The position numbers and the translations under genes were made by a program. From Parabacteroides johnsonii DSM 18315 (lineage in GTDB: Bacteria > Bacteroidota > Bacteroidia > Bacteroidales > Tannerellaceae): a stretch of 64,000 nucleotides of DNA. This document shows, one piece after another, positions 1 to 64,000 of this stretch. The notes under the pieces are model-generated. The model did not search any database. It saw only the letters and a program-made list of their open reading frames with translations, and was not told where the DNA came from. The DNA lies in the NCBI RefSeq assembly GCF_025151045.1, contig NZ_CP102285.1:248001-312000 (forward strand), written 5' to 3'. The first letter of the stretch is position 1; each line of letters begins with the position of its first letter.

Positions 1-1360
1 TGGTCGTGTCGGTTACATCACGTCGGATGTTTTCCGGTACATCGTCCTCACCGACGGTAAGGACAAGCACCTTGTAGTCGGTCAGCAGTCCGTTCTGCAC
101 AGCATAGGAGAAATTCACGCGGTAGAACTCCTCCCCGTACAGAGCCTTGTCGTCCATCGAACAGAGGATGCAGTCCTTTTCCGATGCCTTTATCTTGGCA
201 GATTCACCGTACAGTCGTGGCGTAGCGGTCATGTAAAGCCGTTTTCTGCCTTGTACGTTGTCATCGGAGTGTATCTTGGTGAAGTTGCTCTCGTCCTTGT
301 CCGACAGCTTCACGCCCGTGGTGCGGTGGGCTTCGTCGCAGATGATGAAGTCGAACACGCCATACTCGCCGTCTGTTTCGGAAAGTATCTCCTGCTGTGC
401 CGCTGAAACGGCATCAATGGACTGGTAGGTGGAGAACACTACCACCAACCCATCGTGGCTGCAGTATTTCTTCAACTGCGAAGCGATGGATTTAGGATTG
501 GTGGATGCAGGCACGGCAAGGTCAACCACGCTGTCATCCATATCGTCGTATTTGTTCTGAATCTTCCGTGAGGCTTTGGAATCCGAACAGATGCAGACGG
601 CCTTGATGGGTTTCTTCGCGTCTGCCGACCATGCGTTGAGTGACTGCCCCAACAAGGCGATGGACGGAACCATGAACAGCACCAGTCCTTTGCCGCCCAA
701 CAACTGTTCGGTGATGAGCAGCGAGGTGTAGGTCTTTCCCGTTCCGCAGGCCATGATGAGCTTGCCACGGTCGTTGCCGTCAATAATATAGTGCGTGTAT
801 GCCTTGGATATGGCATCCAACTGGTGCTTGCGCGGTTTCTTGCCCTCTACAAGCGCGGAGTTTCCTGTAAGTCCATCCATCAGTTTTTGCCAGTCCACGC
901 AGGAGGAGTTCAGGTCAATAAGCCCAACCCGTGAAAAAGGCGGGTCTTGGTGGCGGATGGCTTCCTCGGCGTTGCTTCCCCAATGGTTGGTGGTTGAAAT
1001 CCATATCCGTTTGGCAAACCGGGTGGTCTGGAAAGTGACTTCGTTGGTGAACGTGCGGCTGGAGGTGGCGAGGAATGAATCCACGGCTGGCTTGTCTATC
1101 ACGGCATCCTCCGCATAGCACTTGCACTGGATAGCCCAATAGTCGCCCATCTCGGTCTTGGCCACGAGGTCGATGCCCGTGTCCGTGCCTCCGAAGTCCT
1201 TGCGCCCCGGAAAATCCTCCCACAGCCACACCTTTTCAAGCTCGTTGTAGCGTGGGTCTGTCAACAGCCATGAGCGCATCAGGCGCTCGAACTTTGTACC
1301 CTTTTCCTTTTCGGTAAACGATTCGGTACGGAATTTATGCAGTATGTCCTTGAAATTCAT
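1..1360 (-). CDS. Mrr-type nuclease / DEAD-DEAH helicase restriction protein, 3' end outside the window
   Basis: Reading the minus strand from an ATG at 1358-1360, one frame stays open to the left edge, giving at least 453 residues. The first ~110 residues hold a restriction-endonuclease-like fold with the GTDTGIDLVAK...AIQCKCY signature (D...QxK of Mrr-like nucleases). It is followed by a superfamily 2 helicase with Walker A MACGTGKT, motif II DEAH (IICDEAHR) and motif III MTATPR. This order (nuclease, then helicase) is that of the N-terminal half of large single-chain type ISP restriction-modification enzymes, which add a methyltransferase and target-recognition domain further on. Those parts would lie beyond the window, so the call stays at restriction helicase. 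It lies 230 bp downstream of the integrase on the same strand and is probably cargo of that mobilizable element. Confidence 0.8.
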   Translation of the reverse strand, partial: MNFKDILHKFRTESFTEKEKGTKFERLMRSWLLTDPRYNELEKVWLWEDFPGRKDFGGTDTGIDLVAKTEMGDYWAIQCKCYAEDAVIDKPAVDSFLATSSRTFTNEVTFQTTRFAKRIWISTTNHWGSNAEEAIRHQDPPFSRVGLIDLNSSCVDWQKLMDGLTGNSALVEGKKPRKHQLDAISKAYTHYIIDGNDRGKLIMACGTGKTYTSLLITEQLLGGKGLVLFMVPSIALLGQSLNAWSADAKKPIKAVCICSDSKASRKIQNKYDDMDDSVVDLAVPASTNPKSIASQLKKYCSHDGLVVVFSTYQSIDAVSAAQQEILSETDGEYGVFDFIICDEAHRTTGVKLSDKDESNFTKIHSDDNVQGRKRLYMTATPRLYGESAKIKASEKDCILCSMDDKALYGEEFYRVNFSYAVQNGLLTDYKVLVLTVGEDDVPENIRRDVTDTT

Positions 1361-1547
1361 CTCTTGATAAGAGTTACAGTTGATATTGCAAAGATACGCA
1401 TAATATTGCAAAATCCGCACTTTTGCCTCATTTATAATGGGATATAAAGGATATTTGGTACGGTTTTGTTTAGTAAAACCGATTTTGGAAGCCTGTTAAC
1501 TTATTGATTCACAGCATTTGTATTTCCAAGATATATCTCTTATCAAG
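1361..1547. repeat. 11-bp inverted repeat between integrase and restriction gene
   Basis: CTTGATAAGAG at 1363-1373 is the exact reverse complement of CTCTTATCAAG at 1537-1547. The left copy is itself part of a near palindrome (CTCTTGATAAGAG) just upstream of the restriction gene start. The 230 bp between the two genes holds no ORF. It could be an operator pair for the restriction gene or integrase-related sites; the sequence does not decide. Confidence 0.4.
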
Positions 1548-1590
1548 GGATTACGGTTTTTGCTAAACAGGTTCCATCGAAATTTTTCGG

Positions 1591-2802
1591 TTACAAGTCT
1601 TTTAAGATTAGGCTGTTAGCCTTGTCCACCACGTTTGTGTCAAGCGATGCAAGGTAGATGCGCGTGGTTTCTTCCGAATCGTGCCCCATTCCCTCGCTGA
1701 TGACCGAAAGCGGTATGTTCTTGCTCTTGGCGATGCTTGCCCAGCAATGGCGCGCGCAGTGCATGGTCAGCGGCATATTCAACCCGGCTAAACGGGCGAC
1801 TTCTTTCAACGCCACGTTAATACGGCTGATGGCATTGCGGTACTGCGTCCGCTCGTCTGCGCATGGGTTGGTGATTATCGGCAGCAGGTATTGGGTGGTG
1901 GAACAACCGTCGTTTTTGGCGATGATGTCCTCCATGCATTTCTCCCATTTGATAGTCAGTTGCTGCCCCGTCTTTCTCCTGCGGTATATGATGATGCCGT
2001 TTTTCAAGTCCGATTTTTTCAAATAAGCCATGTCAATGAACGACATTCCGCGTGTATAGAATGAAAAGAGGAACATATCCCGTGCATAGTCCAGATGCGG
2101 TTTCAAGGTCAAGTCAAGTTCCTTGATGCGTTTTATCGCTTTCAACGGGAGGGCACGTTTCACTGTCTTGCTGATGCCCGTGTAAACATGCTTGAACGGA
2201 TATTTCTGTTCCGTCAGTTCCTTTTCCACGGCACGGTTATAGACGGCACGGAGTATGCGCATATAAAAGGAAGTGCTGTTGGGGCAGATTTCCTTGCTTT
2301 TGAGCCATGCCTCATAAAGCATCATGGTATCGCTGTCTATCTCGCACAGAAGAATGTCCTGCCCCTCGCGGAACTTCATAAAACTGGTCAAGGCAGCGGT
2401 GTAGGTTTCCGACGTGCGCACTTTGCCAAGCTGCTTCAACTGCCCGATAATTCCCTGCATGAAACCGAATAGCGATTGCCCATCCATCTGTCCGTTAAAC
2501 TTCTCTATGATATTATCTGCGGAGTATTTTCCGCCTTGCCTGTCGCATTGTGCGATGATGGCCTGCAAACGCCGGATGTCCCAACCGATGTGTTCCGCAA
2601 CGCTGTGGAGATACCGTTTCCTGTTCTCGCTGGTTTCAGGCATGATTCGGACGGACGATGCTTCCTTGTTCCATTCCGCATCAAACACGCGGAAGTCCGT
2701 TCCGATTTGGCGGACTGTTCGCCTGTGGATTACCTGATAGTAGATGCTGCCCTCCTTGCCGTTTGTGGCGGAAGGACGATATTTTACCTTGATGGATGCC
2801 AT
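1591..2802 (-). CDS. tyrosine recombinase / integrase of mobilizable element 1
   Basis: This 403-residue protein has the three-part layout of Bacteroidetes phage-type integrases: an N-terminal arm-binding region (~1-85), a SAM-like core-binding domain (~105-200) and a C-terminal catalytic domain. The catalytic residues are visible: R251 in FYTRGMSF, H348 and R351 in MHCAR, H374 in GMGHDS and the nucleophile Y383 in TRIYLAS. It is the last gene of a tight minus-strand run (membrane protein, relaxase and MobC-like protein upstream), as expected for an integrase driving excision and integration of a mobilizable transposon. The gene starts 11 bp after the stop of its upstream neighbour. Full length and no missing key residues, so probably active. 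Confidence 0.93.
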   Translation of the reverse strand: MASIKVKYRPSATNGKEGSIYYQVIHRRTVRQIGTDFRVFDAEWNKEASSVRIMPETSENRKRYLHSVAEHIGWDIRRLQAIIAQCDRQGGKYSADNIIEKFNGQMDGQSLFGFMQGIIGQLKQLGKVRTSETYTAALTSFMKFREGQDILLCEIDSDTMMLYEAWLKSKEICPNSTSFYMRILRAVYNRAVEKELTEQKYPFKHVYTGISKTVKRALPLKAIKRIKELDLTLKPHLDYARDMFLFSFYTRGMSFIDMAYLKKSDLKNGIIIYRRRKTGQQLTIKWEKCMEDIIAKNDGCSTTQYLLPIITNPCADERTQYRNAISRINVALKEVARLAGLNMPLTMHCARHCWASIAKSKNIPLSVISEGMGHDSEETTRIYLASLDTNVVDKANSLILKDL

Positions 2803-2813
2803 TCACTTTATTT

Positions 2814-3593
2814 TTATTGTTTGGATTCGTTTTCATTTCTCACTTTTTTAAGCTGCCTGTTGAATACGGCCAGCGTGGAATCCTTACCGACCGTTTCCAC
2901 CAGTCTCTCGTATGCACCGACGGTCACTGCCAGTTCAGGGTATAGCTCGTTGAGCATGAATGTGGTTACTTGGTACTTGTCGGCAACCGTTCTCAACCGT
3001 CTGTTTTCCTCCCGGTATTCATGCCATCGCACCCAACTAATGGCAAACAGGGCAAAGAACACGAGTGTACTAACGATACCAGCCCATGCGTAAGGATTCT
3101 TGTACCAACCATCGGGTACTTTGTCCCATAGCCGCCGGATTCCGCTTTTAACTTTGTAAAAGTGGATAGCTTGACAAAGTTTCTGTGTGAAGCCTTGCTT
3201 TTGCCGTGCCTTTTGTGAAACCTGTTTGTCTTTCTCCACATGGTCGGTAAGCACTTCCAATATCTTGTATAGCAAATCTTTGGTGGTAGGGATGCCTCGT
3301 TTGCGCATATCTTTGTCGTTGGCATCGGTGTATTCCTGCAAGCTCACAATCATTTCACCGCCCAATGACTTTTTGTATGCCTCGATGGTTTCCTTGCTCC
3401 CGAAAATACCGTTGATGTTCTCCGGTGTGCTGCCGCCGAAGAAACGTATGATTGGCTCCAGCTTCACCGCAAGCCTTTTCACTGTCTCGTCCTTGTCCGA
3501 AGCGTCCTTTGTGGCCAGTATCTTCTTGATTTCCTCAATGTCCTCTGCCAATACCCCGATAAGGTCGGATATGTTCTGTAAGTTGTCTTTCAT
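2814..3593 (-). CDS. mobilization-associated membrane protein
   Basis: 259 residues. The first ~35 residues look helical and charged, and a single strong hydrophobic segment lies at about 169-190 (AWAGIVSTLVFFALFAISW), followed by a charged coiled-coil-like stretch. Its start codon overlaps the end of the relaxase gene (ATGA-type overlap), so the two are probably translationally coupled. Proteins of this size and shape sit behind the relaxase in many Bacteroides mobilizable elements and may link the relaxosome to the host conjugation apparatus at the inner membrane. That role is inferred from position; no catalytic motif is visible. Confidence 0.65.
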   Translation of the reverse strand: MKDNLQNISDLIGVLAEDIEEIKKILATKDASDKDETVKRLAVKLEPIIRFFGGSTPENINGIFGSKETIEAYKKSLGGEMIVSLQEYTDANDKDMRKRGIPTTKDLLYKILEVLTDHVEKDKQVSQKARQKQGFTQKLCQAIHFYKVKSGIRRLWDKVPDGWYKNPYAWAGIVSTLVFFALFAISWVRWHEYREENRRLRTVADKYQVTTFMLNELYPELAVTVGAYERLVETVGKDSTLAVFNRQLKKVRNENESKQ

Positions 3594-4666
3594 CTTCTCA
3601 TCTTTTTGGGTTTATACTTGTTCTTCTCCTTGTCATTCTCGCTCCATCCGCTTTCGTTTCCTCCACCTCCACCGCCGGATGAAACCTTGGCTTGGTGAGG
3701 TTGGACGCACAACTCGATAAGTGCGTTGATGCCCACTTGGACTATGCCTGTGTTCGTATCGGCATCGGCGAAAGTTCCGCTGCCGGATGCTTCTGCATGG
3801 CCATCGGTAGAATAGGCCTTATCCGTCTGTTCAAATGAATTGTCCGGTTCATATATGGTTTCCGTTTGGCTTGTTCCGCTTTCAGCCGTTGGTCGGGTAT
3901 GGTACAGATTGTTTCTCCATTCCAAGCCCTCGGCGATACGGCCTCCGAACTGCTTGTCCAGCTTAAAAAAGCCCATGCTGCGGTCTATCCGTGAACCGCT
4001 GAACGATATTCCATCTTTCGTGAACGACACACCAATGATATTCCCGTTACGCCTGTCGAGCTTGAAGTTTACCTCGATGCCCTGCTTGGCCAACCTATCG
4101 CACAATTCCGACCAACTGTTACAATGAGGCAAGGCCGCTTTGACGGCATCATGGATTTGGTATTTCACCTTGTCCTTGCCGCGCAGACGGTCACGCTTCA
4201 CGTTCACCTTGCCTCTGGAAAAGTGCAGTCCGTATTCCCTTGTGAGAGCCTTGCACACCGCTACGTTGCGTATGGCATCGTTCCGGTCGCTGATGGTGTT
4301 CCCGTCATTGTCCACCCTGTTGGCCACGATGTGCAAGTGCTGGTGTTCCTTGTCGGTGTGGCGGCATACAATATATTGGGTGTTCACAATGCCCATGCGC
4401 TTCATGTACTCACGTGCTATTTCAGTCATCAAACCGTCCGTCAGCTTGGGCGTGTCCTCGTGGGCGAAGTCCAATGAGATGTGGTACACCGGATTTTTCA
4501 GTTTGCGCCCCGGCTTGTCATCAGCCTGTCCCTGCATACTCGCTGCTATGGTTGCATTATTGTCAAGCCTCACGTCCTTGCTGTCTATTAGCCTTGCCTT
4601 TTTCGGGTTGTTCACATAGTTCACCAGCTTGGCGAAGCTCGCCCGTTTCTTCAAGTCGCCCATCAT
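3590..4666 (-). CDS. relaxase / mobilization nuclease (MOBP-like)
   Basis: 358 residues. The N-terminal ~175 residues form a relaxase domain: the histidine cluster H103, H108, H110, H112 (HTDKEHQHLHIV) is the metal-binding motif of MOB relaxases that nick oriT and carry the strand into the recipient. A conserved-looking basic region follows (RDRLRGKDKVKYQIHDAV), and the last ~100 residues are low complexity with a GGGGGG run at about 331-336. The start (MMGDLKKR) overlaps the MobC-like gene by 4 bp. It belongs to mobilizable element 1, which depends on a helper conjugation system since it has no mating-pair genes of its own. Confidence 0.9.
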   Translation of the reverse strand: MMGDLKKRASFAKLVNYVNNPKKARLIDSKDVRLDNNATIAASMQGQADDKPGRKLKNPVYHISLDFAHEDTPKLTDGLMTEIAREYMKRMGIVNTQYIVCRHTDKEHQHLHIVANRVDNDGNTISDRNDAIRNVAVCKALTREYGLHFSRGKVNVKRDRLRGKDKVKYQIHDAVKAALPHCNSWSELCDRLAKQGIEVNFKLDRRNGNIIGVSFTKDGISFSGSRIDRSMGFFKLDKQFGGRIAEGLEWRNNLYHTRPTAESGTSQTETIYEPDNSFEQTDKAYSTDGHAEASGSGTFADADTNTGIVQVGINALIELCVQPHQAKVSSGGGGGGNESGWSENDKEKNKYKPKKMRR

Positions 4667-5013
4667 ATCCCCGCGATGATTTTGTTGAACTCGTCCAGCA
4701 GGGCGGTGATTTTTTCTTTGGTTCTCGGAAAGCCCTGTTGATGTGCCATCTTCGTCAACTGGTTCAGGTTATTGCAACCACCCTCCAGCATCCTTATCTG
4801 CTGTCTGTCCTCCTGTGTCCGTGCCGCCACTACTTTGCCATGAAGCAATAGTTCGCGCAGGAAGTGCGACGGCTTCTTGCCTGCATCAGCAATCCGTTTC
4901 ATGACCGTTTTCCACTCGGCCAGCGTGAGCCGTGTGGATATGGTCTTAGTCCGCGCCTTGCCCTTTATGGCCTTGGGGCGGCCTCCTTTATGATTGTTAT
5001 CTTGTTCTGTCAT
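4663..5013 (-). CDS. MobC-like relaxosome accessory protein
   Basis: 116 residues, basic N terminus (GGRPKAIKGKARTKTISTRLT) leading into a ribbon-helix-helix-type DNA-binding region, and a downstream NNLNQL motif at about 81-86 that is typical of MobC-family mobilization proteins. Such proteins bind oriT and help the relaxase open the DNA. It is directly upstream of, and overlaps, the relaxase gene, and directly downstream of the putative oriT. Confidence 0.85.
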   Translation of the reverse strand: MTEQDNNHKGGRPKAIKGKARTKTISTRLTLAEWKTVMKRIADAGKKPSHFLRELLLHGKVVAARTQEDRQQIRMLEGGCNNLNQLTKMAHQQGFPRTKEKITALLDEFNKIIAGI

Positions 5014-5212
5014 TCGCTTGTTATTGTCTGTTACAAATGGGTCGGCGTTTTTAGGGCTGCAATCCGGCCTTGCCGTTTTCCGCGTGGTCGGGTCGCCGTC
5101 AGTGGCGTAGTTTTCGTGGACGAAAACATTAACTTGCCAGCCCTAAAAAACGCCTCTATAAATGGTTCATTCCATGCCCAATTTCCCACCTTTGTATAAG
5201 AGGTATTACCGT
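5014..5212. other. putative oriT of mobilizable element 1
   Basis: This ~200-bp gap upstream of the mobilization genes is rich in dyads. An imperfect 16/17-bp inverted repeat (5044-5059, GGCGTTTTTAGGGCTG, and 5138-5154) brackets a perfect stem-loop GTTTTCGTGGACGAAAAC at 5110-5127. Position immediately before mobC and the relaxase, and the nested dyads, fit a transfer origin. The nick site itself cannot be fixed from sequence alone. Confidence 0.6.
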
Positions 5213-5986
5213 CTAAAGTATGTCCGTTTGCGTTGGCTGCCATGATGAATTGTGGTCACGACATTGTTCCCCCGCGTCATCGGTTGGGGATTGCTCGGTT
5301 TCCTTTTTCCCTGTTATCGCATCGGCAAAGTTCTCTGCATCTGCTGATGTATTGAACACATATCCGCCGTTCCCGTAGTCGCTCCAGTAGCCGTTGAACT
5401 CCCGTGCTCTTGGGTTAAATTTCCGTTCTCCGGCTGCTTCATATTCATTGGAGAAACGCACGGCGAAAATCTCCGCACCGCTTCTTGAATGCGTCCTTTG
5501 TTCGATGATGTAAGGTGGATTTTGTTGTTCCTGTCCGGCGCAGTTATCCGGTGTGGGTACGCCTGTTTGCATGTCTTGTGTTCCGGTTACTTCCTCGACT
5601 TGTCCGCTCTCTTTTTCGGGAGCCGGTTCGTCTGGAGAGTTGCCGCAGTCTTTGGTCTCATGCACGCTTTTTCGCTTGGGCGCATCCTTTGGCACTACGG
5701 AGTCATTGAGCCATGACCTAATCTCCGTGCGCATGAAGTAGAGCTTGTTGCCTTGCTTGCGGTAGGGTATGCGATGCTCGGAAGTCATGGCATAGATGGT
5801 GGAAACGGATTTGCACAGCATCGCCGATACATCCTCCACTGTCATTATCTCCGGCAAAGGCTGTGCAACGTTTGCAGACATCAGTTTCTCCACCATTTCT
5901 GTAAGCGTGTCGATTTTAGAATGGAGTTCTGCCACGGCACGGGGCAGATTATCAAAAGACATATGCAATGGTTCGTTGTCTGTCAT
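5213..5986 (-). CDS. helix-turn-helix protein with extra C-terminal domain
   Basis: 257 residues. Residues ~45-95 are an excisionase/MerR-like helix-turn-helix (MTVEDVSAMLCKSVSTIYAM, followed by the KQGNKLYF wing), as in regulators of Bacteroides mobilizable elements. A polar linker (~96-155) leads to a second domain at ~160-235 with the pattern GAEIFAVRF...FNGYWSDYGNGGYVF...DAENFADAI. This resembles the small domains found attached to polyvalent and anti-restriction proteins of mobile elements; that link is a memory-based impression. It lies upstream of oriT and downstream of another HTH gene. Likely role: regulation of, or participation in, excision or mobilization. Confidence 0.75.
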   Translation of the reverse strand: MTDNEPLHMSFDNLPRAVAELHSKIDTLTEMVEKLMSANVAQPLPEIMTVEDVSAMLCKSVSTIYAMTSEHRIPYRKQGNKLYFMRTEIRSWLNDSVVPKDAPKRKSVHETKDCGNSPDEPAPEKESGQVEEVTGTQDMQTGVPTPDNCAGQEQQNPPYIIEQRTHSRSGAEIFAVRFSNEYEAAGERKFNPRAREFNGYWSDYGNGGYVFNTSADAENFADAITGKKETEQSPTDDAGEQCRDHNSSWQPTQTDIL

Positions 5987-6014
5987 ATTAAAGAATTATT
6001 GAATGTAGGGAAAA

Positions 6015-6350
6015 TCAATCCGCACGGGCGAGCTTGCGCATGATGGCCTGTGCTTCCTCCGAAACCTGTGCTTGTGATGCGACCGGGTTCTGCCGCAGCC
6101 ATTTCAGAAGCTCTGATTTCTCAAAATACACCATCTTGTTGTTCGGCTTGAAATAAGGGATGACTTGGTTATGGGTCATCTTGTAGAGCGAGCTTTTGGA
6201 TATGCCGAGGAACATTGCCGCTTCTTCCAAATTCAGCACTTCCTTTGAGGCATACACCACGTTCTTTACCTTTTCAACCTCCTGTTTAAGCCCGTCCACC
6301 ATCTTTCGGAGTAAGGCGGTTTCGTTCGGGTTCTGTTCTGTTTTACACAT
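6015..6350 (-). CDS. excisionase-family helix-turn-helix protein
   Basis: 111 residues. An N-terminal helical stretch (MVDGLKQEVEKVKNVV) is followed by a helix-turn-helix at ~40-90 with LNLEEAAMFLGISKSSLYKM and the wing KPNNKMVYFEKSELLKWL. These small proteins serve as recombination directionality factors or regulators in Bacteroides mobile elements. It is the first gene of the minus-strand run of mobilizable element 1; ~540 bp of non-coding DNA lies upstream. Confidence 0.8.
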   Translation of the reverse strand: MCKTEQNPNETALLRKMVDGLKQEVEKVKNVVYASKEVLNLEEAAMFLGISKSSLYKMTHNQVIPYFKPNNKMVYFEKSELLKWLRQNPVASQAQVSEEAQAIMRKLARAD

Positions 6351-6879
6351 AGTCTTTATCTGTTTAATTGTTGTTCTTAATCGTTGCCATTCGCTTGTGT
6401 TTCTTTAGGTTGGCAAGTGCAAAGTTAAAGCGAAAAGGATATGAAAACAATACTCCAATTTGGCTTTAACTAATTGTATAACAGCGATTTATATTACAAA
6501 TATCCAGCTAAAATGCCAACTCAAAAGATGTCGGTTTTCCGCACCAAGTGTACAAGTCATACAGCGGCAAAATTCCATTGGCAACATTCACTTTTAACCT
6601 TGCATACAGGTTTTTATAACAGCAGAAATTTGCTAACTTTGCCACAACCTTGAATATTGGAGTGTACAAGCATATTTCTGTCGGTTGCAGTGGCTAATGT
6701 GACAGTCCAAATGCCAACCCAAAAACATCTGACGGAAAATGAAGATTTAACATTCATACTTGCAAGTCTGATTCTTAACATTCGATTACAATAGTGTTAA
6801 ATACGGGGGAAATAGTTTTTCTGATTTTTGTTGCACGTTTGTTGCGCGAGCAATTTTGTAAAACTTATATAATTAATAA
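6351..6879. other. non-coding end region of mobilizable element 1
   Basis: No credible gene. The stretch is AT-rich. It holds a short inverted repeat (ACTCCAAT near 6451 and ATTGGAGT near 6656), an imperfect direct repeat (ATGCCAACTCAAAA near 6512 and ATGCCAACCCAAAA near 6710), and the pair GTTGCACG (6830-6837) and GTTGCGCG (6841-6848). Such short repeats near an element end are candidates for integrase arm sites or for operators of the HTH gene. The boundary with the conjugative element is probably near 6900. Confidence 0.4.
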
Positions 6880-7743
6880 TCAACAAGATATAGACGAATA
6901 GAAACTTCCGAAGTAGAGCATGGCGCCGTAGAAATGCACCGTCAGATACCTTGTGAGCCACTTGGCCCACGCACCTTCCCATTTGGGCAACAGCGAGAAA
7001 GCCCATTGTATAGGCCCGAAAACGGTGAGCATTCCCAATAGGATTTGCTGGCAGTAAATCGTGGCCCACCACCCGATACGGAACACCACGAGGGCGACCA
7101 GCATGATGATTTTGTCTATCCCGACCACGATGCCCGAAGTCAATGAGGTAAACCACAGCTTCGAGGCGTCTTTCTCCATATTCGTCACTTCGTCCACACC
7201 CGCCTGCTCCATCGTCGCTTCTATCAGGTTCGGGTCTGACGTGCCCGAATGGGCGACATCGGCCTGCGCCTGCAAGCTCGTGTACATCGTGTCCCGCACA
7301 TGGATAAGCTCTTGCACTTCCTCGAACTTGTCCGCTATCTGCGTGGCTTCCGCTTCATAGAGGTCGTGCGTGTACGAGCCGATACAGTTCGGGATATAGG
7401 AGAGGAAGTCCAGAAAACACCAGCTACTCCCGCTACCGGCCATGCCCGTATCTGCCGGTGGGTACCACCAGCATAGGATAATCGAGACGGCCAAGGGACG
7501 GAAGAGTTTCATCACGTCCAGCGGCTCGTGCTTGACCATCATCTTGTAGGCCATGCCCGCTGCCATGATGATAGCAAAGAGTGCGGCCAAAGCCATGCAC
7601 ATTTGTAGTATCCACCAAAAAGGCCCTTGCGAGCCGGTGAAGGTCGCATCGGTCAGGAACTCGTTGGTCTGAAAAATCACATCGTCGATTTCTTCTTCCA
7701 AGATGTTGATGCCGAAATCCGAAAGTATATTTCCGTCTGCCAT
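6880..7743 (-). CDS. VirB6/TraJ-like multi-pass membrane transfer protein, C-terminally truncated
   Basis: 287 residues with hydrophobic segments at about 42-65, 80-97, 208-228 and 230-260, the general layout of a VirB6/TrbL-type inner-membrane channel protein of type IV secretion. The protein ends abruptly after FYGAMLYF with an unrelated-looking tail (GSFYSSISC). The next leftward genes belong to a mobilizable element rather than to further transfer functions. I infer that the true C terminus and downstream tra genes lie beyond the left edge, separated by the insertion. It is 12 bp downstream of the preceding secreted transfer gene. The TraJ label is by role and position, not by recognised identity. 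Confidence 0.65.
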   Translation of the reverse strand: MADGNILSDFGINILEEEIDDVIFQTNEFLTDATFTGSQGPFWWILQMCMALAALFAIIMAAGMAYKMMVKHEPLDVMKLFRPLAVSIILCWWYPPADTGMAGSGSSWCFLDFLSYIPNCIGSYTHDLYEAEATQIADKFEEVQELIHVRDTMYTSLQAQADVAHSGTSDPNLIEATMEQAGVDEVTNMEKDASKLWFTSLTSGIVVGIDKIIMLVALVVFRIGWWATIYCQQILLGMLTVFGPIQWAFSLLPKWEGAWAKWLTRYLTVHFYGAMLYFGSFYSSISC

Positions 7744-7755
7744 GTGCGCTGTTTT

Positions 7756-8523
7756 TTATTTTCCTCTGTTTACTGTCTCGTCTCCATCGCCGCTGCACGT
7801 GTCGCCGCCCGATTGGGAGCCACGCACCGCAAAGCGCGATTCGTTCCATCGGTTCATGGCCTCGCGGATAACGCTGCCCTTGTCCAATGTCCGGTCGGAG
7901 GTCGCATTCAGCAGGTTACTCGTAATCGTAGCGTTCTGCCGCCGGGCGAGATAGCCGACAAGGATTTCGTTCTGTCGCACCACGTCCTCATAGATTCGCA
8001 GGTACTCTTTTTTCCGTTGGGCGTTGGGCATGTAAGCGTTCTTGGTCTCGTTGATGGCGCACTGGTACACCTGATAATATTCCGTCCACCGTTCTTTGTC
8101 GTCGGGCGTTCCTCCGGCAAGCAGAATACGGTCGATGTTGCGTTTGAACCGTTCCATCTGCTCGCTGACCTTATCCCCCTCGGCGAGCCAAGCAAGGTCT
8201 ATCTGCCGGTCGGCCACGTTCAACGCCTCGATTTCCGCCCGCTTGACCAGTGCCGAGTCGATGGATTCCGCTTCGTCCACCTGATTGTACAGATTGACAC
8301 CCGCAAGGGTGCGGAACGAAAGTTTGTTCTTACTGGCCGCCGACTTTTTGTAAGAGTTGTGCAGCACGGTGTAATAGAGTTCGGGCGAGAGAGCGCCTGT
8401 ACCGGTCTCCATGACCGTAATCTGGTTCTGTTTCGGCGAATCGTGATTGTAGGTCACGGACTGCGCTTGTGCCGCCGTGGTTGCAAGGACGGCTACCGTC
8501 ATAAGCAAAAGTTTTCTGTTCAT
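7756..8523 (-). CDS. secreted conjugative transfer protein (DUF5045-like)
   Basis: 255 residues from the ATG at 8521-8523, chosen because it begins a clear signal peptide (MNRKLLLMTVAVLATTAAQAQ, cleavage after AQA) and has AGGGAAAAG upstream; a longer reading frame would put the signal sequence inside the protein. The mature part is soluble, charged and rich in helix. It sits in the tra run between the VirB6-like gene and another signal-peptide protein, so it probably acts in the periplasm or at the cell envelope as part of the mating apparatus. The family name is from memory of similar Bacteroides proteins. Confidence 0.7.
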   Translation of the reverse strand: MNRKLLLMTVAVLATTAAQAQSVTYNHDSPKQNQITVMETGTGALSPELYYTVLHNSYKKSAASKNKLSFRTLAGVNLYNQVDEAESIDSALVKRAEIEALNVADRQIDLAWLAEGDKVSEQMERFKRNIDRILLAGGTPDDKERWTEYYQVYQCAINETKNAYMPNAQRKKEYLRIYEDVVRQNEILVGYLARRQNATITSNLLNATSDRTLDKGSVIREAMNRWNESRFAVRGSQSGGDTCSGDGDETVNRGK

Positions 8524-8542
8524 GTTCTTTTCCCTTTTATCG

Positions 8543-9268
8543 TTAATAATCCAGTTTTCCTGCGCTACGCCACCGGCCGAAAGCACCGTCGATAATCTCT
8601 TGCTTGGTACGTTCGCGGTAAATCTTCGACTTCCAGTAGCCGATGCGTACCTGTATGTACCGCCATGTTTCGATATATGCCCGGTTCAGGTGTCGCTCGA
8701 TGTCGTCCAGCGAACAGTTGATCGCTTCCAGTACCATCAGCAGGTCGGAGGTCGAGCAGGCCGCTGCCCCCGTGGCATACAGCACAAGATCGCTGACCGA
8801 TTTGTAGAGATGTTCCCCGTCGTGGGCGATGTCCCGTATGGCTTTCTCGTTTATCATCAGTATCCGTGTGTCGGAGAGTTCGATAGTCCCGCGTTTCAAT
8901 ACCTTGTCGTTGAAATCGTTCAACAGTTTTTTGTAGTCGGCGATACGGTCGCTGACAGCCGTATAGGTATTCTTCACGTTCAGCACTGTCCGCAGGGACT
9001 GGTACATGATGTCGATAACGTCGAAAGCACGGGTGTAACGGTCCAAGTCCACATTCAACTCCTTGTACTGGCCGACCTCCTTATGGCTGTACTCGTGCAG
9101 CAGCTTGTTGCTGTATTCCAGTGTACTGCGGGCAAGCAGCAGGCTGCGCTGTTTCTTGTGGTCGTTGATGTAGGCTTCCACCGACACGATGTCGAATGTC
9201 CATTGCGCTTTGGCGATGTCGGGCAGGAGCACCAGCAGCACGACCGTTATCAGCAGGGTGCGTTTCAT
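8543..9268 (-). CDS. secreted conjugative transfer protein, helical
   Basis: 241 residues starting at the ATG 9266-9268, which opens a signal peptide (MKRTLLITVVLLVLLPDIAKAQ). The rest is strongly helical and charged, with no membrane segment after the signal. It overlaps the upstream 845-residue gene by 4 bp (ATGA), indicating translational coupling. Size, signal peptide and position resemble the VirB5/TraI-type minor components of Bacteroidetes transfer systems, but I do not see the sequence hallmarks of DUF4141 TraI, so the exact family is left open. Confidence 0.7.
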   Translation of the reverse strand: MKRTLLITVVLLVLLPDIAKAQWTFDIVSVEAYINDHKKQRSLLLARSTLEYSNKLLHEYSHKEVGQYKELNVDLDRYTRAFDVIDIMYQSLRTVLNVKNTYTAVSDRIADYKKLLNDFNDKVLKRGTIELSDTRILMINEKAIRDIAHDGEHLYKSVSDLVLYATGAAACSTSDLLMVLEAINCSLDDIERHLNRAYIETWRYIQVRIGYWKSKIYRERTKQEIIDGAFGRWRSAGKLDY

Positions 9269-11802
9269 GGCCGTACCTCCTTTCTGCCGGCTCCGCTCCG
9301 CAGGTTTCGGGCATTCTCTATCCACCGGTCATGGCACTCTTCCACGAGGGTAAGCCTGCGTCCTTCGTCCGTGTTCAGTTCGGGCAAGACGTCTTTCAAC
9401 ACGTCGATAATGCTCCGTTTGTAGTACATCATCTTCTCCAACGACACGAGGTCGGCATATATCTGGGTGATACGCGAATCCACCTCCCTTGCAATTTCGA
9501 GGCGGTCGCTCGACCACAGCAGGTGGTACACCTCTCCGGTCGGACTTTCTTCCAACGGTGGCGTGCGGGCATATTCCGTCGTTATCTTGCAAGAAGGGTA
9601 TTCCCGTGCAATCTCCGCAATGCGGTCGTTTACCAGTTTCGTTTTCTCTGCGTCCGACATATTCGGGTCGAGCGTCAGCACATCGGCCACGTGCGTATCG
9701 CTGTACTCCGTAGTCAGCTCCCAGCTGATTTGCAGAATGGCGCGGTGAATCTTGATACCGAGGAAATACTTGGGCTTCCGGGCTATCGAAAGCGTAGCTT
9801 TGAAGGTGATGATGCCGTTGATGTTCGGCATGGTCGCTTTGCGGATATACGAGTAGCCGCTCCATGCACCGCCGTCCTGCCACGAGAGGCTGTAAGCCGT
9901 CTTGCAGTCTTGCATGATAGCCGGAATACGGTAATAGTCGTCCGTTGCCACGTCATTGTCCGCCGCCGCTTCCGTTTTTGCATCGGCATATTCCGTCTTT
10001 TTCTTTTGCCACTCCGCCAGTTCGCTTTTCAGACGGTCGATTTGTGTCTTGTTCGCATTGTATTGCTGGCGGTAGGTCGCGGCATCTTCCACACTGGCTT
10101 GAGCTATCAGCTTCAGCAGGGAGGCATTCTCGTTTTCCAAGGCGTTTATCTGCGATTCGAGAGCGGAAATCTTGTTTTCGGCTTCCTGCAACAAAGCGTC
10201 CAGCTCGGACAAATCCAAATCATTCTCCGATACCGTAGTCTGCATGGCGCACTCCTTCGAGTGAGCGTTCAGCGAACTTCCGCATTTGCGGCACTTGTAT
10301 TGTGTCGAGCCTTGTCCCAATGTCGCCCCGTCCGAGCAGGTTACGCTGATAGTCACGCTTTCGCAGCCTTGCAGTTTCGCCGCATCGGTTGCCTGATAAT
10401 AGTTCCGTGCATCGGAAGCGATATAATAGGTATAGCCGTCTTCGTTGTCGTTGAACTCCGAGAGACGGGCATTGAGTTGCGCTTTGAACGTATTCAGATC
10501 CATCGAGTAAGAATCGAAGACATCTTCGTAAATGACCTCTTCGCGGTTCCAACTTTTCTTCACATGGATTTCGTAGGCGTATGCCTTTTTCGTCTGCTTG
10601 CCGCCCCGACTGATGACATAAGCGCTCATCCAGTAGTTGATACTGTATGTATAGCCGTCGTTCTGGTTGTTGAGCTGCTGTACCCGGTTTCTTGACCACC
10701 CGGCATATCCTTCCGAATTGGAGAGAGCCTGTTCACGCTGCGAAGCGTTGGGATAGAAGCCGGGGTCTGTCGTCTCGAAGCGTGCCCATTCGCCGCCGTT
10801 CAGTATGCTGTTGTCGTCCGTTGGCGGGTAGTAGTCGCACAGGGAGATACTGCCTTGTTCGCGGCGGGCGATATACCACCGCTGGGTATAATAGTTTCCG
10901 GCGGTTTCGTCCAGATAGTCGGTTATCCACGACGTGAGGTCGTAATTCCCGAAGTCGAACAGTCCCGCGACATTATCCTCTCCGCCCACCATGTCGATCA
11001 GAAGACCGCCGATGTTATGTTCCGCCTGCTCGAACAGTGCGTGGTAATGGTCGTACAGATTGATGATTTCCCCGACCTTGCCGCCTATCAGGTTATGGAA
11101 CGAACTGGTTTGCAGCAGGGCGTCCCCGATGTTGTCGATACCCGCCGTTGCCAACCCGACCCCCATGTTATAGAGGTTGTCGATGTCATGTTGCAGGTTC
11201 TCTTTGGTGAAGTTGCCCGGTACTCCGGCCAGATCGTCCAGCATTCGCTGCCAGTCGATACCGCCTATCTCCGAGAGTTTCAGCAAGGCAGCGATGTCCC
11301 GGTTGATTTCGAGAAATACGATGTCCGAAAACGAGAGCGTACTGTTCGTCACCACGCTCTCGAACTGCATACATAGGCTTTTCGTCTCGTCGCAGATTTT
11401 CATTAGATAACTGCCCCAGTAAATCGCCGTCTGCGGCGAGTGGAGCATCTGTTTCGCCACGACCCATATCTTCGGCATGATTTTCTCGGCCACCATACGG
11501 CAAATCCGGCGGTAATAATAGTTCTCCGTGCTGCTGCACCAGATACCGAGGTCTGAAAATGCTTTGTGCTCCAAGAATTTGGAAGCGAAAATCCCTGCCG
11601 CAGCCACCTCTGCCGCGTTATAATGTTTCAGGATATTATCGACCTGCTCCCGGTAATACCCCTCGGCCACGGCTTCCGTGCCGAAAGCAGCGGCCATTGC
11701 CGCCACGGTACGGGTGTCGTAGTTCACGCTGTAATACTGCGCATGGACAGGCCGCATGACAGCAAGTAATAGGACGGTTATAAGGAGAGCCAGTCGTTTC
11801 AT
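9265..11802 (-). CDS. large secreted transfer-associated protein with coiled coil
   Basis: 845 residues with a signal peptide (MKRLALLITVLLLAVMRPVHAQ). Residues ~30-300 are helix-rich. About 500-520 holds a possible zinc ribbon (YKCRKCGSS...KECAMQ, C504, C507, C518), and ~525-612 is a heptad-rich coiled coil (ALESQINALENENASLLK). It lies in the middle of the tra run, 4 bp after the preceding gene. It is unlike any enzyme I know; a structural or surface role in mating-pair formation is plausible. The long antisense frame across it (9196-10695, plus) is a shadow. Confidence 0.7.
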   Translation of the reverse strand: MKRLALLITVLLLAVMRPVHAQYYSVNYDTRTVAAMAAAFGTEAVAEGYYREQVDNILKHYNAAEVAAAGIFASKFLEHKAFSDLGIWCSSTENYYYRRICRMVAEKIMPKIWVVAKQMLHSPQTAIYWGSYLMKICDETKSLCMQFESVVTNSTLSFSDIVFLEINRDIAALLKLSEIGGIDWQRMLDDLAGVPGNFTKENLQHDIDNLYNMGVGLATAGIDNIGDALLQTSSFHNLIGGKVGEIINLYDHYHALFEQAEHNIGGLLIDMVGGEDNVAGLFDFGNYDLTSWITDYLDETAGNYYTQRWYIARREQGSISLCDYYPPTDDNSILNGGEWARFETTDPGFYPNASQREQALSNSEGYAGWSRNRVQQLNNQNDGYTYSINYWMSAYVISRGGKQTKKAYAYEIHVKKSWNREEVIYEDVFDSYSMDLNTFKAQLNARLSEFNDNEDGYTYYIASDARNYYQATDAAKLQGCESVTISVTCSDGATLGQGSTQYKCRKCGSSLNAHSKECAMQTTVSENDLDLSELDALLQEAENKISALESQINALENENASLLKLIAQASVEDAATYRQQYNANKTQIDRLKSELAEWQKKKTEYADAKTEAAADNDVATDDYYRIPAIMQDCKTAYSLSWQDGGAWSGYSYIRKATMPNINGIITFKATLSIARKPKYFLGIKIHRAILQISWELTTEYSDTHVADVLTLDPNMSDAEKTKLVNDRIAEIAREYPSCKITTEYARTPPLEESPTGEVYHLLWSSDRLEIAREVDSRITQIYADLVSLEKMMYYKRSIIDVLKDVLPELNTDEGRRLTLVEECHDRWIENARNLRSGAGRKEVRP

Positions 11803-11806
11803 CGTT

Positions 11807-12499
11807 TTAATGTTCTTTTAACGGATTCTTTTCCTTGTTTTCAAAATACTTCCGCTCGGATTCGATACAGCTTTCCGTAGTGAGCAGGCAGAATATCTCA
11901 TATATGCAGAAAGCCTCTTTGATAGCCCTTTTCATTCGCGCTTTGGGAGAACAGAACCACCTCATATACCAAGGCTGGCATAAATAAGCCTTTTGCACGC
12001 TTTGGTAGCGTAACCAACCCAAATCGCCGAGTCTTTTCCCGTTCATAGGGTTGCTGTGAAGCTGTCTGTCCATCTCTTGTCTGAATTTCTCTTCATCGAA
12101 AGCCGGCATCTCTTCCACCGTCGTTTCCGAACGGTTCGCGCTGTCCATATTCGGGGTGATTCCGCATATTCTGTCGCATAAATCATAAAATTCCTTTTCT
12201 TCGGGATTTTCCCGGTAGTATTGGTTCAAGTATGCTTCCAGTTCTGTGTCAGGCATACCCAGCCGGAGGGAATATTCGCCCAGCAGCCGTTCGATGAAAG
12301 ACAGCTCGTTCGGTGTCATGCCTTCTGCGGAGAGGATTTTCCCTTTCGTCAGCATACAAAATTCACGAAGGGATAAGCCCTTGAGCGCGGGGCAGTCGAT
12401 TGAAATCTGCTGTTTCGTCAGGCCGCATTCATAAAGCATCACGTTCAGCCCGTAGCAGAGATCCAGAGTGATTAGGATTCGTCTTTTTTTCATTTTCAT
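11807..12499 (-). CDS. hypothetical protein of the transfer operon
   Basis: 230 residues, beginning MKMKKRRILITLDLCYGLNVM and lacking a signal peptide or clear membrane segment. The middle is acidic, the C terminus basic (SPKARMKRAIKEAFC). It sits 7 bp downstream of the traG fragment and 4 bp upstream of the large secreted protein, so it belongs to the transfer operon, but no motif shows its function. Confidence 0.6.
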   Translation of the reverse strand: MKMKKRRILITLDLCYGLNVMLYECGLTKQQISIDCPALKGLSLREFCMLTKGKILSAEGMTPNELSFIERLLGEYSLRLGMPDTELEAYLNQYYRENPEEKEFYDLCDRICGITPNMDSANRSETTVEEMPAFDEEKFRQEMDRQLHSNPMNGKRLGDLGWLRYQSVQKAYLCQPWYMRWFCSPKARMKRAIKEAFCIYEIFCLLTTESCIESERKYFENKEKNPLKEH

Positions 12500-12506
12500 T
12501 GTTCCT

Positions 12507-13844
12507 CTATTTTGCAGTTAAGTTCAATACCTGTCCGGCCGCATTTACTTTCTGCGCGAAAGGCAGCGATTTGCCGATTCCGCTGGCGTCCCAATCCCGG
12601 CAATAAGCCTCGATAGCCTCTTGGTGACTGCATCGAAGCTCGGCCTTGTAGAGTTTCAGAGCCTCTTTTTCCGCCCGTTCGGTGGTGTAGGTCATGTAGC
12701 ACTCGTGAGGCTCTTCCACGCCATACACGCCGCTGGTACTGCCCCGACGGATAAAGACCTCGCGGAAGAAGCTGCGCCCTTCCTTGTTTTCCAGTCGGTT
12801 TATCGTGAATATCTTTTTGCAGTCCACGTCCGTCAGGCCGAGAATAGCCTTGATGGTGTCGAAACGTTCCTTGAACTTGCTCTGGTCGAGCAACATCACC
12901 ACGTCCGAGTTGTTGATGATAGCCTCTTTGACGATTTCGCTGCCGATGATGTCCTGTATCTCCTGCGTCACCACGCCGACCGAAGCCCAGAACTTACGGG
13001 CTGTTTTGTACATGAACTTGATGTACTCCGCCATCAGCGGGCTGGCGATAGCCTTCCACGCCTCTTCGATGACCAAGACCTTGCGGTTCTTCTTGATACG
13101 CATCTTCTGTAAGAATACGTCCATGATAATCAGCGTGACAAGAGGGAAAAGGAGAGGGTCATCTTTTATACTGTCGATTTCGAAGACTATGAACGTCTCG
13201 TCGAACAGACTGCTGTCCATGTTCTCGTTTAACGTCTTGTCATGGTTGCCGCCCCGGTAGAAGTCTTTCATCATATACCGGTAGGTCGAGATGTCGATGC
13301 CCGAAATGTGATTCTCGCCGCAGATGTCGGGAATACGCTGCACGGAAAACTCGTAGAACGAGTTGAACGACAGTTCCGGCACTTTCAATTCCTTACGCCG
13401 GCGCTCCATCTCGTCGATCATCTGCTCGATACGCTCGGCACGTTGTCCCTCGTCTTCGTCCTGCCGGTCGGAACGGTTACGGTCGTCGATCAACAGACTT
13501 TTGCGTAAATCTTCCCGTTGCAACGGTGTGAAACCGTCGAAGCCGTTGAAGTAAGTATCGTAATACTCCGTGATGACCTGCTCGATCAGACGGTCTTCCG
13601 TCTTCGTGACCGTGCCCTGCGAGCCTTTCCAGATTAACAACACGAGGTTTTTGAGGAAGCCCGTTTTCTCCACGTTCAACTCCTGCCGGTTGATACGGAA
13701 AGGGTTCATCGTGATAGGACGCTCCTCGGTATAGCTGATATACTTGCCGCCCAGATACTCGCAAAGTCCTTCGTAGCTGTTACCCGTATCGACCATTACC
13801 ACGTCCGTATTCTGCTCGTAAAGCTGGCGCACGACCGAGTTCAT
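12507..13844 (-). CDS. traG: TraG/VirB4 conjugation ATPase, C-terminal part of a split gene
   Basis: 445 residues that begin exactly where the N-terminal fragment at 25634-27073 loses homology: its first codons MNSVVRQLYE continue SGSGKSFHM of that fragment. It carries the C-terminal part of the VirB4-type ATPase: the hydrophobic Walker B with the conserved EE (KVLVIEEAWKAI, ~250), then the TQEIQDII and LLDQSK motifs. In the intact protein this ATPase powers the mating apparatus from the inner-membrane face. Here it lacks the Walker A loop, so it cannot bind ATP alone. The ATG is probably an internal methionine codon of the original gene; expression of this fragment is uncertain. Confidence 0.85.
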   Translation of the reverse strand: MNSVVRQLYEQNTDVVMVDTGNSYEGLCEYLGGKYISYTEERPITMNPFRINRQELNVEKTGFLKNLVLLIWKGSQGTVTKTEDRLIEQVITEYYDTYFNGFDGFTPLQREDLRKSLLIDDRNRSDRQDEDEGQRAERIEQMIDEMERRRKELKVPELSFNSFYEFSVQRIPDICGENHISGIDISTYRYMMKDFYRGGNHDKTLNENMDSSLFDETFIVFEIDSIKDDPLLFPLVTLIIMDVFLQKMRIKKNRKVLVIEEAWKAIASPLMAEYIKFMYKTARKFWASVGVVTQEIQDIIGSEIVKEAIINNSDVVMLLDQSKFKERFDTIKAILGLTDVDCKKIFTINRLENKEGRSFFREVFIRRGSTSGVYGVEEPHECYMTYTTERAEKEALKLYKAELRCSHQEAIEAYCRDWDASGIGKSLPFAQKVNAAGQVLNLTAK

Positions 13845-13847
13845 GTG
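13842..13847. repeat. left 6-bp direct repeat (attachment-site core) of mobilizable element 2
   Basis: CATGTG here (CACATG in the traG reading direction) also occurs at 25694-25699. Between the two copies traG is interrupted; joining the outer flanks across one copy restores the reading frame SFHM-NSVV. This is the expected outcome of site-specific insertion by a tyrosine recombinase with a short crossover region. Confidence 0.75.
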
Positions 13848-14086
13848 AAATTGATTTTCAATGACTTTTATCGCTGAAAATCAGCTACATAAGAAAATAA
13901 CGGTACAACTATCCGTTAAAAGAAAAGAGGGAGTGAAAAAGTTGCTTTGAGGGAGTGAATGGATTAGGAAAGGCGTGTGTTTTGAATGAAAGATTTAACC
14001 AAACCTTAACATTTTACAAGTTTTTTTATCATATTGAAAAAGCCGCATGGAATTAGGTCAAAACAAAAACGTACTTAAAAAAGGAC

Positions 14087-14137
14087 AAAAAATATGCTCC
14101 ATAATCTTGTGGATTGTGCCGCAAAATTATGGAGCAT
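14087..14137 (-). terminator. terminator of the lipoprotein gene
   Basis: ATGCTCCATAATCTTG (14094-14109) pairs with CAAAATTATGGAGCAT (14122-14137) with one mismatch, a 16-bp stem with a 12-nt loop. On the minus strand it is followed by a T-rich run, and it lies 26 bp after the stop codon of the lipoprotein gene. The rest of 13848-14162 holds the element end and no gene. Confidence 0.7.
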
Positions 14138-14162
14138 GTATGTGGTGCGAAAAGACGCTTAA

Positions 14163-14645
14163 TTATTCAATCTGGATGTCATTACGGTGTCTGAATTTTA
14201 TTATGCTTTTATCTCCGTTAGTGTTAACCTGCCACCACATATCAGTGTCAGTCAATTTGATTATTTTGTATGGATAATTTCCTGCCCAGACATCATCGCT
14301 ATCAAGTTCGCCTTGAAATGACACGTCTAACAATGGCTGATTGTTCTCCACTTCAAGGATAGAGAAAGTAAAAACTCTGTCATGCTTCGGAATCCCGGCA
14401 ACTGTGAGAAAGTAAGTGGTGATATATCCCTGATAACCTCCGTAACCTTCATAAATTTGAGCAGATGTTATATCAAGTATGCAGTCTCTTTCAAAAACCT
14501 TCTGGTTGCCTTGGTCAACGACTTCCCAAGTTCCACCAAAAAGTTCCAACTTCGGTGCAAACACAACATCGTCTTCGTTATCGTTACAACCTACCATTAC
14601 AAATGAAAGAAATGGCAAAATAAAAAGCAATAGATACTTGTTCAT
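14163..14645 (-). CDS. lipoprotein, lipocalin-like size
   Basis: 160 residues with a lipoprotein signal (MNKYLLLFILPFLSFVMVGC, lipobox VGC, cysteine 20) followed by an acidic NDNEDD stretch, which in Bacteroidetes often directs lipoproteins to the outer membrane surface. The mature part has alternating beta-like hydrophobic pattern with LFGGTWEV near the start, as in small lipocalin-like lipoproteins. It is cargo of element 2. Function unknown. Confidence 0.75.
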   Translation of the reverse strand: MNKYLLLFILPFLSFVMVGCNDNEDDVVFAPKLELFGGTWEVVDQGNQKVFERDCILDITSAQIYEGYGGYQGYITTYFLTVAGIPKHDRVFTFSILEVENNQPLLDVSFQGELDSDDVWAGNYPYKIIKLTDTDMWWQVNTNGDKSIIKFRHRNDIQIE

Positions 14646-15214
14646 AATCAGTGATATTTTTCTATAATAACGTAAATAAAAGGCGTTTATTGCCTTATTA
14701 GTGAAATATCTTCAAGGTCGTTGATGTGAAAACATGGCGTGTTTTTTGCTTTGACAGGGAATCCTTTTGATACAAATCCCTTGAAGGGCTGAGAGTCGCG
14801 AGATAGTTGTCAAGGAATTATCTTTTGCCATTATAAAACAGGCTTTTGGACGCTTTGAGGAACAATGGCGGTACAAAAAGAGGAAAAATGAGCTTTGAAA
14901 CGCTGATTTTTACCTGTAAACGAAGGTTCTTTAAGGTATTTGTATTACCTTTGTATTTGGATTGGGGTAACTCTATCCAAGACATACGAAATTAAGAAGC
15001 GTTATGCTCAATCTTGTAACTTGAAAACGTAGGACACTTTCAAATGGGACAAGGATTAGCATAGTGACTCCCTCGCATATGCGTGGGTCACTATTGTTAC
15101 ATCTGTCCTAATGGTTTCCTACGACCTTCAAGTTAAGACGTGGCATAGTTGGCTCACGTTTTCTTATAGAATCAACCTCTTGATAGAGTCAATCGAGAAT
15201 ATAGTAAGTAAAAA
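14646..15214. other. intergenic region between divergent lipoprotein genes, holding a structured leader
   Basis: No credible gene in 569 bp. The right half, 15017-15135, can fold into a long branched hairpin (separate entry), and 15158-15169 carries GTTTTCTTATAG, a 12-mer seen again in the leader of the receptor gene. The left half may contain divergent promoters; TATTTTTC-like and TTTG-like stretches are present but none is decisive. Confidence 0.5.
15017..15135 (+). ncRNA. candidate structured RNA leader of the DUF5036-like lipoprotein operon
   Basis: Outer stem: TAACTTGAA (15017-15025) with TTCAAGTTA (15127-15135), then CGTAGGA (15028-15034) with TCCTACG (15117-15123). Inner stem: ATAGTGA (15061-15067) with TCACTAT (15088-15094), CCC with GGG, and the self-complementary CGCATATGCG (15074-15083). 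A competing pairing, TAGGACA (15030-15036) with TGTCCTA (15104-15110), excludes part of the outer stem. It lies ~80 bp upstream of the lipoprotein start, on the same strand. It may be a cis-regulatory leader, or a DNA-level cruciform; it matches no riboswitch class I recognise. Confidence 0.5.
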
Positions 15215-15943
15215 ATGAATAAACTTTTAATCACACTATTTTCATTCCTTGCTATCGCTGTTGTTTCATGCAGTGATGACGATGAACCGAAAATGCCGAC
15301 TAATGCTATCGCATTGAATATGATGATTGGAGATAGCGAAACAACCATTGGCGGCTCTGATGTTTTCATCAATGCTTCCAATAACTTCACATCGTATGAT
15401 TGTGGAATTGCAGACCTCGGTAGAAAAGGAGGTTTCAATCAGAACCCAAATCTATCGCAGCTTGCCCAGGAGATTGCGGTTACGCCCGGCAATTTCTACC
15501 AGATTGTTCTTGCCAACAAGGTTCAGACAGTTGCCGGAGACCGGGCACTTCCTATCAACACCAACTACTACAACGTTTATGTTGATTCATGGATTTACGA
15601 TAAGGACAAAGATATAGCCGGAGCAAAAATCAGCTATACTGAGTGTTTCCCCGAAGTCAAACAGCTTCCCGAATGGGACAGCCATTTCTCCGGGACCCAT
15701 CAAAATGACGGGTACGGCAAGGAAAGAGCGACATTCACGTTCTCCAAAGGCTGCCATATTGACAAGAATGTAGATGCCTATTTCACAGATGGATATAATA
15801 ACCTAACTGATGAACTCGAATTCGAGATAAAAGAAAATCAGATAGTGATAACTTATCCGTATTTAACCAGCCATCAGCCGGATGTCAGACTTTTGATCCG
15901 CTATGAGAGCGTGTATACACGTGTATTGTTGGACTTCGAATAA
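15215..15943 (+). CDS. lipoprotein, DUF5036-like
   Basis: 242 residues with a lipoprotein signal (MNKLLITLFSFLAIAVVSC, cysteine 19) and an acidic SDDDE stretch right after the cysteine, typical of Bacteroidetes surface-exposed lipoproteins. The mature part begins with AIALNMMIGDSETTIGGSDVFI and has a beta-rich pattern. From memory it resembles the DUF5036 lipoproteins of Bacteroides. It is followed 14 bp later by another lipoprotein gene, likely one operon, and preceded by the structured leader. Confidence 0.75.
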   Translation: MNKLLITLFSFLAIAVVSCSDDDEPKMPTNAIALNMMIGDSETTIGGSDVFINASNNFTSYDCGIADLGRKGGFNQNPNLSQLAQEIAVTPGNFYQIVLANKVQTVAGDRALPINTNYYNVYVDSWIYDKDKDIAGAKISYTECFPEVKQLPEWDSHFSGTHQNDGYGKERATFTFSKGCHIDKNVDAYFTDGYNNLTDELEFEIKENQIVITYPYLTSHQPDVRLLIRYESVYTRVLLDFE

Positions 15944-15957
15944 TCCGATGCAGAATC

Positions 15958-16305
15958 ATGAACCATCGATTCAAATTTCTTTCAATACTTGCTGCCTTAA
16001 TATTGTTTACGGCTTGCACTACATCGAAGTCTACAGTTTCAACGAATGTCAACCTGTCACGATATGAGTATGCATCTATAATCAATAACGACACCTATCA
16101 TATTCCGGCAGAGTTGATGGAGTACGAGATTCAGCTTTTTGATGCTGTGGAGAACTCACACTTAAAACTTGTAAGTGATGCCAGAATCTACGAGTTGACA
16201 CCGTCACAACAGGAAAAACTTTTGTTAGTCAAGTATGGCGTAAACGTGAAGTACAAAATTGGATTTTTGTCCGCTGAATATCAGGGCTTTAAGAAAGGAG
16301 AATAA
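15958..16305 (+). CDS. small lipoprotein
   Basis: 115 residues with signal peptide and lipobox (LFTAC, cysteine 20), followed by a short soluble part without a motif I recognise. It lies 14 bp downstream of the DUF5036-like lipoprotein and upstream of a terminator, so it is probably the second gene of that operon. Function unknown. Confidence 0.7.
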   Translation: MNHRFKFLSILAALILFTACTTSKSTVSTNVNLSRYEYASIINNDTYHIPAELMEYEIQLFDAVENSHLKLVSDARIYELTPSQQEKLLLVKYGVNVKYKIGFLSAEYQGFKKGE

Positions 16306-16332
16306 ACAATGGGTAACGATTTAGAGACGAAC

Positions 16333-16357
16333 GAAAGACTTCGGTCTGCTTTCTTTT
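16333..16357 (+). terminator. terminator after the lipoprotein operon
   Basis: AAAGAC-TTCG-GTCT, a stable UUCG tetraloop stem, is followed by TTTCTTTTT, 30 bp after the stop codon of the small lipoprotein gene. Confidence 0.7.
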
Positions 16358-16410
16358 TCCATTGTTTCAAAAAAACTCAATACAAAGATATTACTTTTCA
16401 GAAAAAAGCC

Positions 16411-16418
16411 TATCTTTG
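16411..16418 (+). promoter_or_regulatory. Bacteroides-type promoter of the receptor gene leader
   Basis: TATCTTTG matches the Bacteroides -7 consensus TAnnTTTG; a TT-rich stretch lies about 20 bp upstream. Transcription from here would give a ~215-nt untranslated leader before the receptor start at 16632. Confidence 0.6.
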
Positions 16419-16560
16419 CATAAAATTTAGTATAAACAAATCATGTCAAGCATACGCTGTGCATTAGCACGTACCTTTAGAATCCGTGCATAGTCTATAC
16501 TGAGAAAGGTTTTCTCAGTTTTCTTATAGCCCTCAAATCTTCTGAGGGCGGATTTTCTAT
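16419..16560 (+). promoter_or_regulatory. leader with two hairpins, possible attenuator or small RNA
   Basis: Two strong hairpins lie in the leader. ACTGAGAAA (16499-16507) pairs with TTTCTCAGT (16511-16519) and is followed by TTTTCTTAT. GCCCTCA (16529-16535) pairs with TGAGGGC (16543-16549) and is followed by GGATTTTCT. Upstream lies GTGCATTAGCAC, another small stem. The first hairpin with its T run could terminate a ~100-nt small RNA or act as an attenuator for the receptor gene. The string GTTTTCTTATAG (16518-16529) also occurs at 15158-15169. Confidence 0.5.
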
Positions 16561-16631
16561 TATTATTTATTAATCAGGATTTTGATGCAGATGCTATATC
16601 TGTGTCTATATTCATTTATAAGAAAACAAGT

Positions 16632-18950
16632 ATGGACTTAAATAAAAAGCATTTATTATATCTTACTGTATTTTTCCTATTTCTAAGTTTGAATGCTTCG
16701 GGACAATCGAATAGCATTTCAGGAAGAGTACTTAATCAAAACACAAAAGAATCTGTTGAATACGCCAGTGTTGTTCTATTCAAGCAGGATTCCGTATTCC
16801 TAAACGGAACGACAGCTGATTCAATTGGAAGATTTGTATTTACAAACCTCACTTCCGATGATTACGTATTGTCGGTATCTTGTATGGGCTTTGAAGCTAA
16901 AAAAATCTTGTTACAAAACCTTTCAGAATCGGCAGAAATAGACGTGTTATTAAATGAAAGTGTATTGTCGCTTGGTGAGATTGTTATTTCAGCTTCATCC
17001 ACAATCAATAAAATAAATCAGCGAATAGTTTTTCCGACAAAACTACAACTTAACCATTCGGCAAACGGAATGCAACTATTGAATACTATGATGCTTCCAG
17101 GATTGAACATTAACCCAATGACGAATACGATTTCATCCTTCGATGGCGGGAAAGTCATGTTGCAAATCAATGGAGTAAATGTTACTTCAGAAGAGATTCA
17201 GACTTTGCAACCATGTCAAATTAGGCGGGTTGAATATTTGGATTACGCAGGAATAAGATATGGAGCAGCATCTAAAATCGTTAATTTTATTGTTATAAGG
17301 GACGATAAGGGTGGTGTTATCGGAGTGGACTTGATGAACTCTTTGAATATTCTTGCGGGCGGCGATGTGCTTTTCGCCAAGTTTAACAAAGGGAAGTCGG
17401 AATATACATTAAATTACACAACCGCTTTTCAGAAATTCAATAGCAATAATCGGACACGTACCGGAAGCTATCAGTTTGAAAACTCAACTCCGATACAGAG
17501 AGATGAAATCGGAGATGGTGGAGATTATTCATATCAGATGCATGATGTTACTTTCGGATATAACTATCAACAAAGTGATTCGGTATTCTTCAATGCAAAG
17601 TTGAAGTATGCTTTGACAAATCATCCGCATAATGATTTCAAAAGTAATTTGATAGAAAATGGCATAAAGATAGGGCAGATATTTGATGGCGTTAGTCAGA
17701 AAATAAATACCCCTTCAATAGACCTATACTATGAGCGTGGTTTGAAGAATCAGCAAAAAGTCTATGCCAACATTGTTGGGAGTTATGCCAAAGTAGAAAC
17801 AGGTCGTAATTATATAGAATACGACAATGCCAATACTCTTTTCAAAGAGCAGTTCGGTTTGTCATCTGATAAATATTCATTGATAGCAGAAGGTATTTAC
17901 GAGAAGGGCTTTACTTATGGCAGTTTGAAATTTGGAGCAAAGCATATTCAATCGTTTACGAAACAAGAAGTTCAGCAAAATGGAGTTTTTAAGTCCGATT
18001 TGAATCAAATGGAAACTTCCGTTTTTTCAGAATGGAATCACAGTAAAGATAAATTCAGCTGTTCTCTTGGGTTAAAGGCTAATCGGGTACATTTTTCTAA
18101 TATCTCAATTAATAAGAGTTATTATAACTTCTTGCCTAAAGCCATGTTGGGATATAGATTAAATGAAAATTCTTTTATTCGTTACGATGTGGAGATGAGC
18201 CAAACCAACCCGACTTTAGTTGAGTTGACTGACACGGAAATAAGGCTCGACCCTTATCTTGCCGAAAGAGGAAACTTGTTATTAAAGCCTTACAGCAATC
18301 TGAACAATAACCTTTTTTACGAACACAAAAAAGGCTTGTTTACATTCAATGCTAACCTACGACATCATTACAAGCATAATCCCATCATGGAATCAGTCAA
18401 AGAACAAGGTAATATTTTCCTGATAATACCCGAAAATATGAAGAGTTGGAACAAGTATAATGCAGAAATGAACCTAAAGGTGGGAATGATAAAAAACATA
18501 CTGCAATTTTCGCTTACAGGTGGGTACAATCATTTCAACAGTCAAGGGAACAATTATTCTCATGAATACTCTAATTTCTATTATAGTGCGAATGTCTTGG
18601 CAATGTATAAGAAATGGATGTTTATCGTTCAGATACAGCCATTTGATGAGAAGCTGTATGGTGAAACCGTTATTAAGAGTGGTAATTATCATTATTTAGC
18701 CATTCAATACAATACCGATAACTTCTCTTTTGGTATAGGAGCGTTCAATCCATTCAAGAATGTTTCACGTACTGTGATAGAGAATAAAAATAATCAAGCA
18801 CCTTTCAGACGGGAAAGTTTCAGTAGTGCTTCACAAACCATCGTTGCTACTCTTACGTGGAATTTTAGTTTTGGAAAAACTCATAGTTCTGGAAACAAAT
18901 CTCTTAATAATCAAGATGCGGATTATGGAATAAAAGGCAGTTACAAATAA
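16632..18950 (+). CDS. outer-membrane beta-barrel receptor-like protein with carboxypeptidase-like N domain
   Basis: 772 residues from the ATG at 16632, which opens a signal peptide (MDLNKKHLLYLTVFFLFLSL, ending NASGQ). Residues ~28-110 form a carboxypeptidase-regulatory-like domain (SISGRVLNQNTKESVEYASV...GRFVF). About 115-225 resembles a plug domain (LGEIVISAS...VMLQINGVNVTS), and the rest has the alternating pattern of an outer-membrane barrel of the TonB-receptor-related OMP_b-brl family. Shorter than most SusC proteins. Probably in the outer membrane; ligand unknown. It is cargo of element 2 and is followed 8 bp later by the split RteC-like gene. Confidence 0.8.
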   Translation: MDLNKKHLLYLTVFFLFLSLNASGQSNSISGRVLNQNTKESVEYASVVLFKQDSVFLNGTTADSIGRFVFTNLTSDDYVLSVSCMGFEAKKILLQNLSESAEIDVLLNESVLSLGEIVISASSTINKINQRIVFPTKLQLNHSANGMQLLNTMMLPGLNINPMTNTISSFDGGKVMLQINGVNVTSEEIQTLQPCQIRRVEYLDYAGIRYGAASKIVNFIVIRDDKGGVIGVDLMNSLNILAGGDVLFAKFNKGKSEYTLNYTTAFQKFNSNNRTRTGSYQFENSTPIQRDEIGDGGDYSYQMHDVTFGYNYQQSDSVFFNAKLKYALTNHPHNDFKSNLIENGIKIGQIFDGVSQKINTPSIDLYYERGLKNQQKVYANIVGSYAKVETGRNYIEYDNANTLFKEQFGLSSDKYSLIAEGIYEKGFTYGSLKFGAKHIQSFTKQEVQQNGVFKSDLNQMETSVFSEWNHSKDKFSCSLGLKANRVHFSNISINKSYYNFLPKAMLGYRLNENSFIRYDVEMSQTNPTLVELTDTEIRLDPYLAERGNLLLKPYSNLNNNLFYEHKKGLFTFNANLRHHYKHNPIMESVKEQGNIFLIIPENMKSWNKYNAEMNLKVGMIKNILQFSLTGGYNHFNSQGNNYSHEYSNFYYSANVLAMYKKWMFIVQIQPFDEKLYGETVIKSGNYHYLAIQYNTDNFSFGIGAFNPFKNVSRTVIENKNNQAPFRRESFSSASQTIVATLTWNFSFGKTHSSGNKSLNNQDADYGIKGSYK

Positions 18951-18958
18951 AGTCTATT

Positions 18959-19602
18959 ATGAATAAAATAGATTTGAAGTTATTCAGGCTATTGTCTGAT
19001 GCTTCACAAGTGACAAATGAAGAAATGCAAGATGCTTATACGCACTTTATGGAGTTGGTAAAGACTATTAGTCAATCTAAACAAAGCTATTCTGAAATAT
19101 TTCGGATGTTAAGTATTACTCGTATTGAGCTTGATTTTCTGGGAACATCACCTCTTTGCGAGTTGGAAAAAAAAATAGGCTCAAAAAAACTTATCAGCGA
19201 AAGGCGATTTTATTTCTTGAGTCTGAAATTGACTTACTGAAATTCACATTTAGACAAACGAATCAGCTTATTAATAAAAACGTTATTCCCTACAACTCAA
19301 AAGTATATTTCGTCCCCAAGTCGCAAGGCTTGGGGATTGATAGCGTGGGAGAATTTGCTGTTTCATTTGAACTTTCAGGACAGTTCTTTAATGAAGAAGG
19401 AAATCCTGCTCCATATATTCATATCGCCCATGCTCTGGAGCAGGCATTCAATTTCACGTTCGGGGATGCCCACAAGTCAAAAGAACGAGTATTCAAACGC
19501 AAGCCCTACAACTTAACCAAAGCGTTAGATTACCTGAAAAATCTTATCGTTCGTGAAAGCCGCAAGAAGAAGATGAAAAAAGATGATTTTGTAAATCGTT
19601 AA
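18959..19602 (+). pseudogene. RteC-like regulator, split by a frameshift
   Basis: Two overlapping frames make one protein. 18959-19240 gives the N-terminal part up to CELEKKIGSKK. The frame entered near 19156 gives KAILFLESEIDLLKFTF and a C-terminal part (FELSGQFFNEEG...LEQAFNFTFGDAHKSKERVFKRK) that resembles the C-terminal half of RteC regulators of Bacteroides conjugative transposons. The frame change of -1 can be explained at the A9 run (19167-19175) or the A7 run (19183-19189). This may be a decayed gene, a phase-variable homopolymer, programmed frameshifting on A-AAA-AAA, or a sequencing error. RteC regulates excision in CTnDOT; a similar role here is inference. Confidence 0.55.
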
Positions 19603-19650
19603 TTTACATGAATTTACAAATCTATTTTAGGGGAGTCCATAGGGATTCCC

Positions 19651-19944
19651 CTATTTTTGTTGCTTCGTTCTGCCGAACTTTGGTGCGTGTATAGTGAGAT
19701 TAATTTTATTAATCTCACGGTTGAGTTTGACAGCCGTATGGCTTTTTCCGCTTGCCCGTCCTGACTTGACGTGCCATAAGCGTTCTTCTATTTTCAGTTT
19801 GGTACTGAACTGGGCGATACTGTTGCCGATAATGATTTTCCCAATTATCGGGTAAGCAGTGTTTTCTCCGACACTACTTTTTTCTAATCTACTTTCCCGT
19901 TTCAGGTAAAAAGACACTTTTAATTCGTTGCTCATAACACTCAC
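19651..19944 (-). pseudogene. integrase N-terminal fragment (arm-binding domain only)
   Basis: 97 residues. The first ~80 match the arm-DNA-binding domain of Bacteroidetes tyrosine integrases (VSFYLKRES...GKIIIGNSIAQFSTKLKI...LWHVKSGRASGKS...LNREINKI), then homology stops and a short unrelated tail follows. The core-binding and catalytic domains are missing. It looks like the remnant of an integrase from an earlier insertion. Alternatively it could be a free-standing DNA-binding protein, which would be unusual. Confidence 0.7.
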
Positions 19945-20064
19945 ATTTTTAAGTTGATAAAATTACTTCCATTGTGAGTTATTTGAACAATGTAAACCGA
20001 AGACAAACAGCGTTATAGTCAGCCACTTAAAGGCACTCAACTGCTGTGTTTTGCTCCGCCTAAA

Positions 20065-20400
20065 ATGGGTAACGGGATAGAAACGGAATGTTTGCTTTTA
20101 TCCGCTAAAAACTGCATTTCACCCACTCGGCAACCAAAGACATTCAAAGCCAATTACTTCTCATTATCAATCAATTACTCTCTTTTTCTTCCTTTCTCGT
20201 TTTGTGCTTCCTGTATAAACGTGCAACCCGAAGAGACTATTGTTACAGTCAATTTTATAGACTATAATACAGGGCGTCCTGTAGCATCATGCAAAGGCGC
20301 ATATTCCTCTCTTGGGGTTGCAGGAGCTTCGCATGATATAAAAGGAGCAATAAACAGGGTTGCAAAGCAAATATCTGACACATTCAACCCTCAAAAGTGA
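20065..20400 (+). pseudogene. remnant of a small lipoprotein gene
   Basis: The open frame encodes 111 residues. Only the last ~60 (TIVTVNFIDYNTGRPVASCKG...DIKGAINRVAKQISDTF) look like a real protein, resembling the C-terminal part of short Bacteroides lipoproteins. The N-terminal half has no proper signal or start context and looks like rearranged DNA. The bases ATGGGTAACG at its beginning also occur at 16309. Low certainty that it is expressed. Confidence 0.35.
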
Positions 20401-20404
20401 AAAT

Positions 20405-21961
20405 CTATCTTAGGATTCCACCTCGCCCTCTATCAATCTTCCAATCATACCGACCTTCCGCGACATCGCCAACCTCGTTGAGTGTATGGCGATGTTTTAT
20501 TTCATCAAAGGGCTGTCGGTGTTCCGCATAGTCACAGAGCCATGTGCCGACCGCTTTCCGCTGCTCGATGGTTTCGCCGTAGCTCTGCATGACGCTCTTG
20601 ATGTCGGCGGCTTCGGAGGGAGAGAAGATTGACTTGTGCCGTTCCGTGGCGAAATGGATAATCGCTTCAATGGCTCGCCTGAACACCTCGCTTGCCTTGT
20701 AGAGAATATCGGCGATGATATTCAGAATATCCCGGCTCGATTTCAGCGCACCTTGCAACTGTCTTATGGTCTTGTCCTTCTCCGCCGTTGCCCGGCTCAC
20801 CGCCATGCTAATGCGGTGCTGCTCCCCGGTCTTCTGCTCCCGGAGCTGCCGCAGAGCCGTGTCCCTCTCGGATTCATAAGTGTCAGCGATTGCCATAGCA
20901 CTGTCTCGCTCCAGTTCGACCGTCCGCTTCGCCTCGGTCAGTGCCTTTGTCCGCTTCGCCACCTCTTTCCTGACTTCATCGGGGAACGATTCTTTGATAT
21001 GTTCGTTCTCGGCTTTCAGTCTCTCGTTCTCCTGCTCGATGGCTGCGTACTTGCCCTTGCCGAAAAGGTTGGCGATGCCGGACTTTATGCTGTCCGTATT
21101 CTCCCTGTCAACCTCTCTCGCACGTTCCTCCTTTTCGGCGATTTCGCTGTCAAGTTCCTCGCTGCGCCGCTGCTTCTCCTCGTTCCTGATCTGGAGTTTT
21201 TCATGTTCGGATTTGGCATTGTCCGTCTCACGGATCGCGGCATCCCTGTCGGCTTCGGCTGCTTCCTTTTCCGCCTTTACCTGTTCGGCTTCCTGCTTCT
21301 GCTTGGCGATGATGAAGTCAGCACGTTCAAGGTGCTCCTTTCCCGTCTGCTCCTTTGAGGTGCCCCTCTCCATGTCAAGACACTCAGCCAAAAGCGTCTG
21401 CATATCGCTCATGGCTTTCTCGTCCAGTTTGCAGGATTTCCCGGTGTCGTGGTTCATCCAGTCCCATACGATATGGGCGTGAAGGTTGGGCTTCCATGTG
21501 GCGGTATCTCCGGGAGTGCCGTAATGCCCCTCGTCACGGTGGATGAAGATTTGCAGTGCCGTGATTCCCCACCGCTCCTTGCACACCTCACAAAAATGCT
21601 GCAACTGCTCCAAAGTGGTATCATTCTTGATTACCACGACACCCTCTTTGAGCGGAGTGCTGCCGCGCACGACGGTCACCTTCCCGGTCTTCTTGTTCAC
21701 GCGTTCCCGGTCTTTGGTCTGCATCGCCCGACCTGTCTTTTCCTTTACCATCGCGGCTATCTGATTGTAGCGTTCCGACAGCGAAGTGCCGCCGAAATCA
21801 GGTGCTACCCATGTCTCGTTTGCCGCCATGAGGTCAGTGCGGACATAGAACTTTTCCTTGCCGATATGTGCGAGGTATTCCGCTGTCCGCCTGTTGTGCG
21901 CCTCGCTGCTTCCGATGTTGCAGGGCTTGATGTTGATTGATGTCTTCTGTGCCATAGGCAT
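20405..21961 (-). CDS. MOBV-family relaxase (Mob/Pre)
   Basis: 518 residues (or 516 if the third codon is the start). Residues ~1-200 form the Mob/Pre relaxase domain with HRDE (H141, D143, E144) and NLHAHIVWDW (H161, H163), the metal-binding and catalytic signature of MOBV enzymes. From ~210 to ~400 the protein is a long charged coiled coil (EQVKAEKEAAEADRDAAIRE and further heptads), followed by a helical C terminus. It would nick the oriT just upstream and lead the strand during mobilization of element 2 by a helper conjugation system. Full length for the family. Confidence 0.92.
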   Translation of the reverse strand: MPMAQKTSINIKPCNIGSSEAHNRRTAEYLAHIGKEKFYVRTDLMAANETWVAPDFGGTSLSERYNQIAAMVKEKTGRAMQTKDRERVNKKTGKVTVVRGSTPLKEGVVVIKNDTTLEQLQHFCEVCKERWGITALQIFIHRDEGHYGTPGDTATWKPNLHAHIVWDWMNHDTGKSCKLDEKAMSDMQTLLAECLDMERGTSKEQTGKEHLERADFIIAKQKQEAEQVKAEKEAAEADRDAAIRETDNAKSEHEKLQIRNEEKQRRSEELDSEIAEKEERAREVDRENTDSIKSGIANLFGKGKYAAIEQENERLKAENEHIKESFPDEVRKEVAKRTKALTEAKRTVELERDSAMAIADTYESERDTALRQLREQKTGEQHRISMAVSRATAEKDKTIRQLQGALKSSRDILNIIADILYKASEVFRRAIEAIIHFATERHKSIFSPSEAADIKSVMQSYGETIEQRKAVGTWLCDYAEHRQPFDEIKHRHTLNEVGDVAEGRYDWKIDRGRGGILR

Positions 21962-22319
21962 GATGATGTTTACAGATTTACAATAGGGAAAGGGTCATTA
22001 GGGCGGAGCCTTAATCGGAGGGTGCAGGGAGAGGGTCACTTCCTGCTCGGGGTTCTCAGGGGTAGAGACCTCTGAGCGGAGTTTCCAAAGAGAGGGTCAC
22101 TCTTTGGTCAGGGGTGTTGGGGACTGAAAGCCTCCGACCGGGTTCTTAGGGCAGAGCCATAAGTGGGACGGGGCAAAGCCCAGCCCCTCGGGAGAGCCCA
22201 CAACTACGGAAGCGAAGCGTGTAGTTATAGTGGGCTATATCTGGACAAGCCCAGTCAGTCACCCCACGACAACGGAGTACCGCTCAAAAACGCTCCCTAT
22301 GCTTCCCGACCTGCCGAGC
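21962..22319. other. putative oriT region of element 2
   Basis: A 358-bp gene-free stretch upstream of the MOBV relaxase, dense in dyads. AGCCCACAACTAC (22195-22207) pairs with GTAGTTATAGTGGGCT (22221-22236) around GGAAGCGAAGCGT. CCAAAGAG (22085-22092) pairs with CTCTTTGG (22100-22107), and CTCAGGGGT with ACCTCTGAG near 22055-22077. GAGAGGGTCACT occurs at 22029-22040 and 22090-22101. Such a repeat-rich block next to a MOBV gene fits a transfer origin; the strongest candidate for the nick hairpin is 22195-22236. Confidence 0.65.
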
Positions 22320-23084
22320 CTATGCCGGAGTAACCTCGCCGCCATCCGTGCCGTCCTGCGCCTCGCTGTAGCTCCCTGCGCCGTTTCCGCCGGATGCCAT
22401 GTCGCCACTGTCTATGATATACCGATTTGCGGCTGTGTCCGCCATGAACATATCGGACGGCGGATTATGGCTGTCGCCGTCATGCACATCGGCTGACGGA
22501 TTGGAACTGGCTGACAAAAGAAGGGAAGAATAAGAAGAATAAAGGGATGCCGCGCCTGTCGCCTGGCTGTCCGTTTCCTTCCCTCTTGTGTGGCAGTCAA
22601 CGGCTGCGGCTTCCAGTTCATCCCCTGATGGCAGACTGTCGGAAACAGGTGTCCGCACATCGCCTGTCTGTCCTTTGGCGGTAGCCGAAGGTCTGACATA
22701 ATGGGGATTGGTGATAAGGACACCTCCGACATACCAGCCAGTGAGAAAATGCAGGGAATGAACGGAAGTGCGGTTGTTGGTTCGGGTGGTCAGCATACCG
22801 AGGCGGTTGAATCTGGCGATTAGCTTGCCGACCGTCTTACGGTTGCAGTCCAAAAACTCCGCAAGCTCCACATCGGAAGCCGCCACCTGTCCCACCTCCA
22901 GCACAATATCAATGCCCTTGATTTTATAGGCGGTTCTTGTCCGCACAGCACCATTCATCAGACGGAAGAGGCACTTTTGCCTGAGAGGGGAAAACCTGCC
23001 TTCCAAAAGAAAATCCCACTGTCCGGCAGAAAGGATGGTGCAATAGTGTATGTTCTGTATCTCGTTGCTCATGGTCTGTGACAT
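22320..23084 (-). CDS. winged-helix DNA-binding protein of element 2
   Basis: 254 residues. The N-terminal ~130 contain a winged-helix-like region (VELAEFLDCNRKTVGKLIARFNRLGMLTTR at about 71-100). The C-terminal half is low-complexity and rich in S, D, G and A. The start overlaps the stop of the upstream HTH gene by one base (TAATG), so translation is coupled. It lies between that gene and oriT. Proteins of this type accompany mobilizable transposons and may act in replication or regulation; that is inferred. Confidence 0.65.
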   Translation of the reverse strand: MSQTMSNEIQNIHYCTILSAGQWDFLLEGRFSPLRQKCLFRLMNGAVRTRTAYKIKGIDIVLEVGQVAASDVELAEFLDCNRKTVGKLIARFNRLGMLTTRTNNRTSVHSLHFLTGWYVGGVLITNPHYVRPSATAKGQTGDVRTPVSDSLPSGDELEAAAVDCHTRGKETDSQATGAASLYSSYSSLLLSASSNPSADVHDGDSHNPPSDMFMADTAANRYIIDSGDMASGGNGAGSYSEAQDGTDGGEVTPA

Positions 23085-23488
23085 TATGGTGCTACTGCGG
23101 ACATCCGGCTGTTGCCGTCCGTCAACGCTCCCGGCTTGCGTTTCTTGCCGTTGCGCAGTTCTTCAAGCCGTCTTTCAATATCACTCTCGTTGGCTACTCC
23201 CGATGTGCCTCCTTGTTTGATCCAAGCGATGACTTCATCCTCGAAGAAGTAGAGTTTGTTGCCCCTTTTGTGATACGGGATGCGCTTGTCGGAGGTCATG
23301 GCATAGATGGTGGAAGCCGATTTGCCGAGAAGTGCCGCGACTTCATTAAGGGTGAGAAGGGTGCGACACTCGCCATGCTGCTGAGGTGTCATGCCGAGCA
23401 CTTTCTCCACCTTGTCGGTGAGCAGCCCCACCTTTTCGATCAGCATGGAGACCGCCTGCGGCAGTTGTTCAAATGTTATGTTGTTCAT
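23084..23488 (-). CDS. excisionase-family helix-turn-helix protein
   Basis: 134 residues. Residues ~40-92 form the helix-turn-helix with wing (LTLNEVAALLGKSASTIYAM...KRGNKLYFFEDEVIAWIKQ), closely similar in layout to the protein at 5213-5986 of element 1, including the shared start pattern (Lxx-A-V-xx-L-xx-K-V/I-xx-LT). Expected to bind element ends and direct excision, or to regulate the mobilization genes. It follows the integrase gene by 14 bp on the same strand. Confidence 0.82.
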   Translation of the reverse strand: MNNITFEQLPQAVSMLIEKVGLLTDKVEKVLGMTPQQHGECRTLLTLNEVAALLGKSASTIYAMTSDKRIPYHKRGNKLYFFEDEVIAWIKQGGTSGVANESDIERRLEELRNGKKRKPGALTDGNSRMSAVAP

Positions 23489-23502
23489 ATACTGTTGTGT
23501 GT

Positions 23503-24615
23503 TTATTGCTGTTTGAGTGTAATCTGTTCGGATGCCTTGCGCTTCAGGTCGCTCACGACATCGACATAAACCTGTGTCGTTCCCACGTTGCTGTGCGTAA
23601 GCATCTTTGAAATGGTATAGAGGTCAGTCCCGGCGGCGAGTTGCAGGGTCGCGTAGGTGTGCCTGAACCCGTGGAACGTGATGTGCTTCCTTATCCCGGC
23701 AGACTTTATCCAGTCTTTGAGATAGAGGGGAAGGATTGTCTTTGTCAGCCCCTTGAACACCTGACCCTCGCCGCGCTCACCGCACAGCGCGAGTGCTTCA
23801 TCCGACAGCGGCAGCACTGCTTCCGTCCGTGTCTTCTTGGTGACGATGTGCATGCACCAGCCGCCGTCAGCTCCTCTTATGATGTTCTCCCATTGCAGAC
23901 GGATGATGTCGCTGATGCGCAGCCCCGTAAGGCAGGAGAACAGCGCGGCACTCCTTATGACAGGCTTCTCGCAAGGGGTCTCGGCAAGCATCCTCACCTC
24001 TTCAAGCGTCAGGAACTCGCGCCTTGTGCTGTCCTCCTTCGCGTGTTTCAGCCGTGGGGCGATATTCTCCTTGATGCGTCTTTCCTCGTAGGCGATGCGG
24101 AGAACGCATTTCAGCTTGTTAAGGTTGTTGTTGGCGGTCGAAGCCATCATCTTGCCCTTTGTCTGAGTGGTGAGCGACAGCAGGTAGGTAAGGAATCCCT
24201 GGCAGTATTCCAGTGTCAAATCATCGAAGGTGCAGCTTCCGCAGCAATACTTTTCAAAATGCTTGTAGGCGGTGTTCCAGTTCCTGAAATTGTCGTCGTC
24301 AGCCATCTTTGAGCGGAAGTATTCAAGGAAGCTCTCCTTGCCACGGTTGCGGTCGAGGAAGCCGTACTCCTCGTTGATGATGGCTTCGGTTCTGCGACAC
24401 TTGATAAGCTCGGCATTGCGGAGCATGGTCTTGTTGAACTCTGTCTCGAATTTGTCTTTAGGGTCGGCATAGATGTATATGCCGAGATACTCCCGTCTTG
24501 TCGGCTTGCCAGTCTTGGGATGCCGCACTGCCGGGTAATAGTCAAGGTAAAGTGATACCTGTCCGTTCTTGATGGGTCGTTTCCTGACCGTCACTTTCGT
24601 GCAGATGTTTGTCAT
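23503..24615 (-). CDS. tyrosine recombinase / integrase of element 2
   Basis: 370 residues with arm-binding region (~1-65), SAM-like domain (~95-180) and catalytic domain. Catalytic residues: R233 (LTGLRISD), H315 and R318 (HGFRHT), H341 (LTHSNVG) and Y350 (TTQVYVDV). Complete and probably active. It is the enzyme expected to have inserted the 11.85-kb element at CACATG inside traG and to be able to remove it. Confidence 0.93.
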   Translation of the reverse strand: MTNICTKVTVRKRPIKNGQVSLYLDYYPAVRHPKTGKPTRREYLGIYIYADPKDKFETEFNKTMLRNAELIKCRRTEAIINEEYGFLDRNRGKESFLEYFRSKMADDDNFRNWNTAYKHFEKYCCGSCTFDDLTLEYCQGFLTYLLSLTTQTKGKMMASTANNNLNKLKCVLRIAYEERRIKENIAPRLKHAKEDSTRREFLTLEEVRMLAETPCEKPVIRSAALFSCLTGLRISDIIRLQWENIIRGADGGWCMHIVTKKTRTEAVLPLSDEALALCGERGEGQVFKGLTKTILPLYLKDWIKSAGIRKHITFHGFRHTYATLQLAAGTDLYTISKMLTHSNVGTTQVYVDVVSDLKRKASEQITLKQQ

Positions 24616-24629
24616 ATCGGTTGTGATTT

Positions 24630-25466
24630 TTAATTGTTGTCTGATTCATTGTCCGGCTCTCTCTTGGCTTTGGTGCTTGCGCTCTTTCGCTCCGACACCT
24701 TCCGTGCCTCGTCCCAGTCGGCTTTGAGGTAGTAGAGGCGGTTGCCGTGGATGCGTTTCGTCCTTACCCCGTGGGTGAGCGCGAACCTGCGGACTTGGGT
24801 TTTTCCCAGCCCGAACAGGCGCATGATGTCGAAACAGGAATACCAGTGCTCCGATAGGTTGCTTCCCAGCCGTTCCGCTTCCTGAGCCATAGCCTTGTCA
24901 ACCTCCGCTTTCGGGAAGCACTTTGTGGCATTGGCTTTGACACAGGGTATCGAGTAGCGCATACGGAGATTGTAAAATCGCCCGTAGGTATAATTGAATT
25001 TCCGGCATATCTCAGCCATCGTATAAAGGTCGCCTCCGGCACTCTCTTTTTCCGTGAACGTGTCGCGCACGGACTGCTTGTAGTTAGCCGCCGGAATGAG
25101 CTGCCGTTTCGGGCTGCCCTTCGCTTTCTTCTTTCCCTCCTTTTGGGAAAGGTCTTTTTCAGTGTTCGGTGTATCTTCGTTCATCTTCTTCTTTGTCTTT
25201 TTACCCTGCTTGGCGAAGATTGAAGCACTCCGCTTGCAGTAGGTTGTCTCTCTAATCATCAGAAAGAAATCCTCCCTGGTGATGATTGTGATGTGGTATG
25301 TCAGTCTGCAAGCCCGGAGAGTTCCTTTGTAAATGAGGTTATACACTGTCCGGCTGCTCACTTGCAGGATGTCCGCCACTTCCCCGATGGTGAGGAAAGG
25401 CTTGTCGGTCATGCCCCGGTCATATCCGGGCTGACCTGTTAAATTGTGTTTAATTTGACGGTCCAT
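24630..25466 (-). CDS. two-headed helix-turn-helix regulator of element 2
   Basis: 278 residues from the ATG at 25464-25466 (MDRQIKHNLTG); other starts are possible at 25565 and 25412. Two DNA-binding segments are visible: an excisionase-like HTH near the N terminus (LTIGEVADILQVSSRTVYNLI) and a second near the C terminus (CFDIMRLFGLGKTQVRRFAL, then RIHGNRLYYLKADWDEARK). Between them lies a lysine-rich linker (~80-125). It is the outermost gene of the element, next to the right end, and precedes the integrase by 15 bp. Probable role: control of integration and excision. Confidence 0.75.
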   Translation of the reverse strand: MDRQIKHNLTGQPGYDRGMTDKPFLTIGEVADILQVSSRTVYNLIYKGTLRACRLTYHITIITREDFFLMIRETTYCKRSASIFAKQGKKTKKKMNEDTPNTEKDLSQKEGKKKAKGSPKRQLIPAANYKQSVRDTFTEKESAGGDLYTMAEICRKFNYTYGRFYNLRMRYSIPCVKANATKCFPKAEVDKAMAQEAERLGSNLSEHWYSCFDIMRLFGLGKTQVRRFALTHGVRTKRIHGNRLYYLKADWDEARKVSERKSASTKAKREPDNESDNN

Positions 25467-25633
25467 TATCGAAGAAATTTGTTGCACGCTCTTGAAAGCT
25501 GTTGCACGTTGCTGAAAGGAAGTCGTGCCGTGTGACCCCTCTCGCGTGGTACAATCGCGGTACAAAAATACTCCGAAAAGGACGAATCGCCAACAGGCGA
25601 AAATCTCGTTTGTTAAAATCTATTAGCTGAAAA

Positions 25634-27073
25634 TCAAGGTATTATAACGCCGATTTTTGCAGCCATTTGTCGCCGTTTTGCCCTCCGAAACTCCATGTGG
25701 AAAGATTTCCCCGACCCCGAAGGCCCTAAACAGAAAAAGTTCGAATTATCTGTCAGTTTGTTCTTTCCCTCTTTTCCCGTGATGTCGATGGCCACAGGTA
25801 CACCTTGGCGATCCGTGTAGTAGATTTTCAACGGTGTCTCCTCACTGTGCAGAATACGCTCCTTGTACATTAGGCACATCGCCGCGTCGCTAAGCGTCAG
25901 AAAGCGGTCGTATTCCTCGTTCATGCTGTAACAGTTGCCCGGAAACGAACTCACGAACAGTTCCAACTGGTTGTATGCCCTTTTGGAGATGTGGATACCC
26001 ATGCGGGAAAAACTGTTTTCCAAATGGTTGGTACATTTTTGTATATCGGTGTTCGCTGCTATCCCCACCACAAGGTTGAAATGGGTGTACACCAGTTGCT
26101 TGCTCTCTCGTGCAATCACTTCCTGCACCCGCTTGATGTCCTCTACGGCCATTTGGTTGGAAGGATTCGGAATACTGGCATGGCGGTTCTTCTTTTTGTC
26201 GAGCAGCGCCAGTTCTCGTTTCTGGTTGGGTAGAAAGACAATCTGGTTATAGACGACTGCCTCCGCACCCGGTATGCTGTCGATGGCGGCCAGCAAGTCC
26301 ACGGGCATATCGGTATTGTTCACCTCGATATTCGTGTAGGGCCGGATAAGAGAAGGCAGAGCTGCGCAATCCACATCGACAAGGCTGTACACCTTGCAAC
26401 GTTTGTCGCCCATCGAGACGGTTTCGTCGTCCACCTTGAAGTTACTCATGGAGACTACCTTGTCTTTGAAATTCATGGCGAAATATCTGTCCACATACTC
26501 GCTTGCTTCGCTCTTGTTCAGAAACCTCGCCTGTACGCCGGCATCGTGCAGTTGGTCGTGTACTTTGCGGATTTTCACGAGAAAATCACGCCATTTCTTG
26601 CTGTCGAACGAAAACAGCCGGCTTTTCTTGGCTTCCTGCGTAATCGTCAGGTAGCACGCGCTGTCCGTGTAGTTGCGCCCTTTGAAATAGCGGAAATAGG
26701 CCGACGAGAGAAACTCGTGCTTGCCGCCCGTCTCGTTCTCGAACTGTTTCTTGACGAAAATGTCTTGTTTGTGAATGGCATATCCTTCGCCCAAAGTCTG
26801 TGCAAGGGCCGTGAAAAGCTGCGTGAACTCGTAGTAACTGTCGATATTCGCGGAGTATTTCTGCACCGGATTCTCCATTTTCAAGATGGCGGAATACTCG
26901 CCGCTTTTGGTGTACAATACGCCTATGCCGTCCGTATCTTCCACGGAATAGTAAATGTCCTGAAAGATACGTTTACGCTTGCCGCCGGTTCCGAAAGCAT
27001 AGACCGATATGGCCATGCCGGTACATACGGCTATGAAGATCAGAATAATGTACAGAGTCATTTCAAAATCCAT
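25634..27073 (-). CDS. traG: TraG/VirB4 conjugation ATPase, N-terminal part of a split gene
   Basis: 480 codons including stop, from ATG 27071-27073 (MDFEMTLYIILIFIAVCTGM, a membrane anchor); a TTG 12 bp upstream is inside a hairpin and less likely. The protein follows the VirB4/TraG N-terminal domain and reaches the Walker A loop GPSGSGKSFHM. Then traG sequence stops at 25694-25699 and ~20 residues encoded by element 2 follow (EFRRAKRRQMAAKIG). The remaining traG continues at 13844. The split product has Walker A without Walker B, so it should be inactive unless the element excises. Confidence 0.88.
   Translation of the reverse strand: MDFEMTLYIILIFIAVCTGMAISVYAFGTGGKRKRIFQDIYYSVEDTDGIGVLYTKSGEYSAILKMENPVQKYSANIDSYYEFTQLFTALAQTLGEGYAIHKQDIFVKKQFENETGGKHEFLSSAYFRYFKGRNYTDSACYLTITQEAKKSRLFSFDSKKWRDFLVKIRKVHDQLHDAGVQARFLNKSEASEYVDRYFAMNFKDKVVSMSNFKVDDETVSMGDKRCKVYSLVDVDCAALPSLIRPYTNIEVNNTDMPVDLLAAIDSIPGAEAVVYNQIVFLPNQKRELALLDKKKNRHASIPNPSNQMAVEDIKRVQEVIARESKQLVYTHFNLVVGIAANTDIQKCTNHLENSFSRMGIHISKRAYNQLELFVSSFPGNCYSMNEEYDRFLTLSDAAMCLMYKERILHSEETPLKIYYTDRQGVPVAIDITGKEGKNKLTDNSNFFCLGPSGSGKSFHMEFRRAKRRQMAAKIGVIIP
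25694..25699. repeat. right 6-bp direct repeat (attachment-site core) of mobilizable element 2
   Basis: CATGTG, identical to 13842-13847. In the traG direction the codons TTC CAC ATG precede element sequence here and element sequence precedes CAC ATG AAC at the other end. Confidence 0.75.
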
Positions 27074-27080
27074 AAATAAA

Positions 27081-27113
27081 GGCAAGCCCGCCTGAACTTC
27101 AGGCGGACCTGCC
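27081..27113 (-). promoter_or_regulatory. strong intercistronic hairpin before traG
   Basis: CCGCCTGAA and TTCAGGCGG form a GC-rich stem extended by GGCAAG/CCTGCC, just upstream of the traG start and downstream of traF. It lacks a T run at its 3' side on the minus strand that would make it a classic terminator (CTTTATTTAT follows), so it may be an RNA-processing or attenuation signal. Confidence 0.5.
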
Positions 27114-27168
27114 CGCGTTCAACATCAATAAGACCACACGTTGTTCGTGATGGTTTTTCTTTCGTAGG

Positions 27169-27465
27169 TCATAACTTCTTCGAATAGGCATAGATATACA
27201 CACCATGTCTGTTCTTTTTGGTATGCAGACCCTTACGCTGTTTGAGCATGATGAGCGCAATACCCGTCGATAAGGCAGCGACCAGCGTAACCAGTCCTGC
27301 CACGAACCCGATCAGACAGTAGGCGATGATAAAACCGACGATAGCACCGCCGGCAGCACCCGCCGCCCAATAGATATATCTGCCTTGCAGTCCCATCAGT
27401 TCCAGAGGTCGTTGCAGACCTTTGAAAAGCGGGTAGTCGAGATAGCGTTCGTCCTTACCTTTCAT
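27169..27465 (-). CDS. traF: TraF-like membrane protein (DUF4133)
   Basis: 98 residues with two hydrophobic segments (~31-55 and ~56-75) and a short basic C terminus (LHTKKNRHGVYIYAYSKKL). The start DYPLFKGLQRPLELMGLQGRYI is characteristic of DUF4133/TraF of Bacteroidetes transfer systems, comparable to VirB3-like inner-membrane proteins that act with the VirB4 ATPase. It lies between traE and traG, the usual order. Confidence 0.88.
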   Translation of the reverse strand: MKGKDERYLDYPLFKGLQRPLELMGLQGRYIYWAAGAAGGAIVGFIIAYCLIGFVAGLVTLVAALSTGIALIMLKQRKGLHTKKNRHGVYIYAYSKKL

Positions 27466-27477
27466 CGTGCAAGACCT

Positions 27478-27843
27478 TTATCCGCCAATACCGAAGAACA
27501 TCGGAAGGGCTTGAGCGGCAGCGATTAAGAAAATACAGGCTCCGACCACCATCATAATTTTCTTCTTGACGTCCTGCTCCTCGTTGTTCATCGCGATATA
27601 TACCGAGATGGCGCCCACGATGGCAACGACCCCCGCGATGGCGTAACACAATTTGACCATAATGGGGACATACTTGGCAATCTCCTCCGTTACGGTAGCC
27701 AAAGCGGTTGTACCGGCTGAATAATCACCGGCGGAGTTCTGCGCCATGACGGTTGTCACTCCGCACAGCAGCATCAGCATCAGCGTCTGCGGTTTTTTCG
27801 CAGAAATCATCTTTCTAATCAGTTTTTTTGTCTTCTGAAACAT
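27478..27843 (-). CDS. traE: TraE-like membrane protein (DUF4134)
   Basis: 121 residues: N-terminal signal/anchor (~15-35 with cleavage near AQN), then two membrane segments (~60-85 and ~92-115). The pattern YSAGTTALATVTEEIAKYVPI and MVVGACIFLIAAAQALP are typical of DUF4134/TraE, a VirB2-like pilin candidate of Bacteroidetes transfer systems. It lies 12 bp upstream of traF. Confidence 0.88.
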   Translation of the reverse strand: MFQKTKKLIRKMISAKKPQTLMLMLLCGVTTVMAQNSAGDYSAGTTALATVTEEIAKYVPIMVKLCYAIAGVVAIVGAISVYIAMNNEEQDVKKKIMMVVGACIFLIAAAQALPMFFGIGG

Positions 27844-27917
27844 GCTTGATTGTATTTTAAGTGAATATTATGGTTGTTCCGAATTGGCTTATCGGCGGCA
27901 GGGAATCGTTCTGACGC

Positions 27918-28244
27918 TTATATGCGGTAGCCGAAAAAGGCCGGGAAAACGATAGAAGCCCCGATAATGAAAAGACACGCCCCGAAGAGCGTCATAATGG
28001 ACTTGAGAATGTCCTGATCACCGGCATTCCACTTGATGTAAATCTGGAGCGCGGATACGATGACACAGAGCGAGGCGATAGCGTAGCAGATGTACAGGAC
28101 ATACAGCATATTGGTAACTACGAAATCGTGCATCGTGGCCAGTGCGTCGGCGCCCCAACTGTAATTCACACTGCCGCTTTTGGCCATTGCCGAACAGGGA
28201 ATAATGGAGCATAACGTACACAGTATTTTCTTTGTATTCGACAT
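27918..28244 (-). CDS. second DUF4134-like (TraE paralogue) membrane protein
   Basis: 108 residues from ATG 28242-28244, which opens a signal-like N terminus (MSNTKKILCTLCSIIPCSAM). The rest parallels the neighbouring TraE in length, spacing and pattern (YSWGADALATMHDFVV; DQDILKSIMTLFGACLFIIGA), so the two are paralogues arisen by duplication. Possibly a second pilin-like subunit. It begins 1 bp from the stop of its upstream neighbour. Confidence 0.78.
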   Translation of the reverse strand: MSNTKKILCTLCSIIPCSAMAKSGSVNYSWGADALATMHDFVVTNMLYVLYICYAIASLCVIVSALQIYIKWNAGDQDILKSIMTLFGACLFIIGASIVFPAFFGYRI

Positions 28245-28245
28245 C

Positions 28246-28695
28246 TTACAGCTTATCTTTGATAGGTTTCCATGACAGTTCGGCACGCCCGTCCAGCCGT
28301 CCTCCGGAGACCATTGCTTTATACATCTCTTCAGCTGTCAGCGGATCGGACAGGTAGGGTTCGGTATCTTCCAGCCGTGCTTCGACTTTCGCTTTCAGTT
28401 GTTCGAACCGCTCCTGCGCGGCTCCCTCTCCTTGATCGGTGTCGGTTTCTTGGGGTGGTTCGGAAGCAGGTTGAAAATTTTCCGTATCGTATTTCTCGCT
28501 GCCGATACTGAAACCGGTATCGTTCTCCGAGACGTCGATACTCTCTTCCGTGGTGTCTTCCATATCGAGGTCGAAAATCTCTTCGCCCGGTTTATCCGTC
28601 CCTTTTTTCCCATAAAGATCCTGAACGACGATGACTGCATAATAGATGATATACACTACCGTTAGGGCAATGGCGAATATAAAGTATGAATCCAT
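28246..28695 (-). CDS. single-span membrane protein of the transfer operon
   Basis: 149 residues: an N-terminal membrane segment (~4-25, YFIFAIALTVVYIIYYAVIVV), a long acidic linker rich in E, D and S, and a charged C-terminal part (ERFEQLKAKVEARLEDTEP). First gene of the tra run, starting just left of an AT-rich regulatory region. Function unknown; its place and shape resemble small membrane-anchored proteins at the head of Bacteroidetes tra operons. Confidence 0.65.
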   Translation of the reverse strand: MDSYFIFAIALTVVYIIYYAVIVVQDLYGKKGTDKPGEEIFDLDMEDTTEESIDVSENDTGFSIGSEKYDTENFQPASEPPQETDTDQGEGAAQERFEQLKAKVEARLEDTEPYLSDPLTAEEMYKAMVSGGRLDGRAELSWKPIKDKL

Positions 28696-28698
28696 CTG

Positions 28699-28847
28699 TT
28701 TAAGTATGAAATTAGACTTTAATTAAAATATGATCGCAAAGAAAAGTATTATATCTAAAAACGCAAAAGAAACTTATTCTTAAATCATTATTTTAGGGAA
28801 AATATTTTTCTAAAATATAAAAATCATACTCTAATTTCATACTTAAA
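28699..28847 (-). promoter_or_regulatory. 17-bp perfect inverted repeat upstream of the tra operon
   Basis: TTTAAGTATGAAATTAG (28699-28715) is the exact reverse complement of CTAATTTCATACTTAAA (28831-28847). The right arm ends ~150 bp before the start of the first tra gene and the left arm lies directly at that start. A related AAAGTATGAA occurs at 28681. Likely operators of a dimeric regulator or a looping pair controlling the operon. Confidence 0.6.
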
Positions 28848-28873
28848 GGCGTTTTTTTACAGGATAGGCAGGC

Positions 28874-28904
28874 ATAAAAAAAGCCCTCCTGTCGGAGAGC
28901 TTTC
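28874..28904 (-). terminator. terminator of the primase gene
   Basis: On the minus strand AAAGCTCTCC-GACA-GGAGGGCTTT is followed by TTTTT, 24 bp beyond the primase stop codon. It separates the replication genes from the tra operon. Confidence 0.75.
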
Positions 28905-28927
28905 GGGGGAATGGGACAGATGATGAT

Positions 28928-29812
28928 TTACCGCTTTTTCCCGCGCAGGTAGTCGTTCAGGTCTTTGTACTCGGCATAGCGGGCGGTTTCGTTGATCGCT
29001 CCGATGCCGTGCAGCTCGACGATGGTCTCCACGGTCTTTTGCCCAGCCATGTCGTTGTCCAAGTAGCAATGGATATATGAATACGGTTCCAGTACCTGCA
29101 AGGCTCTTTTCAGGTTGCTGACGGAGTTCATGACAACATGGTCGCACGGCACTTGAACGCAGGCAACCGTGTCGCCTTTTCGTTGCAAGGTCAGAAAGGA
29201 CAGAAAATCCATAAAACCCTCGTACACGCAAACGTGCTTCTGTCTTTCTTCTGCGATATGCCCGATGAAGGATATGTCTTTATTCCTTATACAACCTTTA
29301 TAATAAGGATTGCGTATCTCATACCCTCCGGACACATTCTCAAAGGCAATCGAGAAGTAATGCCGCTTGCGCAATTCATAATGGATCTCTTTGCAGTATT
29401 TCCGGGCAATGTCCGTATCTATGCTGCGAGAATGCAGATACGACAGCAGCGCGTGGTGGTTCAAATCCAGTACCCGCACGTCTTTCATGGCTTCCTCGAT
29501 GTCGGTGTCGAAACGAGGCATACGGGTATGGACAGGAAGCGATACGCTCAACCGGCTCTCTATCGTGCGTAGAGCTTCATGCACGGTACTCAAACGGTAG
29601 AGTTGCATGACAAGCTCTATGATGCCGCCGCCCTCTGACAAACCGAAGTCGTACCATTCATTCAACCAGTCGTTGACCTTGAAAGATGCCGACTGTTCTT
29701 CTCTGTAAGGAGATAAATACCAATACTGGTGATTGCAGACCCGGACCGGAGCATAACCGAGCGATTGCAGGAAATCGACGATCCGGATTCGCTTTGCTTC
29801 TGATATATTCAT
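28928..29812 (-). CDS. DNA primase-like protein (CHC2-like / TOPRIM)
   Basis: 294 residues. The N-terminal part (~15-85) has the primase zinc-binding-domain pattern without the cysteines (YLSPYREEQSASFKV...WYDFGLSEGGGIIELV), common in mobile-element primases. The TOPRIM domain (~190-285) shows VCVYEGFMD with the catalytic glutamate and YLDNDMAG with the DxD pair. Probably primes replacement-strand synthesis after transfer or element replication. It is 58 bp downstream of the RecA-like ATPase gene. Confidence 0.88.
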   Translation of the reverse strand: MNISEAKRIRIVDFLQSLGYAPVRVCNHQYWYLSPYREEQSASFKVNDWLNEWYDFGLSEGGGIIELVMQLYRLSTVHEALRTIESRLSVSLPVHTRMPRFDTDIEEAMKDVRVLDLNHHALLSYLHSRSIDTDIARKYCKEIHYELRKRHYFSIAFENVSGGYEIRNPYYKGCIRNKDISFIGHIAEERQKHVCVYEGFMDFLSFLTLQRKGDTVACVQVPCDHVVMNSVSNLKRALQVLEPYSYIHCYLDNDMAGQKTVETIVELHGIGAINETARYAEYKDLNDYLRGKKR

Positions 29813-29870
29813 GGGAAAGGAGCGTTTAGTATGGTTCTACTATATATATCCACAAACTAAACCGGCATGG

Positions 29871-30938
29871 TCAGATATGGAAATTCTCGTTGTACACGTA
29901 CCCGCGTCCGTTTTTTTGTATGGCGTCGTGTTGGATAAGGAACTTGCACAGATTGACCAGCGTGTTGCGCCCCCTGCAATAGCCGATACTGTCGTACCCT
30001 TTCTTTAAGGCATCGAGCAAGGACTGGTAGCCTGAAACATCATTGTCCGAGAAGGCCGCCTCCAAGGCGGAACGATGTTGTTGCTCCGTCATGTCCGTAT
30101 AAGACGACAACCGTTCTCTTTTACTCATTTTGAACTGGTGGTCTTCTACCAAGTGCGGAAGAGAATCGTCCCCGATTTCAAATGCGAAAGGGGTGAACTC
30201 CCGGTCTCTTATGTGCATGGCCCTGACTTCGCTGATTTTGCCGTTCTCTGCGTTTTTCGATATTTGCAGGATTGTCTCGGCTTTGTTGTTCAGCTCCGTA
30301 CCGATGTGTCCTCTCGTGTTGTCATCGCCTTTGTTCAAATGCAGAACCGTATGGATATGCAACTCGTAATAGCTCGACCATCTCATAAGTTCATTGATGA
30401 TGTCGAGGGATTCGCTCGGACTGTTTATGTCATGGATCAGGTCGCGGATACCGTCGATGATAACCAGCCCGATGTTCTCTTCCTCGTGAAGCGCCCACCG
30501 GATAATGTCCCGACGCTGGTCGGGAGTATATTCGCGGAGGACGAAAAATTCTATCCGGTCGTTTTCTTGGTCTGTCGGCAGGCCGGCCAAGGTCAATATC
30601 CGGTGAAGGACTTTGTGGCAATGGCATTTGCTCTGTTCCGTGTCGATATACAGGACACGGTTCTTGCAGGGAGGCAGCTCTGCCTTGTATTTCAATACCT
30701 CTTTCCCCGAAAGGGCGGACGCGACGATGGCACTGACATTGAACGTCTTTTTGCTTTTGGGCTTTCCGGTAGATGCACTGAAATTGCCTAACGTTGCGAT
30801 GGTCACGCCGTCTATCTGTACGATCTCCTGCGGGAAGTCATACTTTTCGGTAACGCTCAACCGGATGTATTTCAATAGCGACCGGTATTTCTCTTCGTCA
30901 ATACGGTGATTATCGGGTAAAGCCATATCTGTTTTCAT
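29871..30938 (-). CDS. RecA/RepA-like AAA ATPase of the conjugative element
   Basis: 355 residues of the RecA-fold helicase-like ATPases found with mobile-element primases. The P-loop region is IATLGNFSASTGKPKSKKTF (~50-69), followed by FNVSAIVASAL. Walker B is LVIIDGIRDLI, and sensor-like motifs IHTVLHLNKGDDNTRGHIGTEL follow. It resembles the protein at 62319-63392 along its whole length. The start overlaps the upstream HTH gene by 4 bp. Likely a replicative helicase or loader used with the adjacent primase. Confidence 0.82.
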   Translation of the reverse strand: MKTDMALPDNHRIDEEKYRSLLKYIRLSVTEKYDFPQEIVQIDGVTIATLGNFSASTGKPKSKKTFNVSAIVASALSGKEVLKYKAELPPCKNRVLYIDTEQSKCHCHKVLHRILTLAGLPTDQENDRIEFFVLREYTPDQRRDIIRWALHEEENIGLVIIDGIRDLIHDINSPSESLDIINELMRWSSYYELHIHTVLHLNKGDDNTRGHIGTELNNKAETILQISKNAENGKISEVRAMHIRDREFTPFAFEIGDDSLPHLVEDHQFKMSKRERLSSYTDMTEQQHRSALEAAFSDNDVSGYQSLLDALKKGYDSIGYCRGRNTLVNLCKFLIQHDAIQKNGRGYVYNENFHI

Positions 30939-31384
30939 CGTTTCCCTCCTTTCTTGATTTGTTTTTGTTTGTTATCCTTATCCAATAGATAAGCCATGAT
31001 GTTCGCCTGCTTCTCGATTTCCTCGTTGGACAGGCAAGGATTACGTTTTATCCACTCGTTCAGATCATTCCGAAGAATGAAGATGTTCTTGCCATTGGGT
31101 TTGTACACCGTCAGCTCTCTGGAAGAGGTCAGCTTGTAAACGTAGCTTTTGGATACTTGCAGATAAGCCGCTACTTCATCTATGCTCAAAAAATCTTTTG
31201 CCATATACGCTATTCTTTCCACCCTTGCCAGATGGGACAGCAATTCGTTCAGAGAACCGAACCGTTGCAGGAACTTTTCGACTCTCAATACCTCTTGCTT
31301 AAAGCCTTCCAGAGAGTTGTTTTCGAGAAAGGCTTTAAGCCCTTCGATTCGCGAGAGCAATAAGTCAATCTCTTTTCTATTCAT
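30935..31384 (-). CDS. helix-turn-helix protein (excisionase-family)
   Basis: 149 residues from ATG 31382-31384, which overlaps the preceding stop (ATGA). A helical N-terminal region (IDLLLSRIEGLKAFLENN) precedes the helix-turn-helix at ~70-120 (LSIDEVAAYLQVSKSYVYKL...KPNGKNIFILRNDLNEWI). Second of two consecutive HTH genes upstream of the ATPase and primase; probably regulates this module. Confidence 0.78.
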   Translation of the reverse strand: MNRKEIDLLLSRIEGLKAFLENNSLEGFKQEVLRVEKFLQRFGSLNELLSHLARVERIAYMAKDFLSIDEVAAYLQVSKSYVYKLTSSRELTVYKPNGKNIFILRNDLNEWIKRNPCLSNEEIEKQANIMAYLLDKDNKQKQIKKGGKR

Positions 31385-31788
31385 AACGCTTCGTTTTCCG
31401 TGCGGGGTGTAGTCCCGGTTGTTTGTACTCGATTTCTCATAACCCATTTGCATAACTCTTTCCGGTTGAAATAGACCAGCTTGCCGTTAGGCTTGTAGTG
31501 GGGAATCTGTTTCGATGAAGTGAGCTTATAGATATAGCTCTCCGAAACACCCAGATAGACCGATGCCTCATGAATCGTAAGCGTTTCTTTGACAGTCCAC
31601 ATCTGTTCCTTGATTTGTCTGATACTGGCCTCGATGGATTTGATTTTTTCCACCTCATTGATTTTCCGTTCCAACGTTTTGATACGTTCAATGGGTTTCT
31701 CCGATGTCATCATGGAGATAATCTCTTCCATTTGAGCCATGTATTTGGAAAACGCATTGTTTCCCATTGTTGTCTTTCTATGTCTCAT
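31381..31788 (-). CDS. helix-turn-helix protein (excisionase-family)
   Basis: 135 residues; the eighth codon (ATG at 31765-31767, MGNNAFSK) has an AGAAAG upstream and may be the true start. The C-terminal half holds the helix-turn-helix with wing (LTIHEASVYLGVSESYIYKL...KPNGKLVYFNRKELCKWVM), preceded by coiled-coil-like helices. Paralogous to its downstream neighbour, with which it overlaps by 4 bp. Confidence 0.78.
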   Translation of the reverse strand: MRHRKTTMGNNAFSKYMAQMEEIISMMTSEKPIERIKTLERKINEVEKIKSIEASIRQIKEQMWTVKETLTIHEASVYLGVSESYIYKLTSSKQIPHYKPNGKLVYFNRKELCKWVMRNRVQTTGTTPRTENEAL

Positions 31789-31824
31789 TGTTTTGTAAAA
31801 TTTGATTTGACAAAAAGAAGTTTA

Positions 31825-31853
31825 CCCTCCGTAGTGTAATCGATTACGGAGGG
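31825..31853. promoter_or_regulatory. dyad upstream of the HTH gene pair
   Basis: CCCTCCGTA (31825-31833) pairs with TACGGAGGG (31845-31853) around GTGTAATCGAT. It sits ~60 bp upstream of the HTH genes and ~90 bp downstream of the stop of the 265-residue gene; it may be an operator or a terminator of that gene (a short A run lies to its left on the plus strand). Confidence 0.5.
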
Positions 31854-31944
31854 CAAAGGTAAAAGTGTATGTCCGGCCTTCGATGTTGATATTATTGAGT
31901 GTCAACGTATCTCTCGATACAACTATCAACAAATCGGGTTTCTT

Positions 31945-32742
31945 TTATTGGACTTCTTTGTTCTTGATTAGCTTTACATACCTGTCGATGACAGCCAGAA
32001 GTTTCTTTTCGGAGATGCCGGGCTGCATGTCTTTTATCCGATTGAGGGTAGAGGACAGATCGTGCTGGTCGAGATACTTCCTACCCGAAGAACTTATGAT
32101 AAGCCTCCTTTTCGCGATAAAGGATTGCCAATGGTAGGGTATGATGCCATGCGAAGCCAGCTTGTCGAACGCCAGAGCCAACCGGGTATTGTTGTTCGAC
32201 GTGACAGCCTGCAACGTGTCCGTTTCGTAATGGGCGAAAACATCGTCCGCGTTCAACTTTTCCTTAAACAAATTGACCTCATTGACGAGTTGTACAATGA
32301 GGTCAATAGTGGCCCTGTCAAGTGAAGGCTTGAAAATGAAAGATGATGATGTTGTTGATTGCGGATTCGAAGTGCCTTCCAGAATGTTCTCCGGGACGTC
32401 TGTCTGTGGCAGGTCGAGGGTGTAGAACTCGTTAAGCAAATCGGAAATGCTGTTTTCGTCGAACACGGCCCGCTCGAAATATTTGCGTACCAACTCTTCG
32501 TGGTCGCTTAACAGATCAGCAATGGTACGGTAATTCTTCCAATGCTCGTTCTTACTCCAAGCATCTGTTTCATCGTGATAGCGCTTGGAATGTATAAAAT
32601 CAAGTACATATCGCCTGTAACTCTTTTGATGAGTCAAAACCTCGGCAGTGTACGACTCTTGGGCTTGCTTGACCAACCGGAATAGCCCTTGTTTACCGGT
32701 CTGCGCAGGCATCCCTCGGAAGCCCCGCATCGCTCTTTTCAA
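31945..32742 (-). CDS. hypothetical protein of the conjugative element
   Basis: 265 residues, helical and charged, without signal peptide or membrane segment. It begins MKRAMRGFRGMPAQTGKQGL and ends in lysine-rich NKEVQ. The gene follows the 447-residue protein by ~40 bp on the same strand. I recognise no family; a regulatory or DNA-processing role is only a guess from location next to replication genes. Confidence 0.55.
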   Translation of the reverse strand: MKRAMRGFRGMPAQTGKQGLFRLVKQAQESYTAEVLTHQKSYRRYVLDFIHSKRYHDETDAWSKNEHWKNYRTIADLLSDHEELVRKYFERAVFDENSISDLLNEFYTLDLPQTDVPENILEGTSNPQSTTSSSFIFKPSLDRATIDLIVQLVNEVNLFKEKLNADDVFAHYETDTLQAVTSNNNTRLALAFDKLASHGIIPYHWQSFIAKRRLIISSSGRKYLDQHDLSSTLNRIKDMQPGISEKKLLAVIDRYVKLIKNKEVQ

Positions 32743-32782
32743 AAAGAGAGAGGTGCAAAGGAAAATTCTTTGTCATTTTGAT

Positions 32783-34126
32783 TTAATTTGGTGTTAAATT
32801 GCTGAATATAAACGCTCCCGTTTGGTCGGGAACGTCCATATCCTTACAAGTATAGTTGTTAGCTATCCTTTTCAATTCAATGTTAAACGTGTCCAACAAC
32901 CCCTTTTTCTTGATAGAGCGAAAATTGCTGTTCATGCTGCCCCGGTTCGGTTTTGCTCCGCCCGGAAAGCAAAAGCAGTGGACGCATTTTCTCCATACGT
33001 CGAAAGGGTTGTCCGCCTTGAACGCCAGTTGAACGAAATACATGAGCTGTGCTTGGCTCTTTGTCCATTGAACGGGTTCCGTGAACTTCGTTTCGTCAAA
33101 GATGCCTTCGAATATGGAAAAAGACGTTTCCGGTGCGATGTATCCTCCTTCTGCAAGATCCGAATACATCTTCTGTTTTTCCTTGTCGCCCTTGGTGCTA
33201 TAAAATACGCACCGGCTTGTATGTATCAGTCGCTCGTCCGTGCCTTCGTGGGGCATTACACTCCCCTCTATATGATTGAACTTATTGCAAATCGCTTGTA
33301 ACTTCACATCGTACTTATTCATCCAGCCGGCCCGTTTGAGGTAGCTGTACCCCGTAACAAAACTCGCCCTGTGGGGAATATTCCCGTTGACACGGAAACA
33401 AGTCTCGCCTTTTATCCACAAGGTCTTTTTGTTGAACTTCTGGAAAGCCAGATAGACGAAATAGGCCAACTGACGTTGCCCCTTTATCCATTCCACCGGT
33501 TTCCGGAACTTCTTCTTGTCAAAGATTCCCAAGAATACGGATAAATCCGTATCCGGCGCAATATAGCCGAATTTAATCAGGTCATTATACATTTCTATTA
33601 TGTCGTCATCGCCTTGCGGAACATAAAAAGTGGCAATCTCATGTTTCGGCTCGAACGAGGAGAAATCCACTTCGGGATAAAGGGTTTTGGCCGCTTCATA
33701 GCATTCCACATGACGTCTGGGCATACGACATGTGGCGATTCGATTTCCTTCCCGGTTCCATTGCTTCTCGAAATGGGCATAGGCACGGGGAAAACCACAA
33801 AGAGACGATACCGCAAAGGCGATGATTTTTAGTTGCATGGTCTTTGCTTGGAGGGTAGGCTGGTAATGGCAATCCAGTATTCCCGCATCAACCGCTCTTT
33901 GCAGCAAAGTCGCAACCTGCTCGTTGGCCAACGATGCTATCAAATCTTTATACGGGCCTCTCTCTTTGACGCTCTGTTTATCACAGAGAGACTGCAAATC
34001 TCGCATTTGTTTCACATACTTGTTAAGCACCCAAACATAGGCGGACTCGATCTCTTCCTCATGTTTTTGCACATAATCCTCCAGCAAATCGGTAAATCCG
34101 ATATTGGTTATTTGGCGATACAGCAT
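32783..34126 (-). CDS. hypothetical protein with a tandem ~105-residue repeat
   Basis: 447 residues. Two segments are clearly homologous: ~178-283 (MYNDLIKFGYIAPDTDLSVF, then FDKKKFRKPVEW) and ~317-423 (MYSDLAEGGYIAPETSFSIF, then FDETKFTEPVQW). Each contains GYIAP, a hydrophobic helix (QLAYFVYLAF / QLMYFVQLAF) and a conserved N-terminal-facing YSDL/YNDL. The N-terminal 150 residues are helical. No catalytic motif is seen. It is the first gene of the minus-strand conjugative block, so it may be an element regulator. Confidence 0.6.
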   Translation of the reverse strand: MLYRQITNIGFTDLLEDYVQKHEEEIESAYVWVLNKYVKQMRDLQSLCDKQSVKERGPYKDLIASLANEQVATLLQRAVDAGILDCHYQPTLQAKTMQLKIIAFAVSSLCGFPRAYAHFEKQWNREGNRIATCRMPRRHVECYEAAKTLYPEVDFSSFEPKHEIATFYVPQGDDDIIEMYNDLIKFGYIAPDTDLSVFLGIFDKKKFRKPVEWIKGQRQLAYFVYLAFQKFNKKTLWIKGETCFRVNGNIPHRASFVTGYSYLKRAGWMNKYDVKLQAICNKFNHIEGSVMPHEGTDERLIHTSRCVFYSTKGDKEKQKMYSDLAEGGYIAPETSFSIFEGIFDETKFTEPVQWTKSQAQLMYFVQLAFKADNPFDVWRKCVHCFCFPGGAKPNRGSMNSNFRSIKKKGLLDTFNIELKRIANNYTCKDMDVPDQTGAFIFSNLTPN

Positions 34127-34339
34127 ATTAGACTGGTTAGTTATCAGTGGTTTATGGTTTAAAAGATAGAAGGCTCAAAAATTTACTTGTTTTTTCGCTG
34201 GAAATCGAAGATTTAACACTTTTCTTCGTTGCCTGTCTCAAAACAGAGGGAAAATGGAGAAAATCGCTCTCTTTCGCCCCGAAACCTCCGATTCGCAAAG
34301 ATAAGATATGTCGGGGATAATTTCGCCGATAATGTAAAC

Positions 34340-34693
34340 CTAACTGTGTTTCTTTGCTTTTATTTTTAAACGGCTTTTAAGTGTTAAAAATAACCCTAAA
34401 ATCATTAATACAATACCCGGAGAGGCATTGATTAGTCTTGATGTGAATCCTGAGACTTCAATTATCCATTCAATTGAACCTGTAAATCCAAGTACGGTTA
34501 AAACTATTCCTGCAATTAAACATCCTATTCCGCCAATTAGGCTGATCAAGATGATGATAAATTCATAATGCAGAGCTTGCATACCAAATGTTGTATTGGC
34601 TACTGACGGATCAATATCTATTGTGCAGCTATTTAATAATGAGAGTGCTAAAATACATATAAGTATTGTGATGCATGCTTTTTTTTGTTTCAT
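34340..34693 (-). CDS. small lipoprotein with two membrane segments
   Basis: 117 residues: lipoprotein signal (LALSLLNSC, cysteine 23), then two long hydrophobic stretches (~48-70 and ~90-110) and a basic tail. An unusual combination of lipid anchor and two membrane spans; the apparent lipobox might be accidental. It stands alone between the conjugative genes and the defence island. Function unknown. Confidence 0.55.
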   Translation of the reverse strand: MKQKKACITILICILALSLLNSCTIDIDPSVANTTFGMQALHYEFIIILISLIGGIGCLIAGIVLTVLGFTGSIEWIIEVSGFTSRLINASPGIVLMILGLFLTLKSRLKIKAKKHS

Positions 34694-34964
34694 AAATTAA
34701 TAGTTTGATAATAATGTTGTTCCCTTGCAATTTATCTGTTTTCTATCCAGTTACAAAAGTACAAAATTTAGCTATGTCTTCGTCGATAATCTCAATTAAA
34801 TTCAAGAGACTTTTTTGTATCTTGGTTGATGAATAAAAGAGAAAGTCGGCAGATATGGCTCTGCTCAACTTTGGTGAAGCCATCTCTTTTTCTCCCTCTG
34901 TTAGCTTTACTTTAATGCACGTATATATGAATACGGAGATAAAGTAAAGTTAGTTTCTGCTGTG

Positions 34965-35080
34965 ATTCGCTTGAAAAAATGTCGTGTAATGGGGATAATT
35001 CGTTTGAAAAAGTGTAGCAAATCGAATTTATTCGTTTGAAAAAGTGTGTTCAATTCTTGTTTATTCGCTTGAAAAAGTGT
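34965..35080. repeat. four 18-bp direct repeats at 32-33 bp spacing
   Basis: ATTCGYTTGAAAAARTGT occurs at 34965-34982, 34998-35015, 35030-35047 and 35063-35080. Start-to-start distances are 33, 32 and 33 bp, three turns of the helix, so a protein could bind all copies on one face. The array ends at the promoter of the DUF4143 ATPase gene. Spacers are short, AT-rich and unrelated, unlike CRISPR. Confidence 0.8.
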
Positions 35081-35087
35081 AATTTTG
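35080..35087 (+). promoter_or_regulatory. promoter of the DUF4143 ATPase gene
   Basis: TAATTTTG fits the -7 consensus TAnnTTTG; TTG at 35057-35059 is spaced 20 bp upstream as a possible -33 element. The last 18-bp repeat lies between them. Confidence 0.5.
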
Positions 35088-35111
35088 TAGCGGAAAGAAT
35101 AAGATAGCGCT

Positions 35112-36521
35112 ATGCTTAAAAGGAAAATAGAAACATATTTAGCCAACTGGAAACAGACTGAGGGCAGAAAGCCTCTTGTTATAAAAGGCATCCGCCAGTG
35201 TGGAAAGACATATATTGTCCAGAAATTTGCAAAGGAGAATTATGAGAGTGTGGTTTATATGAACTTCATTCTTGAACCTGATAAGAAGTCTGCCTTTACT
35301 GGCAATATAGATGTCGATACCATCATTCTCAATCTCTCCGCTTTGATTCAAGGCAGTCGGTTCATTGAAGGGAAAACCTGTATTATCCTTGATGAGATTC
35401 AAGAATGCAAGGAAGCAAGGACAGCCTTGAAGTCATTTCATATAGACGGACGTTTCGATGTTATTGCAACAGGTTCTCTTTTGGGAGTGAAAGGCTACGG
35501 TCAAAGTAAGAAAAAGCAAGAGGATGTCGGACAAGATTCTGTTCCTGTCGGATATGAAACTGTGATTGATATGTACCCATTGGATTTTGAAGAATTTCTA
35601 TGGGCAAACGGAATCAGTGAGACGGTTATTGATTCTGTCAGATCATGTTTTGAGAACGAAAAGGCAGTTCCCGATGGGGTTCACAAGGCAATGATGGAGC
35701 TGTTGTACAGATATGTCATTGTCGGAGGTTTGCCGGAAGTGGTGAATTGCTTCCTTGAAACCAAGAATATCGAACTTATATATAAAGTGCAGCGTAATCT
35801 TATTGCCGAATACGAAGAGGATATGGTTAAATATGCAGATGATGCGGACAAACCTAATATCCGTGAATGTTTTGAATCCATTCCGAAGCAATTAGCCAAG
35901 GAGAACAAGAAATTCCAGTATTCCGTAGTTAAGAAAGGAGGAAGATCTTCTCAATACATCGGTAGCATTCAATGGTTGGAAGATGCCGGAATAGTCCGTA
36001 GATGCTACAATACGCAGATTACGGAACTGCCGTTAGAGGGCAATTCTATCAAAGATTGTTTCAAGGTGTACACTACCGACATAGGTATCCTTGTGGCAAT
36101 GCTTGATTATGGCACTCAGGCAGATATTTTAAAGGGTAATCTTCTTGGATACAAGGGGGCTCTCTTTGAGAATCTCATGGCGGATTTCCTATGCAAGTCC
36201 GGGCAGAAACTATACTATTTCCATAAAGACAGTGGACTTGAACTGGACTTTCTGGTAAGGTTCAAGGGTGAATGCGTTATCCTTGAAGTCAAGGCAAAGA
36301 CGGGTAAGACAAAAAGTATGACAACAATTCTTAGAAACAAGGATGTGTATCATGTCGGGAATGCAATCAAGTTGGGCCAATATAATGTAGGACGTGAGGG
36401 GGATATACTGACCATTCCGTTGTATATGGGGTTCCTTGTCGAAGATAAGCTTGCGGACGTTATCATTCCTGATGTTGATGTGAGTTTATTTAACGTAAAT
36501 ATGAACACGGGAATGAAGTAA
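35112..36521 (+). CDS. AAA ATPase with C-terminal DUF4143 nuclease-like domain
   Basis: 469 residues. N-terminal AAA domain with Walker A GIRQCGKTY (~27-35), Walker B TCIILDEIQE and the sensor ATGSLLGV; the C-terminal DUF4143 region contains a PD-(D/E)xK-like core (SGLELDFLV...VILEVKA, ~375-400). Common in Bacteroidetes and often in variable loci; the cellular role is unknown, with possible involvement in defence or DNA metabolism. Full length. It starts 32 bp after the 18-bp repeat array and has no close downstream partner. Confidence 0.85.
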   Translation: MLKRKIETYLANWKQTEGRKPLVIKGIRQCGKTYIVQKFAKENYESVVYMNFILEPDKKSAFTGNIDVDTIILNLSALIQGSRFIEGKTCIILDEIQECKEARTALKSFHIDGRFDVIATGSLLGVKGYGQSKKKQEDVGQDSVPVGYETVIDMYPLDFEEFLWANGISETVIDSVRSCFENEKAVPDGVHKAMMELLYRYVIVGGLPEVVNCFLETKNIELIYKVQRNLIAEYEEDMVKYADDADKPNIRECFESIPKQLAKENKKFQYSVVKKGGRSSQYIGSIQWLEDAGIVRRCYNTQITELPLEGNSIKDCFKVYTTDIGILVAMLDYGTQADILKGNLLGYKGALFENLMADFLCKSGQKLYYFHKDSGLELDFLVRFKGECVILEVKAKTGKTKSMTTILRNKDVYHVGNAIKLGQYNVGREGDILTIPLYMGFLVEDKLADVIIPDVDVSLFNVNMNTGMK

Positions 36522-36549
36522 AGCTAAAGGACTTTAATTGGTTTTGTAA

Positions 36550-36596
36550 GTTATCAATTGATAACGTCTATTATAATTATCTTGATTAAGATTATA
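36550..36596 (+). promoter_or_regulatory. palindrome and second dyad upstream of the HEPN operon
   Basis: GTTATCAATTGATAAC at 36550-36565 is a perfect 16-bp palindrome. A second, imperfect dyad (ATTATCTTGATTAAGATTAT) follows at 36577-36596. They lie ~140 and ~110 bp before the first gene and could be operators of a dimeric repressor controlling the operon. Confidence 0.55.
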
Positions 36597-36706
36597 GAAA
36601 CCATGGGATTAAGAAATATTATATTAATGTTTCTTTCGTTTAAGGTCTTAACACGAACTGTTTCGTTTCATTGGTACTATGATGAAGCGTATAAAAGGGT
36701 TAAACA

Positions 36707-37609
36707 ATGGGTATAGAAATTACTTGTAAACTTAAGGAAACGCTTGCCAATATTTTCAAGAGAGAAATAGAAGAACTAGGTTTTGATACATCTTCTTTGA
36801 CTACTAATGATGATGTATTGCAGTCTTACTGTTCATACACCTATCGTCTTATAGATAAAAGGCCCAGGACAATTTACAAAGCAACCTCTTTTACTTGTCC
36901 AGTAGAAGTAGAGATTGGACTAAAATGGTTGGAAGAGAAAATTCGTAAAGGAGAAAGTGTGAATCCTCACTTGAACAATGCTACCAAGAAAGACAAACTT
37001 GATGGGCTTTTGTATGACTGGGGCATACATCATTTGCATTTAGGAGAAACGTTTTCTGCCCCTGGCTATGTAAAGCGTACAGGTCCTGTGCTTTTCGCCA
37101 TTTTTCGTAACGATAATGTATACTTTATTGATATCAGAGACCACGTAGGATGGTCGGATAAAGGACTTTTGGAAATAGTAAACGAGAACTGGCCAGAATT
37201 ACTTTCAATCTATAAGATGGAAGGAGGGAAACCTGAAACCTCATTTGACGAAAAGAATATCACGTTATTAAGAAAATCTGGTGTAAATACTTTTCATGAA
37301 TTATCTACCGGGGATTCATATTTACCTATGGGAGGTGGTATAACGTCAGCAGGGACAAGCATGATGGCAATGCGGAGTTACGTAGAAATGGTCAGAAGGT
37401 TAAATGATATTGGAAAGAACATTAAAGCGAATGCGAAGTATTTTGTGAGTCATGTGGAGCCTAAGGGACGTCCTTTTCGGAATAGATATAAATTCGTTTT
37501 TGTTTGTAGACGGTATGGAGATGAAATTAGATTCTATGATGTCGTGAACAACAACTTTTGGACACAGACATGGAGAGTAAAAACTTTAAGAGAACTTTAC
37601 GGCATATAA
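36707..37609 (+). CDS. first protein of the HEPN operon, unknown family with HHLHLG motif
   Basis: 300 residues, soluble. The central region (~97-165) is the most distinctive: DGLLYDWGIHHLHLG (HHLHLG at 108-113), then VLFAIFRNDNVYFIDIRDHVGW (R144, D145, H146) and LLEIVNENWPEL. The pattern of several H, D and R residues suggests an enzymatic or nucleic-acid-binding site, but I do not recognise the family. Its stop lies 2 bp before the start of the next gene, so it heads a compact operon with three HEPN-type proteins. Possibly the effector or sensor partner of those proteins. Confidence 0.7.
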   Translation: MGIEITCKLKETLANIFKREIEELGFDTSSLTTNDDVLQSYCSYTYRLIDKRPRTIYKATSFTCPVEVEIGLKWLEEKIRKGESVNPHLNNATKKDKLDGLLYDWGIHHLHLGETFSAPGYVKRTGPVLFAIFRNDNVYFIDIRDHVGWSDKGLLEIVNENWPELLSIYKMEGGKPETSFDEKNITLLRKSGVNTFHELSTGDSYLPMGGGITSAGTSMMAMRSYVEMVRRLNDIGKNIKANAKYFVSHVEPKGRPFRNRYKFVFVCRRYGDEIRFYDVVNNNFWTQTWRVKTLRELYGI

Positions 37610-37611
37610 AA

Positions 37612-38595
37612 ATGGTTATGATAGAAAAAGATAAGCGAGAATTGCTTTGGACAGAGAAACGTATTACCTATAACAATACGTGGCCAGAAGCAGGACAGTG
37701 GTATAGTGATGTACAGCAGATGCTAGACGAATGGCTTCATGGGCAAGGGATAACACAAATCTTTGAACCTGTGAAGTTATCAGAAGGGGCAAAAGATATC
37801 CTATTTCCCAATGCGAAATTGAACAAGGTGTTCTCGGGTATCATTGATATCTATGACGAATTACCTTACAGACCAGATGAAGGATTCAATATCGCATGGC
37901 GTTCGCTGGAGATATTTATGAATCATCATAGAAGTATAGCGTGGCCGAAAGATAACGATAAGGCAACTCACCTAATGCTGAGAACAGTAAAAGAGTTGAT
38001 CATGCCTCTTGTCAATAAAGATCTGCGGGTAAAAGAAATGTGGGAGAGGTTTTTAAGTGAAATACCCATTTCTGTATTAAGATTTGCAATTTTGCGCTGC
38101 TTTATCCAACATGATTTGGCTATTACAGATAAAGCAGAAAAAGTTTCGGAAAGGGCAAAAGACATCTTAACGAAAGAATTGTATGCTGATCTTAAAGCCA
38201 AGTATAAACTTGAGGAAACGGTGAAGCCTAGTGCAGACGTGTTGAGGCGGTCTTCGCTTTTGCTCCAGAAGATATTGAGAGGAGAAAAAGTGACGGTGAA
38301 CAGCAATGAATATATGGTTGACATAGAAAACCGGCTATTATTTATGTTGAGTTGTGTGCTTTATACGTATAGGTGTGAACGTTTTCATGGGGACTATTTC
38401 TCTCCTTTTAAGAGCGATAAGGCGACACTAAATACCTATGCTTTTTCATACTATTTGTTGACTTTTAGCTATGTTTATTTGTGGACGTTAATCTATCAGT
38501 TCTGTGAATGGCAAAAGTTAGGAGAAATTTGCTCGCTGTCAAACATCTTGGCAGCAGCTAAAACTATGCAGGAAAGGATGAGATTGATGATTTAA
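37612..38595 (+). CDS. HEPN-domain protein (R-x4-H)
   Basis: 327 residues, taking ATG 37612 just after the previous stop; 37618 is another option and a longer frame would overlap the previous gene. The C-terminal region is helical with the motif YRCERFHGDYFSPF: R254 and H259 fit the R-x4-6-H active site of HEPN ribonucleases, followed by hydrophobic helices (TYAFSYYLLTFSYVYLW). HEPN proteins are RNA-cutting effectors in many toxin-antitoxin and abortive-infection systems. Second gene of the operon. Confidence 0.7.
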   Translation: MVMIEKDKRELLWTEKRITYNNTWPEAGQWYSDVQQMLDEWLHGQGITQIFEPVKLSEGAKDILFPNAKLNKVFSGIIDIYDELPYRPDEGFNIAWRSLEIFMNHHRSIAWPKDNDKATHLMLRTVKELIMPLVNKDLRVKEMWERFLSEIPISVLRFAILRCFIQHDLAITDKAEKVSERAKDILTKELYADLKAKYKLEETVKPSADVLRRSSLLLQKILRGEKVTVNSNEYMVDIENRLLFMLSCVLYTYRCERFHGDYFSPFKSDKATLNTYAFSYYLLTFSYVYLWTLIYQFCEWQKLGEICSLSNILAAAKTMQERMRLMI

Positions 38596-38615
38596 AAATA
38601 AATTAAAGGTAATTT

Positions 38616-39893
38616 ATGGTACAGCGCATATATGTAAAATGTCCCAGTTGCGGGAAAGTATATCAGTTGAAGTTTCAGATAGACCAGACCATAAACATCT
38701 ATGAATGGCCCATCAATTTTGAGTGCGTGGATTGCGGAGATAACCTTACTTATAAATATGGGAAGCGAGGCCTTTCCCCAAGGGAATTTATGTACATGCC
38801 TTCGCCTCAAGACCCACCAATAACAACCATTGGTTATTCTTCATCTCTGCCAATTATTGACGATTTGTATATGAAAGACTTAGACTTTGCACAGTCCATG
38901 GCTCTTTCATCGTTATTTTTGAGTTTATCGTTTAAAAGTCCTTTTTTTTCACTAGAAGAGATTCATAAGTATGATGTGTTCTTAACAAGGATGCAGAATG
39001 GGTTGTTACCCTATAAGGGAGCACTGAATTCACTATTGCCTATCCTGAAGAAAGGGAATGCGGAAGCGTTTAGTCAGAAGATGGCCACATTGTTCGATGT
39101 GAAGAAATATAAGCCCCTTGGCAGTGTTCAGGATATGTATGATTCCTACTTTAAGCTGCTGGAAGTTGTATATTTAAACATTGCTCCACAATACTATCTG
39201 GATGACTGCCATGCAAGGTTTATTAAACCGCTGGAAGACCTTATCAATAAGTTGACTGTAGATGAGGTGCGGAATATCAAAGTTAAACTGGATGCTAGCG
39301 GCTTGATTTCAAAATGGTATAAAGATGAGGTATTGCCTTTTTTAGCTAAGTCTATTGACAACATACAAAAAATTCTACCGGTCATGATATATGCAAGTGC
39401 TGGCATCAAAGATGTGACAGAAAATGGCGATTTGAAGATTGTTACTATAGGTTGTGATGATGTTATGGATTTGTACAAAGAAGGTTATGAGGTATTTGCA
39501 CATAGCTTAAAGATACTTGTAGGATTGAACAATCTTCAAGAGAACGGAGATATAGATGTGTTTACCCATTCTGGGCTAAGCGATGTTGATACTATCACAA
39601 AGTTTGCCGGAAAAGCAGCAGGAAAGATGATAGAAGTTCTTGAAGGGAATGGTGCATTTATGGATTATCTGGACGGTTCAATGAATAATAAAATCAGGAA
39701 TGCTGCTAGTCATAGTGGAGGCATTGATTACGATTCCACGACACAACACATAAAATGCCACTACGATGCAACTGATGATAGTAAGGTATATGAAACGACT
39801 TTGATGTCGGTTTGTAGACTTTGTCATGTATTGATATTACATCTGATAGAAACGACATTACTTGCAAGGAAGATAGTAGAGAAAGCAAAATGA
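38616..39893 (+). CDS. zinc-ribbon plus HEPN-domain protein (RNAxxH)
   Basis: 425 residues. The N terminus is a four-cysteine zinc ribbon (C9-P-S-C12 and C37-V-D-C40). The middle is helical. Near the C terminus, NNKIRNAASHSGG gives R361-N-A-A-S-H366, the classic HEPN RN-x3-H active site, followed by the usual trailing strand and helix (HVLILHLIETTLLARK). The gene follows the previous one by 20 bp and overlaps the next by 4 bp. The zinc ribbon may bind nucleic acid or a partner. Confidence 0.72.
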   Translation: MVQRIYVKCPSCGKVYQLKFQIDQTINIYEWPINFECVDCGDNLTYKYGKRGLSPREFMYMPSPQDPPITTIGYSSSLPIIDDLYMKDLDFAQSMALSSLFLSLSFKSPFFSLEEIHKYDVFLTRMQNGLLPYKGALNSLLPILKKGNAEAFSQKMATLFDVKKYKPLGSVQDMYDSYFKLLEVVYLNIAPQYYLDDCHARFIKPLEDLINKLTVDEVRNIKVKLDASGLISKWYKDEVLPFLAKSIDNIQKILPVMIYASAGIKDVTENGDLKIVTIGCDDVMDLYKEGYEVFAHSLKILVGLNNLQENGDIDVFTHSGLSDVDTITKFAGKAAGKMIEVLEGNGAFMDYLDGSMNNKIRNAASHSGGIDYDSTTQHIKCHYDATDDSKVYETTLMSVCRLCHVLILHLIETTLLARKIVEKAK

Positions 39894-41425
39894 CAGATAT
39901 AAAAGTTATATATAAGGAGGCTTCAAAAGAGACTGTAGAGAACCTGATAGGCAACTTCTCAAAGACCATCGAGGATTTGTACAAGAAGGTAGTAGAAGAT
40001 ATTTCACTCTTGAAAGAATTAAATGAAGATGTACCACAATTGCTAAGACTGGCTGTAGAACTGCGGATGGACATGAGGTTTATATTGATAGACCTGATGA
40101 CCAGTTTAAGGGGCAGTTTGAATGGTACATACACCTTTGAGAAATGCTATCATATCAAGAACCTTGAAGGTATTAGGGTGGAGGGATGCCGTTTGCTATT
40201 AGGTCATGGTGAAGAAAGAGAGGGGGCAGTATGGACGAAGCTCGGATGTGAACTTAGACATGAATACCAAAGATTCGAAAGGAGTAAGTATGCTCAGGTA
40301 TATGAACAGTTAGTAGCCCTTTATGACAAGGTGTCAACGCAATTGAGAGCCGTGATGACAACCAATGAAGAGCGTAAAAGTAGGAATCTTACTTACCATT
40401 ATGATGATGACCTCTATAAAGTGTATAAACAACTCGTAAAGGTAAAAGATAAAGGCGAGGATGACCCCATGAAATGCGTAATTCCGTGGATGGATGCACT
40501 GCTTTGGATACAGGTATTATGTGATACTATTGAATACGTGGAGGCCTTGCAGGGAAATACATTTTCTAAGGTGACAGGTTTTCATCATTTTCAAATCAAT
40601 GTTATCAAACAAGATTTCTACAAACGAATGGTTTCTGAATTTTCAAAAAATGATCAATTGAAGGAAGTGCTCGGTAAGGTGCTTAAAGATATTGATAGCA
40701 TTGACTGGGCCGCTAAAGAAAAGGATAAACTAGGACGGTTGGGAGACTGGTTGGGCGAGAACGCACTCAAACAAGACAAACCAAAGACAATAAAGGACAT
40801 GAAAGACTTAATGAATGTTTATCTTCTGGTGGAAATGTCTTTTGCTGATATGGCTTGTGTCATGAGGGCTTTTATGAATGCAGGAAGTGATATAGAATAC
40901 CCCTTGACATTTCGTCGATTGCTTGTATCAAAGGTTTCAACGCTTGGCCATCTTGTCGGATATAATGATGCAGAAAAAGGAAATGCACTTTGGACATTTA
41001 TACAGAAAGCTGTTCCAACTGATGCTGCAAAGTTGAAAACTGAAGCGGCGGAAATTCGAATTGAGTTAGAAAGTCTTTTAAAGCAGGAGAATGTGAAGCG
41101 GAGGGCTTTGTACGTGCACTATTTGGACAGAGATACCAACGAAAGTAATGTTCTTCGCATATTAGAAAGTGTTGAAGGAATTGATTTGCTGATAGAAATC
41201 AATGCTTATTCAACGTTTATAAAGATTATGGGTAGAATCCGAAAGTTCTTGAAGAGCCTAATGGCTGAGTTTGCGATAAGAGTGGATAAGACCAGGAAAG
41301 CGAGCAATATCAAGATGAGAGTCCAGATAAAAAGATTAAGACAACTTCTGAAAGACCCCAAATGTCCAGCTGAACTGAGGATATCGTTCAATAAAACGCT
41401 TTACCAGATGGAGAATTTTTTTTAA
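39890..41425 (+). CDS. double HEPN-like protein (two R-x4-H motifs)
   Basis: 511 residues, starting at ATG 39890 inside the ATGA overlap with the preceding gene; an upstream start would run back into it. Two halves look related. Residues ~65-180 end in KSRNLTYHYDDD (R165, H170), and ~310-425 end in KRRALYVHYLDRD (R405, H410). Each is preceded by a similar helical stretch with LLLGHGEEREGAVWTKL in the first and LGHLVGYNDAEKGNALWTFI in the second. Both R-x4-H motifs fit HEPN active sites, suggesting an internal duplication that gives a built-in dimer. Last gene of the operon. Confidence 0.7.
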   Translation: MTDIKVIYKEASKETVENLIGNFSKTIEDLYKKVVEDISLLKELNEDVPQLLRLAVELRMDMRFILIDLMTSLRGSLNGTYTFEKCYHIKNLEGIRVEGCRLLLGHGEEREGAVWTKLGCELRHEYQRFERSKYAQVYEQLVALYDKVSTQLRAVMTTNEERKSRNLTYHYDDDLYKVYKQLVKVKDKGEDDPMKCVIPWMDALLWIQVLCDTIEYVEALQGNTFSKVTGFHHFQINVIKQDFYKRMVSEFSKNDQLKEVLGKVLKDIDSIDWAAKEKDKLGRLGDWLGENALKQDKPKTIKDMKDLMNVYLLVEMSFADMACVMRAFMNAGSDIEYPLTFRRLLVSKVSTLGHLVGYNDAEKGNALWTFIQKAVPTDAAKLKTEAAEIRIELESLLKQENVKRRALYVHYLDRDTNESNVLRILESVEGIDLLIEINAYSTFIKIMGRIRKFLKSLMAEFAIRVDKTRKASNIKMRVQIKRLRQLLKDPKCPAELRISFNKTLYQMENFF

Positions 41426-41533
41426 CTGTATGCTTAATCCTATTTTGGGAAATTATTTAGGGATGTACAGGTTTCGTGTTTTTTATGGTCGCTATATCTC
41501 CCTGTAACATATCATTAAATAAATAAAGTGTGC

Positions 41534-41541
41534 TATCTTTG
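41534..41541 (+). promoter_or_regulatory. promoter of the HipB-like regulator gene
   Basis: TATCTTTG matches the Bacteroides -7 consensus, ~23 bp before the ATG at 41564. Confidence 0.6.
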
Positions 41542-41563
41542 CATATTATATGATATGTTGAAT

Positions 41564-41881
41564 ATGACAAAGAATACAATGGGGACTAAATTACCCCGAA
41601 AACTGGAGCAAAAGATGTCGGTAGTGGGAGAGCAGATAAAACTAGCTCGTCTACGTAGGAATCTGTGTGTAGCTCAGGTGGCTGAACGTGCTACCTGCTC
41701 CCCGTTGACCATATCCCGAATAGAGAAAGGTGTACCGACAGTGGCAATCGGTATTTACTTGCGTGTTTTGTATGCCTTGCAGCTTGACGATGATATTCTA
41801 TGGCTGGCCAAAGAAGATAGATTGGGGAAAGCCCTGCAGGATTTGAGTTTGAAGACAAGGAAGCGAGCTTCAAAAAAGTGA
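41564..41881 (+). CDS. HipB-like XRE-family transcriptional regulator
   Basis: 105 residues from ATG 41564 (MTKNTMGTKL); 41579 is another possible start. The helix-turn-helix (VGEQIKLARLRRNLCVAQVAERATCSPLTISRIEKG) and the segment IYLRVLYALQLDDDILWLAKED are those of HipB-type antitoxin regulators of Bacteroides, which are usually followed by hipA kinase genes. No hipA follows here; the next gene is an unrelated ATPase. It has its own promoter, so it may regulate neighbours such as the HEPN operon, or be a leftover. Confidence 0.82.
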   Translation: MTKNTMGTKLPRKLEQKMSVVGEQIKLARLRRNLCVAQVAERATCSPLTISRIEKGVPTVAIGIYLRVLYALQLDDDILWLAKEDRLGKALQDLSLKTRKRASKK

Positions 41882-41970
41882 TAGAGTGCATACTCCCTAT
41901 CCGTAAGTTAAAAATGTTTTTATGAGGATAAAAACAAGACTTGAAATTTCGTATTATGTTCCAAAATCAT

Positions 41971-41978
41971 TATGTTTG
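41971..41978 (+). promoter_or_regulatory. promoter of the DUF234-type ATPase gene
   Basis: TATGTTTG fits TAnnTTTG and lies 23 bp before the ATG at 42001. Confidence 0.5.
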
Positions 41979-42000
41979 CATTGCATAATAGATATGACAT

Positions 42001-43374
42001 ATGAAATTCGTTGATAGAATAGATGAAGCAGCACGTTTGAAGGATGCTCTTGCGAGAGAGAGGTCCTCGTTAGTCGTTATGTATGGTCGTAGACGATTAG
42101 GTAAGTCAACGCTTATCAAAAGAGTGTTGTCGGACAATGATGTTTATTTTCTCGCTGACCGTTCTGAAGGCCAACATCAGAGAGCGTTGCTTGCTAAAGT
42201 AATAGCACAAGTGTTTCCGGATTTCGATAAGTTAACATATCCGGACTGGGAATCTATGTTTCGTGCGGTCAATTATCGAACAGACAGGCGTTTTACCTTA
42301 TGCTTGGATGAATTTCCGTATCTTGTGGAACAATCTCCAGAGCTGCCGTCTGTTCTGCAGAAACTTGTTGATGAGAAGCAACTGAAGTATAATCTTGTGC
42401 TCTGTGGTTCTTCTCAAAATATGATGTATGGGTTGTTCCTTGATTCAACAGCACCTCTCTATGGTCGTGCTGATGAGATAATGAGGCTTGCGCCGATACG
42501 TTTGCCGTATATTCAGGAGGCTTTGAGTCTTGATGCGATGAATGCCATTGAGGAGTATTCCGTATGGGGAGGTGTACCACGTTATTGGGAACTAAGGGAA
42601 AACAGAAGTTCGCTTGATGATGCATTGTGGCACAATATCCTTTCTGTAAATGGCACTCTTTACGAAGAACCTATAAAACTGTTTCAAGATGATGTTAAGG
42701 ATATTGTCAAGACTTCGACAATAATGTCTTATATTGGGACTGGGGCAAATCGTCTTTCTGAGATTGCTGGACGATGCTATGAACCGGCAACAAATCTATC
42801 ACGACCATTAAAGAAACTTATTGATCTCGGATTCTTGGAAAAAGATGTTCCGTTCGGGATTGATGAAAAGAATGCGAAAAAGAGCCTTTATAAGATAGCC
42901 GATCCGTTTATGGCATTCTATTACCAGTTTGTTGTTCCGAATCGCTCGTTCATTGAACTTGGTCGTCGCTTGCCCATTGAACAGGCTTTAAACGCCCATT
43001 TCTCTGAGTATGTGAGTATGCAATGGGAAAAATTATGCCGGGATTCTGTAACAGGTAATCTTGTCAATGGAGTAGTTTATGGTAAGGCAAAACGCTGGTG
43101 GGGGGCTGTTCTCAATGAGGATAAGAAACCTGAACAGGTCGAATTCGATGTGATGGCAGAATCGCTTGATAAAAAGTATTTGCTGGTTGGTGAATGTAAA
43201 TGGACAACTCAAGAGAATGGTAAACAGTTAACAACTGAACTTCTCCACAAGGCTAATCTGCTGCCGTTTGCCAAGAGCTACACCGTCGTTCCAGTGCTGT
43301 TCCTTAAGAACACTCCGAAAGATGATGCTGGGAATGTAATGTTGCCAGAAGATGTTGTTGAGTTAATGAAATAA
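42001..43374 (+). CDS. archaeal-type AAA ATPase with DUF234 nuclease-like C terminus
   Basis: 457 residues. The N-terminal ATPase shows Walker A YGRRRLGKSTL (~29-39), Walker B FTLCLDEFPYL and sensor LCGSSQNMM. A winged-helix region follows, and the C-terminal DUF234 part has a PD-(D/E)xK-like signature (EFDVMAES...LLVGECKWT, ~380-400). These proteins recur in variable bacterial loci; function unknown. Its promoter is separate, and the type I restriction genes begin 36 bp downstream. Confidence 0.85.
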   Translation: MKFVDRIDEAARLKDALARERSSLVVMYGRRRLGKSTLIKRVLSDNDVYFLADRSEGQHQRALLAKVIAQVFPDFDKLTYPDWESMFRAVNYRTDRRFTLCLDEFPYLVEQSPELPSVLQKLVDEKQLKYNLVLCGSSQNMMYGLFLDSTAPLYGRADEIMRLAPIRLPYIQEALSLDAMNAIEEYSVWGGVPRYWELRENRSSLDDALWHNILSVNGTLYEEPIKLFQDDVKDIVKTSTIMSYIGTGANRLSEIAGRCYEPATNLSRPLKKLIDLGFLEKDVPFGIDEKNAKKSLYKIADPFMAFYYQFVVPNRSFIELGRRLPIEQALNAHFSEYVSMQWEKLCRDSVTGNLVNGVVYGKAKRWWGAVLNEDKKPEQVEFDVMAESLDKKYLLVGECKWTTQENGKQLTTELLHKANLLPFAKSYTVVPVLFLKNTPKDDAGNVMLPEDVVELMK

Positions 43375-43410
43375 AGGAATCTCAAATCCACTATTTGACA
43401 GAGTTATTAG

Positions 43411-44904
43411 ATGGCAAAAAAAACAATAAATAAAGAGCTTACAGGTGCACAGGACTTATACAATTTCTTGTTTGAGGCCTGTAATATAATACGCGGTCCT
43501 GTAAGTCAAGATAATTTTAAGGATTATATCACGCCTTTGCTTTATTACAAGCGGATATCTGATGTTTATGATGAAGAAACAGAAGAAGCTTTAATATCAA
43601 GTGGTGGTGATAAGGAATATGCATCTCTTCCAGAGCAACATCGTTTTGTTATTCCTGATGGTTGTCATTGGCAAGAAGTCCGAGAACGTACAGAAAATCT
43701 TGGAGCAGCCATAGTTGGTGCTATGAGACAGATAGAGATAGCAAACCCAGATACATTGTATGGGGTGCTATCTATGTTTTCATCTCAGAAATGGACTAAT
43801 AAGGCAATTCTCAATGACAGTAAGATTCGTGACCTGATAGAACATCTATCAAGACGAAAACTTGGTAATAAGGATTATCCTGCAGATTTAATGGGTGATG
43901 CCTACGAGATACTATTAAAGAAGTTTGCTGATGACAGTAAGGCCCAGGCCGGAGAGTTTTATACTCCTCGTTCTGTTGTGAGATTATTAGTGCATATTCT
44001 TGATCCGCAACCGGGGGAAACTGTATATGATCCTGCTTGTGGTAGTGGAGGAATGCTTATCGAAGCTATACGATATATGCACGATGATTCTCTTTGCTGT
44101 GGAAGTATATTCGGACAAGAGAAGAATGTCGTGAATGCGGCCATTGCTAAAATGAATCTATTCCTGCATGGTGCATCTGATTTTAATGTAATGCAAGGCG
44201 ACACATTGAGAGATCCAAAAATTCTTCAAGGTGGTAATATCGCCAAATTCGATTGTGTTATAGCAAACCCTCCATTTTCTCTTGAAAATTGGGGAGCAAC
44301 GGAATGGAGTTCAGATAAATATAAGCGGAATATTTATGGAACGCCGAGTGATAGTTGTGGTGACTATGCGTGGATTCAGCATATGATATGTTCTATGTCT
44401 TCCGGCAAGGGGCGTATGGCTGTTGTAATGCCGCAAGGTATTCTGTTTCGTGGAAATCAAGAAGCAGAAATAAGGAAACAATTAGTCGAAAGTGATTTGA
44501 TAGAAGCCGTTGTTACATTAGGAGATAAATTGTTTTATGGAACTGGACTTTCACCGTGCTTTTTGATAATACGAAGAATGAAACAGGCTCATCATTCCGG
44601 ACGGATTTTGATGATAGATGGTTCCAAAATTCTAACTCAAAAGAGAGCGCAGAATATTTTAGAAGAGAATGATATAGATAGGTTATATTCACTTTATCAA
44701 AATTACTCCGATGAAGAGGACTATTCTCGAATCGTTACATTGCAGGAGATAAGAGATAAAGAGTATAATCTTTCGCCCAATCGCTATGTGGTTTACCACA
44801 AGGAGGAAATTCGTCCTTATACGGAAGTGTTGGCTGAGTTCAAACAAGCATACGAAGATGTGAAGCGATTGGAGAACGAATTTTCATTACTCATTAACGC
44901 ATAA
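43411..44904 (+). CDS. hsdM: type I restriction-modification methyltransferase subunit (first copy)
   Basis: 497 residues with the N-terminal HsdM domain (~10-140, LYNFLFEACNIIRGPV...YKRISDVYDEE) and the N6-adenine methyltransferase core: AdoMet-binding DPACGSGGML (~207-216) and catalytic ANPPF (~285-289). It forms the M subunit that methylates adenines in the site set by HsdS, protecting host DNA. It is 5 bp upstream of a second, clearly different HsdM. Two complete hsdM genes in a row are unusual. Confidence 0.95.
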   Translation: MAKKTINKELTGAQDLYNFLFEACNIIRGPVSQDNFKDYITPLLYYKRISDVYDEETEEALISSGGDKEYASLPEQHRFVIPDGCHWQEVRERTENLGAAIVGAMRQIEIANPDTLYGVLSMFSSQKWTNKAILNDSKIRDLIEHLSRRKLGNKDYPADLMGDAYEILLKKFADDSKAQAGEFYTPRSVVRLLVHILDPQPGETVYDPACGSGGMLIEAIRYMHDDSLCCGSIFGQEKNVVNAAIAKMNLFLHGASDFNVMQGDTLRDPKILQGGNIAKFDCVIANPPFSLENWGATEWSSDKYKRNIYGTPSDSCGDYAWIQHMICSMSSGKGRMAVVMPQGILFRGNQEAEIRKQLVESDLIEAVVTLGDKLFYGTGLSPCFLIIRRMKQAHHSGRILMIDGSKILTQKRAQNILEENDIDRLYSLYQNYSDEEDYSRIVTLQEIRDKEYNLSPNRYVVYHKEEIRPYTEVLAEFKQAYEDVKRLENEFSLLINA

Positions 44905-44909
44905 TCAAT

Positions 44910-46442
44910 ATGGCAGAAAAAGTAAAACAATATCGTCTTCCGGATGACCCTATTACGCTCGATGAACTTAAAAGTTTCCTTTGGGCGGCTGCTACTCATT
45001 TGCGTGGTCAGATTGATGCTGCAGGATATAAAGAGTATATTTTCCCTTTGCTTTTTTTCAAACGCATTTCCGATGTTTATGATGAACAGTTTGAAGGATT
45101 TGTGTGTGAAGGAGGAGTTGAGTATGCAGGTATGCAAGTAGAAGATCTCCCCATCCGCATTCCTGATGGTGCGCATTGGAGAGATGTTCGTGAAGTAACG
45201 GAAAATGTTAGTAATAAATTAGTCGAAGCATTTATTGCCATTGAGCAAGCCAATCCTGCTAAGGAAATGGATGGCAGAAAAATCGGAGGTTTAGAAGGAA
45301 TTTTCGGACCTAAGGATGGCTGGACCAATAAGGCGAAGATGCCCGATAGTATAATCACTTCGTTGATTGAGGATTTCTCTAAATATACGTTGAGTTTGAA
45401 GGCATGTCCTGCCGACGAAATGGGACAGGCATACGAATACCTTGTTGGAAAGTTTGCCGATGATGCCGGGAATACGGCTCAGGAGTTCTATACGAATAGA
45501 ACTGTCGTTCAGCTTATGGCTGAAATACTGCAGCCCAAACCGAATGAAAGTATTTATGACCCGACTTGCGGTTCCGGGGGAATGTTGGTTAAATGTTTGG
45601 ACTATCTTCGCAACAAAGGGGAAGAGTGGCAGAGTGTGCAGGTGTTCGGACAAGAGGTAAATGGATTGACCTCTTCTATTGCACGAATGAATCTTTATCT
45701 GAACGGCGTAGAGGATTTTTCAATAGTATGTGCTGACACGTTGGAGCATCCTGCATTCTTGGATGGCAGCCATCTTCGTAAGTTCGACATTGTTCTGGCA
45801 AATCCTCCTTATTCAATCAAAGAATGGAATCGTGAAAAATTCATGAATGATAAGTGGGGACGTAATTTCTTGGGAACGCCTCCGCAAGGAAGAGCTGATT
45901 ATGCATTTCTTCAGCATATCATAGCTTCAATGAATGAAACTCAGGGAAGATGTGCGATTCTTTTTCCCCATGGTGTACTATTTCGTGATGAAGAATTAGA
46001 ATTACGAAAGAAACTCGTTGAAATGGATATACTTGATTGTATAATAGGTTTGGGAGCAAACTTGTTTTATAATTCTCCTATGGAAGCTTGCATATTAATA
46101 TGTAACTGCTCAAAGGCTAATAGCAAAAAGAATCGAGTTTTGATGATAAATGCTGTGAATGAAGTTACAAGAAAAAATGCAGAGAGTATGTTGTTGGCAG
46201 AGCATATACAAAGGATTGTAAATGCATACCAACAAAATAGAGAATTGGATGGCTTCTCGAGAATTGTAAGTAATGATGAAATTAGAGAAAAGAAGTTTAA
46301 TCTGAATATATCATTGTACGCATATCAAAGTGTACTACAGGATGCACTTACTGTCTCTAAAGAGGATGCTATAAATGTTTGGATTTCCTCTCATAGTCAA
46401 TGTATAAATGAAATGGATGAGTTAATTAAGTTGATTAAATAA
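44910..46442 (+). CDS. hsdM: type I restriction-modification methyltransferase subunit (second copy)
   Basis: 510 residues, same architecture as the preceding gene but strongly diverged. The N-terminal domain has FPLLFFKRISDVYDEQ, followed by DPTCGSGGML (~217-226) and ANPPY (~297-301, tyrosine instead of phenylalanine in the catalytic motif). Both paralogues keep all core residues. It starts 5 bp after the first hsdM, and hsdS follows after 1 bp. A mixed M1-M2-S enzyme is possible, or one copy may be left from a second system. Confidence 0.95.
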   Translation: MAEKVKQYRLPDDPITLDELKSFLWAAATHLRGQIDAAGYKEYIFPLLFFKRISDVYDEQFEGFVCEGGVEYAGMQVEDLPIRIPDGAHWRDVREVTENVSNKLVEAFIAIEQANPAKEMDGRKIGGLEGIFGPKDGWTNKAKMPDSIITSLIEDFSKYTLSLKACPADEMGQAYEYLVGKFADDAGNTAQEFYTNRTVVQLMAEILQPKPNESIYDPTCGSGGMLVKCLDYLRNKGEEWQSVQVFGQEVNGLTSSIARMNLYLNGVEDFSIVCADTLEHPAFLDGSHLRKFDIVLANPPYSIKEWNREKFMNDKWGRNFLGTPPQGRADYAFLQHIIASMNETQGRCAILFPHGVLFRDEELELRKKLVEMDILDCIIGLGANLFYNSPMEACILICNCSKANSKKNRVLMINAVNEVTRKNAESMLLAEHIQRIVNAYQQNRELDGFSRIVSNDEIREKKFNLNISLYAYQSVLQDALTVSKEDAINVWISSHSQCINEMDELIKLIK

Positions 46443-46443
46443 T

Positions 46444-47553
46444 ATGGGTGTAGTAAAATTAGGTGATGTCGCTCGTGAAAGTCGACTTAAATGGACAAAA
46501 AGTAAACAGGATGTTCCTATAGTTGGTTTGGAACATCTTATCCCTGATGAAATACGTTTTGATGCATATGATATAAATACAGATAATACTTTTTCAAAAA
46601 GGTTTGTAAAGGGACAAGTCTTATTTGGTAGACGTCGAGCTTATCAACGTAAGGCTGCAATTGCTGAATTTGATGGTATATGCTCAGGCGACATAACTGT
46701 AATACAAGCAATAGAAGGGAAAATGCTGCCTGAGTTATTGCCTTTCATAATTCAAACACCTGTATTTTTTGATTATGCTAATAGAGGCTCTGCTGGCTCT
46801 CTATCACCTCGTGTAAAATGGGAGCATTTGGCTGATTATGAGTTCGAATTACCTCCATTAGAGGAACAAAAAATTCTTGCTGATAAATTATGGGCAGCCT
46901 ATAGATTGAAGGAAGCCTATAAAAAACTACTTGTTGCCACCGATGAAATGGTGAAATCGCAATTTATCGAGATGGTGGGTGATCCAAGGAACAACCCGAA
47001 AGGCTGGCCAACAAAAAGACTTTCAGAATTGGCAGAATATTCCATAGGCTTAACTTATAAGCCCGAACAAATTTGTGATGATGGTACCATTGTGCTTAGG
47101 TCTGGTAACATACAAGATGGGAAAATATCCTTTTCAGATATTGTCAGGGTTAATGCGCCAATCAAAGAAAGCCTCTTCGTGAAAGAAGACGATATCCTGA
47201 TGTGCAGCCGTAATGGAAGTGCTTCACTTGTAGGTAAAGTGGCTATGATTCCCGACATTAATGAACCAATGACTTTTGGTGCGTTCATGACTATAATACG
47301 TTCTGCCGAGGCAAAATACTTGTACCTCTATTTCCAATCTCAAGATTTCAGAGAACGTGTTAGTGAGGGAAAGTCCTCAACAATGAACCAAATCACGCAA
47401 AAGATGCTTGATAAAGTCGAGGTTCCCTTCCCCGACAAAGATGTTCGAGAGACTTTATCGGCCATCGCCTCTCAGGCAGATAAATCAAAATTTGAATTGA
47501 AGCAGTGCATTGAACATATCGATAAAGTCATAAAGAGTTTAATAAACGGATAG
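46444..47553 (+). CDS. hsdS: type I restriction-modification specificity subunit (first copy)
   Basis: 369 residues with two target-recognition domains (~1-135 and ~185-325) separated and closed by conserved helical regions: LPPLEEQKILADKLW...SQFIEMVGDP in the middle and IASQADKSKFELKQ at the end. The central segment encodes the 18-bp string TCGCAATTTATCGAGATG (46957-46974) that recurs twice in the second hsdS, a likely recombination site. It recognises the DNA target for the HsdM and HsdR subunits. Confidence 0.92.
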   Translation: MGVVKLGDVARESRLKWTKSKQDVPIVGLEHLIPDEIRFDAYDINTDNTFSKRFVKGQVLFGRRRAYQRKAAIAEFDGICSGDITVIQAIEGKMLPELLPFIIQTPVFFDYANRGSAGSLSPRVKWEHLADYEFELPPLEEQKILADKLWAAYRLKEAYKKLLVATDEMVKSQFIEMVGDPRNNPKGWPTKRLSELAEYSIGLTYKPEQICDDGTIVLRSGNIQDGKISFSDIVRVNAPIKESLFVKEDDILMCSRNGSASLVGKVAMIPDINEPMTFGAFMTIIRSAEAKYLYLYFQSQDFRERVSEGKSSTMNQITQKMLDKVEVPFPDKDVRETLSAIASQADKSKFELKQCIEHIDKVIKSLING

Positions 47554-49184
47554 AATAAAAGAGATGCGTTGATAGCTGCGGCTTAATTGGATAACAAATT
47601 TATTAATAATATGATAGAGAATCTGATTAATGACATAGAGCAGGCTATGCTGGGAGTTTTAAACAACGAGCAAATGAGTCAATTACGAAAGGTGCTAGAT
47701 TATGCCTTTCGTGATATCAACGTGTCGTCTAAGAACAATGAAGAGTGCAGTGGTAATAGTGAATTAATAGATAGTTTTTTGTCGGCTAAACGAGTCGAAG
47801 GTTGTTCGGATAAGTCGATACACTATTATCGAAGTACATTAAATAATGCTATCAGGAAAATAGGGAAAAATATTCGCCATATCACTACTGATGACTTGCG
47901 TAATTACTTGAATGATTATCAGCAGACAAGCGGTGCCACAAAGGTTACGGTAGACAACATACGCCGCATTTTGTCAAGTTTCTTTTCATGGCTTGAGGAT
48001 GAGGATTATATTGTGAAGAGTCCGGTACGTCGGATTCATAAAGTAAAAGTCGGAAAAACAGTCAAAGAAACATACTCCGATGAAGCGTTGGAACAAATGC
48101 GTGACCATTGTGAAGGTATTCGCGATTTAGCCTTGATTGATTTGTTGGCCTCTACCGGTATGCGTGTTGGGGAGTTGGTCAAACTCAATCGGAACGATAT
48201 AGACTTTGAAAACCGGGAATGCATCGTTACCGGTAAAGGCGATAAGCAACGTCGAGTTTATTTCGATGCTCGCGCAAAGATACATTTACAACGTTATTTG
48301 GCAGAACGGATAGATGACAATCCTGCGCTGTTTGTTTCGTTATTAGCACCTTATGATCGACTACAGATAAGTGGCGTGGAAATTCGATTGCGTCGATTGG
48401 GACGTGAATTGAATATTCCTAAGGTGCATCCTCATAAATTCCGCCGCACGTTGGCAACAATGGCGATAGATAAAGGTATGCCCATAGAGCAGGTCCAGCA
48501 TCTCTTAGGGCATCAAAGTCTTGATACAACATTGCAATATGCTATGGTGAATCAGACAAATGTAAAAATGTCTCACCGTAAATTTATTGGTTAGTATGTC
48601 GCAATTTATCGAGATGTTTGGGACTGTTGAATCTTATTGCAAATTGGAAGATTTGGTATCTGATACATTCCCAGGGGAATGGGGAAGCGAACCGACTTCT
48701 GAAAATGCTATAAAAGTGATTCGCACAACAAACTTTACTAATGAAGGACATCTTGATCTGGCGGATGTTGTAACTAGAGATATTGAGCCTAAAAAAGTTG
48801 CACGAAAAAAGCTCAAACAAGGTGACACAATCTTGGAGAGGTCCGGAGGTACTAAGGATAATCCGGTTGGTAGAGTCGTGTTTTTCGATGAAATAGGTGA
48901 TTATTTGCTTAATAATTTTACACAAGCATTGCGTCCTAAGGAATCTGTAAATCCAGTATACTTATTCTACGCTTTATATAATTCCTATAATATCAATAAG
49001 GCTGCAATGAGAGCAATGGCAAGCCAAACTACCGGTATCCAAAATTTAAGCATGTCGGACTTTATGTCTAAGTCTATAGTACTACCTTCAAGAGACGAAC
49101 AAAACAAATTTGAACAGATCTACCGTCAGGCCGACAAATCAAAATTTGGCGACTTCAAATCGCAATTTATCGAGATGTTTGGGA
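46957..49184. repeat. direct repeats framing hsdS recognition-domain cassettes
   Basis: TCGCAATTTATCGAGATG occurs at 46957-46974, 48599-48616 and 49160-49177. The last two copies share 25 bp. A second short repeat (AAATCAAAATTTG or a close variant) lies near 47482, 49137 and 49697, at the ends of recognition-domain segments. All copies are direct, so recombination would excise or exchange cassettes rather than invert them. Confidence 0.7.
47611..48594 (+). CDS. tyrosine recombinase of the hsdS locus
   Basis: 327 residues from ATG 47611 (a TTG at 47587 would add 8 residues). SAM-like domain ~55-145; catalytic residues R in STGMRVGEL, H and R in HPHKFRRT, H in LLGHQSLD and Y in TLQYAM. Recombinases of this kind lie beside type I specificity genes in Bacteroides and shuffle their target-recognition domains. 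It is enclosed by two hsdS genes on the same strand and ends 1 bp before the second. Confidence 0.9.
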   Translation: MIENLINDIEQAMLGVLNNEQMSQLRKVLDYAFRDINVSSKNNEECSGNSELIDSFLSAKRVEGCSDKSIHYYRSTLNNAIRKIGKNIRHITTDDLRNYLNDYQQTSGATKVTVDNIRRILSSFFSWLEDEDYIVKSPVRRIHKVKVGKTVKETYSDEALEQMRDHCEGIRDLALIDLLASTGMRVGELVKLNRNDIDFENRECIVTGKGDKQRRVYFDARAKIHLQRYLAERIDDNPALFVSLLAPYDRLQISGVEIRLRRLGRELNIPKVHPHKFRRTLATMAIDKGMPIEQVQHLLGHQSLDTTLQYAMVNQTNVKMSHRKFIG

Positions 49185-49780
49185 ATCCTCTTTCTTTAAA
49201 TCAGAAGAATGAGTTGAAAAGATTAGGAGAATGTTGTATTCTAAATCCAAGACGTCCTAACATTGCTCTTTGCGACACCGATAAAGTCTCTTTTATTCCT
49301 ATGCCGGCGGTAAGTGAGGATGGATATTTGGTAGATATGACTGACGAAGAATATGGAAAAGTAAAAAAAGGCTTTACATATTTTGAGAATAATGATGTCT
49401 TGTTTGCTAAGATTACACCTTGTATGGAGAATGGCAAAGGAGCTATTGTACATGGACTTATAAATGGTATAGGAATGGGATCTACAGAATTTCATGTATT
49501 GCGGCCAATTAACGGAATATCTAGTCCCTATTGGCTGTTAGCATTAACACGAATGCCTATATTTCGTGAGCGTGCTGCAAAAAATATGTCTGGAACAGGC
49601 GGGCAGAAAAGAGTTAGTGCTTCATATCTGGACCATTTTATGGTTGGGTTGCCTGCGATAGAGGAACAAAGGCGTTTTGAAGCAATATATAGACAAGCCG
49701 ACAAATCAAAATCTGTCATTCAAAAGACTTTAGTATATTTGAATGATATACAGAGTGACGAATTAGGTAAAATCGCTTAA
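48596..49780 (+). CDS. hsdS: type I restriction-modification specificity subunit (second copy)
   Basis: 394 residues from ATG 48596. It begins directly with SQFIEMFG, a segment that in the first HsdS lies in the middle. It then has one target-recognition domain (~10-165), a central helical region (IYRQADKSKFGDFKSQFIEMFGNP), a second recognition domain, and IYRQADKSKSVIQK at the end. The 25-bp repeat (48599-48623 and 49160-49184) frames its first domain. This looks like a gene assembled by recombination at the repeats; size is normal for HsdS. Confidence 0.9.
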   Translation: MSQFIEMFGTVESYCKLEDLVSDTFPGEWGSEPTSENAIKVIRTTNFTNEGHLDLADVVTRDIEPKKVARKKLKQGDTILERSGGTKDNPVGRVVFFDEIGDYLLNNFTQALRPKESVNPVYLFYALYNSYNINKAAMRAMASQTTGIQNLSMSDFMSKSIVLPSRDEQNKFEQIYRQADKSKFGDFKSQFIEMFGNPLSLNQKNELKRLGECCILNPRRPNIALCDTDKVSFIPMPAVSEDGYLVDMTDEEYGKVKKGFTYFENNDVLFAKITPCMENGKGAIVHGLINGIGMGSTEFHVLRPINGISSPYWLLALTRMPIFRERAAKNMSGTGGQKRVSASYLDHFMVGLPAIEEQRRFEAIYRQADKSKSVIQKTLVYLNDIQSDELGKIA

Positions 49781-49812
49781 TTATTAAATTGATAACAATA
49801 AAAACTATAGAT

Positions 49813-52743
49813 ATGTTTAACGAAGACAATACAGTGGAGCAAATGCTCATAGAAGCTGCAACCCAAAGTGGTTGGCAGTATGTAAAGTCACAGGATATAC
49901 CTCGCAGTACAGATTCTGTTCTTGTGGGATCATGGTTATTGGAAGCTCTTATCAGGTTGAACCCGATAACACGTCAACAAGCGGAACAAGTTATTTATAA
50001 ACTACGTGCTGCGATTACTTGTGGAGGCAATTATGATGAATTAGTGACTGCCAATGATCGTTTTCGTACATTGTTATTTAATGAAAACACAGAACCTTTT
50101 GGAAAGGATGGTGAATATATACCTATCAGATTCTTTAGCGAAGATGCTGTTGAAGATTATTGTGTTGTGACCAATCAATGGGAGTTTCCACGTAGTTCTG
50201 TTGATGGAGGTAAACGTTTGGATTTGGTTTATCTGATAAATGGAATTCCGGTTTGTGTTGGTGAAGCAAAATCTCCTGTTCGCCCTCAGATAACATGGGC
50301 TGACGGAGCCATCGATATGCTGCATTATGAAAAAAGCATTCCAGAAATGTTTGTTCCGAATATATTGACCTTTGCTACTGAAGGCAAAGAACTTCAATAT
50401 GCCGGTATCTGTGCTCCTGTTGACAAATGGGGGCCTTGGTTTAAAGATGAAGGTCGTCAGCATGGCACAATAGAGTCGGTTAAAAGTAATGTAATGGGGT
50501 TAGTTCAACCAAACCGACTACTTGACATATATCGTTACTATAGTGTTTTTACAGGAACATCATCAGGCAAAAAAATAAAAATAGTTTGCCGTTATCAACA
50601 ATATCTAGGAGGTGAAGCTATTGTTCAGCGTGTCTTAAATACATATCGAGAGAAACAAGGTCCGAAGAAAGGTCTTATTTGGCATTTCCAAGGTTCGGGA
50701 AAATCATGGTTGATGGTATTTGCTGCCCAAAAATTACGTTTGCAGAACGAATTACATGCTCCCACTGTTGTTATCGTTGATGACCGTATTGATTTGGAAG
50801 ATCAGATAACTGGCGATTTCACTCGTGCTGATATCCCCAATATAGAATCAGCAAAGACAAAAGAAGAGTTGGTCGCATTTTTCAAGCAGGATCAGCGCAA
50901 GATTTTGATAACGACAATTTTCAAATTCGGAGATGTTGATAGTGTACTGAATGAAAGAGATAATATCATACTGTTGGTAGATGAAGCACACCGAACTCAG
51001 GAAAAGGATTTAGGACAAAAAATGCGCAATGCACTACCTAATGCATTTTTCTTTGGTCTTACCGGAACGCCTATCAATAAACGAGATAAGAATACTTTTC
51101 AATCTTTTGGAGCTGATGAGGATTTAGAGAAAGGTGGATATATTTCAAAATATACTTTCCAAAATTCTGTTGAAGATGGAGCTACGCTTGAATTGAATTT
51201 CCAAACAGTGCCGGTAGAGATGCATCTTAACGAAGCTCAATTACAAGAAGAGTTTGATGAACTGACCGATCAAATATCAGAGGAAGAAAAGAACGAATTA
51301 GTAAAACGAACTTCTGTTGAAGCATTTTTTACAGCGGAGAAGCGAATTAACGATGTCGCACGTTATATTGTAAATCACTTCAAAGAGTATGTAGAGCCCA
51401 CTGGAATGAAAGCTCAAGTCGTGGTATATAACCGAGACTGCTGTGTGAAATATAAGCAAGCGATTGATGCTCTTTTGGGTTCGGAAGATGCAACCACTAT
51501 CGTTATGCATACGGCTGGCGATAAAGCTGATGAGTATAAGGCATACCGTCGTGATAGAGAACAAGAAAGAAAACTTCTTGACCAATTCCGTGATCCATTG
51601 TCACCGATTAAAATGGTGATTGTCACTTCAAAGCTATTGACAGGTTTTGATGCTCCAATTTTGCAATGTATGTATCTTGATAAACCAATGAAAGATCATA
51701 CGTTGTTACAAGCTATTTGCCGTACGAATAGAAAGTACAATGTTGATAAGAAATGTGGTCTGATTGTAGATTTCGTTGGTGTATTTGATAATGTAGCCAA
51801 AAGCCTTGCTTTTGATGAGGAGACGGTAAAAACGGTTGTAAAGAATATTGATGAGATAAAAGTGTTGATACCTCAATTTTTGCAAGAGTGTATTGACTTT
51901 TTCCCTGGTGTAGACCGGACAATCGGTGGTTGGGAAGGTTTGCAAGCTGCCCAGCAATGTTTACTTGATGAGTCTACAAAAACGAATTTTGCAAAACATT
52001 TTTCACGATTGGCTAAAGCTTGGGAAACAGTAAGCCCGGATGCAATGCTGGCTGCTTATCAGGCGGATTATACTTGGCTGGCTCAGGTATATCAAAGTGT
52101 ACGTCCTGTTAGTACCGGAGGATCACTCATATGGACTTTATTGGGTGCTAAAACCATTGAAATCATTCATCGTAACATTGATACAATTGATATTGGGACT
52201 CCACTTGAGGATCTTGTGGTAGATGGAGATGTAATTGATATGGTGTTGGAGCAAGCCAAAGATAATCCTAAAAAGATATTGGAAGTGGAAAAAATGCTTC
52301 GTTTGAGGTTAGGAGAGCATCATGGAGACCCTAATTACAAGGCATTTGCTGAGAAGTTGGATGAACTGCGCCGTCATATGGAGGAGAATCTTATAACTAG
52401 TATTGATTTCCTCCGAGGATTGCTCACCCTTGCCAAAGAAGTGCTTGAAGAAGAAAAAAACTCAAATCAACCTCTTGACAAGAGGGAACAAGCTAAAGCT
52501 GCTCTTACGGAGTTGTTTGAATCAATTAAAACTGAGGATACACCTATTATTGTAGAACGTGTAGTTGCTGATATTGATGAAAATGTGGTAGCTATTGTAC
52601 GTAAGTTTAAAGATGCTTTTAAAAGCATTACAGCTCAGCGAGAGATAAAAAAGAAACTACGTTCTATTCTGTGGGTTAACTACCAGATTAAAGATCAAGA
52701 AGTTTTTGATAAGGCTTATCAGTATATTGAGATGTATTACTAA
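49813..52743 (+). CDS. hsdR: type I restriction-modification endonuclease/translocase subunit
   Basis: 976 residues from ATG 49813 (MFNEDNTVEQ); a TTG at 49789 is an alternative. Domains in order: a nuclease core with PVCVGEAKSP (~150, the ExK of the PD-(D/E)xK site), then the translocase motor with Walker A FQGSGKSW (~295), motif II VDEAHRTQ (~395), motif III FGLTGTP and motif VI QAICRTNR. A helical C terminus contacts the M2S complex. Cuts DNA after translocation from unmethylated sites. Complete. Confidence 0.95.
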   Translation: MFNEDNTVEQMLIEAATQSGWQYVKSQDIPRSTDSVLVGSWLLEALIRLNPITRQQAEQVIYKLRAAITCGGNYDELVTANDRFRTLLFNENTEPFGKDGEYIPIRFFSEDAVEDYCVVTNQWEFPRSSVDGGKRLDLVYLINGIPVCVGEAKSPVRPQITWADGAIDMLHYEKSIPEMFVPNILTFATEGKELQYAGICAPVDKWGPWFKDEGRQHGTIESVKSNVMGLVQPNRLLDIYRYYSVFTGTSSGKKIKIVCRYQQYLGGEAIVQRVLNTYREKQGPKKGLIWHFQGSGKSWLMVFAAQKLRLQNELHAPTVVIVDDRIDLEDQITGDFTRADIPNIESAKTKEELVAFFKQDQRKILITTIFKFGDVDSVLNERDNIILLVDEAHRTQEKDLGQKMRNALPNAFFFGLTGTPINKRDKNTFQSFGADEDLEKGGYISKYTFQNSVEDGATLELNFQTVPVEMHLNEAQLQEEFDELTDQISEEEKNELVKRTSVEAFFTAEKRINDVARYIVNHFKEYVEPTGMKAQVVVYNRDCCVKYKQAIDALLGSEDATTIVMHTAGDKADEYKAYRRDREQERKLLDQFRDPLSPIKMVIVTSKLLTGFDAPILQCMYLDKPMKDHTLLQAICRTNRKYNVDKKCGLIVDFVGVFDNVAKSLAFDEETVKTVVKNIDEIKVLIPQFLQECIDFFPGVDRTIGGWEGLQAAQQCLLDESTKTNFAKHFSRLAKAWETVSPDAMLAAYQADYTWLAQVYQSVRPVSTGGSLIWTLLGAKTIEIIHRNIDTIDIGTPLEDLVVDGDVIDMVLEQAKDNPKKILEVEKMLRLRLGEHHGDPNYKAFAEKLDELRRHMEENLITSIDFLRGLLTLAKEVLEEEKNSNQPLDKREQAKAALTELFESIKTEDTPIIVERVVADIDENVVAIVRKFKDAFKSITAQREIKKKLRSILWVNYQIKDQEVFDKAYQYIEMYY

Positions 52744-52766
52744 TCGGTTGATAAAATGAATTTGTT

Positions 52767-54587
52767 ATGGCTGTTGAATCACACGATAAGAAACTTGATG
52801 ACCTCCTAAAAATGGTTGAAGAAGGTAAGGCTCAATTACCCGACTTTCAACGTAGTTGGGTTTGGGATGACACGAAAATATGTAAACTAATAGAAAGTAT
52901 CACATCTGGCTTCCCAATGGGTGCAGCGATGTTTTTGGCTAATGGTGGTGAGCATATCCGTTTTAAGTATCGCACATTTGAAGGTGTGGATTCTATATCA
53001 GAAGTTACACCTGAGTGGCTTGTGCTCGATGGACAACAGCGACTCACAACCTTATATCAGGTCTTGAAGAGTAAGAAAGCAACTAATACTCGATTAGAGA
53101 CCAATCGAGATACAATTATCAAACGCTATTATTATCTAGATATTCGTAAATGTCTAGACTCTACTGCGGACAGATTGGAAGCAATTATATCTGTATCAGA
53201 GAAGAAACAGCTTACAACAAATATTGGCCGTGATGTAACGCTGGACTTATCCACAAGAGAGAAAGAATTTGAGAACCTGATGTTTCCCCTGAATATTACG
53301 TTTTCTCATAATGATACGGAAGATTGGCATTATGATATGGAAGACTATTACAAAGGTGATAGAGTGTATAGAAATTTATTCCGTGATTTCTCCCAGCAGA
53401 TTCTTCGTCCAATTTTAGAGTATAACATACCTATAATTCAGCTTGATAAAGAGACCCCAAAAGAAGCTGTCTGTCAGATTTTTGAGAATGTAAACACTGG
53501 TGGTATACCTCTTACGGTTTTCGAACTCGTCACAGCTACATTTGCTGCTGAAGGACATGAATTGAGAAAAGATTGGGAGACCATTCGTCATATTTTTGCT
53601 CAAAAAGTAAATGGCGAGCTATTGAAAGAAATCACTGGTGCTAATTTTTTGGCGGCAATGACTCTGTTGGTATCATATTATAAAAGAGTGGTTTCAGGTG
53701 ATGATGAGCGTGTGGCTGTAACATGTAAGAAAAAAGATATTCTTAGGCTTGAATTGAAAGATTATTTGAAGTATCATGACGCTTTGATTAAAGGTTTCTG
53801 TGATGCAGCTGATTTCTTAGTACATCAGGGGATTTTCCGTTCCAGAGATCTTCCATATTCGTCACAACTTATTCCACTTGCTGCAATCTTTGCATACGAC
53901 AACGAAAATAAAAAAATGTTGCATCTTGGAAGCAAACAGGAATTATTGTCTCGTTGGTATTGGTGTGGCGTAATGGGTGAACTATATGGGGGTGCCAATG
54001 AAGCTAGATTTGCAACTGATATAATGGGCGTATTCCGTTGGATGGAAGGTGGTGAAATGCCAGAGACTGTATATCGTTCTAATATACAACCAACTCGTTT
54101 ATTGACCATGCAGACTAGGAATAGTGCAGCGTACAAAGGTGTTATGGCACTTATCTTACAAGACTCACCACTTGATTTTATGACAGGTCATCGTATGGAT
54201 ATAGCATCTTACATTGATGAAGATGCTGATATTCATCATATATTCCCTCAAACTTATTGCGAGAAAAATAACCTTCCACGTATAAAATGGAATTCTGTCA
54301 TTAATAAGACTCCAATTTATGCATCTTCCAATCGTTCAATAGGAGGGCATGCACCAAGTACCTATATTGGAACTATGGCAAATAAGGGATTAAAACAAGT
54401 TGAGATACAGGAAGCCATAGAGTCACATAAGGTAAGTTATGCTCATCTTGTATTAGATGATTTCAATGCTTATTTCATAGATCGAGCAAAACAATTGCTT
54501 GACAGAATAGAGCAAGCGACAGGCAAATCTGTCTCAGGAAGAGATAGCGAAGAAACAATCCGTGAATTTGGTGTTGCTTTAATATAG
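52767..54587 (+). CDS. GmrSD-like protein with DUF262 and DUF1524 (HNH) domains
   Basis: 606 residues. N-terminal DUF262 part with FQRSWVW (27-33) and the nucleotide-binding signature DGQQRLTTL (88-96). The C-terminal DUF1524 part has an HNH-like motif ADIHHIFPQ (~490) and a downstream asparagine/SSNRSIGGH. GmrSD enzymes cut DNA carrying modified bases, and single-chain relatives are frequent next to type I restriction genes. It follows hsdR by 23 bp in the same direction, so it is likely co-transcribed and acts as a second layer against modified phage DNA. Confidence 0.88.
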   Translation: MAVESHDKKLDDLLKMVEEGKAQLPDFQRSWVWDDTKICKLIESITSGFPMGAAMFLANGGEHIRFKYRTFEGVDSISEVTPEWLVLDGQQRLTTLYQVLKSKKATNTRLETNRDTIIKRYYYLDIRKCLDSTADRLEAIISVSEKKQLTTNIGRDVTLDLSTREKEFENLMFPLNITFSHNDTEDWHYDMEDYYKGDRVYRNLFRDFSQQILRPILEYNIPIIQLDKETPKEAVCQIFENVNTGGIPLTVFELVTATFAAEGHELRKDWETIRHIFAQKVNGELLKEITGANFLAAMTLLVSYYKRVVSGDDERVAVTCKKKDILRLELKDYLKYHDALIKGFCDAADFLVHQGIFRSRDLPYSSQLIPLAAIFAYDNENKKMLHLGSKQELLSRWYWCGVMGELYGGANEARFATDIMGVFRWMEGGEMPETVYRSNIQPTRLLTMQTRNSAAYKGVMALILQDSPLDFMTGHRMDIASYIDEDADIHHIFPQTYCEKNNLPRIKWNSVINKTPIYASSNRSIGGHAPSTYIGTMANKGLKQVEIQEAIESHKVSYAHLVLDDFNAYFIDRAKQLLDRIEQATGKSVSGRDSEETIREFGVALI

Positions 54588-54640
54588 ATAGCAATCTGTA
54601 ACAAACTAGAAAAATGTGATTAATAAATAGCTGAAAATAA

Positions 54641-57600
54641 ATGAACTGGAGATTTTGGAAGAAAATATGTGCAAATAATTCGATGGAGGATGATAAACAA
54701 GTATCATTAACTCCTGCTCTGCTTAATCGTGATAGTGAAAGTGATAAGAAGCAGTATAGGAGTGTTTTGAATCTTGCACGAAAACTAGAAGAGAAAGACA
54801 TATTGAACATTGCTCTTACAGGTCCTTATGGAGCCGGTAAGAGTTCCATTCTTCGCTCTTTGAAGAAAGACTATCCTAAATACAAATATCTTTCAATATC
54901 TCTTGCTACATTAAAGTCTCCATTAGATGATAAAAAGAATGAAATAGATATTGATACGATGAATAATCGTATTGAATACAGCATTCTTCAACAACTTATT
55001 TATAAAGAAAAACAAGAGACGCTTTATAATTCTAGATTAAAAAGGATTTATCATAAATCAACTTGGGCTCAATATGTTTTATCATTTGCAATAATATTTT
55101 ATGCTGTTGCTTTAATTATTGTATTTGAACCATCGTTTTTGAAAGTGGAATGGATTTGCAACCGCTTAAGCAATCCGATATTAAATAAATGGTCTGATAT
55201 TTTTGCTCTATCATATATATTTATTGCAACAATAATATTCGCTCAAAAGACTATCAAGTCATTGAGTAATAGTAAACTTAATAAGTTAAATCTAAAGAAT
55301 GGGGAGATTGAATTAAAAGAAAATAAAGAAGATACATCTGTTTTCAATAAGCACATGGATGAAATTGTCTATTTCTTTGAGGTCACTAATTATAATGTCG
55401 TGATTATAGAGGATTTAGATAGATTTAATAATACTGATATTTTTCTTAAGTTACGAGAAGTCAATCAACTCTTAAATCAGTCAAACTCCGTAGGACGTAA
55501 AGTTACGTTCATTTATGCGGTTAAGGATGATATGTTCTTTGATGAAGAACGTACTAAATTCTTTGATTATATCACAACTGTAATTCCAATAATCAACTCC
55601 TCAAACTCGGCAGACAAACTGAAAGAGGAACTAGAGATAAAAGGTTTTTCAGATCTTAATGTTGAGGTAATAGAAAGTTTAGCTTTTTTTATTGACGATA
55701 TGAGATTACTTAAGAACATTGTCAATGAATATGCCCAATATAGAGAAAAACTTGATGAGAAACTTGATCAAAACAAGCTTCTTGCCATGATTGTATATAA
55801 AAACTACTACCCAAAGGATTTTGCTGATCTACATAAAGGAAAGGGTGTTTTATATGATTGTTTGCATAAGAAAAGCGAGTTGTTAATTGAACGTAATAGG
55901 CAAATTGATGAACGTATTGGCGTAATCACTAAAAAACTTCAATCTTTAGAAGCGACGCATGCCATGCAAGAAAAAGAATTAAGGCTGATTTATATTGAAG
56001 GGTATCGTAAAAAATTATCAAAACAATATAAAAGTAATGTCTTTTCGTTTTTTGTTGAGAACAATTTTATACCTCTTGAAGATATCGCTGAAAATGAAAC
56101 TTTATTTAATTCATTGATATCGCAACCTTCAATTCGATACCAATATTTTAAGGGATGTCAAATTAACACATATTATGGTCATGTTAGATCTTGTTATGAT
56201 ACATCTGAAGATAGTTGCAATGTTCAATTCAGTCAGATAGAGGAAATAGTTAATTCGGACTTTACTTACCATGAGCGATTAGAAGCCTTGCGAGAGGGCG
56301 AAAAAAAATATCGTGAACAAATCAAGATACTAGAGTTGTCTCGGAACAATCATTATGCTACTCCAATACATGAATTGTTGCTGGATATTGATATGCAGAC
56401 GCATAAGATTTTTAGTGAACTCAAAGTCTCTAAAATGCTTGAAGCTTTCTTGAAAGAAGGACTTATAAATGAAGATTACTTTGATTATATCTCTTTCTTT
56501 TTTGGTAAGTCAATTAATAAGCATGACCATGATTTTATTCTGGAATTAAAACTTCGGCATAGCTTACCATATGATTATCATATAGATAAAATAGAACTGT
56601 GCGTGAAAAACATTCCTGACAAATGTTACAATGATGTAAGTATATTGAATATTCAGGTGGTGGATTGTATTTGTCAGCATCTTGAAGAAGAAACTAATAA
56701 CTCAAAACTTCATTCGATAGCACAAGTTGTTAAGAATAATAAAAAGTGGGACTTTTTGATTGATTTCTATAAGTCAGTTGAAGATTCGAGCCCGCTTTTC
56801 AACCATTTGGGTAGTATCGTTGATGGATTATGGAAGATCTTCGTGAAACAGAATTCCGATGAATTATTCGAGGCTTGGTTGCGATTCCTAGAATTAAACT
56901 ATTCCACAAAAGAAAGTCGTAACTGGTTGAATAAACACTTCGCATTTATATCTCATAGAGTAGATCTTATAGGTTTTGATATAGTCAAACAAACAGTGTC
57001 GAATGGAAAACTGATTTTTACAGATATAGATGCAGAATCAGGGTGTTTGCTGGAATATGTTGTAGAAAACGAAGCATATATGCTGACACCTGAAAATGTT
57101 GTATGCGCATTTGTTTATTATCGAAATGAAAGGATGGAAGCATTGAATAATTATCCTTTAAATGTTACAATACTGAGGAGTTGTGAATCTGCTAAACCAG
57201 TGTCAGATTATATAGATGAACGTTTTGATGATGCACTAAATAATGTATTTATCACAGATGCAGCGAAACAAGAGAGTGTGGAAATTATTCTTGAAATTAT
57301 TAATTCTGAAGATATAACAGAGGAGACAAAACGCAAATACCTTTCGGGGCAACATAATAGAGTTTCTCTTTCCTATGTTAACAATACACAGTGGGAGTCC
57401 GCTATTGAAGTTGATATAGTTACACCAGCATGGCCTGAGATATATGCATTCTATGAGAGTCAGAATAATGTAATGATTGCTAGTTTGCGAATATTCATTA
57501 CGAAGCATATTGATGAATTAACAGATATATCTGAATTGGATGATACTCAGAAAGAACTACTGGCAAACAGTGCTTTGTTGACATCAGATTTTGAAATGTC

Positions 57601-58267
57601 GGTATACGATAAACTTATCAAAATCTTTGATGGAGTTACATTTAAGGATGCGAATATTAACAGTGTAGATAACGCTCATTTTAAATCGTTACTTTGTGCC
57701 AATATGCTTCCATATAGCACATATTATACGACTACAATTAGAGACAATCATAGTGATGTACTTACTTATTATGTAGATAAGTATTTGGATGAGTGCATTA
57801 TAGAAATAGAGGAGTTACCTACAGATATGAGGTTATACAAGTATCTTATGAGAAATCCAAGAGTAATCGGTGAAAAAGCTCTAAGTGTAGTTCAACACTT
57901 TCTTCCTCATATTGTGTGGGATAACGAATTGGCAAATATCACTCTTCCTGTGGTGAAAAACAATATTGAAAAATTTGATTATGATACAGAGAAGAACATT
58001 TTGGTCGATTCTACTAATTTGCCAGAGCGCTTGTCTTTTTTGATAGACTTGATTGAAAAGTATAGAGATGATTTTGATATTGTGACAGAATTAATAGAGT
58101 CTTTAGGCGATTCTTATCGAAGTATTACAGATAAATCAAAAAAGGCTACTATAGAAAATAATCACATGAATGAAATGTTTTTAGGGAAGCTAAAAACTAT
58201 TGGATATATCTCATCATATAGAGAAGATGATGATAAACTTCGTGTAAGCCATAAACGTAATTATTAA
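54641..58267 (+). CDS. YobI-like membrane P-loop NTPase
   Basis: 1208 residues. An N-terminal P-loop (ALTGPYGAGKSSIL, ~58-71), two membrane segments at ~140-165 and ~185-207 inserted in the NTPase domain, and a Walker B VVIIEDLDRFNN (~250), typical of the YobI/KAP family. The remaining ~800 residues are helical repeats without a recognised fold. KAP/YobI-type membrane NTPases are found in defence islands; a sensing role for a long C-terminal region is plausible. It starts 53 bp after the DUF262 gene. Confidence 0.82.
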   Translation: MNWRFWKKICANNSMEDDKQVSLTPALLNRDSESDKKQYRSVLNLARKLEEKDILNIALTGPYGAGKSSILRSLKKDYPKYKYLSISLATLKSPLDDKKNEIDIDTMNNRIEYSILQQLIYKEKQETLYNSRLKRIYHKSTWAQYVLSFAIIFYAVALIIVFEPSFLKVEWICNRLSNPILNKWSDIFALSYIFIATIIFAQKTIKSLSNSKLNKLNLKNGEIELKENKEDTSVFNKHMDEIVYFFEVTNYNVVIIEDLDRFNNTDIFLKLREVNQLLNQSNSVGRKVTFIYAVKDDMFFDEERTKFFDYITTVIPIINSSNSADKLKEELEIKGFSDLNVEVIESLAFFIDDMRLLKNIVNEYAQYREKLDEKLDQNKLLAMIVYKNYYPKDFADLHKGKGVLYDCLHKKSELLIERNRQIDERIGVITKKLQSLEATHAMQEKELRLIYIEGYRKKLSKQYKSNVFSFFVENNFIPLEDIAENETLFNSLISQPSIRYQYFKGCQINTYYGHVRSCYDTSEDSCNVQFSQIEEIVNSDFTYHERLEALREGEKKYREQIKILELSRNNHYATPIHELLLDIDMQTHKIFSELKVSKMLEAFLKEGLINEDYFDYISFFFGKSINKHDHDFILELKLRHSLPYDYHIDKIELCVKNIPDKCYNDVSILNIQVVDCICQHLEEETNNSKLHSIAQVVKNNKKWDFLIDFYKSVEDSSPLFNHLGSIVDGLWKIFVKQNSDELFEAWLRFLELNYSTKESRNWLNKHFAFISHRVDLIGFDIVKQTVSNGKLIFTDIDAESGCLLEYVVENEAYMLTPENVVCAFVYYRNERMEALNNYPLNVTILRSCESAKPVSDYIDERFDDALNNVFITDAAKQESVEIILEIINSEDITEETKRKYLSGQHNRVSLSYVNNTQWESAIEVDIVTPAWPEIYAFYESQNNVMIASLRIFITKHIDELTDISELDDTQKELLANSALLTSDFEMSVYDKLIKIFDGVTFKDANINSVDNAHFKSLLCANMLPYSTYYTTTIRDNHSDVLTYYVDKYLDECIIEIEELPTDMRLYKYLMRNPRVIGEKALSVVQHFLPHIVWDNELANITLPVVKNNIEKFDYDTEKNILVDSTNLPERLSFLIDLIEKYRDDFDIVTELIESLGDSYRSITDKSKKATIENNHMNEMFLGKLKTIGYISSYREDDDKLRVSHKRNY

Positions 58268-58403
58268 ATCAAATGCAAAAGAATAGAGTAATTTATAACT
58301 ATCAGTGATGTTTGCTAGTGATTAATAGTAATCGATGAAAGTTTCCATTAATAAAGATTTTGTGTCAGGATTTAAAGCAACTTTAAAAGAATAAGATTTT
58401 GGT

Positions 58404-59798
58404 ATGATAGAAGATAATGTTGAATTCTTGAGTTCTGATTTCGAACAGATTAAGAAACGGAAGGATGGCGGAAAAGAATATTGGTCGTCAAGGGATTTAT
58501 GTGCTGTATTAGGATATAGTACATATCAAAAATTCACTCGTATTATAAACAAAGCCATTGCGATAGCCAATAATAAAGGATTTAATGTATCGGAGCATTT
58601 TAACCAAACGGTTGAAATGGTTAAGGTTGGTTCTGGCTCTTTTCGCAAGGTGGAAAATATCCATTTATCTCGTATCGCTTGCTTGATTATTGCGGAAAAT
58701 GCAGATGGAAAGAAGCCACAAGTACAAATGGCAAGAGAATATTTCAAGCAAGAGATATCTACTCCTGAATCAATTAATAATAGTCTATCTGCTAATATTT
58801 TATTATATAAAACAGGACAAGGGGAAGTGCGTATAGAGGTAGTCTTCAATAGTGAAACATTCTGGATGTCGCAGAAGCGCATGGCTGATTTGTTTGGGGT
58901 AGATGTACGAACCATCAATTATCATCTTGGTCAGATTTACGAAACAGGCGAACTCACTAAAGAGGCAACTATCCGAAAAATTGGGATAGTTCAGTCAGAG
59001 GGAGAACGAGAAGTGGAACGCACACCACTGTTTTATAATTTGGACGTTATCATAGCTGTGGGCTATCGTGTAAATAGCTACCAAGCTACTCAGTTTAGAA
59101 TATGGGCAACATCTGTTCTTAAAGAAATGATAGTTAAAGGCTTTGTTTTGGATGATGAACGTTTGAAACAAGGAAAATATTTTGGTAAAGATTATTTTGA
59201 TGACTTATTGGAGCGTATCCGGGAAATACGGGCTTCTGAACGTCGATATTATCAAAAAATCACTGATGTATATGCAGAATGTAGTTCCGATTATGATCCT
59301 AAGGCCGAGACGACTCAGCTATTCTTTAAAATGGTGCAAAATATGATGCATTGGGCGGTTACTCATCAAACTGCTGCTGAAATCGTATATACAAGAGCAG
59401 ATGCAGAAATGCCTCATATGGGACTTACTACATGGAAAAATGCACCGGAAGGAAGAGTTCAAAAGTCAGATACGATTATCGCAAAGAATTATTTATCGGA
59501 TAAAGAAGTAATCTCTTTAAACCGTCTGACAACCTCGTTTCTTGATTTGGCAGAAGCGCGTGCGGAACGTCAGATAATTTCTACTATGGAAGACTGGAAA
59601 AAACAATTGGATGATTTCCTGACTGTATATGGCTATGACAAATTTCATGATTCTCGTATCATTTCTGCTGAACAAGCAAAGGAAAAAGCGTATGCTGAAT
59701 ATGACAAATTTCGCTTGATTCAAGATAAAGAATATCTTTCAGATTTCGATAAGGAAATTAAGTTATGGAAAGAAAAGGGATTGTTTGATAACGAATAA
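58404..59798 (+). CDS. RhuM-family protein fused to a DinD/BRO-like N-terminal domain
   Basis: 464 residues. Residues ~1-115 resemble DinD/antirepressor domains (KEYWSSRDLCAVLGYSTYQK...ARIACLIIAENADGKKPQVQMAREYF-like pattern). Residues ~120-445 are the RhuM family (NILLYKTGQGEVRIEVVF...FWMSQKRMADLFGVDVRTINYHL...NLDVIIAVGYRVNS). RhuM proteins on their own are usually ~340 residues, so this is a natural fusion. RhuM is common near type I restriction loci; its biochemical role is unknown. A strong terminator follows the gene. Confidence 0.85.
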   Translation: MIEDNVEFLSSDFEQIKKRKDGGKEYWSSRDLCAVLGYSTYQKFTRIINKAIAIANNKGFNVSEHFNQTVEMVKVGSGSFRKVENIHLSRIACLIIAENADGKKPQVQMAREYFKQEISTPESINNSLSANILLYKTGQGEVRIEVVFNSETFWMSQKRMADLFGVDVRTINYHLGQIYETGELTKEATIRKIGIVQSEGEREVERTPLFYNLDVIIAVGYRVNSYQATQFRIWATSVLKEMIVKGFVLDDERLKQGKYFGKDYFDDLLERIREIRASERRYYQKITDVYAECSSDYDPKAETTQLFFKMVQNMMHWAVTHQTAAEIVYTRADAEMPHMGLTTWKNAPEGRVQKSDTIIAKNYLSDKEVISLNRLTTSFLDLAEARAERQIISTMEDWKKQLDDFLTVYGYDKFHDSRIISAEQAKEKAYAEYDKFRLIQDKEYLSDFDKEIKLWKEKGLFDNE

Positions 59799-59801
59799 AA
59801 T

Positions 59802-59845
59802 AAAGTCTCAACCGATAGCACTTCTATCCAGTTGAGACTTTTCGT
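59802..59845. terminator. bidirectional terminator
   Basis: AAAGTCTCAAC (59802-59812) pairs with GTTGAGACTTT (59831-59841), flanked by A-rich sequence on the left and T-rich on the right. It serves the RhuM gene on the plus strand and the membrane-protein gene on the minus strand. Confidence 0.85.
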
Positions 59846-60373
59846 TTATTTACCTCTATCCAAAAACTTCTGTACTATTAACGCTATACTAATCTCCAAA
59901 GCAACCATAAGAATACAACCAATAGCAGCCTTCCAAATCAATCCGGAATGCAAAATCTCTGCATTAGCCACTATCATGCACACGAAAAAGGAAGATAGAG
60001 CGACTACAATGATAATCAAAATGTAGAATGCCGTATCTGGGATGGGGATGGCATTGTCGGCTTTCTTCATTCTTCGCTCGGCTTCCTTGCATTTGCTCTC
60101 AATCTGACTGAGAAAATCACATAGAAGCCTTGCTCCAAATTCAACTGCCATCTTCTGCATTTCTTCAGAAATAATAGGTTTGCACTCACGTATAGAGCCG
60201 GACAGATTTTCAACTTCTGTTCTCAACTTGAACACGTTGTCATTCAGCTTGGCAAGTTCTTGCACATTGATATCGAGTAAGCGGTTTTCTTCCTCCAGAT
60301 ATTCATTCTTTGGAGTAGCTTTTATGGTTTCTGTTTCACTCATTTCTGCGGAAAAATCAAATTTCTTTTTCAT
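59846..60373 (-). CDS. mobilization-associated membrane protein
   Basis: 175 residues: a coiled-coil-like N-terminal half (LEEENRLLDINVQELAKLND) and two membrane segments near the C terminus (~115-138 and ~145-167). It lies 4 bp after the relaxase gene, as the membrane protein does in element 1 (2814-3593). A role linking relaxosome and membrane is inferred. Last gene of the third mobilization module. Confidence 0.65.
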   Translation of the reverse strand: MKKKFDFSAEMSETETIKATPKNEYLEEENRLLDINVQELAKLNDNVFKLRTEVENLSGSIRECKPIISEEMQKMAVEFGARLLCDFLSQIESKCKEAERRMKKADNAIPIPDTAFYILIIIVVALSSFFVCMIVANAEILHSGLIWKAAIGCILMVALEISIALIVQKFLDRGK

Positions 60374-60377
60374 GGGC

Positions 60378-61589
60378 TTATCGTTTTAATCCTGTTTTCG
60401 GTTTCTTCCCTAACGAACGACCGGCAACACGAGCGCATCTGTGAGCCCATTGCAAATCGTCTTCGTCCTTGTCTCTCCACGGAAGGTCGCTTTGTGAGCC
60501 TCCACCACCTCCACTGCTTGTTACGTTGGGGGTATCTATCAGTCCGACAAATATAGCTACAGCCATATCGGTAAGTTCCTGACAGTTGGCAATAAACCTG
60601 TAATCAAATTCGTCATTGAAACAGTCAAGTACTTTTTCCGGAATATAGAATCGATGTTCCTTGCCTTCATAAGTAAAGACATAAGGAATGATATTCTGAT
60701 GGTCTGGGCGATATTGGGTATAGTCAATAGGATCAACCTTATGTGTCGCTACCTGTTGAACGGTTTGGGAAGTATTATTTCTAATGACGGAAGTTGGCTG
60801 ATGGTGCAGTTTCTTCCATGTTGCAGGAAGTTTCGAGACCATCAGGTTCCTGCCGACTCCCAATTCTGAAGCCTTGTATTTGGTGTTTCCATTCATGAGG
60901 GCATATCCACGAAGAATACCTTTCTTGTCCTCTCTTTCATGGACGGTATAACCTTTCCGTATAAGAGCATTCTTGTATTCATCCCATGACCACGATAGCA
61001 TTGCTTTCAACACCTCCATACAGTCCCGGTTCACTTGTGGAATGTTGCGATTTCGGATTTGCGCCGCAGTTGTCCACCCTCGTTTCTTTGCCACTCGCTC
61101 GGCAGCACGTTGCGCACGAAGATGAATGTTGTGGTCGTTGTTGATATTGCCGTCTTCATCCAAACGGCAAACCGCAGCATGAAGGTGGGGGACTTCGCCT
61201 TTGGACTCTGTATGAAGCCAAACTGAGTATTTGCTACCCGCCAAATTGGTCGGACAGGAACGGACTTTTCCGTTCTTGCCGATAATCACTTGTTTGTCGA
61301 ACTCCTCGGCGAATTCCTGCCAAAGTTTCTGCCAATCTTCGATGTCATAGAATTGGGTATGTTCGGGCGATGGGCTCAATTCGATTCTGATTACAGAATT
61401 CTTTATAGGCCGATATTGGGATAGGGTCAACTGCATGGAGTTCCATATCCCCATAGCGTCTGGTTCTGAGGTCAACAGATTGTCCAATACCCGATAGATT
61501 TTTTCCGGATGCTTCTTATGCTGTGATTCGCCGGTAATGTAACGGAGGTCGTTTATGCCGTGTGATATGGCTTTGGCTTTCGCAATCAT
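60378..61589 (-). CDS. relaxase / mobilization nuclease
   Basis: 403 residues. The relaxase domain (~1-180) shows the histidine motif WLHTESKGEVPHLHAAV (H126, H135, H137). The C-terminal half contains a basic region and a GGGGGS run near ~375. Expected to nick the oriT candidate at 62006-62318 and lead transfer with the help of a conjugation system. It overlaps the MobC-like gene by 4 bp. More distant from the element 1 relaxase than from others of its type, so this is a separate lineage. Confidence 0.87.
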   Translation of the reverse strand: MIAKAKAISHGINDLRYITGESQHKKHPEKIYRVLDNLLTSEPDAMGIWNSMQLTLSQYRPIKNSVIRIELSPSPEHTQFYDIEDWQKLWQEFAEEFDKQVIIGKNGKVRSCPTNLAGSKYSVWLHTESKGEVPHLHAAVCRLDEDGNINNDHNIHLRAQRAAERVAKKRGWTTAAQIRNRNIPQVNRDCMEVLKAMLSWSWDEYKNALIRKGYTVHEREDKKGILRGYALMNGNTKYKASELGVGRNLMVSKLPATWKKLHHQPTSVIRNNTSQTVQQVATHKVDPIDYTQYRPDHQNIIPYVFTYEGKEHRFYIPEKVLDCFNDEFDYRFIANCQELTDMAVAIFVGLIDTPNVTSSGGGGGSQSDLPWRDKDEDDLQWAHRCARVAGRSLGKKPKTGLKR

Positions 61590-62005
61590 TCTTCTTCGGA
61601 TTTAGGGTTGGACGGAATTTTGTTCTTCTCTTTTACAGCATTTAGGAACTGGCAGATATTTTCAGCCACATTGCCTAATTCTTTCAGCCAGCCCACCATA
61701 AACGGAATCTGATTGAACATTGCCATGCGCTGCTTTGTGGACATTCCGTGTAGGGCGGAGGTGTATTTTACGAGGTCTGACCGACAATCGTCCAGATTCT
61801 GTAACAGTACCGCTTCTTCTTTCGTGAGCCTTGCTTTTGGCTTGAAGTTATACGCACGTGATAATATGTAGTCACTTACAGTGATGCCGCATTGTCCGGC
61901 CAGAGATTTTATATGCTCCTTCTGAGTAAGAGTGACTTTAGCTCCGATAAAGACACTTCTGGTTTCTTTCGAGGAGTCCGATGTATTTTCAATATCTTCT
62001 TTCAT
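61586..62005 (-). CDS. MobC-like relaxosome accessory protein
   Basis: 139 residues with a ribbon-helix-helix-type pattern near the N terminus (VFIGAKVTLTQKEHIKSLAGQCGITVSDYILSRAY) and a helical C-terminal half with LGNVAENICQFLN, the usual MobC region. Directly upstream of, and overlapping, the relaxase gene. Confidence 0.8.
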   Translation of the reverse strand: MKEDIENTSDSSKETRSVFIGAKVTLTQKEHIKSLAGQCGITVSDYILSRAYNFKPKARLTKEEAVLLQNLDDCRSDLVKYTSALHGMSTKQRMAMFNQIPFMVGWLKELGNVAENICQFLNAVKEKNKIPSNPKSEEE

Positions 62006-62318
62006 TTGAATCGTTTTATAATGGTTGAATAGGTGCGAGCTTGCGAGTACCGCACCGGCGAGGGAACTGAGCAGGCGAGAGCGCCAATGTACAACCGTAA
62101 CGCAGTGAGGTTATACCTTGGCATATCTCGCAACAGTTACCTGTTGATGCTTCACGGCAAGCCATATCGGTTGCGTATAGTGAACTGGCACTCGGATAGG
62201 AAACATAGGATGATACTAGCCTCTAAAAGAGGGGAGAATATGAATATCTCACATGATGTCTTCCTCCGACTTTGCTTTATTCTTATATATACGCCCCAAC
62301 AATAAAGTAAAGTTGAAC
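62006..62318. other. putative oriT of the third mobilization module
   Basis: A 313-bp gap with dyads: CCAATGTACAACC (62084-62096) and GGTTATACCTTGG (62109-62121) form a 13-bp stem with two mismatches. GCGAGCTTGCGAG lies at 62035-62047. It lies between the relaxosome genes and the RecA-like ATPase. The short plus-strand frame inside it (62033-62305) lacks protein-like character and is not called. Confidence 0.6.
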
Positions 62319-63392
62319 TCAATAATGGTATTCTGGATTGAAGGCATAATCTTTCCCTTCTTTTATAACCATTTGTTTGTCGCTGAGCAATGTTGCGACC
62401 TTTACCGCCTTGTTATAACCGAGTTTTATACCCTGTAATCCGTAACCCTCTTTCAAGCGTTCTATATAATCATCGTAATTGTTGATGTTGCCATTGGCAA
62501 AAACGGCATCCAATGCTGGACGATGTACATTCTTTGGAATCTCCTTGTCCGGATCGAACGGCCCTTTGGTTGGTCGTCCGGTCTTCTTCTCTTTTGGCAG
62601 ATAGGACTCTACTGGTTCGGGCATGGCTTCCTCGTTTATGCGGAAGGCGAAAGGCTCAAACTCACGGTCACGGATATGGACGGCTTCGACCACGCTTACA
62701 GTCTTGTCCTCTTTGTCCACTTCGACCTGCATGATGGTTTCTGCTTTGTTGTTGAGTTCCGTGCCGATGTGACCACGGGCATGTTCATCATTCTTGTTCT
62801 GATGCAAGACGGTATGGATATGGATTTGCCTGTCATCCGTCCACTGCATGAATTTGGAGATGATGTCGGTGGATTCGCTGGAGGAATTGATGTCGTAAAG
62901 GAAATCACGAATGCCATCTATGATGACCAATCCCAAATCCGGTATTATGCCAATGGCCTGTTCGACTATCGCCAGACGTAGTTTAGGGGAAAACTTGCGC
63001 AGAGCCAGCATAATCAGATTATCCGGATTCTTGTATTCCGGCAAGTCGGCCAAACGTAAGATGCGCTTCAATACCTGCTGGCAATGATACCGCCCCTGCT
63101 CTGTGTCTATGTATAGAATCTTCCGCTTATTTTCGGGAAATGTAGACCGATAATGAAGAACGGTGCTGCCACTCAATGCCGATGCGACAATGGCTGAAAC
63201 GTTGAACGTTTTCTTGCTTTTGGCTTTCCCGATGGAAGCACTGAAGTTTCCCAATGTTCCGATAACAGTATCGTCCACCATCAGAACCACCGGGGAGTGT
63301 TCGTATGTACTTGTTACGCTTATTGTAGACTCCGCCATGTAAGCGGCCAATTCTTCCGGAGAAAGAATAATAGTGTCTGTCTTTTCCATCAC
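62319..63392 (-). CDS. RecA/RepA-like AAA ATPase of the third mobilization module
   Basis: 357 residues with P-loop region IGTLGNFSASIGKAKSKKTF (~46-65), Walker B LVIIDGIRDFL and the IHTVLHQNKNDEHARGHIGTEL motif. It matches the ATPase at 29871-30938 along its full length (shared SKKTFNVSAIVASALSG and YIDTEQ), so the two are paralogues carried by different elements. Probable helicase or loader for element replication; no primase gene follows within the window. Its start overlaps the HTH gene end by one base. Confidence 0.82.
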   Translation of the reverse strand: MMEKTDTIILSPEELAAYMAESTISVTSTYEHSPVVLMVDDTVIGTLGNFSASIGKAKSKKTFNVSAIVASALSGSTVLHYRSTFPENKRKILYIDTEQGRYHCQQVLKRILRLADLPEYKNPDNLIMLALRKFSPKLRLAIVEQAIGIIPDLGLVIIDGIRDFLYDINSSSESTDIISKFMQWTDDRQIHIHTVLHQNKNDEHARGHIGTELNNKAETIMQVEVDKEDKTVSVVEAVHIRDREFEPFAFRINEEAMPEPVESYLPKEKKTGRPTKGPFDPDKEIPKNVHRPALDAVFANGNINNYDDYIERLKEGYGLQGIKLGYNKAVKVATLLSDKQMVIKEGKDYAFNPEYHY

Positions 63393-63766
63393 TACCAGCT
63401 TTTAGGGTTTGGTTTACGGTGATGAGAGGAGAGCATGGACTCATTCTCGTCCTCGAAACTTTGCGGAGCCGGATTTTTCCGGGAAGATTCCAGCCATCTA
63501 TCCAGTTCGTCTCGGTAGATGTAGAGATGCTTTCCTTGTTTTATAACCGGAATATCGTCATTCTTGACCTTGTAATAAAAGGTCGACAACGGCATTTTAA
63601 GATAGTTGCAAGCCTCCTGTACGGTCATGGGGACGTGCGTGTTCTCTTTGGTTTCGTACTGCTTGGAAAGTTTCTCCGTAAGCAGGTTTTCCATACTTGC
63701 GATTCTGTCGCATAGTTCGCCTACCACAGTCGGCAGGTCGTTGAATGTCAGTTGGCCTTTTTCCAT
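63392..63766 (-). CDS. excisionase-family helix-turn-helix protein
   Basis: 124 residues. The N-terminal half (FNDLPTVVGELCDRIASMENLL) parallels the start of the HTH proteins of elements 1 and 2; the helix-turn-helix is at ~45-95 (MTVQEACNYLKMPLSTFYYKV...KQGKHLYIYRDELDRWL). Overlaps the ATPase gene by one base. Likely regulator of the module. Confidence 0.8.
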   Translation of the reverse strand: MEKGQLTFNDLPTVVGELCDRIASMENLLTEKLSKQYETKENTHVPMTVQEACNYLKMPLSTFYYKVKNDDIPVIKQGKHLYIYRDELDRWLESSRKNPAPQSFEDENESMLSSHHRKPNPKSW

Positions 63767-63865
63767 ATTGTAACTCTTTTAATCGTTCAACATGCTGCGA
63801 ACCAACTCAATGAAACCTTGCAGAACAATACAGACCGGATTAATTATTTCGTCTGCAAACTTTTT

Positions 63866-64000
63866 TTATTGCGAGTCATCATTATCTGCATCTAAATGGA
63901 AGCGATAGTCGCCTTTATCTGGTATATCAATGGGAATCTGGCTTGAGACATTATCCCGTAAATTAAGTTTAAGATATTCAAGGGTTGCGTTTGCAAGTTC
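63866..64000 (-). CDS. C-terminal end of an unknown gene, start outside the window
   Basis: A minus-strand frame is open from the right edge to a TAA at 63866-63868, giving the last 44 residues (ELANATLEYLKLNLRDNV...HLDADNDDSQ). It lies ~100 bp upstream of the HTH gene on the same strand. Too short to name. Confidence 0.4.
   Translation of the reverse strand, partial: ELANATLEYLKLNLRDNVSSQIPIDIPDKGDYRFHLDADNDDSQ

What the first reader, a model, noticed from the sequence alone, without database searches (positions are those of the whole stretch)
36707..41425. Four-gene operon with four HEPN active-site motifs in three proteins, candidate new defence or toxin system
Seen: four plus-strand genes, tightly packed (2-bp gap, 20-bp gap, 4-bp overlap), encode a 300-residue protein of unknown family and three proteins with R-x4-H motifs. 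These are RCERFH (R254/H259), RNAASH (R361/H366, with a four-cysteine zinc ribbon), and RNLTYH plus RALYVH in one duplicated protein (R165/H170 and R405/H410). Known: R-x4-6-H is the active site of HEPN ribonucleases, common in toxin-antitoxin, abortive infection and CRISPR effectors. Inference: together with the HHLHLG protein they form one system, and the island context points to antiphage function. I know no described system with this composition.
Basis: partly seen in the sequence, partly recalled or inferred. Interest (0 to 1): 0.78.

Follow-up and report, generated by a model that had tools for sequence, protein, structure and literature searches.

The report
Candidate four-gene RNase anti-phage cassette
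Four neighbouring bacterial genes that travel together encode one relative of a known anti-phage protein and three undescribed proteins with the signature of RNA-cutting enzymes, so they probably form a rare, previously undescribed anti-virus system.

The parts
36707..37609 (+). g1: PD-T4-7 family protein (300 aa; W-x-IHHLHLG motif); candidate sensor or toxin component
   Evidence: PADLOC PDLC04066 E 8.7e-46, residues 21-256; 63% identical to g1 of L001 and of L002
37612..38595 (+). g2: HEPN-like protein (327 aa), motif RCERFHGDYFSP at 254-265
38371..38388 (+). g2 R-x4-H motif codons (R254-H259)
38616..39893 (+). g3: N-terminal CxxC...CxxC zinc ribbon plus C-terminal R-N-A-x-x-H (425 aa)
   Evidence: A2: R361, N362, H366 27 of 27; each of the four cysteines 25 of 27, the two exceptions (P0159, P0160) having foreign or missing N-termini
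39696..39713 (+). g3 R-x4-H motif codons (R361-H366)
39890..41425 (+). g4: internally duplicated protein (511 aa) with two R-x4-H motifs
   Evidence: A3: R165, H170, R405, H410 32 of 32; halves align, hhalign probability 96, E 4e-9; all-helical AF2 model, pLDDT 84
40382..40399 (+). g4 first R-x4-H motif codons (R165-H170)
41102..41119 (+). g4 second R-x4-H motif codons (R405-H410)

Best explanation
The four genes are one anti-phage cassette that works by abortive infection through HEPN-type RNA cleavage. Shown: four adjacent genes; g1 belongs to the PD-T4-7 family; g2, g3 and g4 each keep intact R-x4-H sites (g4 two, by internal duplication); g1-g2-g3 stay together in two other genomes, with g4 or an Mrr-like nuclease gene in the last slot. 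Inferred: the products sit together in an inactive state. A phage cue, read through PD-T4-7 (g1) and/or the zinc ribbon of g3, releases the RNases. HEPN sites are usually built from two R/H sets (recalled, not from a call), so g4 would supply a complete site within one chain and g2 with g3 (the pair also found together in L017) would make a composite site. RNA is then cut and the infected cell stops growing before phage is released.
For: g1 = PD-T4-7, reported as toxin-like and abortive (PMC9519451, passages, section 7). Motif conservation holds down to about 22-34% identity in L010, L011, L013, L017. g2 fold: 6 of the top 7 VIA rows are AbiV, Csm6 or other HEPN domains, with the motif at a helix end and following loop, as described for HEPN (PMC3710099 section 7). 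g4 halves are homologous, motifs in register. Cassette order is kept in L002 (g1-g2-g3-g4, between a cupin/DUF6016 gene and a pyruvate:ferredoxin oxidoreductase gene) and L001 (g1-g2-g3). Shared longest-contig lengths: g2-g3 10 vs 0.36 expected, g3-g4 8 vs 0.38, g2-g4 5 vs 0.21. Defence surroundings: type I RM, GmrSD-like, Tmn-like, RhuM and PDC genes. g2 relatives adjoin Cas13b, with CRISPR arrays about 3 kb off, in L010 and L033.
Against: No activity, complex or phage phenotype was tested. VIA Z for g2 is below 8, Foldseek found nothing at E<=0.001, and an unrelated designed protein ranks 6th. g4: none of the 50 VIA rows listed is named a HEPN. g3 was not folded. hhalign finds no relationship between g2, g3 and g4 (probability at most 2.9) or to Cas13b HEPN regions (at most 6.5). 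Only three loci with contiguous g1-g2-g3 were seen, two with g4. L017 has g3-g2 with no g4 within the 12 kb read; its contig starts only 0.3-0.4 kb upstream of g3, so g1 cannot be judged. The g2 relatives in L010 and L033 have no g1, g3 or g4 in the stretch read. PD-T4-7 protects in E. coli without g2-g4 (single-gene status recalled; the paper's operon drawing is not held), so g1 may not need the partners.
Confidence: 0.55

Rival explanations
1. Two systems side by side: a self-sufficient PD-T4-7 abortive gene and a separate g2-g3(-g4) HEPN system that happen to be neighbours in defence islands.
For: PD-T4-7 relatives had no g2-g4 relatives in 8 of 8 neighbourhoods opened elsewhere; L017 shows g3-g2 with g1 not seen (but the contig ends 0.3-0.4 kb upstream); lone g4-like (L011) and g2-like (L010, L033) genes exist.
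Against: In the three loci where g2 adjoins g3 and the upstream side is available (window, L001, L002) g1 lies directly upstream of g2 within a few tens of bp, and in L002 the genes on either side are metabolic (a PDC-S01-type ATPase lies about 7 kb away).
Confidence: 0.22
2. Toxin-antitoxin arrangement: one product (PD-T4-7 or a HEPN protein) is a toxin and the others are antitoxin and accessory subunits, with the invariant R/H used for binding rather than cleavage in some of them.
For: PD-T4-7 is grouped with TA-like Abi systems in the source paper; tight operon packing.
Against: No antitoxin family recognised in Pfam, NCBIfam or PADLOC for g1-g4; PD-T4-7 occurs without g2-g4 relatives elsewhere (8 of 8); R/H pairs are invariant in all three HEPN-like proteins, unlike the decay expected of pure antitoxins (inference).
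Confidence: 0.13
3. Not defence: a house-keeping or regulatory RNA-processing operon.
For: No phage test exists for g2-g4; in L002 the cassette's nearest neighbours are metabolic genes.
Against: Sparse distribution (A2: 1 of 295 genomes of the order and 1 of 123 of the family, both the window's own genome); low-GC island; defence neighbours and the Cas13b-linked g2 relatives.
Confidence: 0.05

Closest known systems
PD-T4-7 (Vassallo et al. 2022, E. coli abortive-infection gene; PADLOC PDLC04065/04066)
   Same: g1 matches over residues 21-256 at E 8.7e-46; conserved D-x-L-x3-W-x-I-x-H-x-H-L core in 5 of 5 aligned relatives
   Different: No g2-g4 relatives in 8 of 8 neighbourhoods opened elsewhere (in L027 a DEAD/DEAH helicase gene follows 47 bp downstream); here it heads a four-gene operon with three HEPN-like partners
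AbiV and other HEPN abortive-infection RNases
   Different: 9% identity over that alignment; g2 has a canonical R-x4-H, whose H AbiV typically lacks according to PMC3710099 (passages); different operon partners
Cas13 (tandem HEPN in one chain)
   Same: g4 also carries two R-x4-H sites in one polypeptide; g2 R-x4-HGDY and g3 RNAxSH resemble the HEPN2 (RNxFAHGDYP) and HEPN1 (RNNASH) motifs of the Cas13b proteins in L010/L033 (naming these stretches HEPN1 and HEPN2 is recalled)
   Different: No profile-level similarity (hhalign probability at most 6.5); no CRISPR-like array among the 20 largest of 56 repeat families in window 34000-62000; no guide-binding region recognised
Csm6/Csx1 HEPN effectors
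   Different: No CARF or other ligand domain in Pfam scans; no type III CRISPR gene among the neighbours scanned

Membership tests
PD-T4-7 protein family (g1) | Profile match across most of the protein | tested here: met
   PDLC04066 E 8.7e-46, residues 21-256 of 300; found again in the genome search (E 1.7e-44)
PD-T4-7 as a single-gene system | Gene occurs without g2-g4 partners | tested here: not met
   Followed by g2-g3(-g4) in window, L001, L002; no such partners in 8 of 8 other neighbourhoods. Says nothing on whether g1 could act alone
HEPN superfamily (g2) | Conserved R-x4-6-H motif | tested here: met
   R254 29 of 30, H259 30 of 30
HEPN superfamily (g2) | Motif at the end of a helix and start of the following loop | tested here: met
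   Helix 238-255, H259 in the loop, next helix 273-301; criterion from PMC3710099 section 7. Loop residues 259-263 have pLDDT below 50
HEPN superfamily (g2) | Four-helix HEPN fold | tested here: inconclusive
HEPN superfamily (g3) | Conserved R-x4-6-H motif | tested here: met
   R361, N362, H366 27 of 27; R and H kept in L017 and L013 at 27% and 22% identity
HEPN superfamily (g3) | HEPN fold | not tested
   Structure-prediction cap (2 jobs) spent on g2 and g4
HEPN superfamily (g4) | Conserved R-x4-6-H motif (two copies) | tested here: met
   R165, H170, R405, H410 32 of 32; both pairs kept in L002 and in lone L011
HEPN superfamily (g4) | HEPN fold | tested here: inconclusive
   All-helical model with motifs at helix end and loop; no row named HEPN among 50 VIA rows; nothing at E<=0.001 in BFVD; halves were not folded alone
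HEPN RNases | RNase activity dependent on R and H | not testable with these tools
   needs an experiment
Cas13 / type VI CRISPR (g4) | CRISPR array and guide-dependent effector | tested here: not met
   No CRISPR-like array among the 20 largest of 56 repeat families of window 34000-62000; g4 has no PADLOC match at E<=1, Cas13 models included

The most novel reading that the evidence does not exclude
A guide-free, multi-RNase immune complex. PD-T4-7 is the infection-sensing gate. g2 and g3 form a hetero-HEPN composite RNase whose two halves play the parts of HEPN2 and HEPN1 of Cas13b, and g4 is a single-chain tandem HEPN RNase. The last slot is exchangeable (tandem HEPN or Mrr-like nuclease), so the system is a platform with swappable effectors, and the g2 subunit has also been taken up by some Cas13b loci as an accessory RNase.
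Probability: 0.22. Interest if true: 0.8.

Novelty: new variant of a known kind. Interest (0 to 1): 0.62.

Why it matters
HEPN RNases recur throughout bacterial immunity (abortive infection, CRISPR effectors, toxin-antitoxin). A cassette with four conserved HEPN motifs in three mutually unrelated proteins, led by a PD-T4-7 homologue, would be an unusual concentration of them, and it gives three protein families without a described function a testable role. It would also give PD-T4-7, for which I saw no mechanism (6 papers listed, one of them, PMC9519451, read in part), a set of natural partners. The exchange of the last gene and the re-use of the g2 family next to Cas13b suggest a modular RNase toolkit in Bacteroidota.

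Tried and rejected
Rejected: 'protein of unknown family' for g1 (PADLOC hit). Rejected as evidence: the number of R-x4-H motifs alone (background). Rejected: the weak Pfam hits of g2-g4. For the window proteins they lie below the curated cut-offs; among alignment members (cut-offs not shown) the best E is 0.0005 and no family matches more than 7 of 32 or 4 of 30 members in g4 or g2; in g3 only zinc-binding models recur to any extent (up to 11 of 27), which agrees with its CxxC pairs. Also rejected: PDB sequence hits (none for g2; best E 0.032 for g3, 0.33 for g4) and the PADLOC PtuA hit of g2 at E 0.045. Rejected: g2, g3 and g4 as copies of one another (hhalign probability at most 2.9 between different proteins; the 100% for g2C-g2N is trivial because those stretches overlap). 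Rejected: profile-level homology of g2, g3 or g4 to Cas13b HEPN regions. Led nowhere: viral contigs for A1-A3 (none confirmed), phage records for g1 and g4, plasmids for g2 and g4, g4 fold searches; no HEPN family is listed among the g4 rows, which does not exclude one. PHROGs was not searched. Loci L018 and L019 (outer flanks of the window) were fetched but not analysed. Considered and dropped: a claim that g2 is a general Cas13b accessory. In that genome family 6 Cas13b loci were found in 5 of 18 genomes and 2 of the 6 have a g2 relative; L040, L041 and L043 lie on short contigs.

It also called PD-T4-7 'stand-alone' elsewhere, where only the absence of g2-g4 relatives was seen.

Limits: A1, A2 and A3 hold the query plus 29 of 65, 26 of 92 and 31 of 74 homologues found (near-duplicates and most fragments left out by me). 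Of 15 plasmid hits for g1, 6 were opened. The genome-contig scan works through short peptide patterns, so its 2 loci are a lower bound.
Full report
What is there. Four plus-strand ORFs lie at 36707-37609 (g1, 300 aa), 37612-38595 (g2, 327 aa), 38616-39893 (g3, 425 aa) and 39890-41425 (g4, 511 aa), with a 2-bp gap, a 20-bp gap and a 4-bp overlap (junctions). Window 36-42 kb has 38% GC and 34-60 kb 37%; most of the rest has 44-56%, except another AT-rich stretch at 14-20 kb (36-39%). The island is rich in defence genes: an AAA/DUF4143 protein (PDC-S01) upstream and a DUF234 ATPase (PDC-S27) downstream, two HsdM genes, two HsdS genes with a tyrosine integrase between them, HsdR, a GmrSD-N protein, a Tmn-like P-loop protein, RhuM (PDC-S05) and a relaxase. 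The genome is 4.75 Mb in one contig.

More than chance? R-x4-H occurs 30 times in 17,845 residues of 43 non-overlapping window ORFs, so six hits in the cassette are only two to three times expectation. Evolution is the test. I aligned the query plus 29 of 65 g2 homologues, 26 of 92 g3 homologues and 31 of 74 g4 homologues. g3 R361/N362/H366 and g4 R165/H170 and R405/H410 are identical in every row; g2 H259 is identical in 30 of 30 and R254 in 29 of 30. Only 3.5-7.5% of columns are fully invariant in these alignments. The two other R-x4-H hits in g2 and g4 are not conserved as pairs. Each g3 cysteine is kept in 25 of 27 rows; the two exceptions have foreign or missing N-termini. Homologues outside the alignments at 22-34% identity (L010, L011, L013, L017, g2 of L001, g4 of L002) keep R and H too.

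Protein 1. Pfam and NCBIfam give no match at cut-off, but PADLOC gives PD-T4-7 at E 8.7e-46. In PMC9519451 (passages, section 7) PD-T4-7 is listed among systems with similarity to toxic proteins that act by abortive infection. Which of the domains described there belongs to PD-T4-7 is in a figure not held here. PD-T4-7 relatives are found in 3 of 198 genomes of the order, the window's own included, and in 15 plasmid records of several phyla. Eight neighbourhoods outside the cassette were opened (2 genomes, 6 of 15 plasmids) and none had g2, g3 or g4 relatives in the stretch fetched; in one of them (L027, Hymenobacter) a DEAD/DEAH helicase gene follows 47 bp downstream.

Is it one unit? In L002 (Bacteroidia MAG RUG13567) g1-g2-g3-g4 stand in the same order between a cupin/DUF6016 gene and a pyruvate:ferredoxin oxidoreductase gene, with a glycosyltransferase, a radical SAM protein and a peptidase further out; a PDC-S01-type ATPase lies about 7 kb downstream. 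In L001 (Prevotellaceae MAG RUG278) an HTH gene, a HipA-like gene and g1-g2-g3 are followed, 19 bp after g3, by a gene with a weak Mrr-type nuclease match (PF13156, E 7e-4, 19.9 bits against a cut-off of 22), and that genome has no g4 match. L017 has g3 and g2 overlapping by 4 bp, with no g4 in the 12 kb read; its contig begins only 0.3-0.4 kb before g3, so g1 cannot be judged. Components evolve unevenly: against the window, L001 is 63% (g1), 33% (g2) and 56% (g3) identical; L002 is 63%, 63%, 57% and 34%, which points to exchange of single parts. As an indirect check, the three families share identical longest-contig lengths more often than expected: g2-g3 10 (mean 0.36, maximum 4 in 5000 jittered sets), g3-g4 8 (0.38, maximum 4), g2-g4 5 (0.21, maximum 3); three lengths occur in all three lists. 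That equal lengths mean the same contig is an inference. Relatives without the others also exist: g2-like in L010 and L033, g4-like in L011. The cassette is rare: A2 hits 1 of 295 genomes of the order and 1 of 123 of the family, in each case only the window's genome, and a pattern scan of genome contigs gave 2 loci; A1 hits 2 of 295, 2 of 101, 1 of 347, 1 of 31 and 2 of 18, the centre genome counted each time; A3 hits 3 of 295.

A side link to CRISPR. In L010 and L033, two genomes of one genus, the g2 relative lies tail to tail with a Cas13b gene (E 1.3e-115 and 1e-147 in PADLOC; 96 and 57 bp apart), with a CRISPR array of 18 and 16 repeats about 3 kb off and PtuAB-like or AriAB-like genes between. 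The two g2 relatives are 30% identical and the two Cas13b 42% over their larger aligned part. Four other Cas13b loci of that genome family have no g2 relative in the stretch fetched. The tree groups the two with P0057-P0060, but their branches are long and the placement is flagged as unsure. The motif of g2 (R-x4-HGDY) resembles the C-terminal motif of these two Cas13b proteins, and g3 RNAASH resembles their N-terminal RNNASH, but profile comparison gives no support (probability at most 6.5), and the HGDY part is absent from the other four Cas13b proteins. Csx28 and Csx27 are the known accessory proteins of Cas13b (PMC12669027 passages); no PADLOC model matched the g2 relatives at E 0.01.

How it probably works. 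Shown: linkage, conservation, the PD-T4-7 identity of g1, the duplication in g4. Inferred: RNA cleavage by HEPN sites, with g4 supplying two sites in one chain and g2 with g3 a composite site; activation by phage through g1 and/or g3; abortive outcome by analogy with PD-T4-7. I put the general reading (one anti-phage cassette acting through HEPN RNases) at 0.55 and the detailed one (the section on the most novel reading) at 0.22.

Known or new? HEPN-based abortive systems and PD-T4-7 are known; PADLOC-DB 2.0.0 gave no confident match for g2, g3 or g4, and I found no paper on this composition in the searches (listings seen; passages or sections read from PMC9519451, PMC3710099 and PMC12669027 only). 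bioRxiv as such and most subscription papers are not held. I therefore file it as a new variant of a known kind.

Noticed in passing
L010:4057-9105 and L033:4183-8703: g2-family HEPN-like gene tail to tail with Cas13b, with CRISPR arrays of 18 and 16 repeats about 3 kb off and Septu-like (L010) or PARIS AriAB-like (L033) genes between; a candidate Cas13b accessory in one genus (2 of 6 Cas13b loci of that genome family).
   Followed up: partly
L013:6269-7681: Lactococcus petauri plasmid protein with the g3 layout (zinc ribbon, RNAIQH) plus a C-terminal SEC-C motif, beside Fic and mobilisation genes.
   Followed up: partly
L001:7911-9053: Gene with a weak Mrr-type nuclease match occupies the g4 slot directly after g3 in a Prevotellaceae genome; exchangeable effector position.
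   Followed up: partly
window:43411-52743: Type I RM locus with two HsdM genes and two HsdS genes flanking a tyrosine integrase, with short repeats shared by the HsdS genes (46954, 48596, 49157); looks like a specificity-switching locus.
   Followed up: no
window:41528-41881: HTH gene with a weak, below cut-off HipB-type match and no HipA next to it (a DUF234 ATPase follows), while an HTH gene and a HipA-like gene lie directly upstream of g1 in L001.
   Followed up: no
window:34965-35080: Four copies of ATTCG(C/T)TTGAAAAA(A/G)TGT at 32-33 bp spacing just upstream of the DUF4143 ATPase gene; possible operator array.
   Followed up: no
window:54641-58267: 1208-aa YobI-type P-loop protein matching Tmn in its N-terminal half (E 1e-82), between GmrSD-N and RhuM genes.
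   Followed up: no
L011:8065-9555: Lone g4-like gene (about 22% identical) keeping both R-x4-H motifs; a simpler relative for testing tandem HEPN function.
   Followed up: partly
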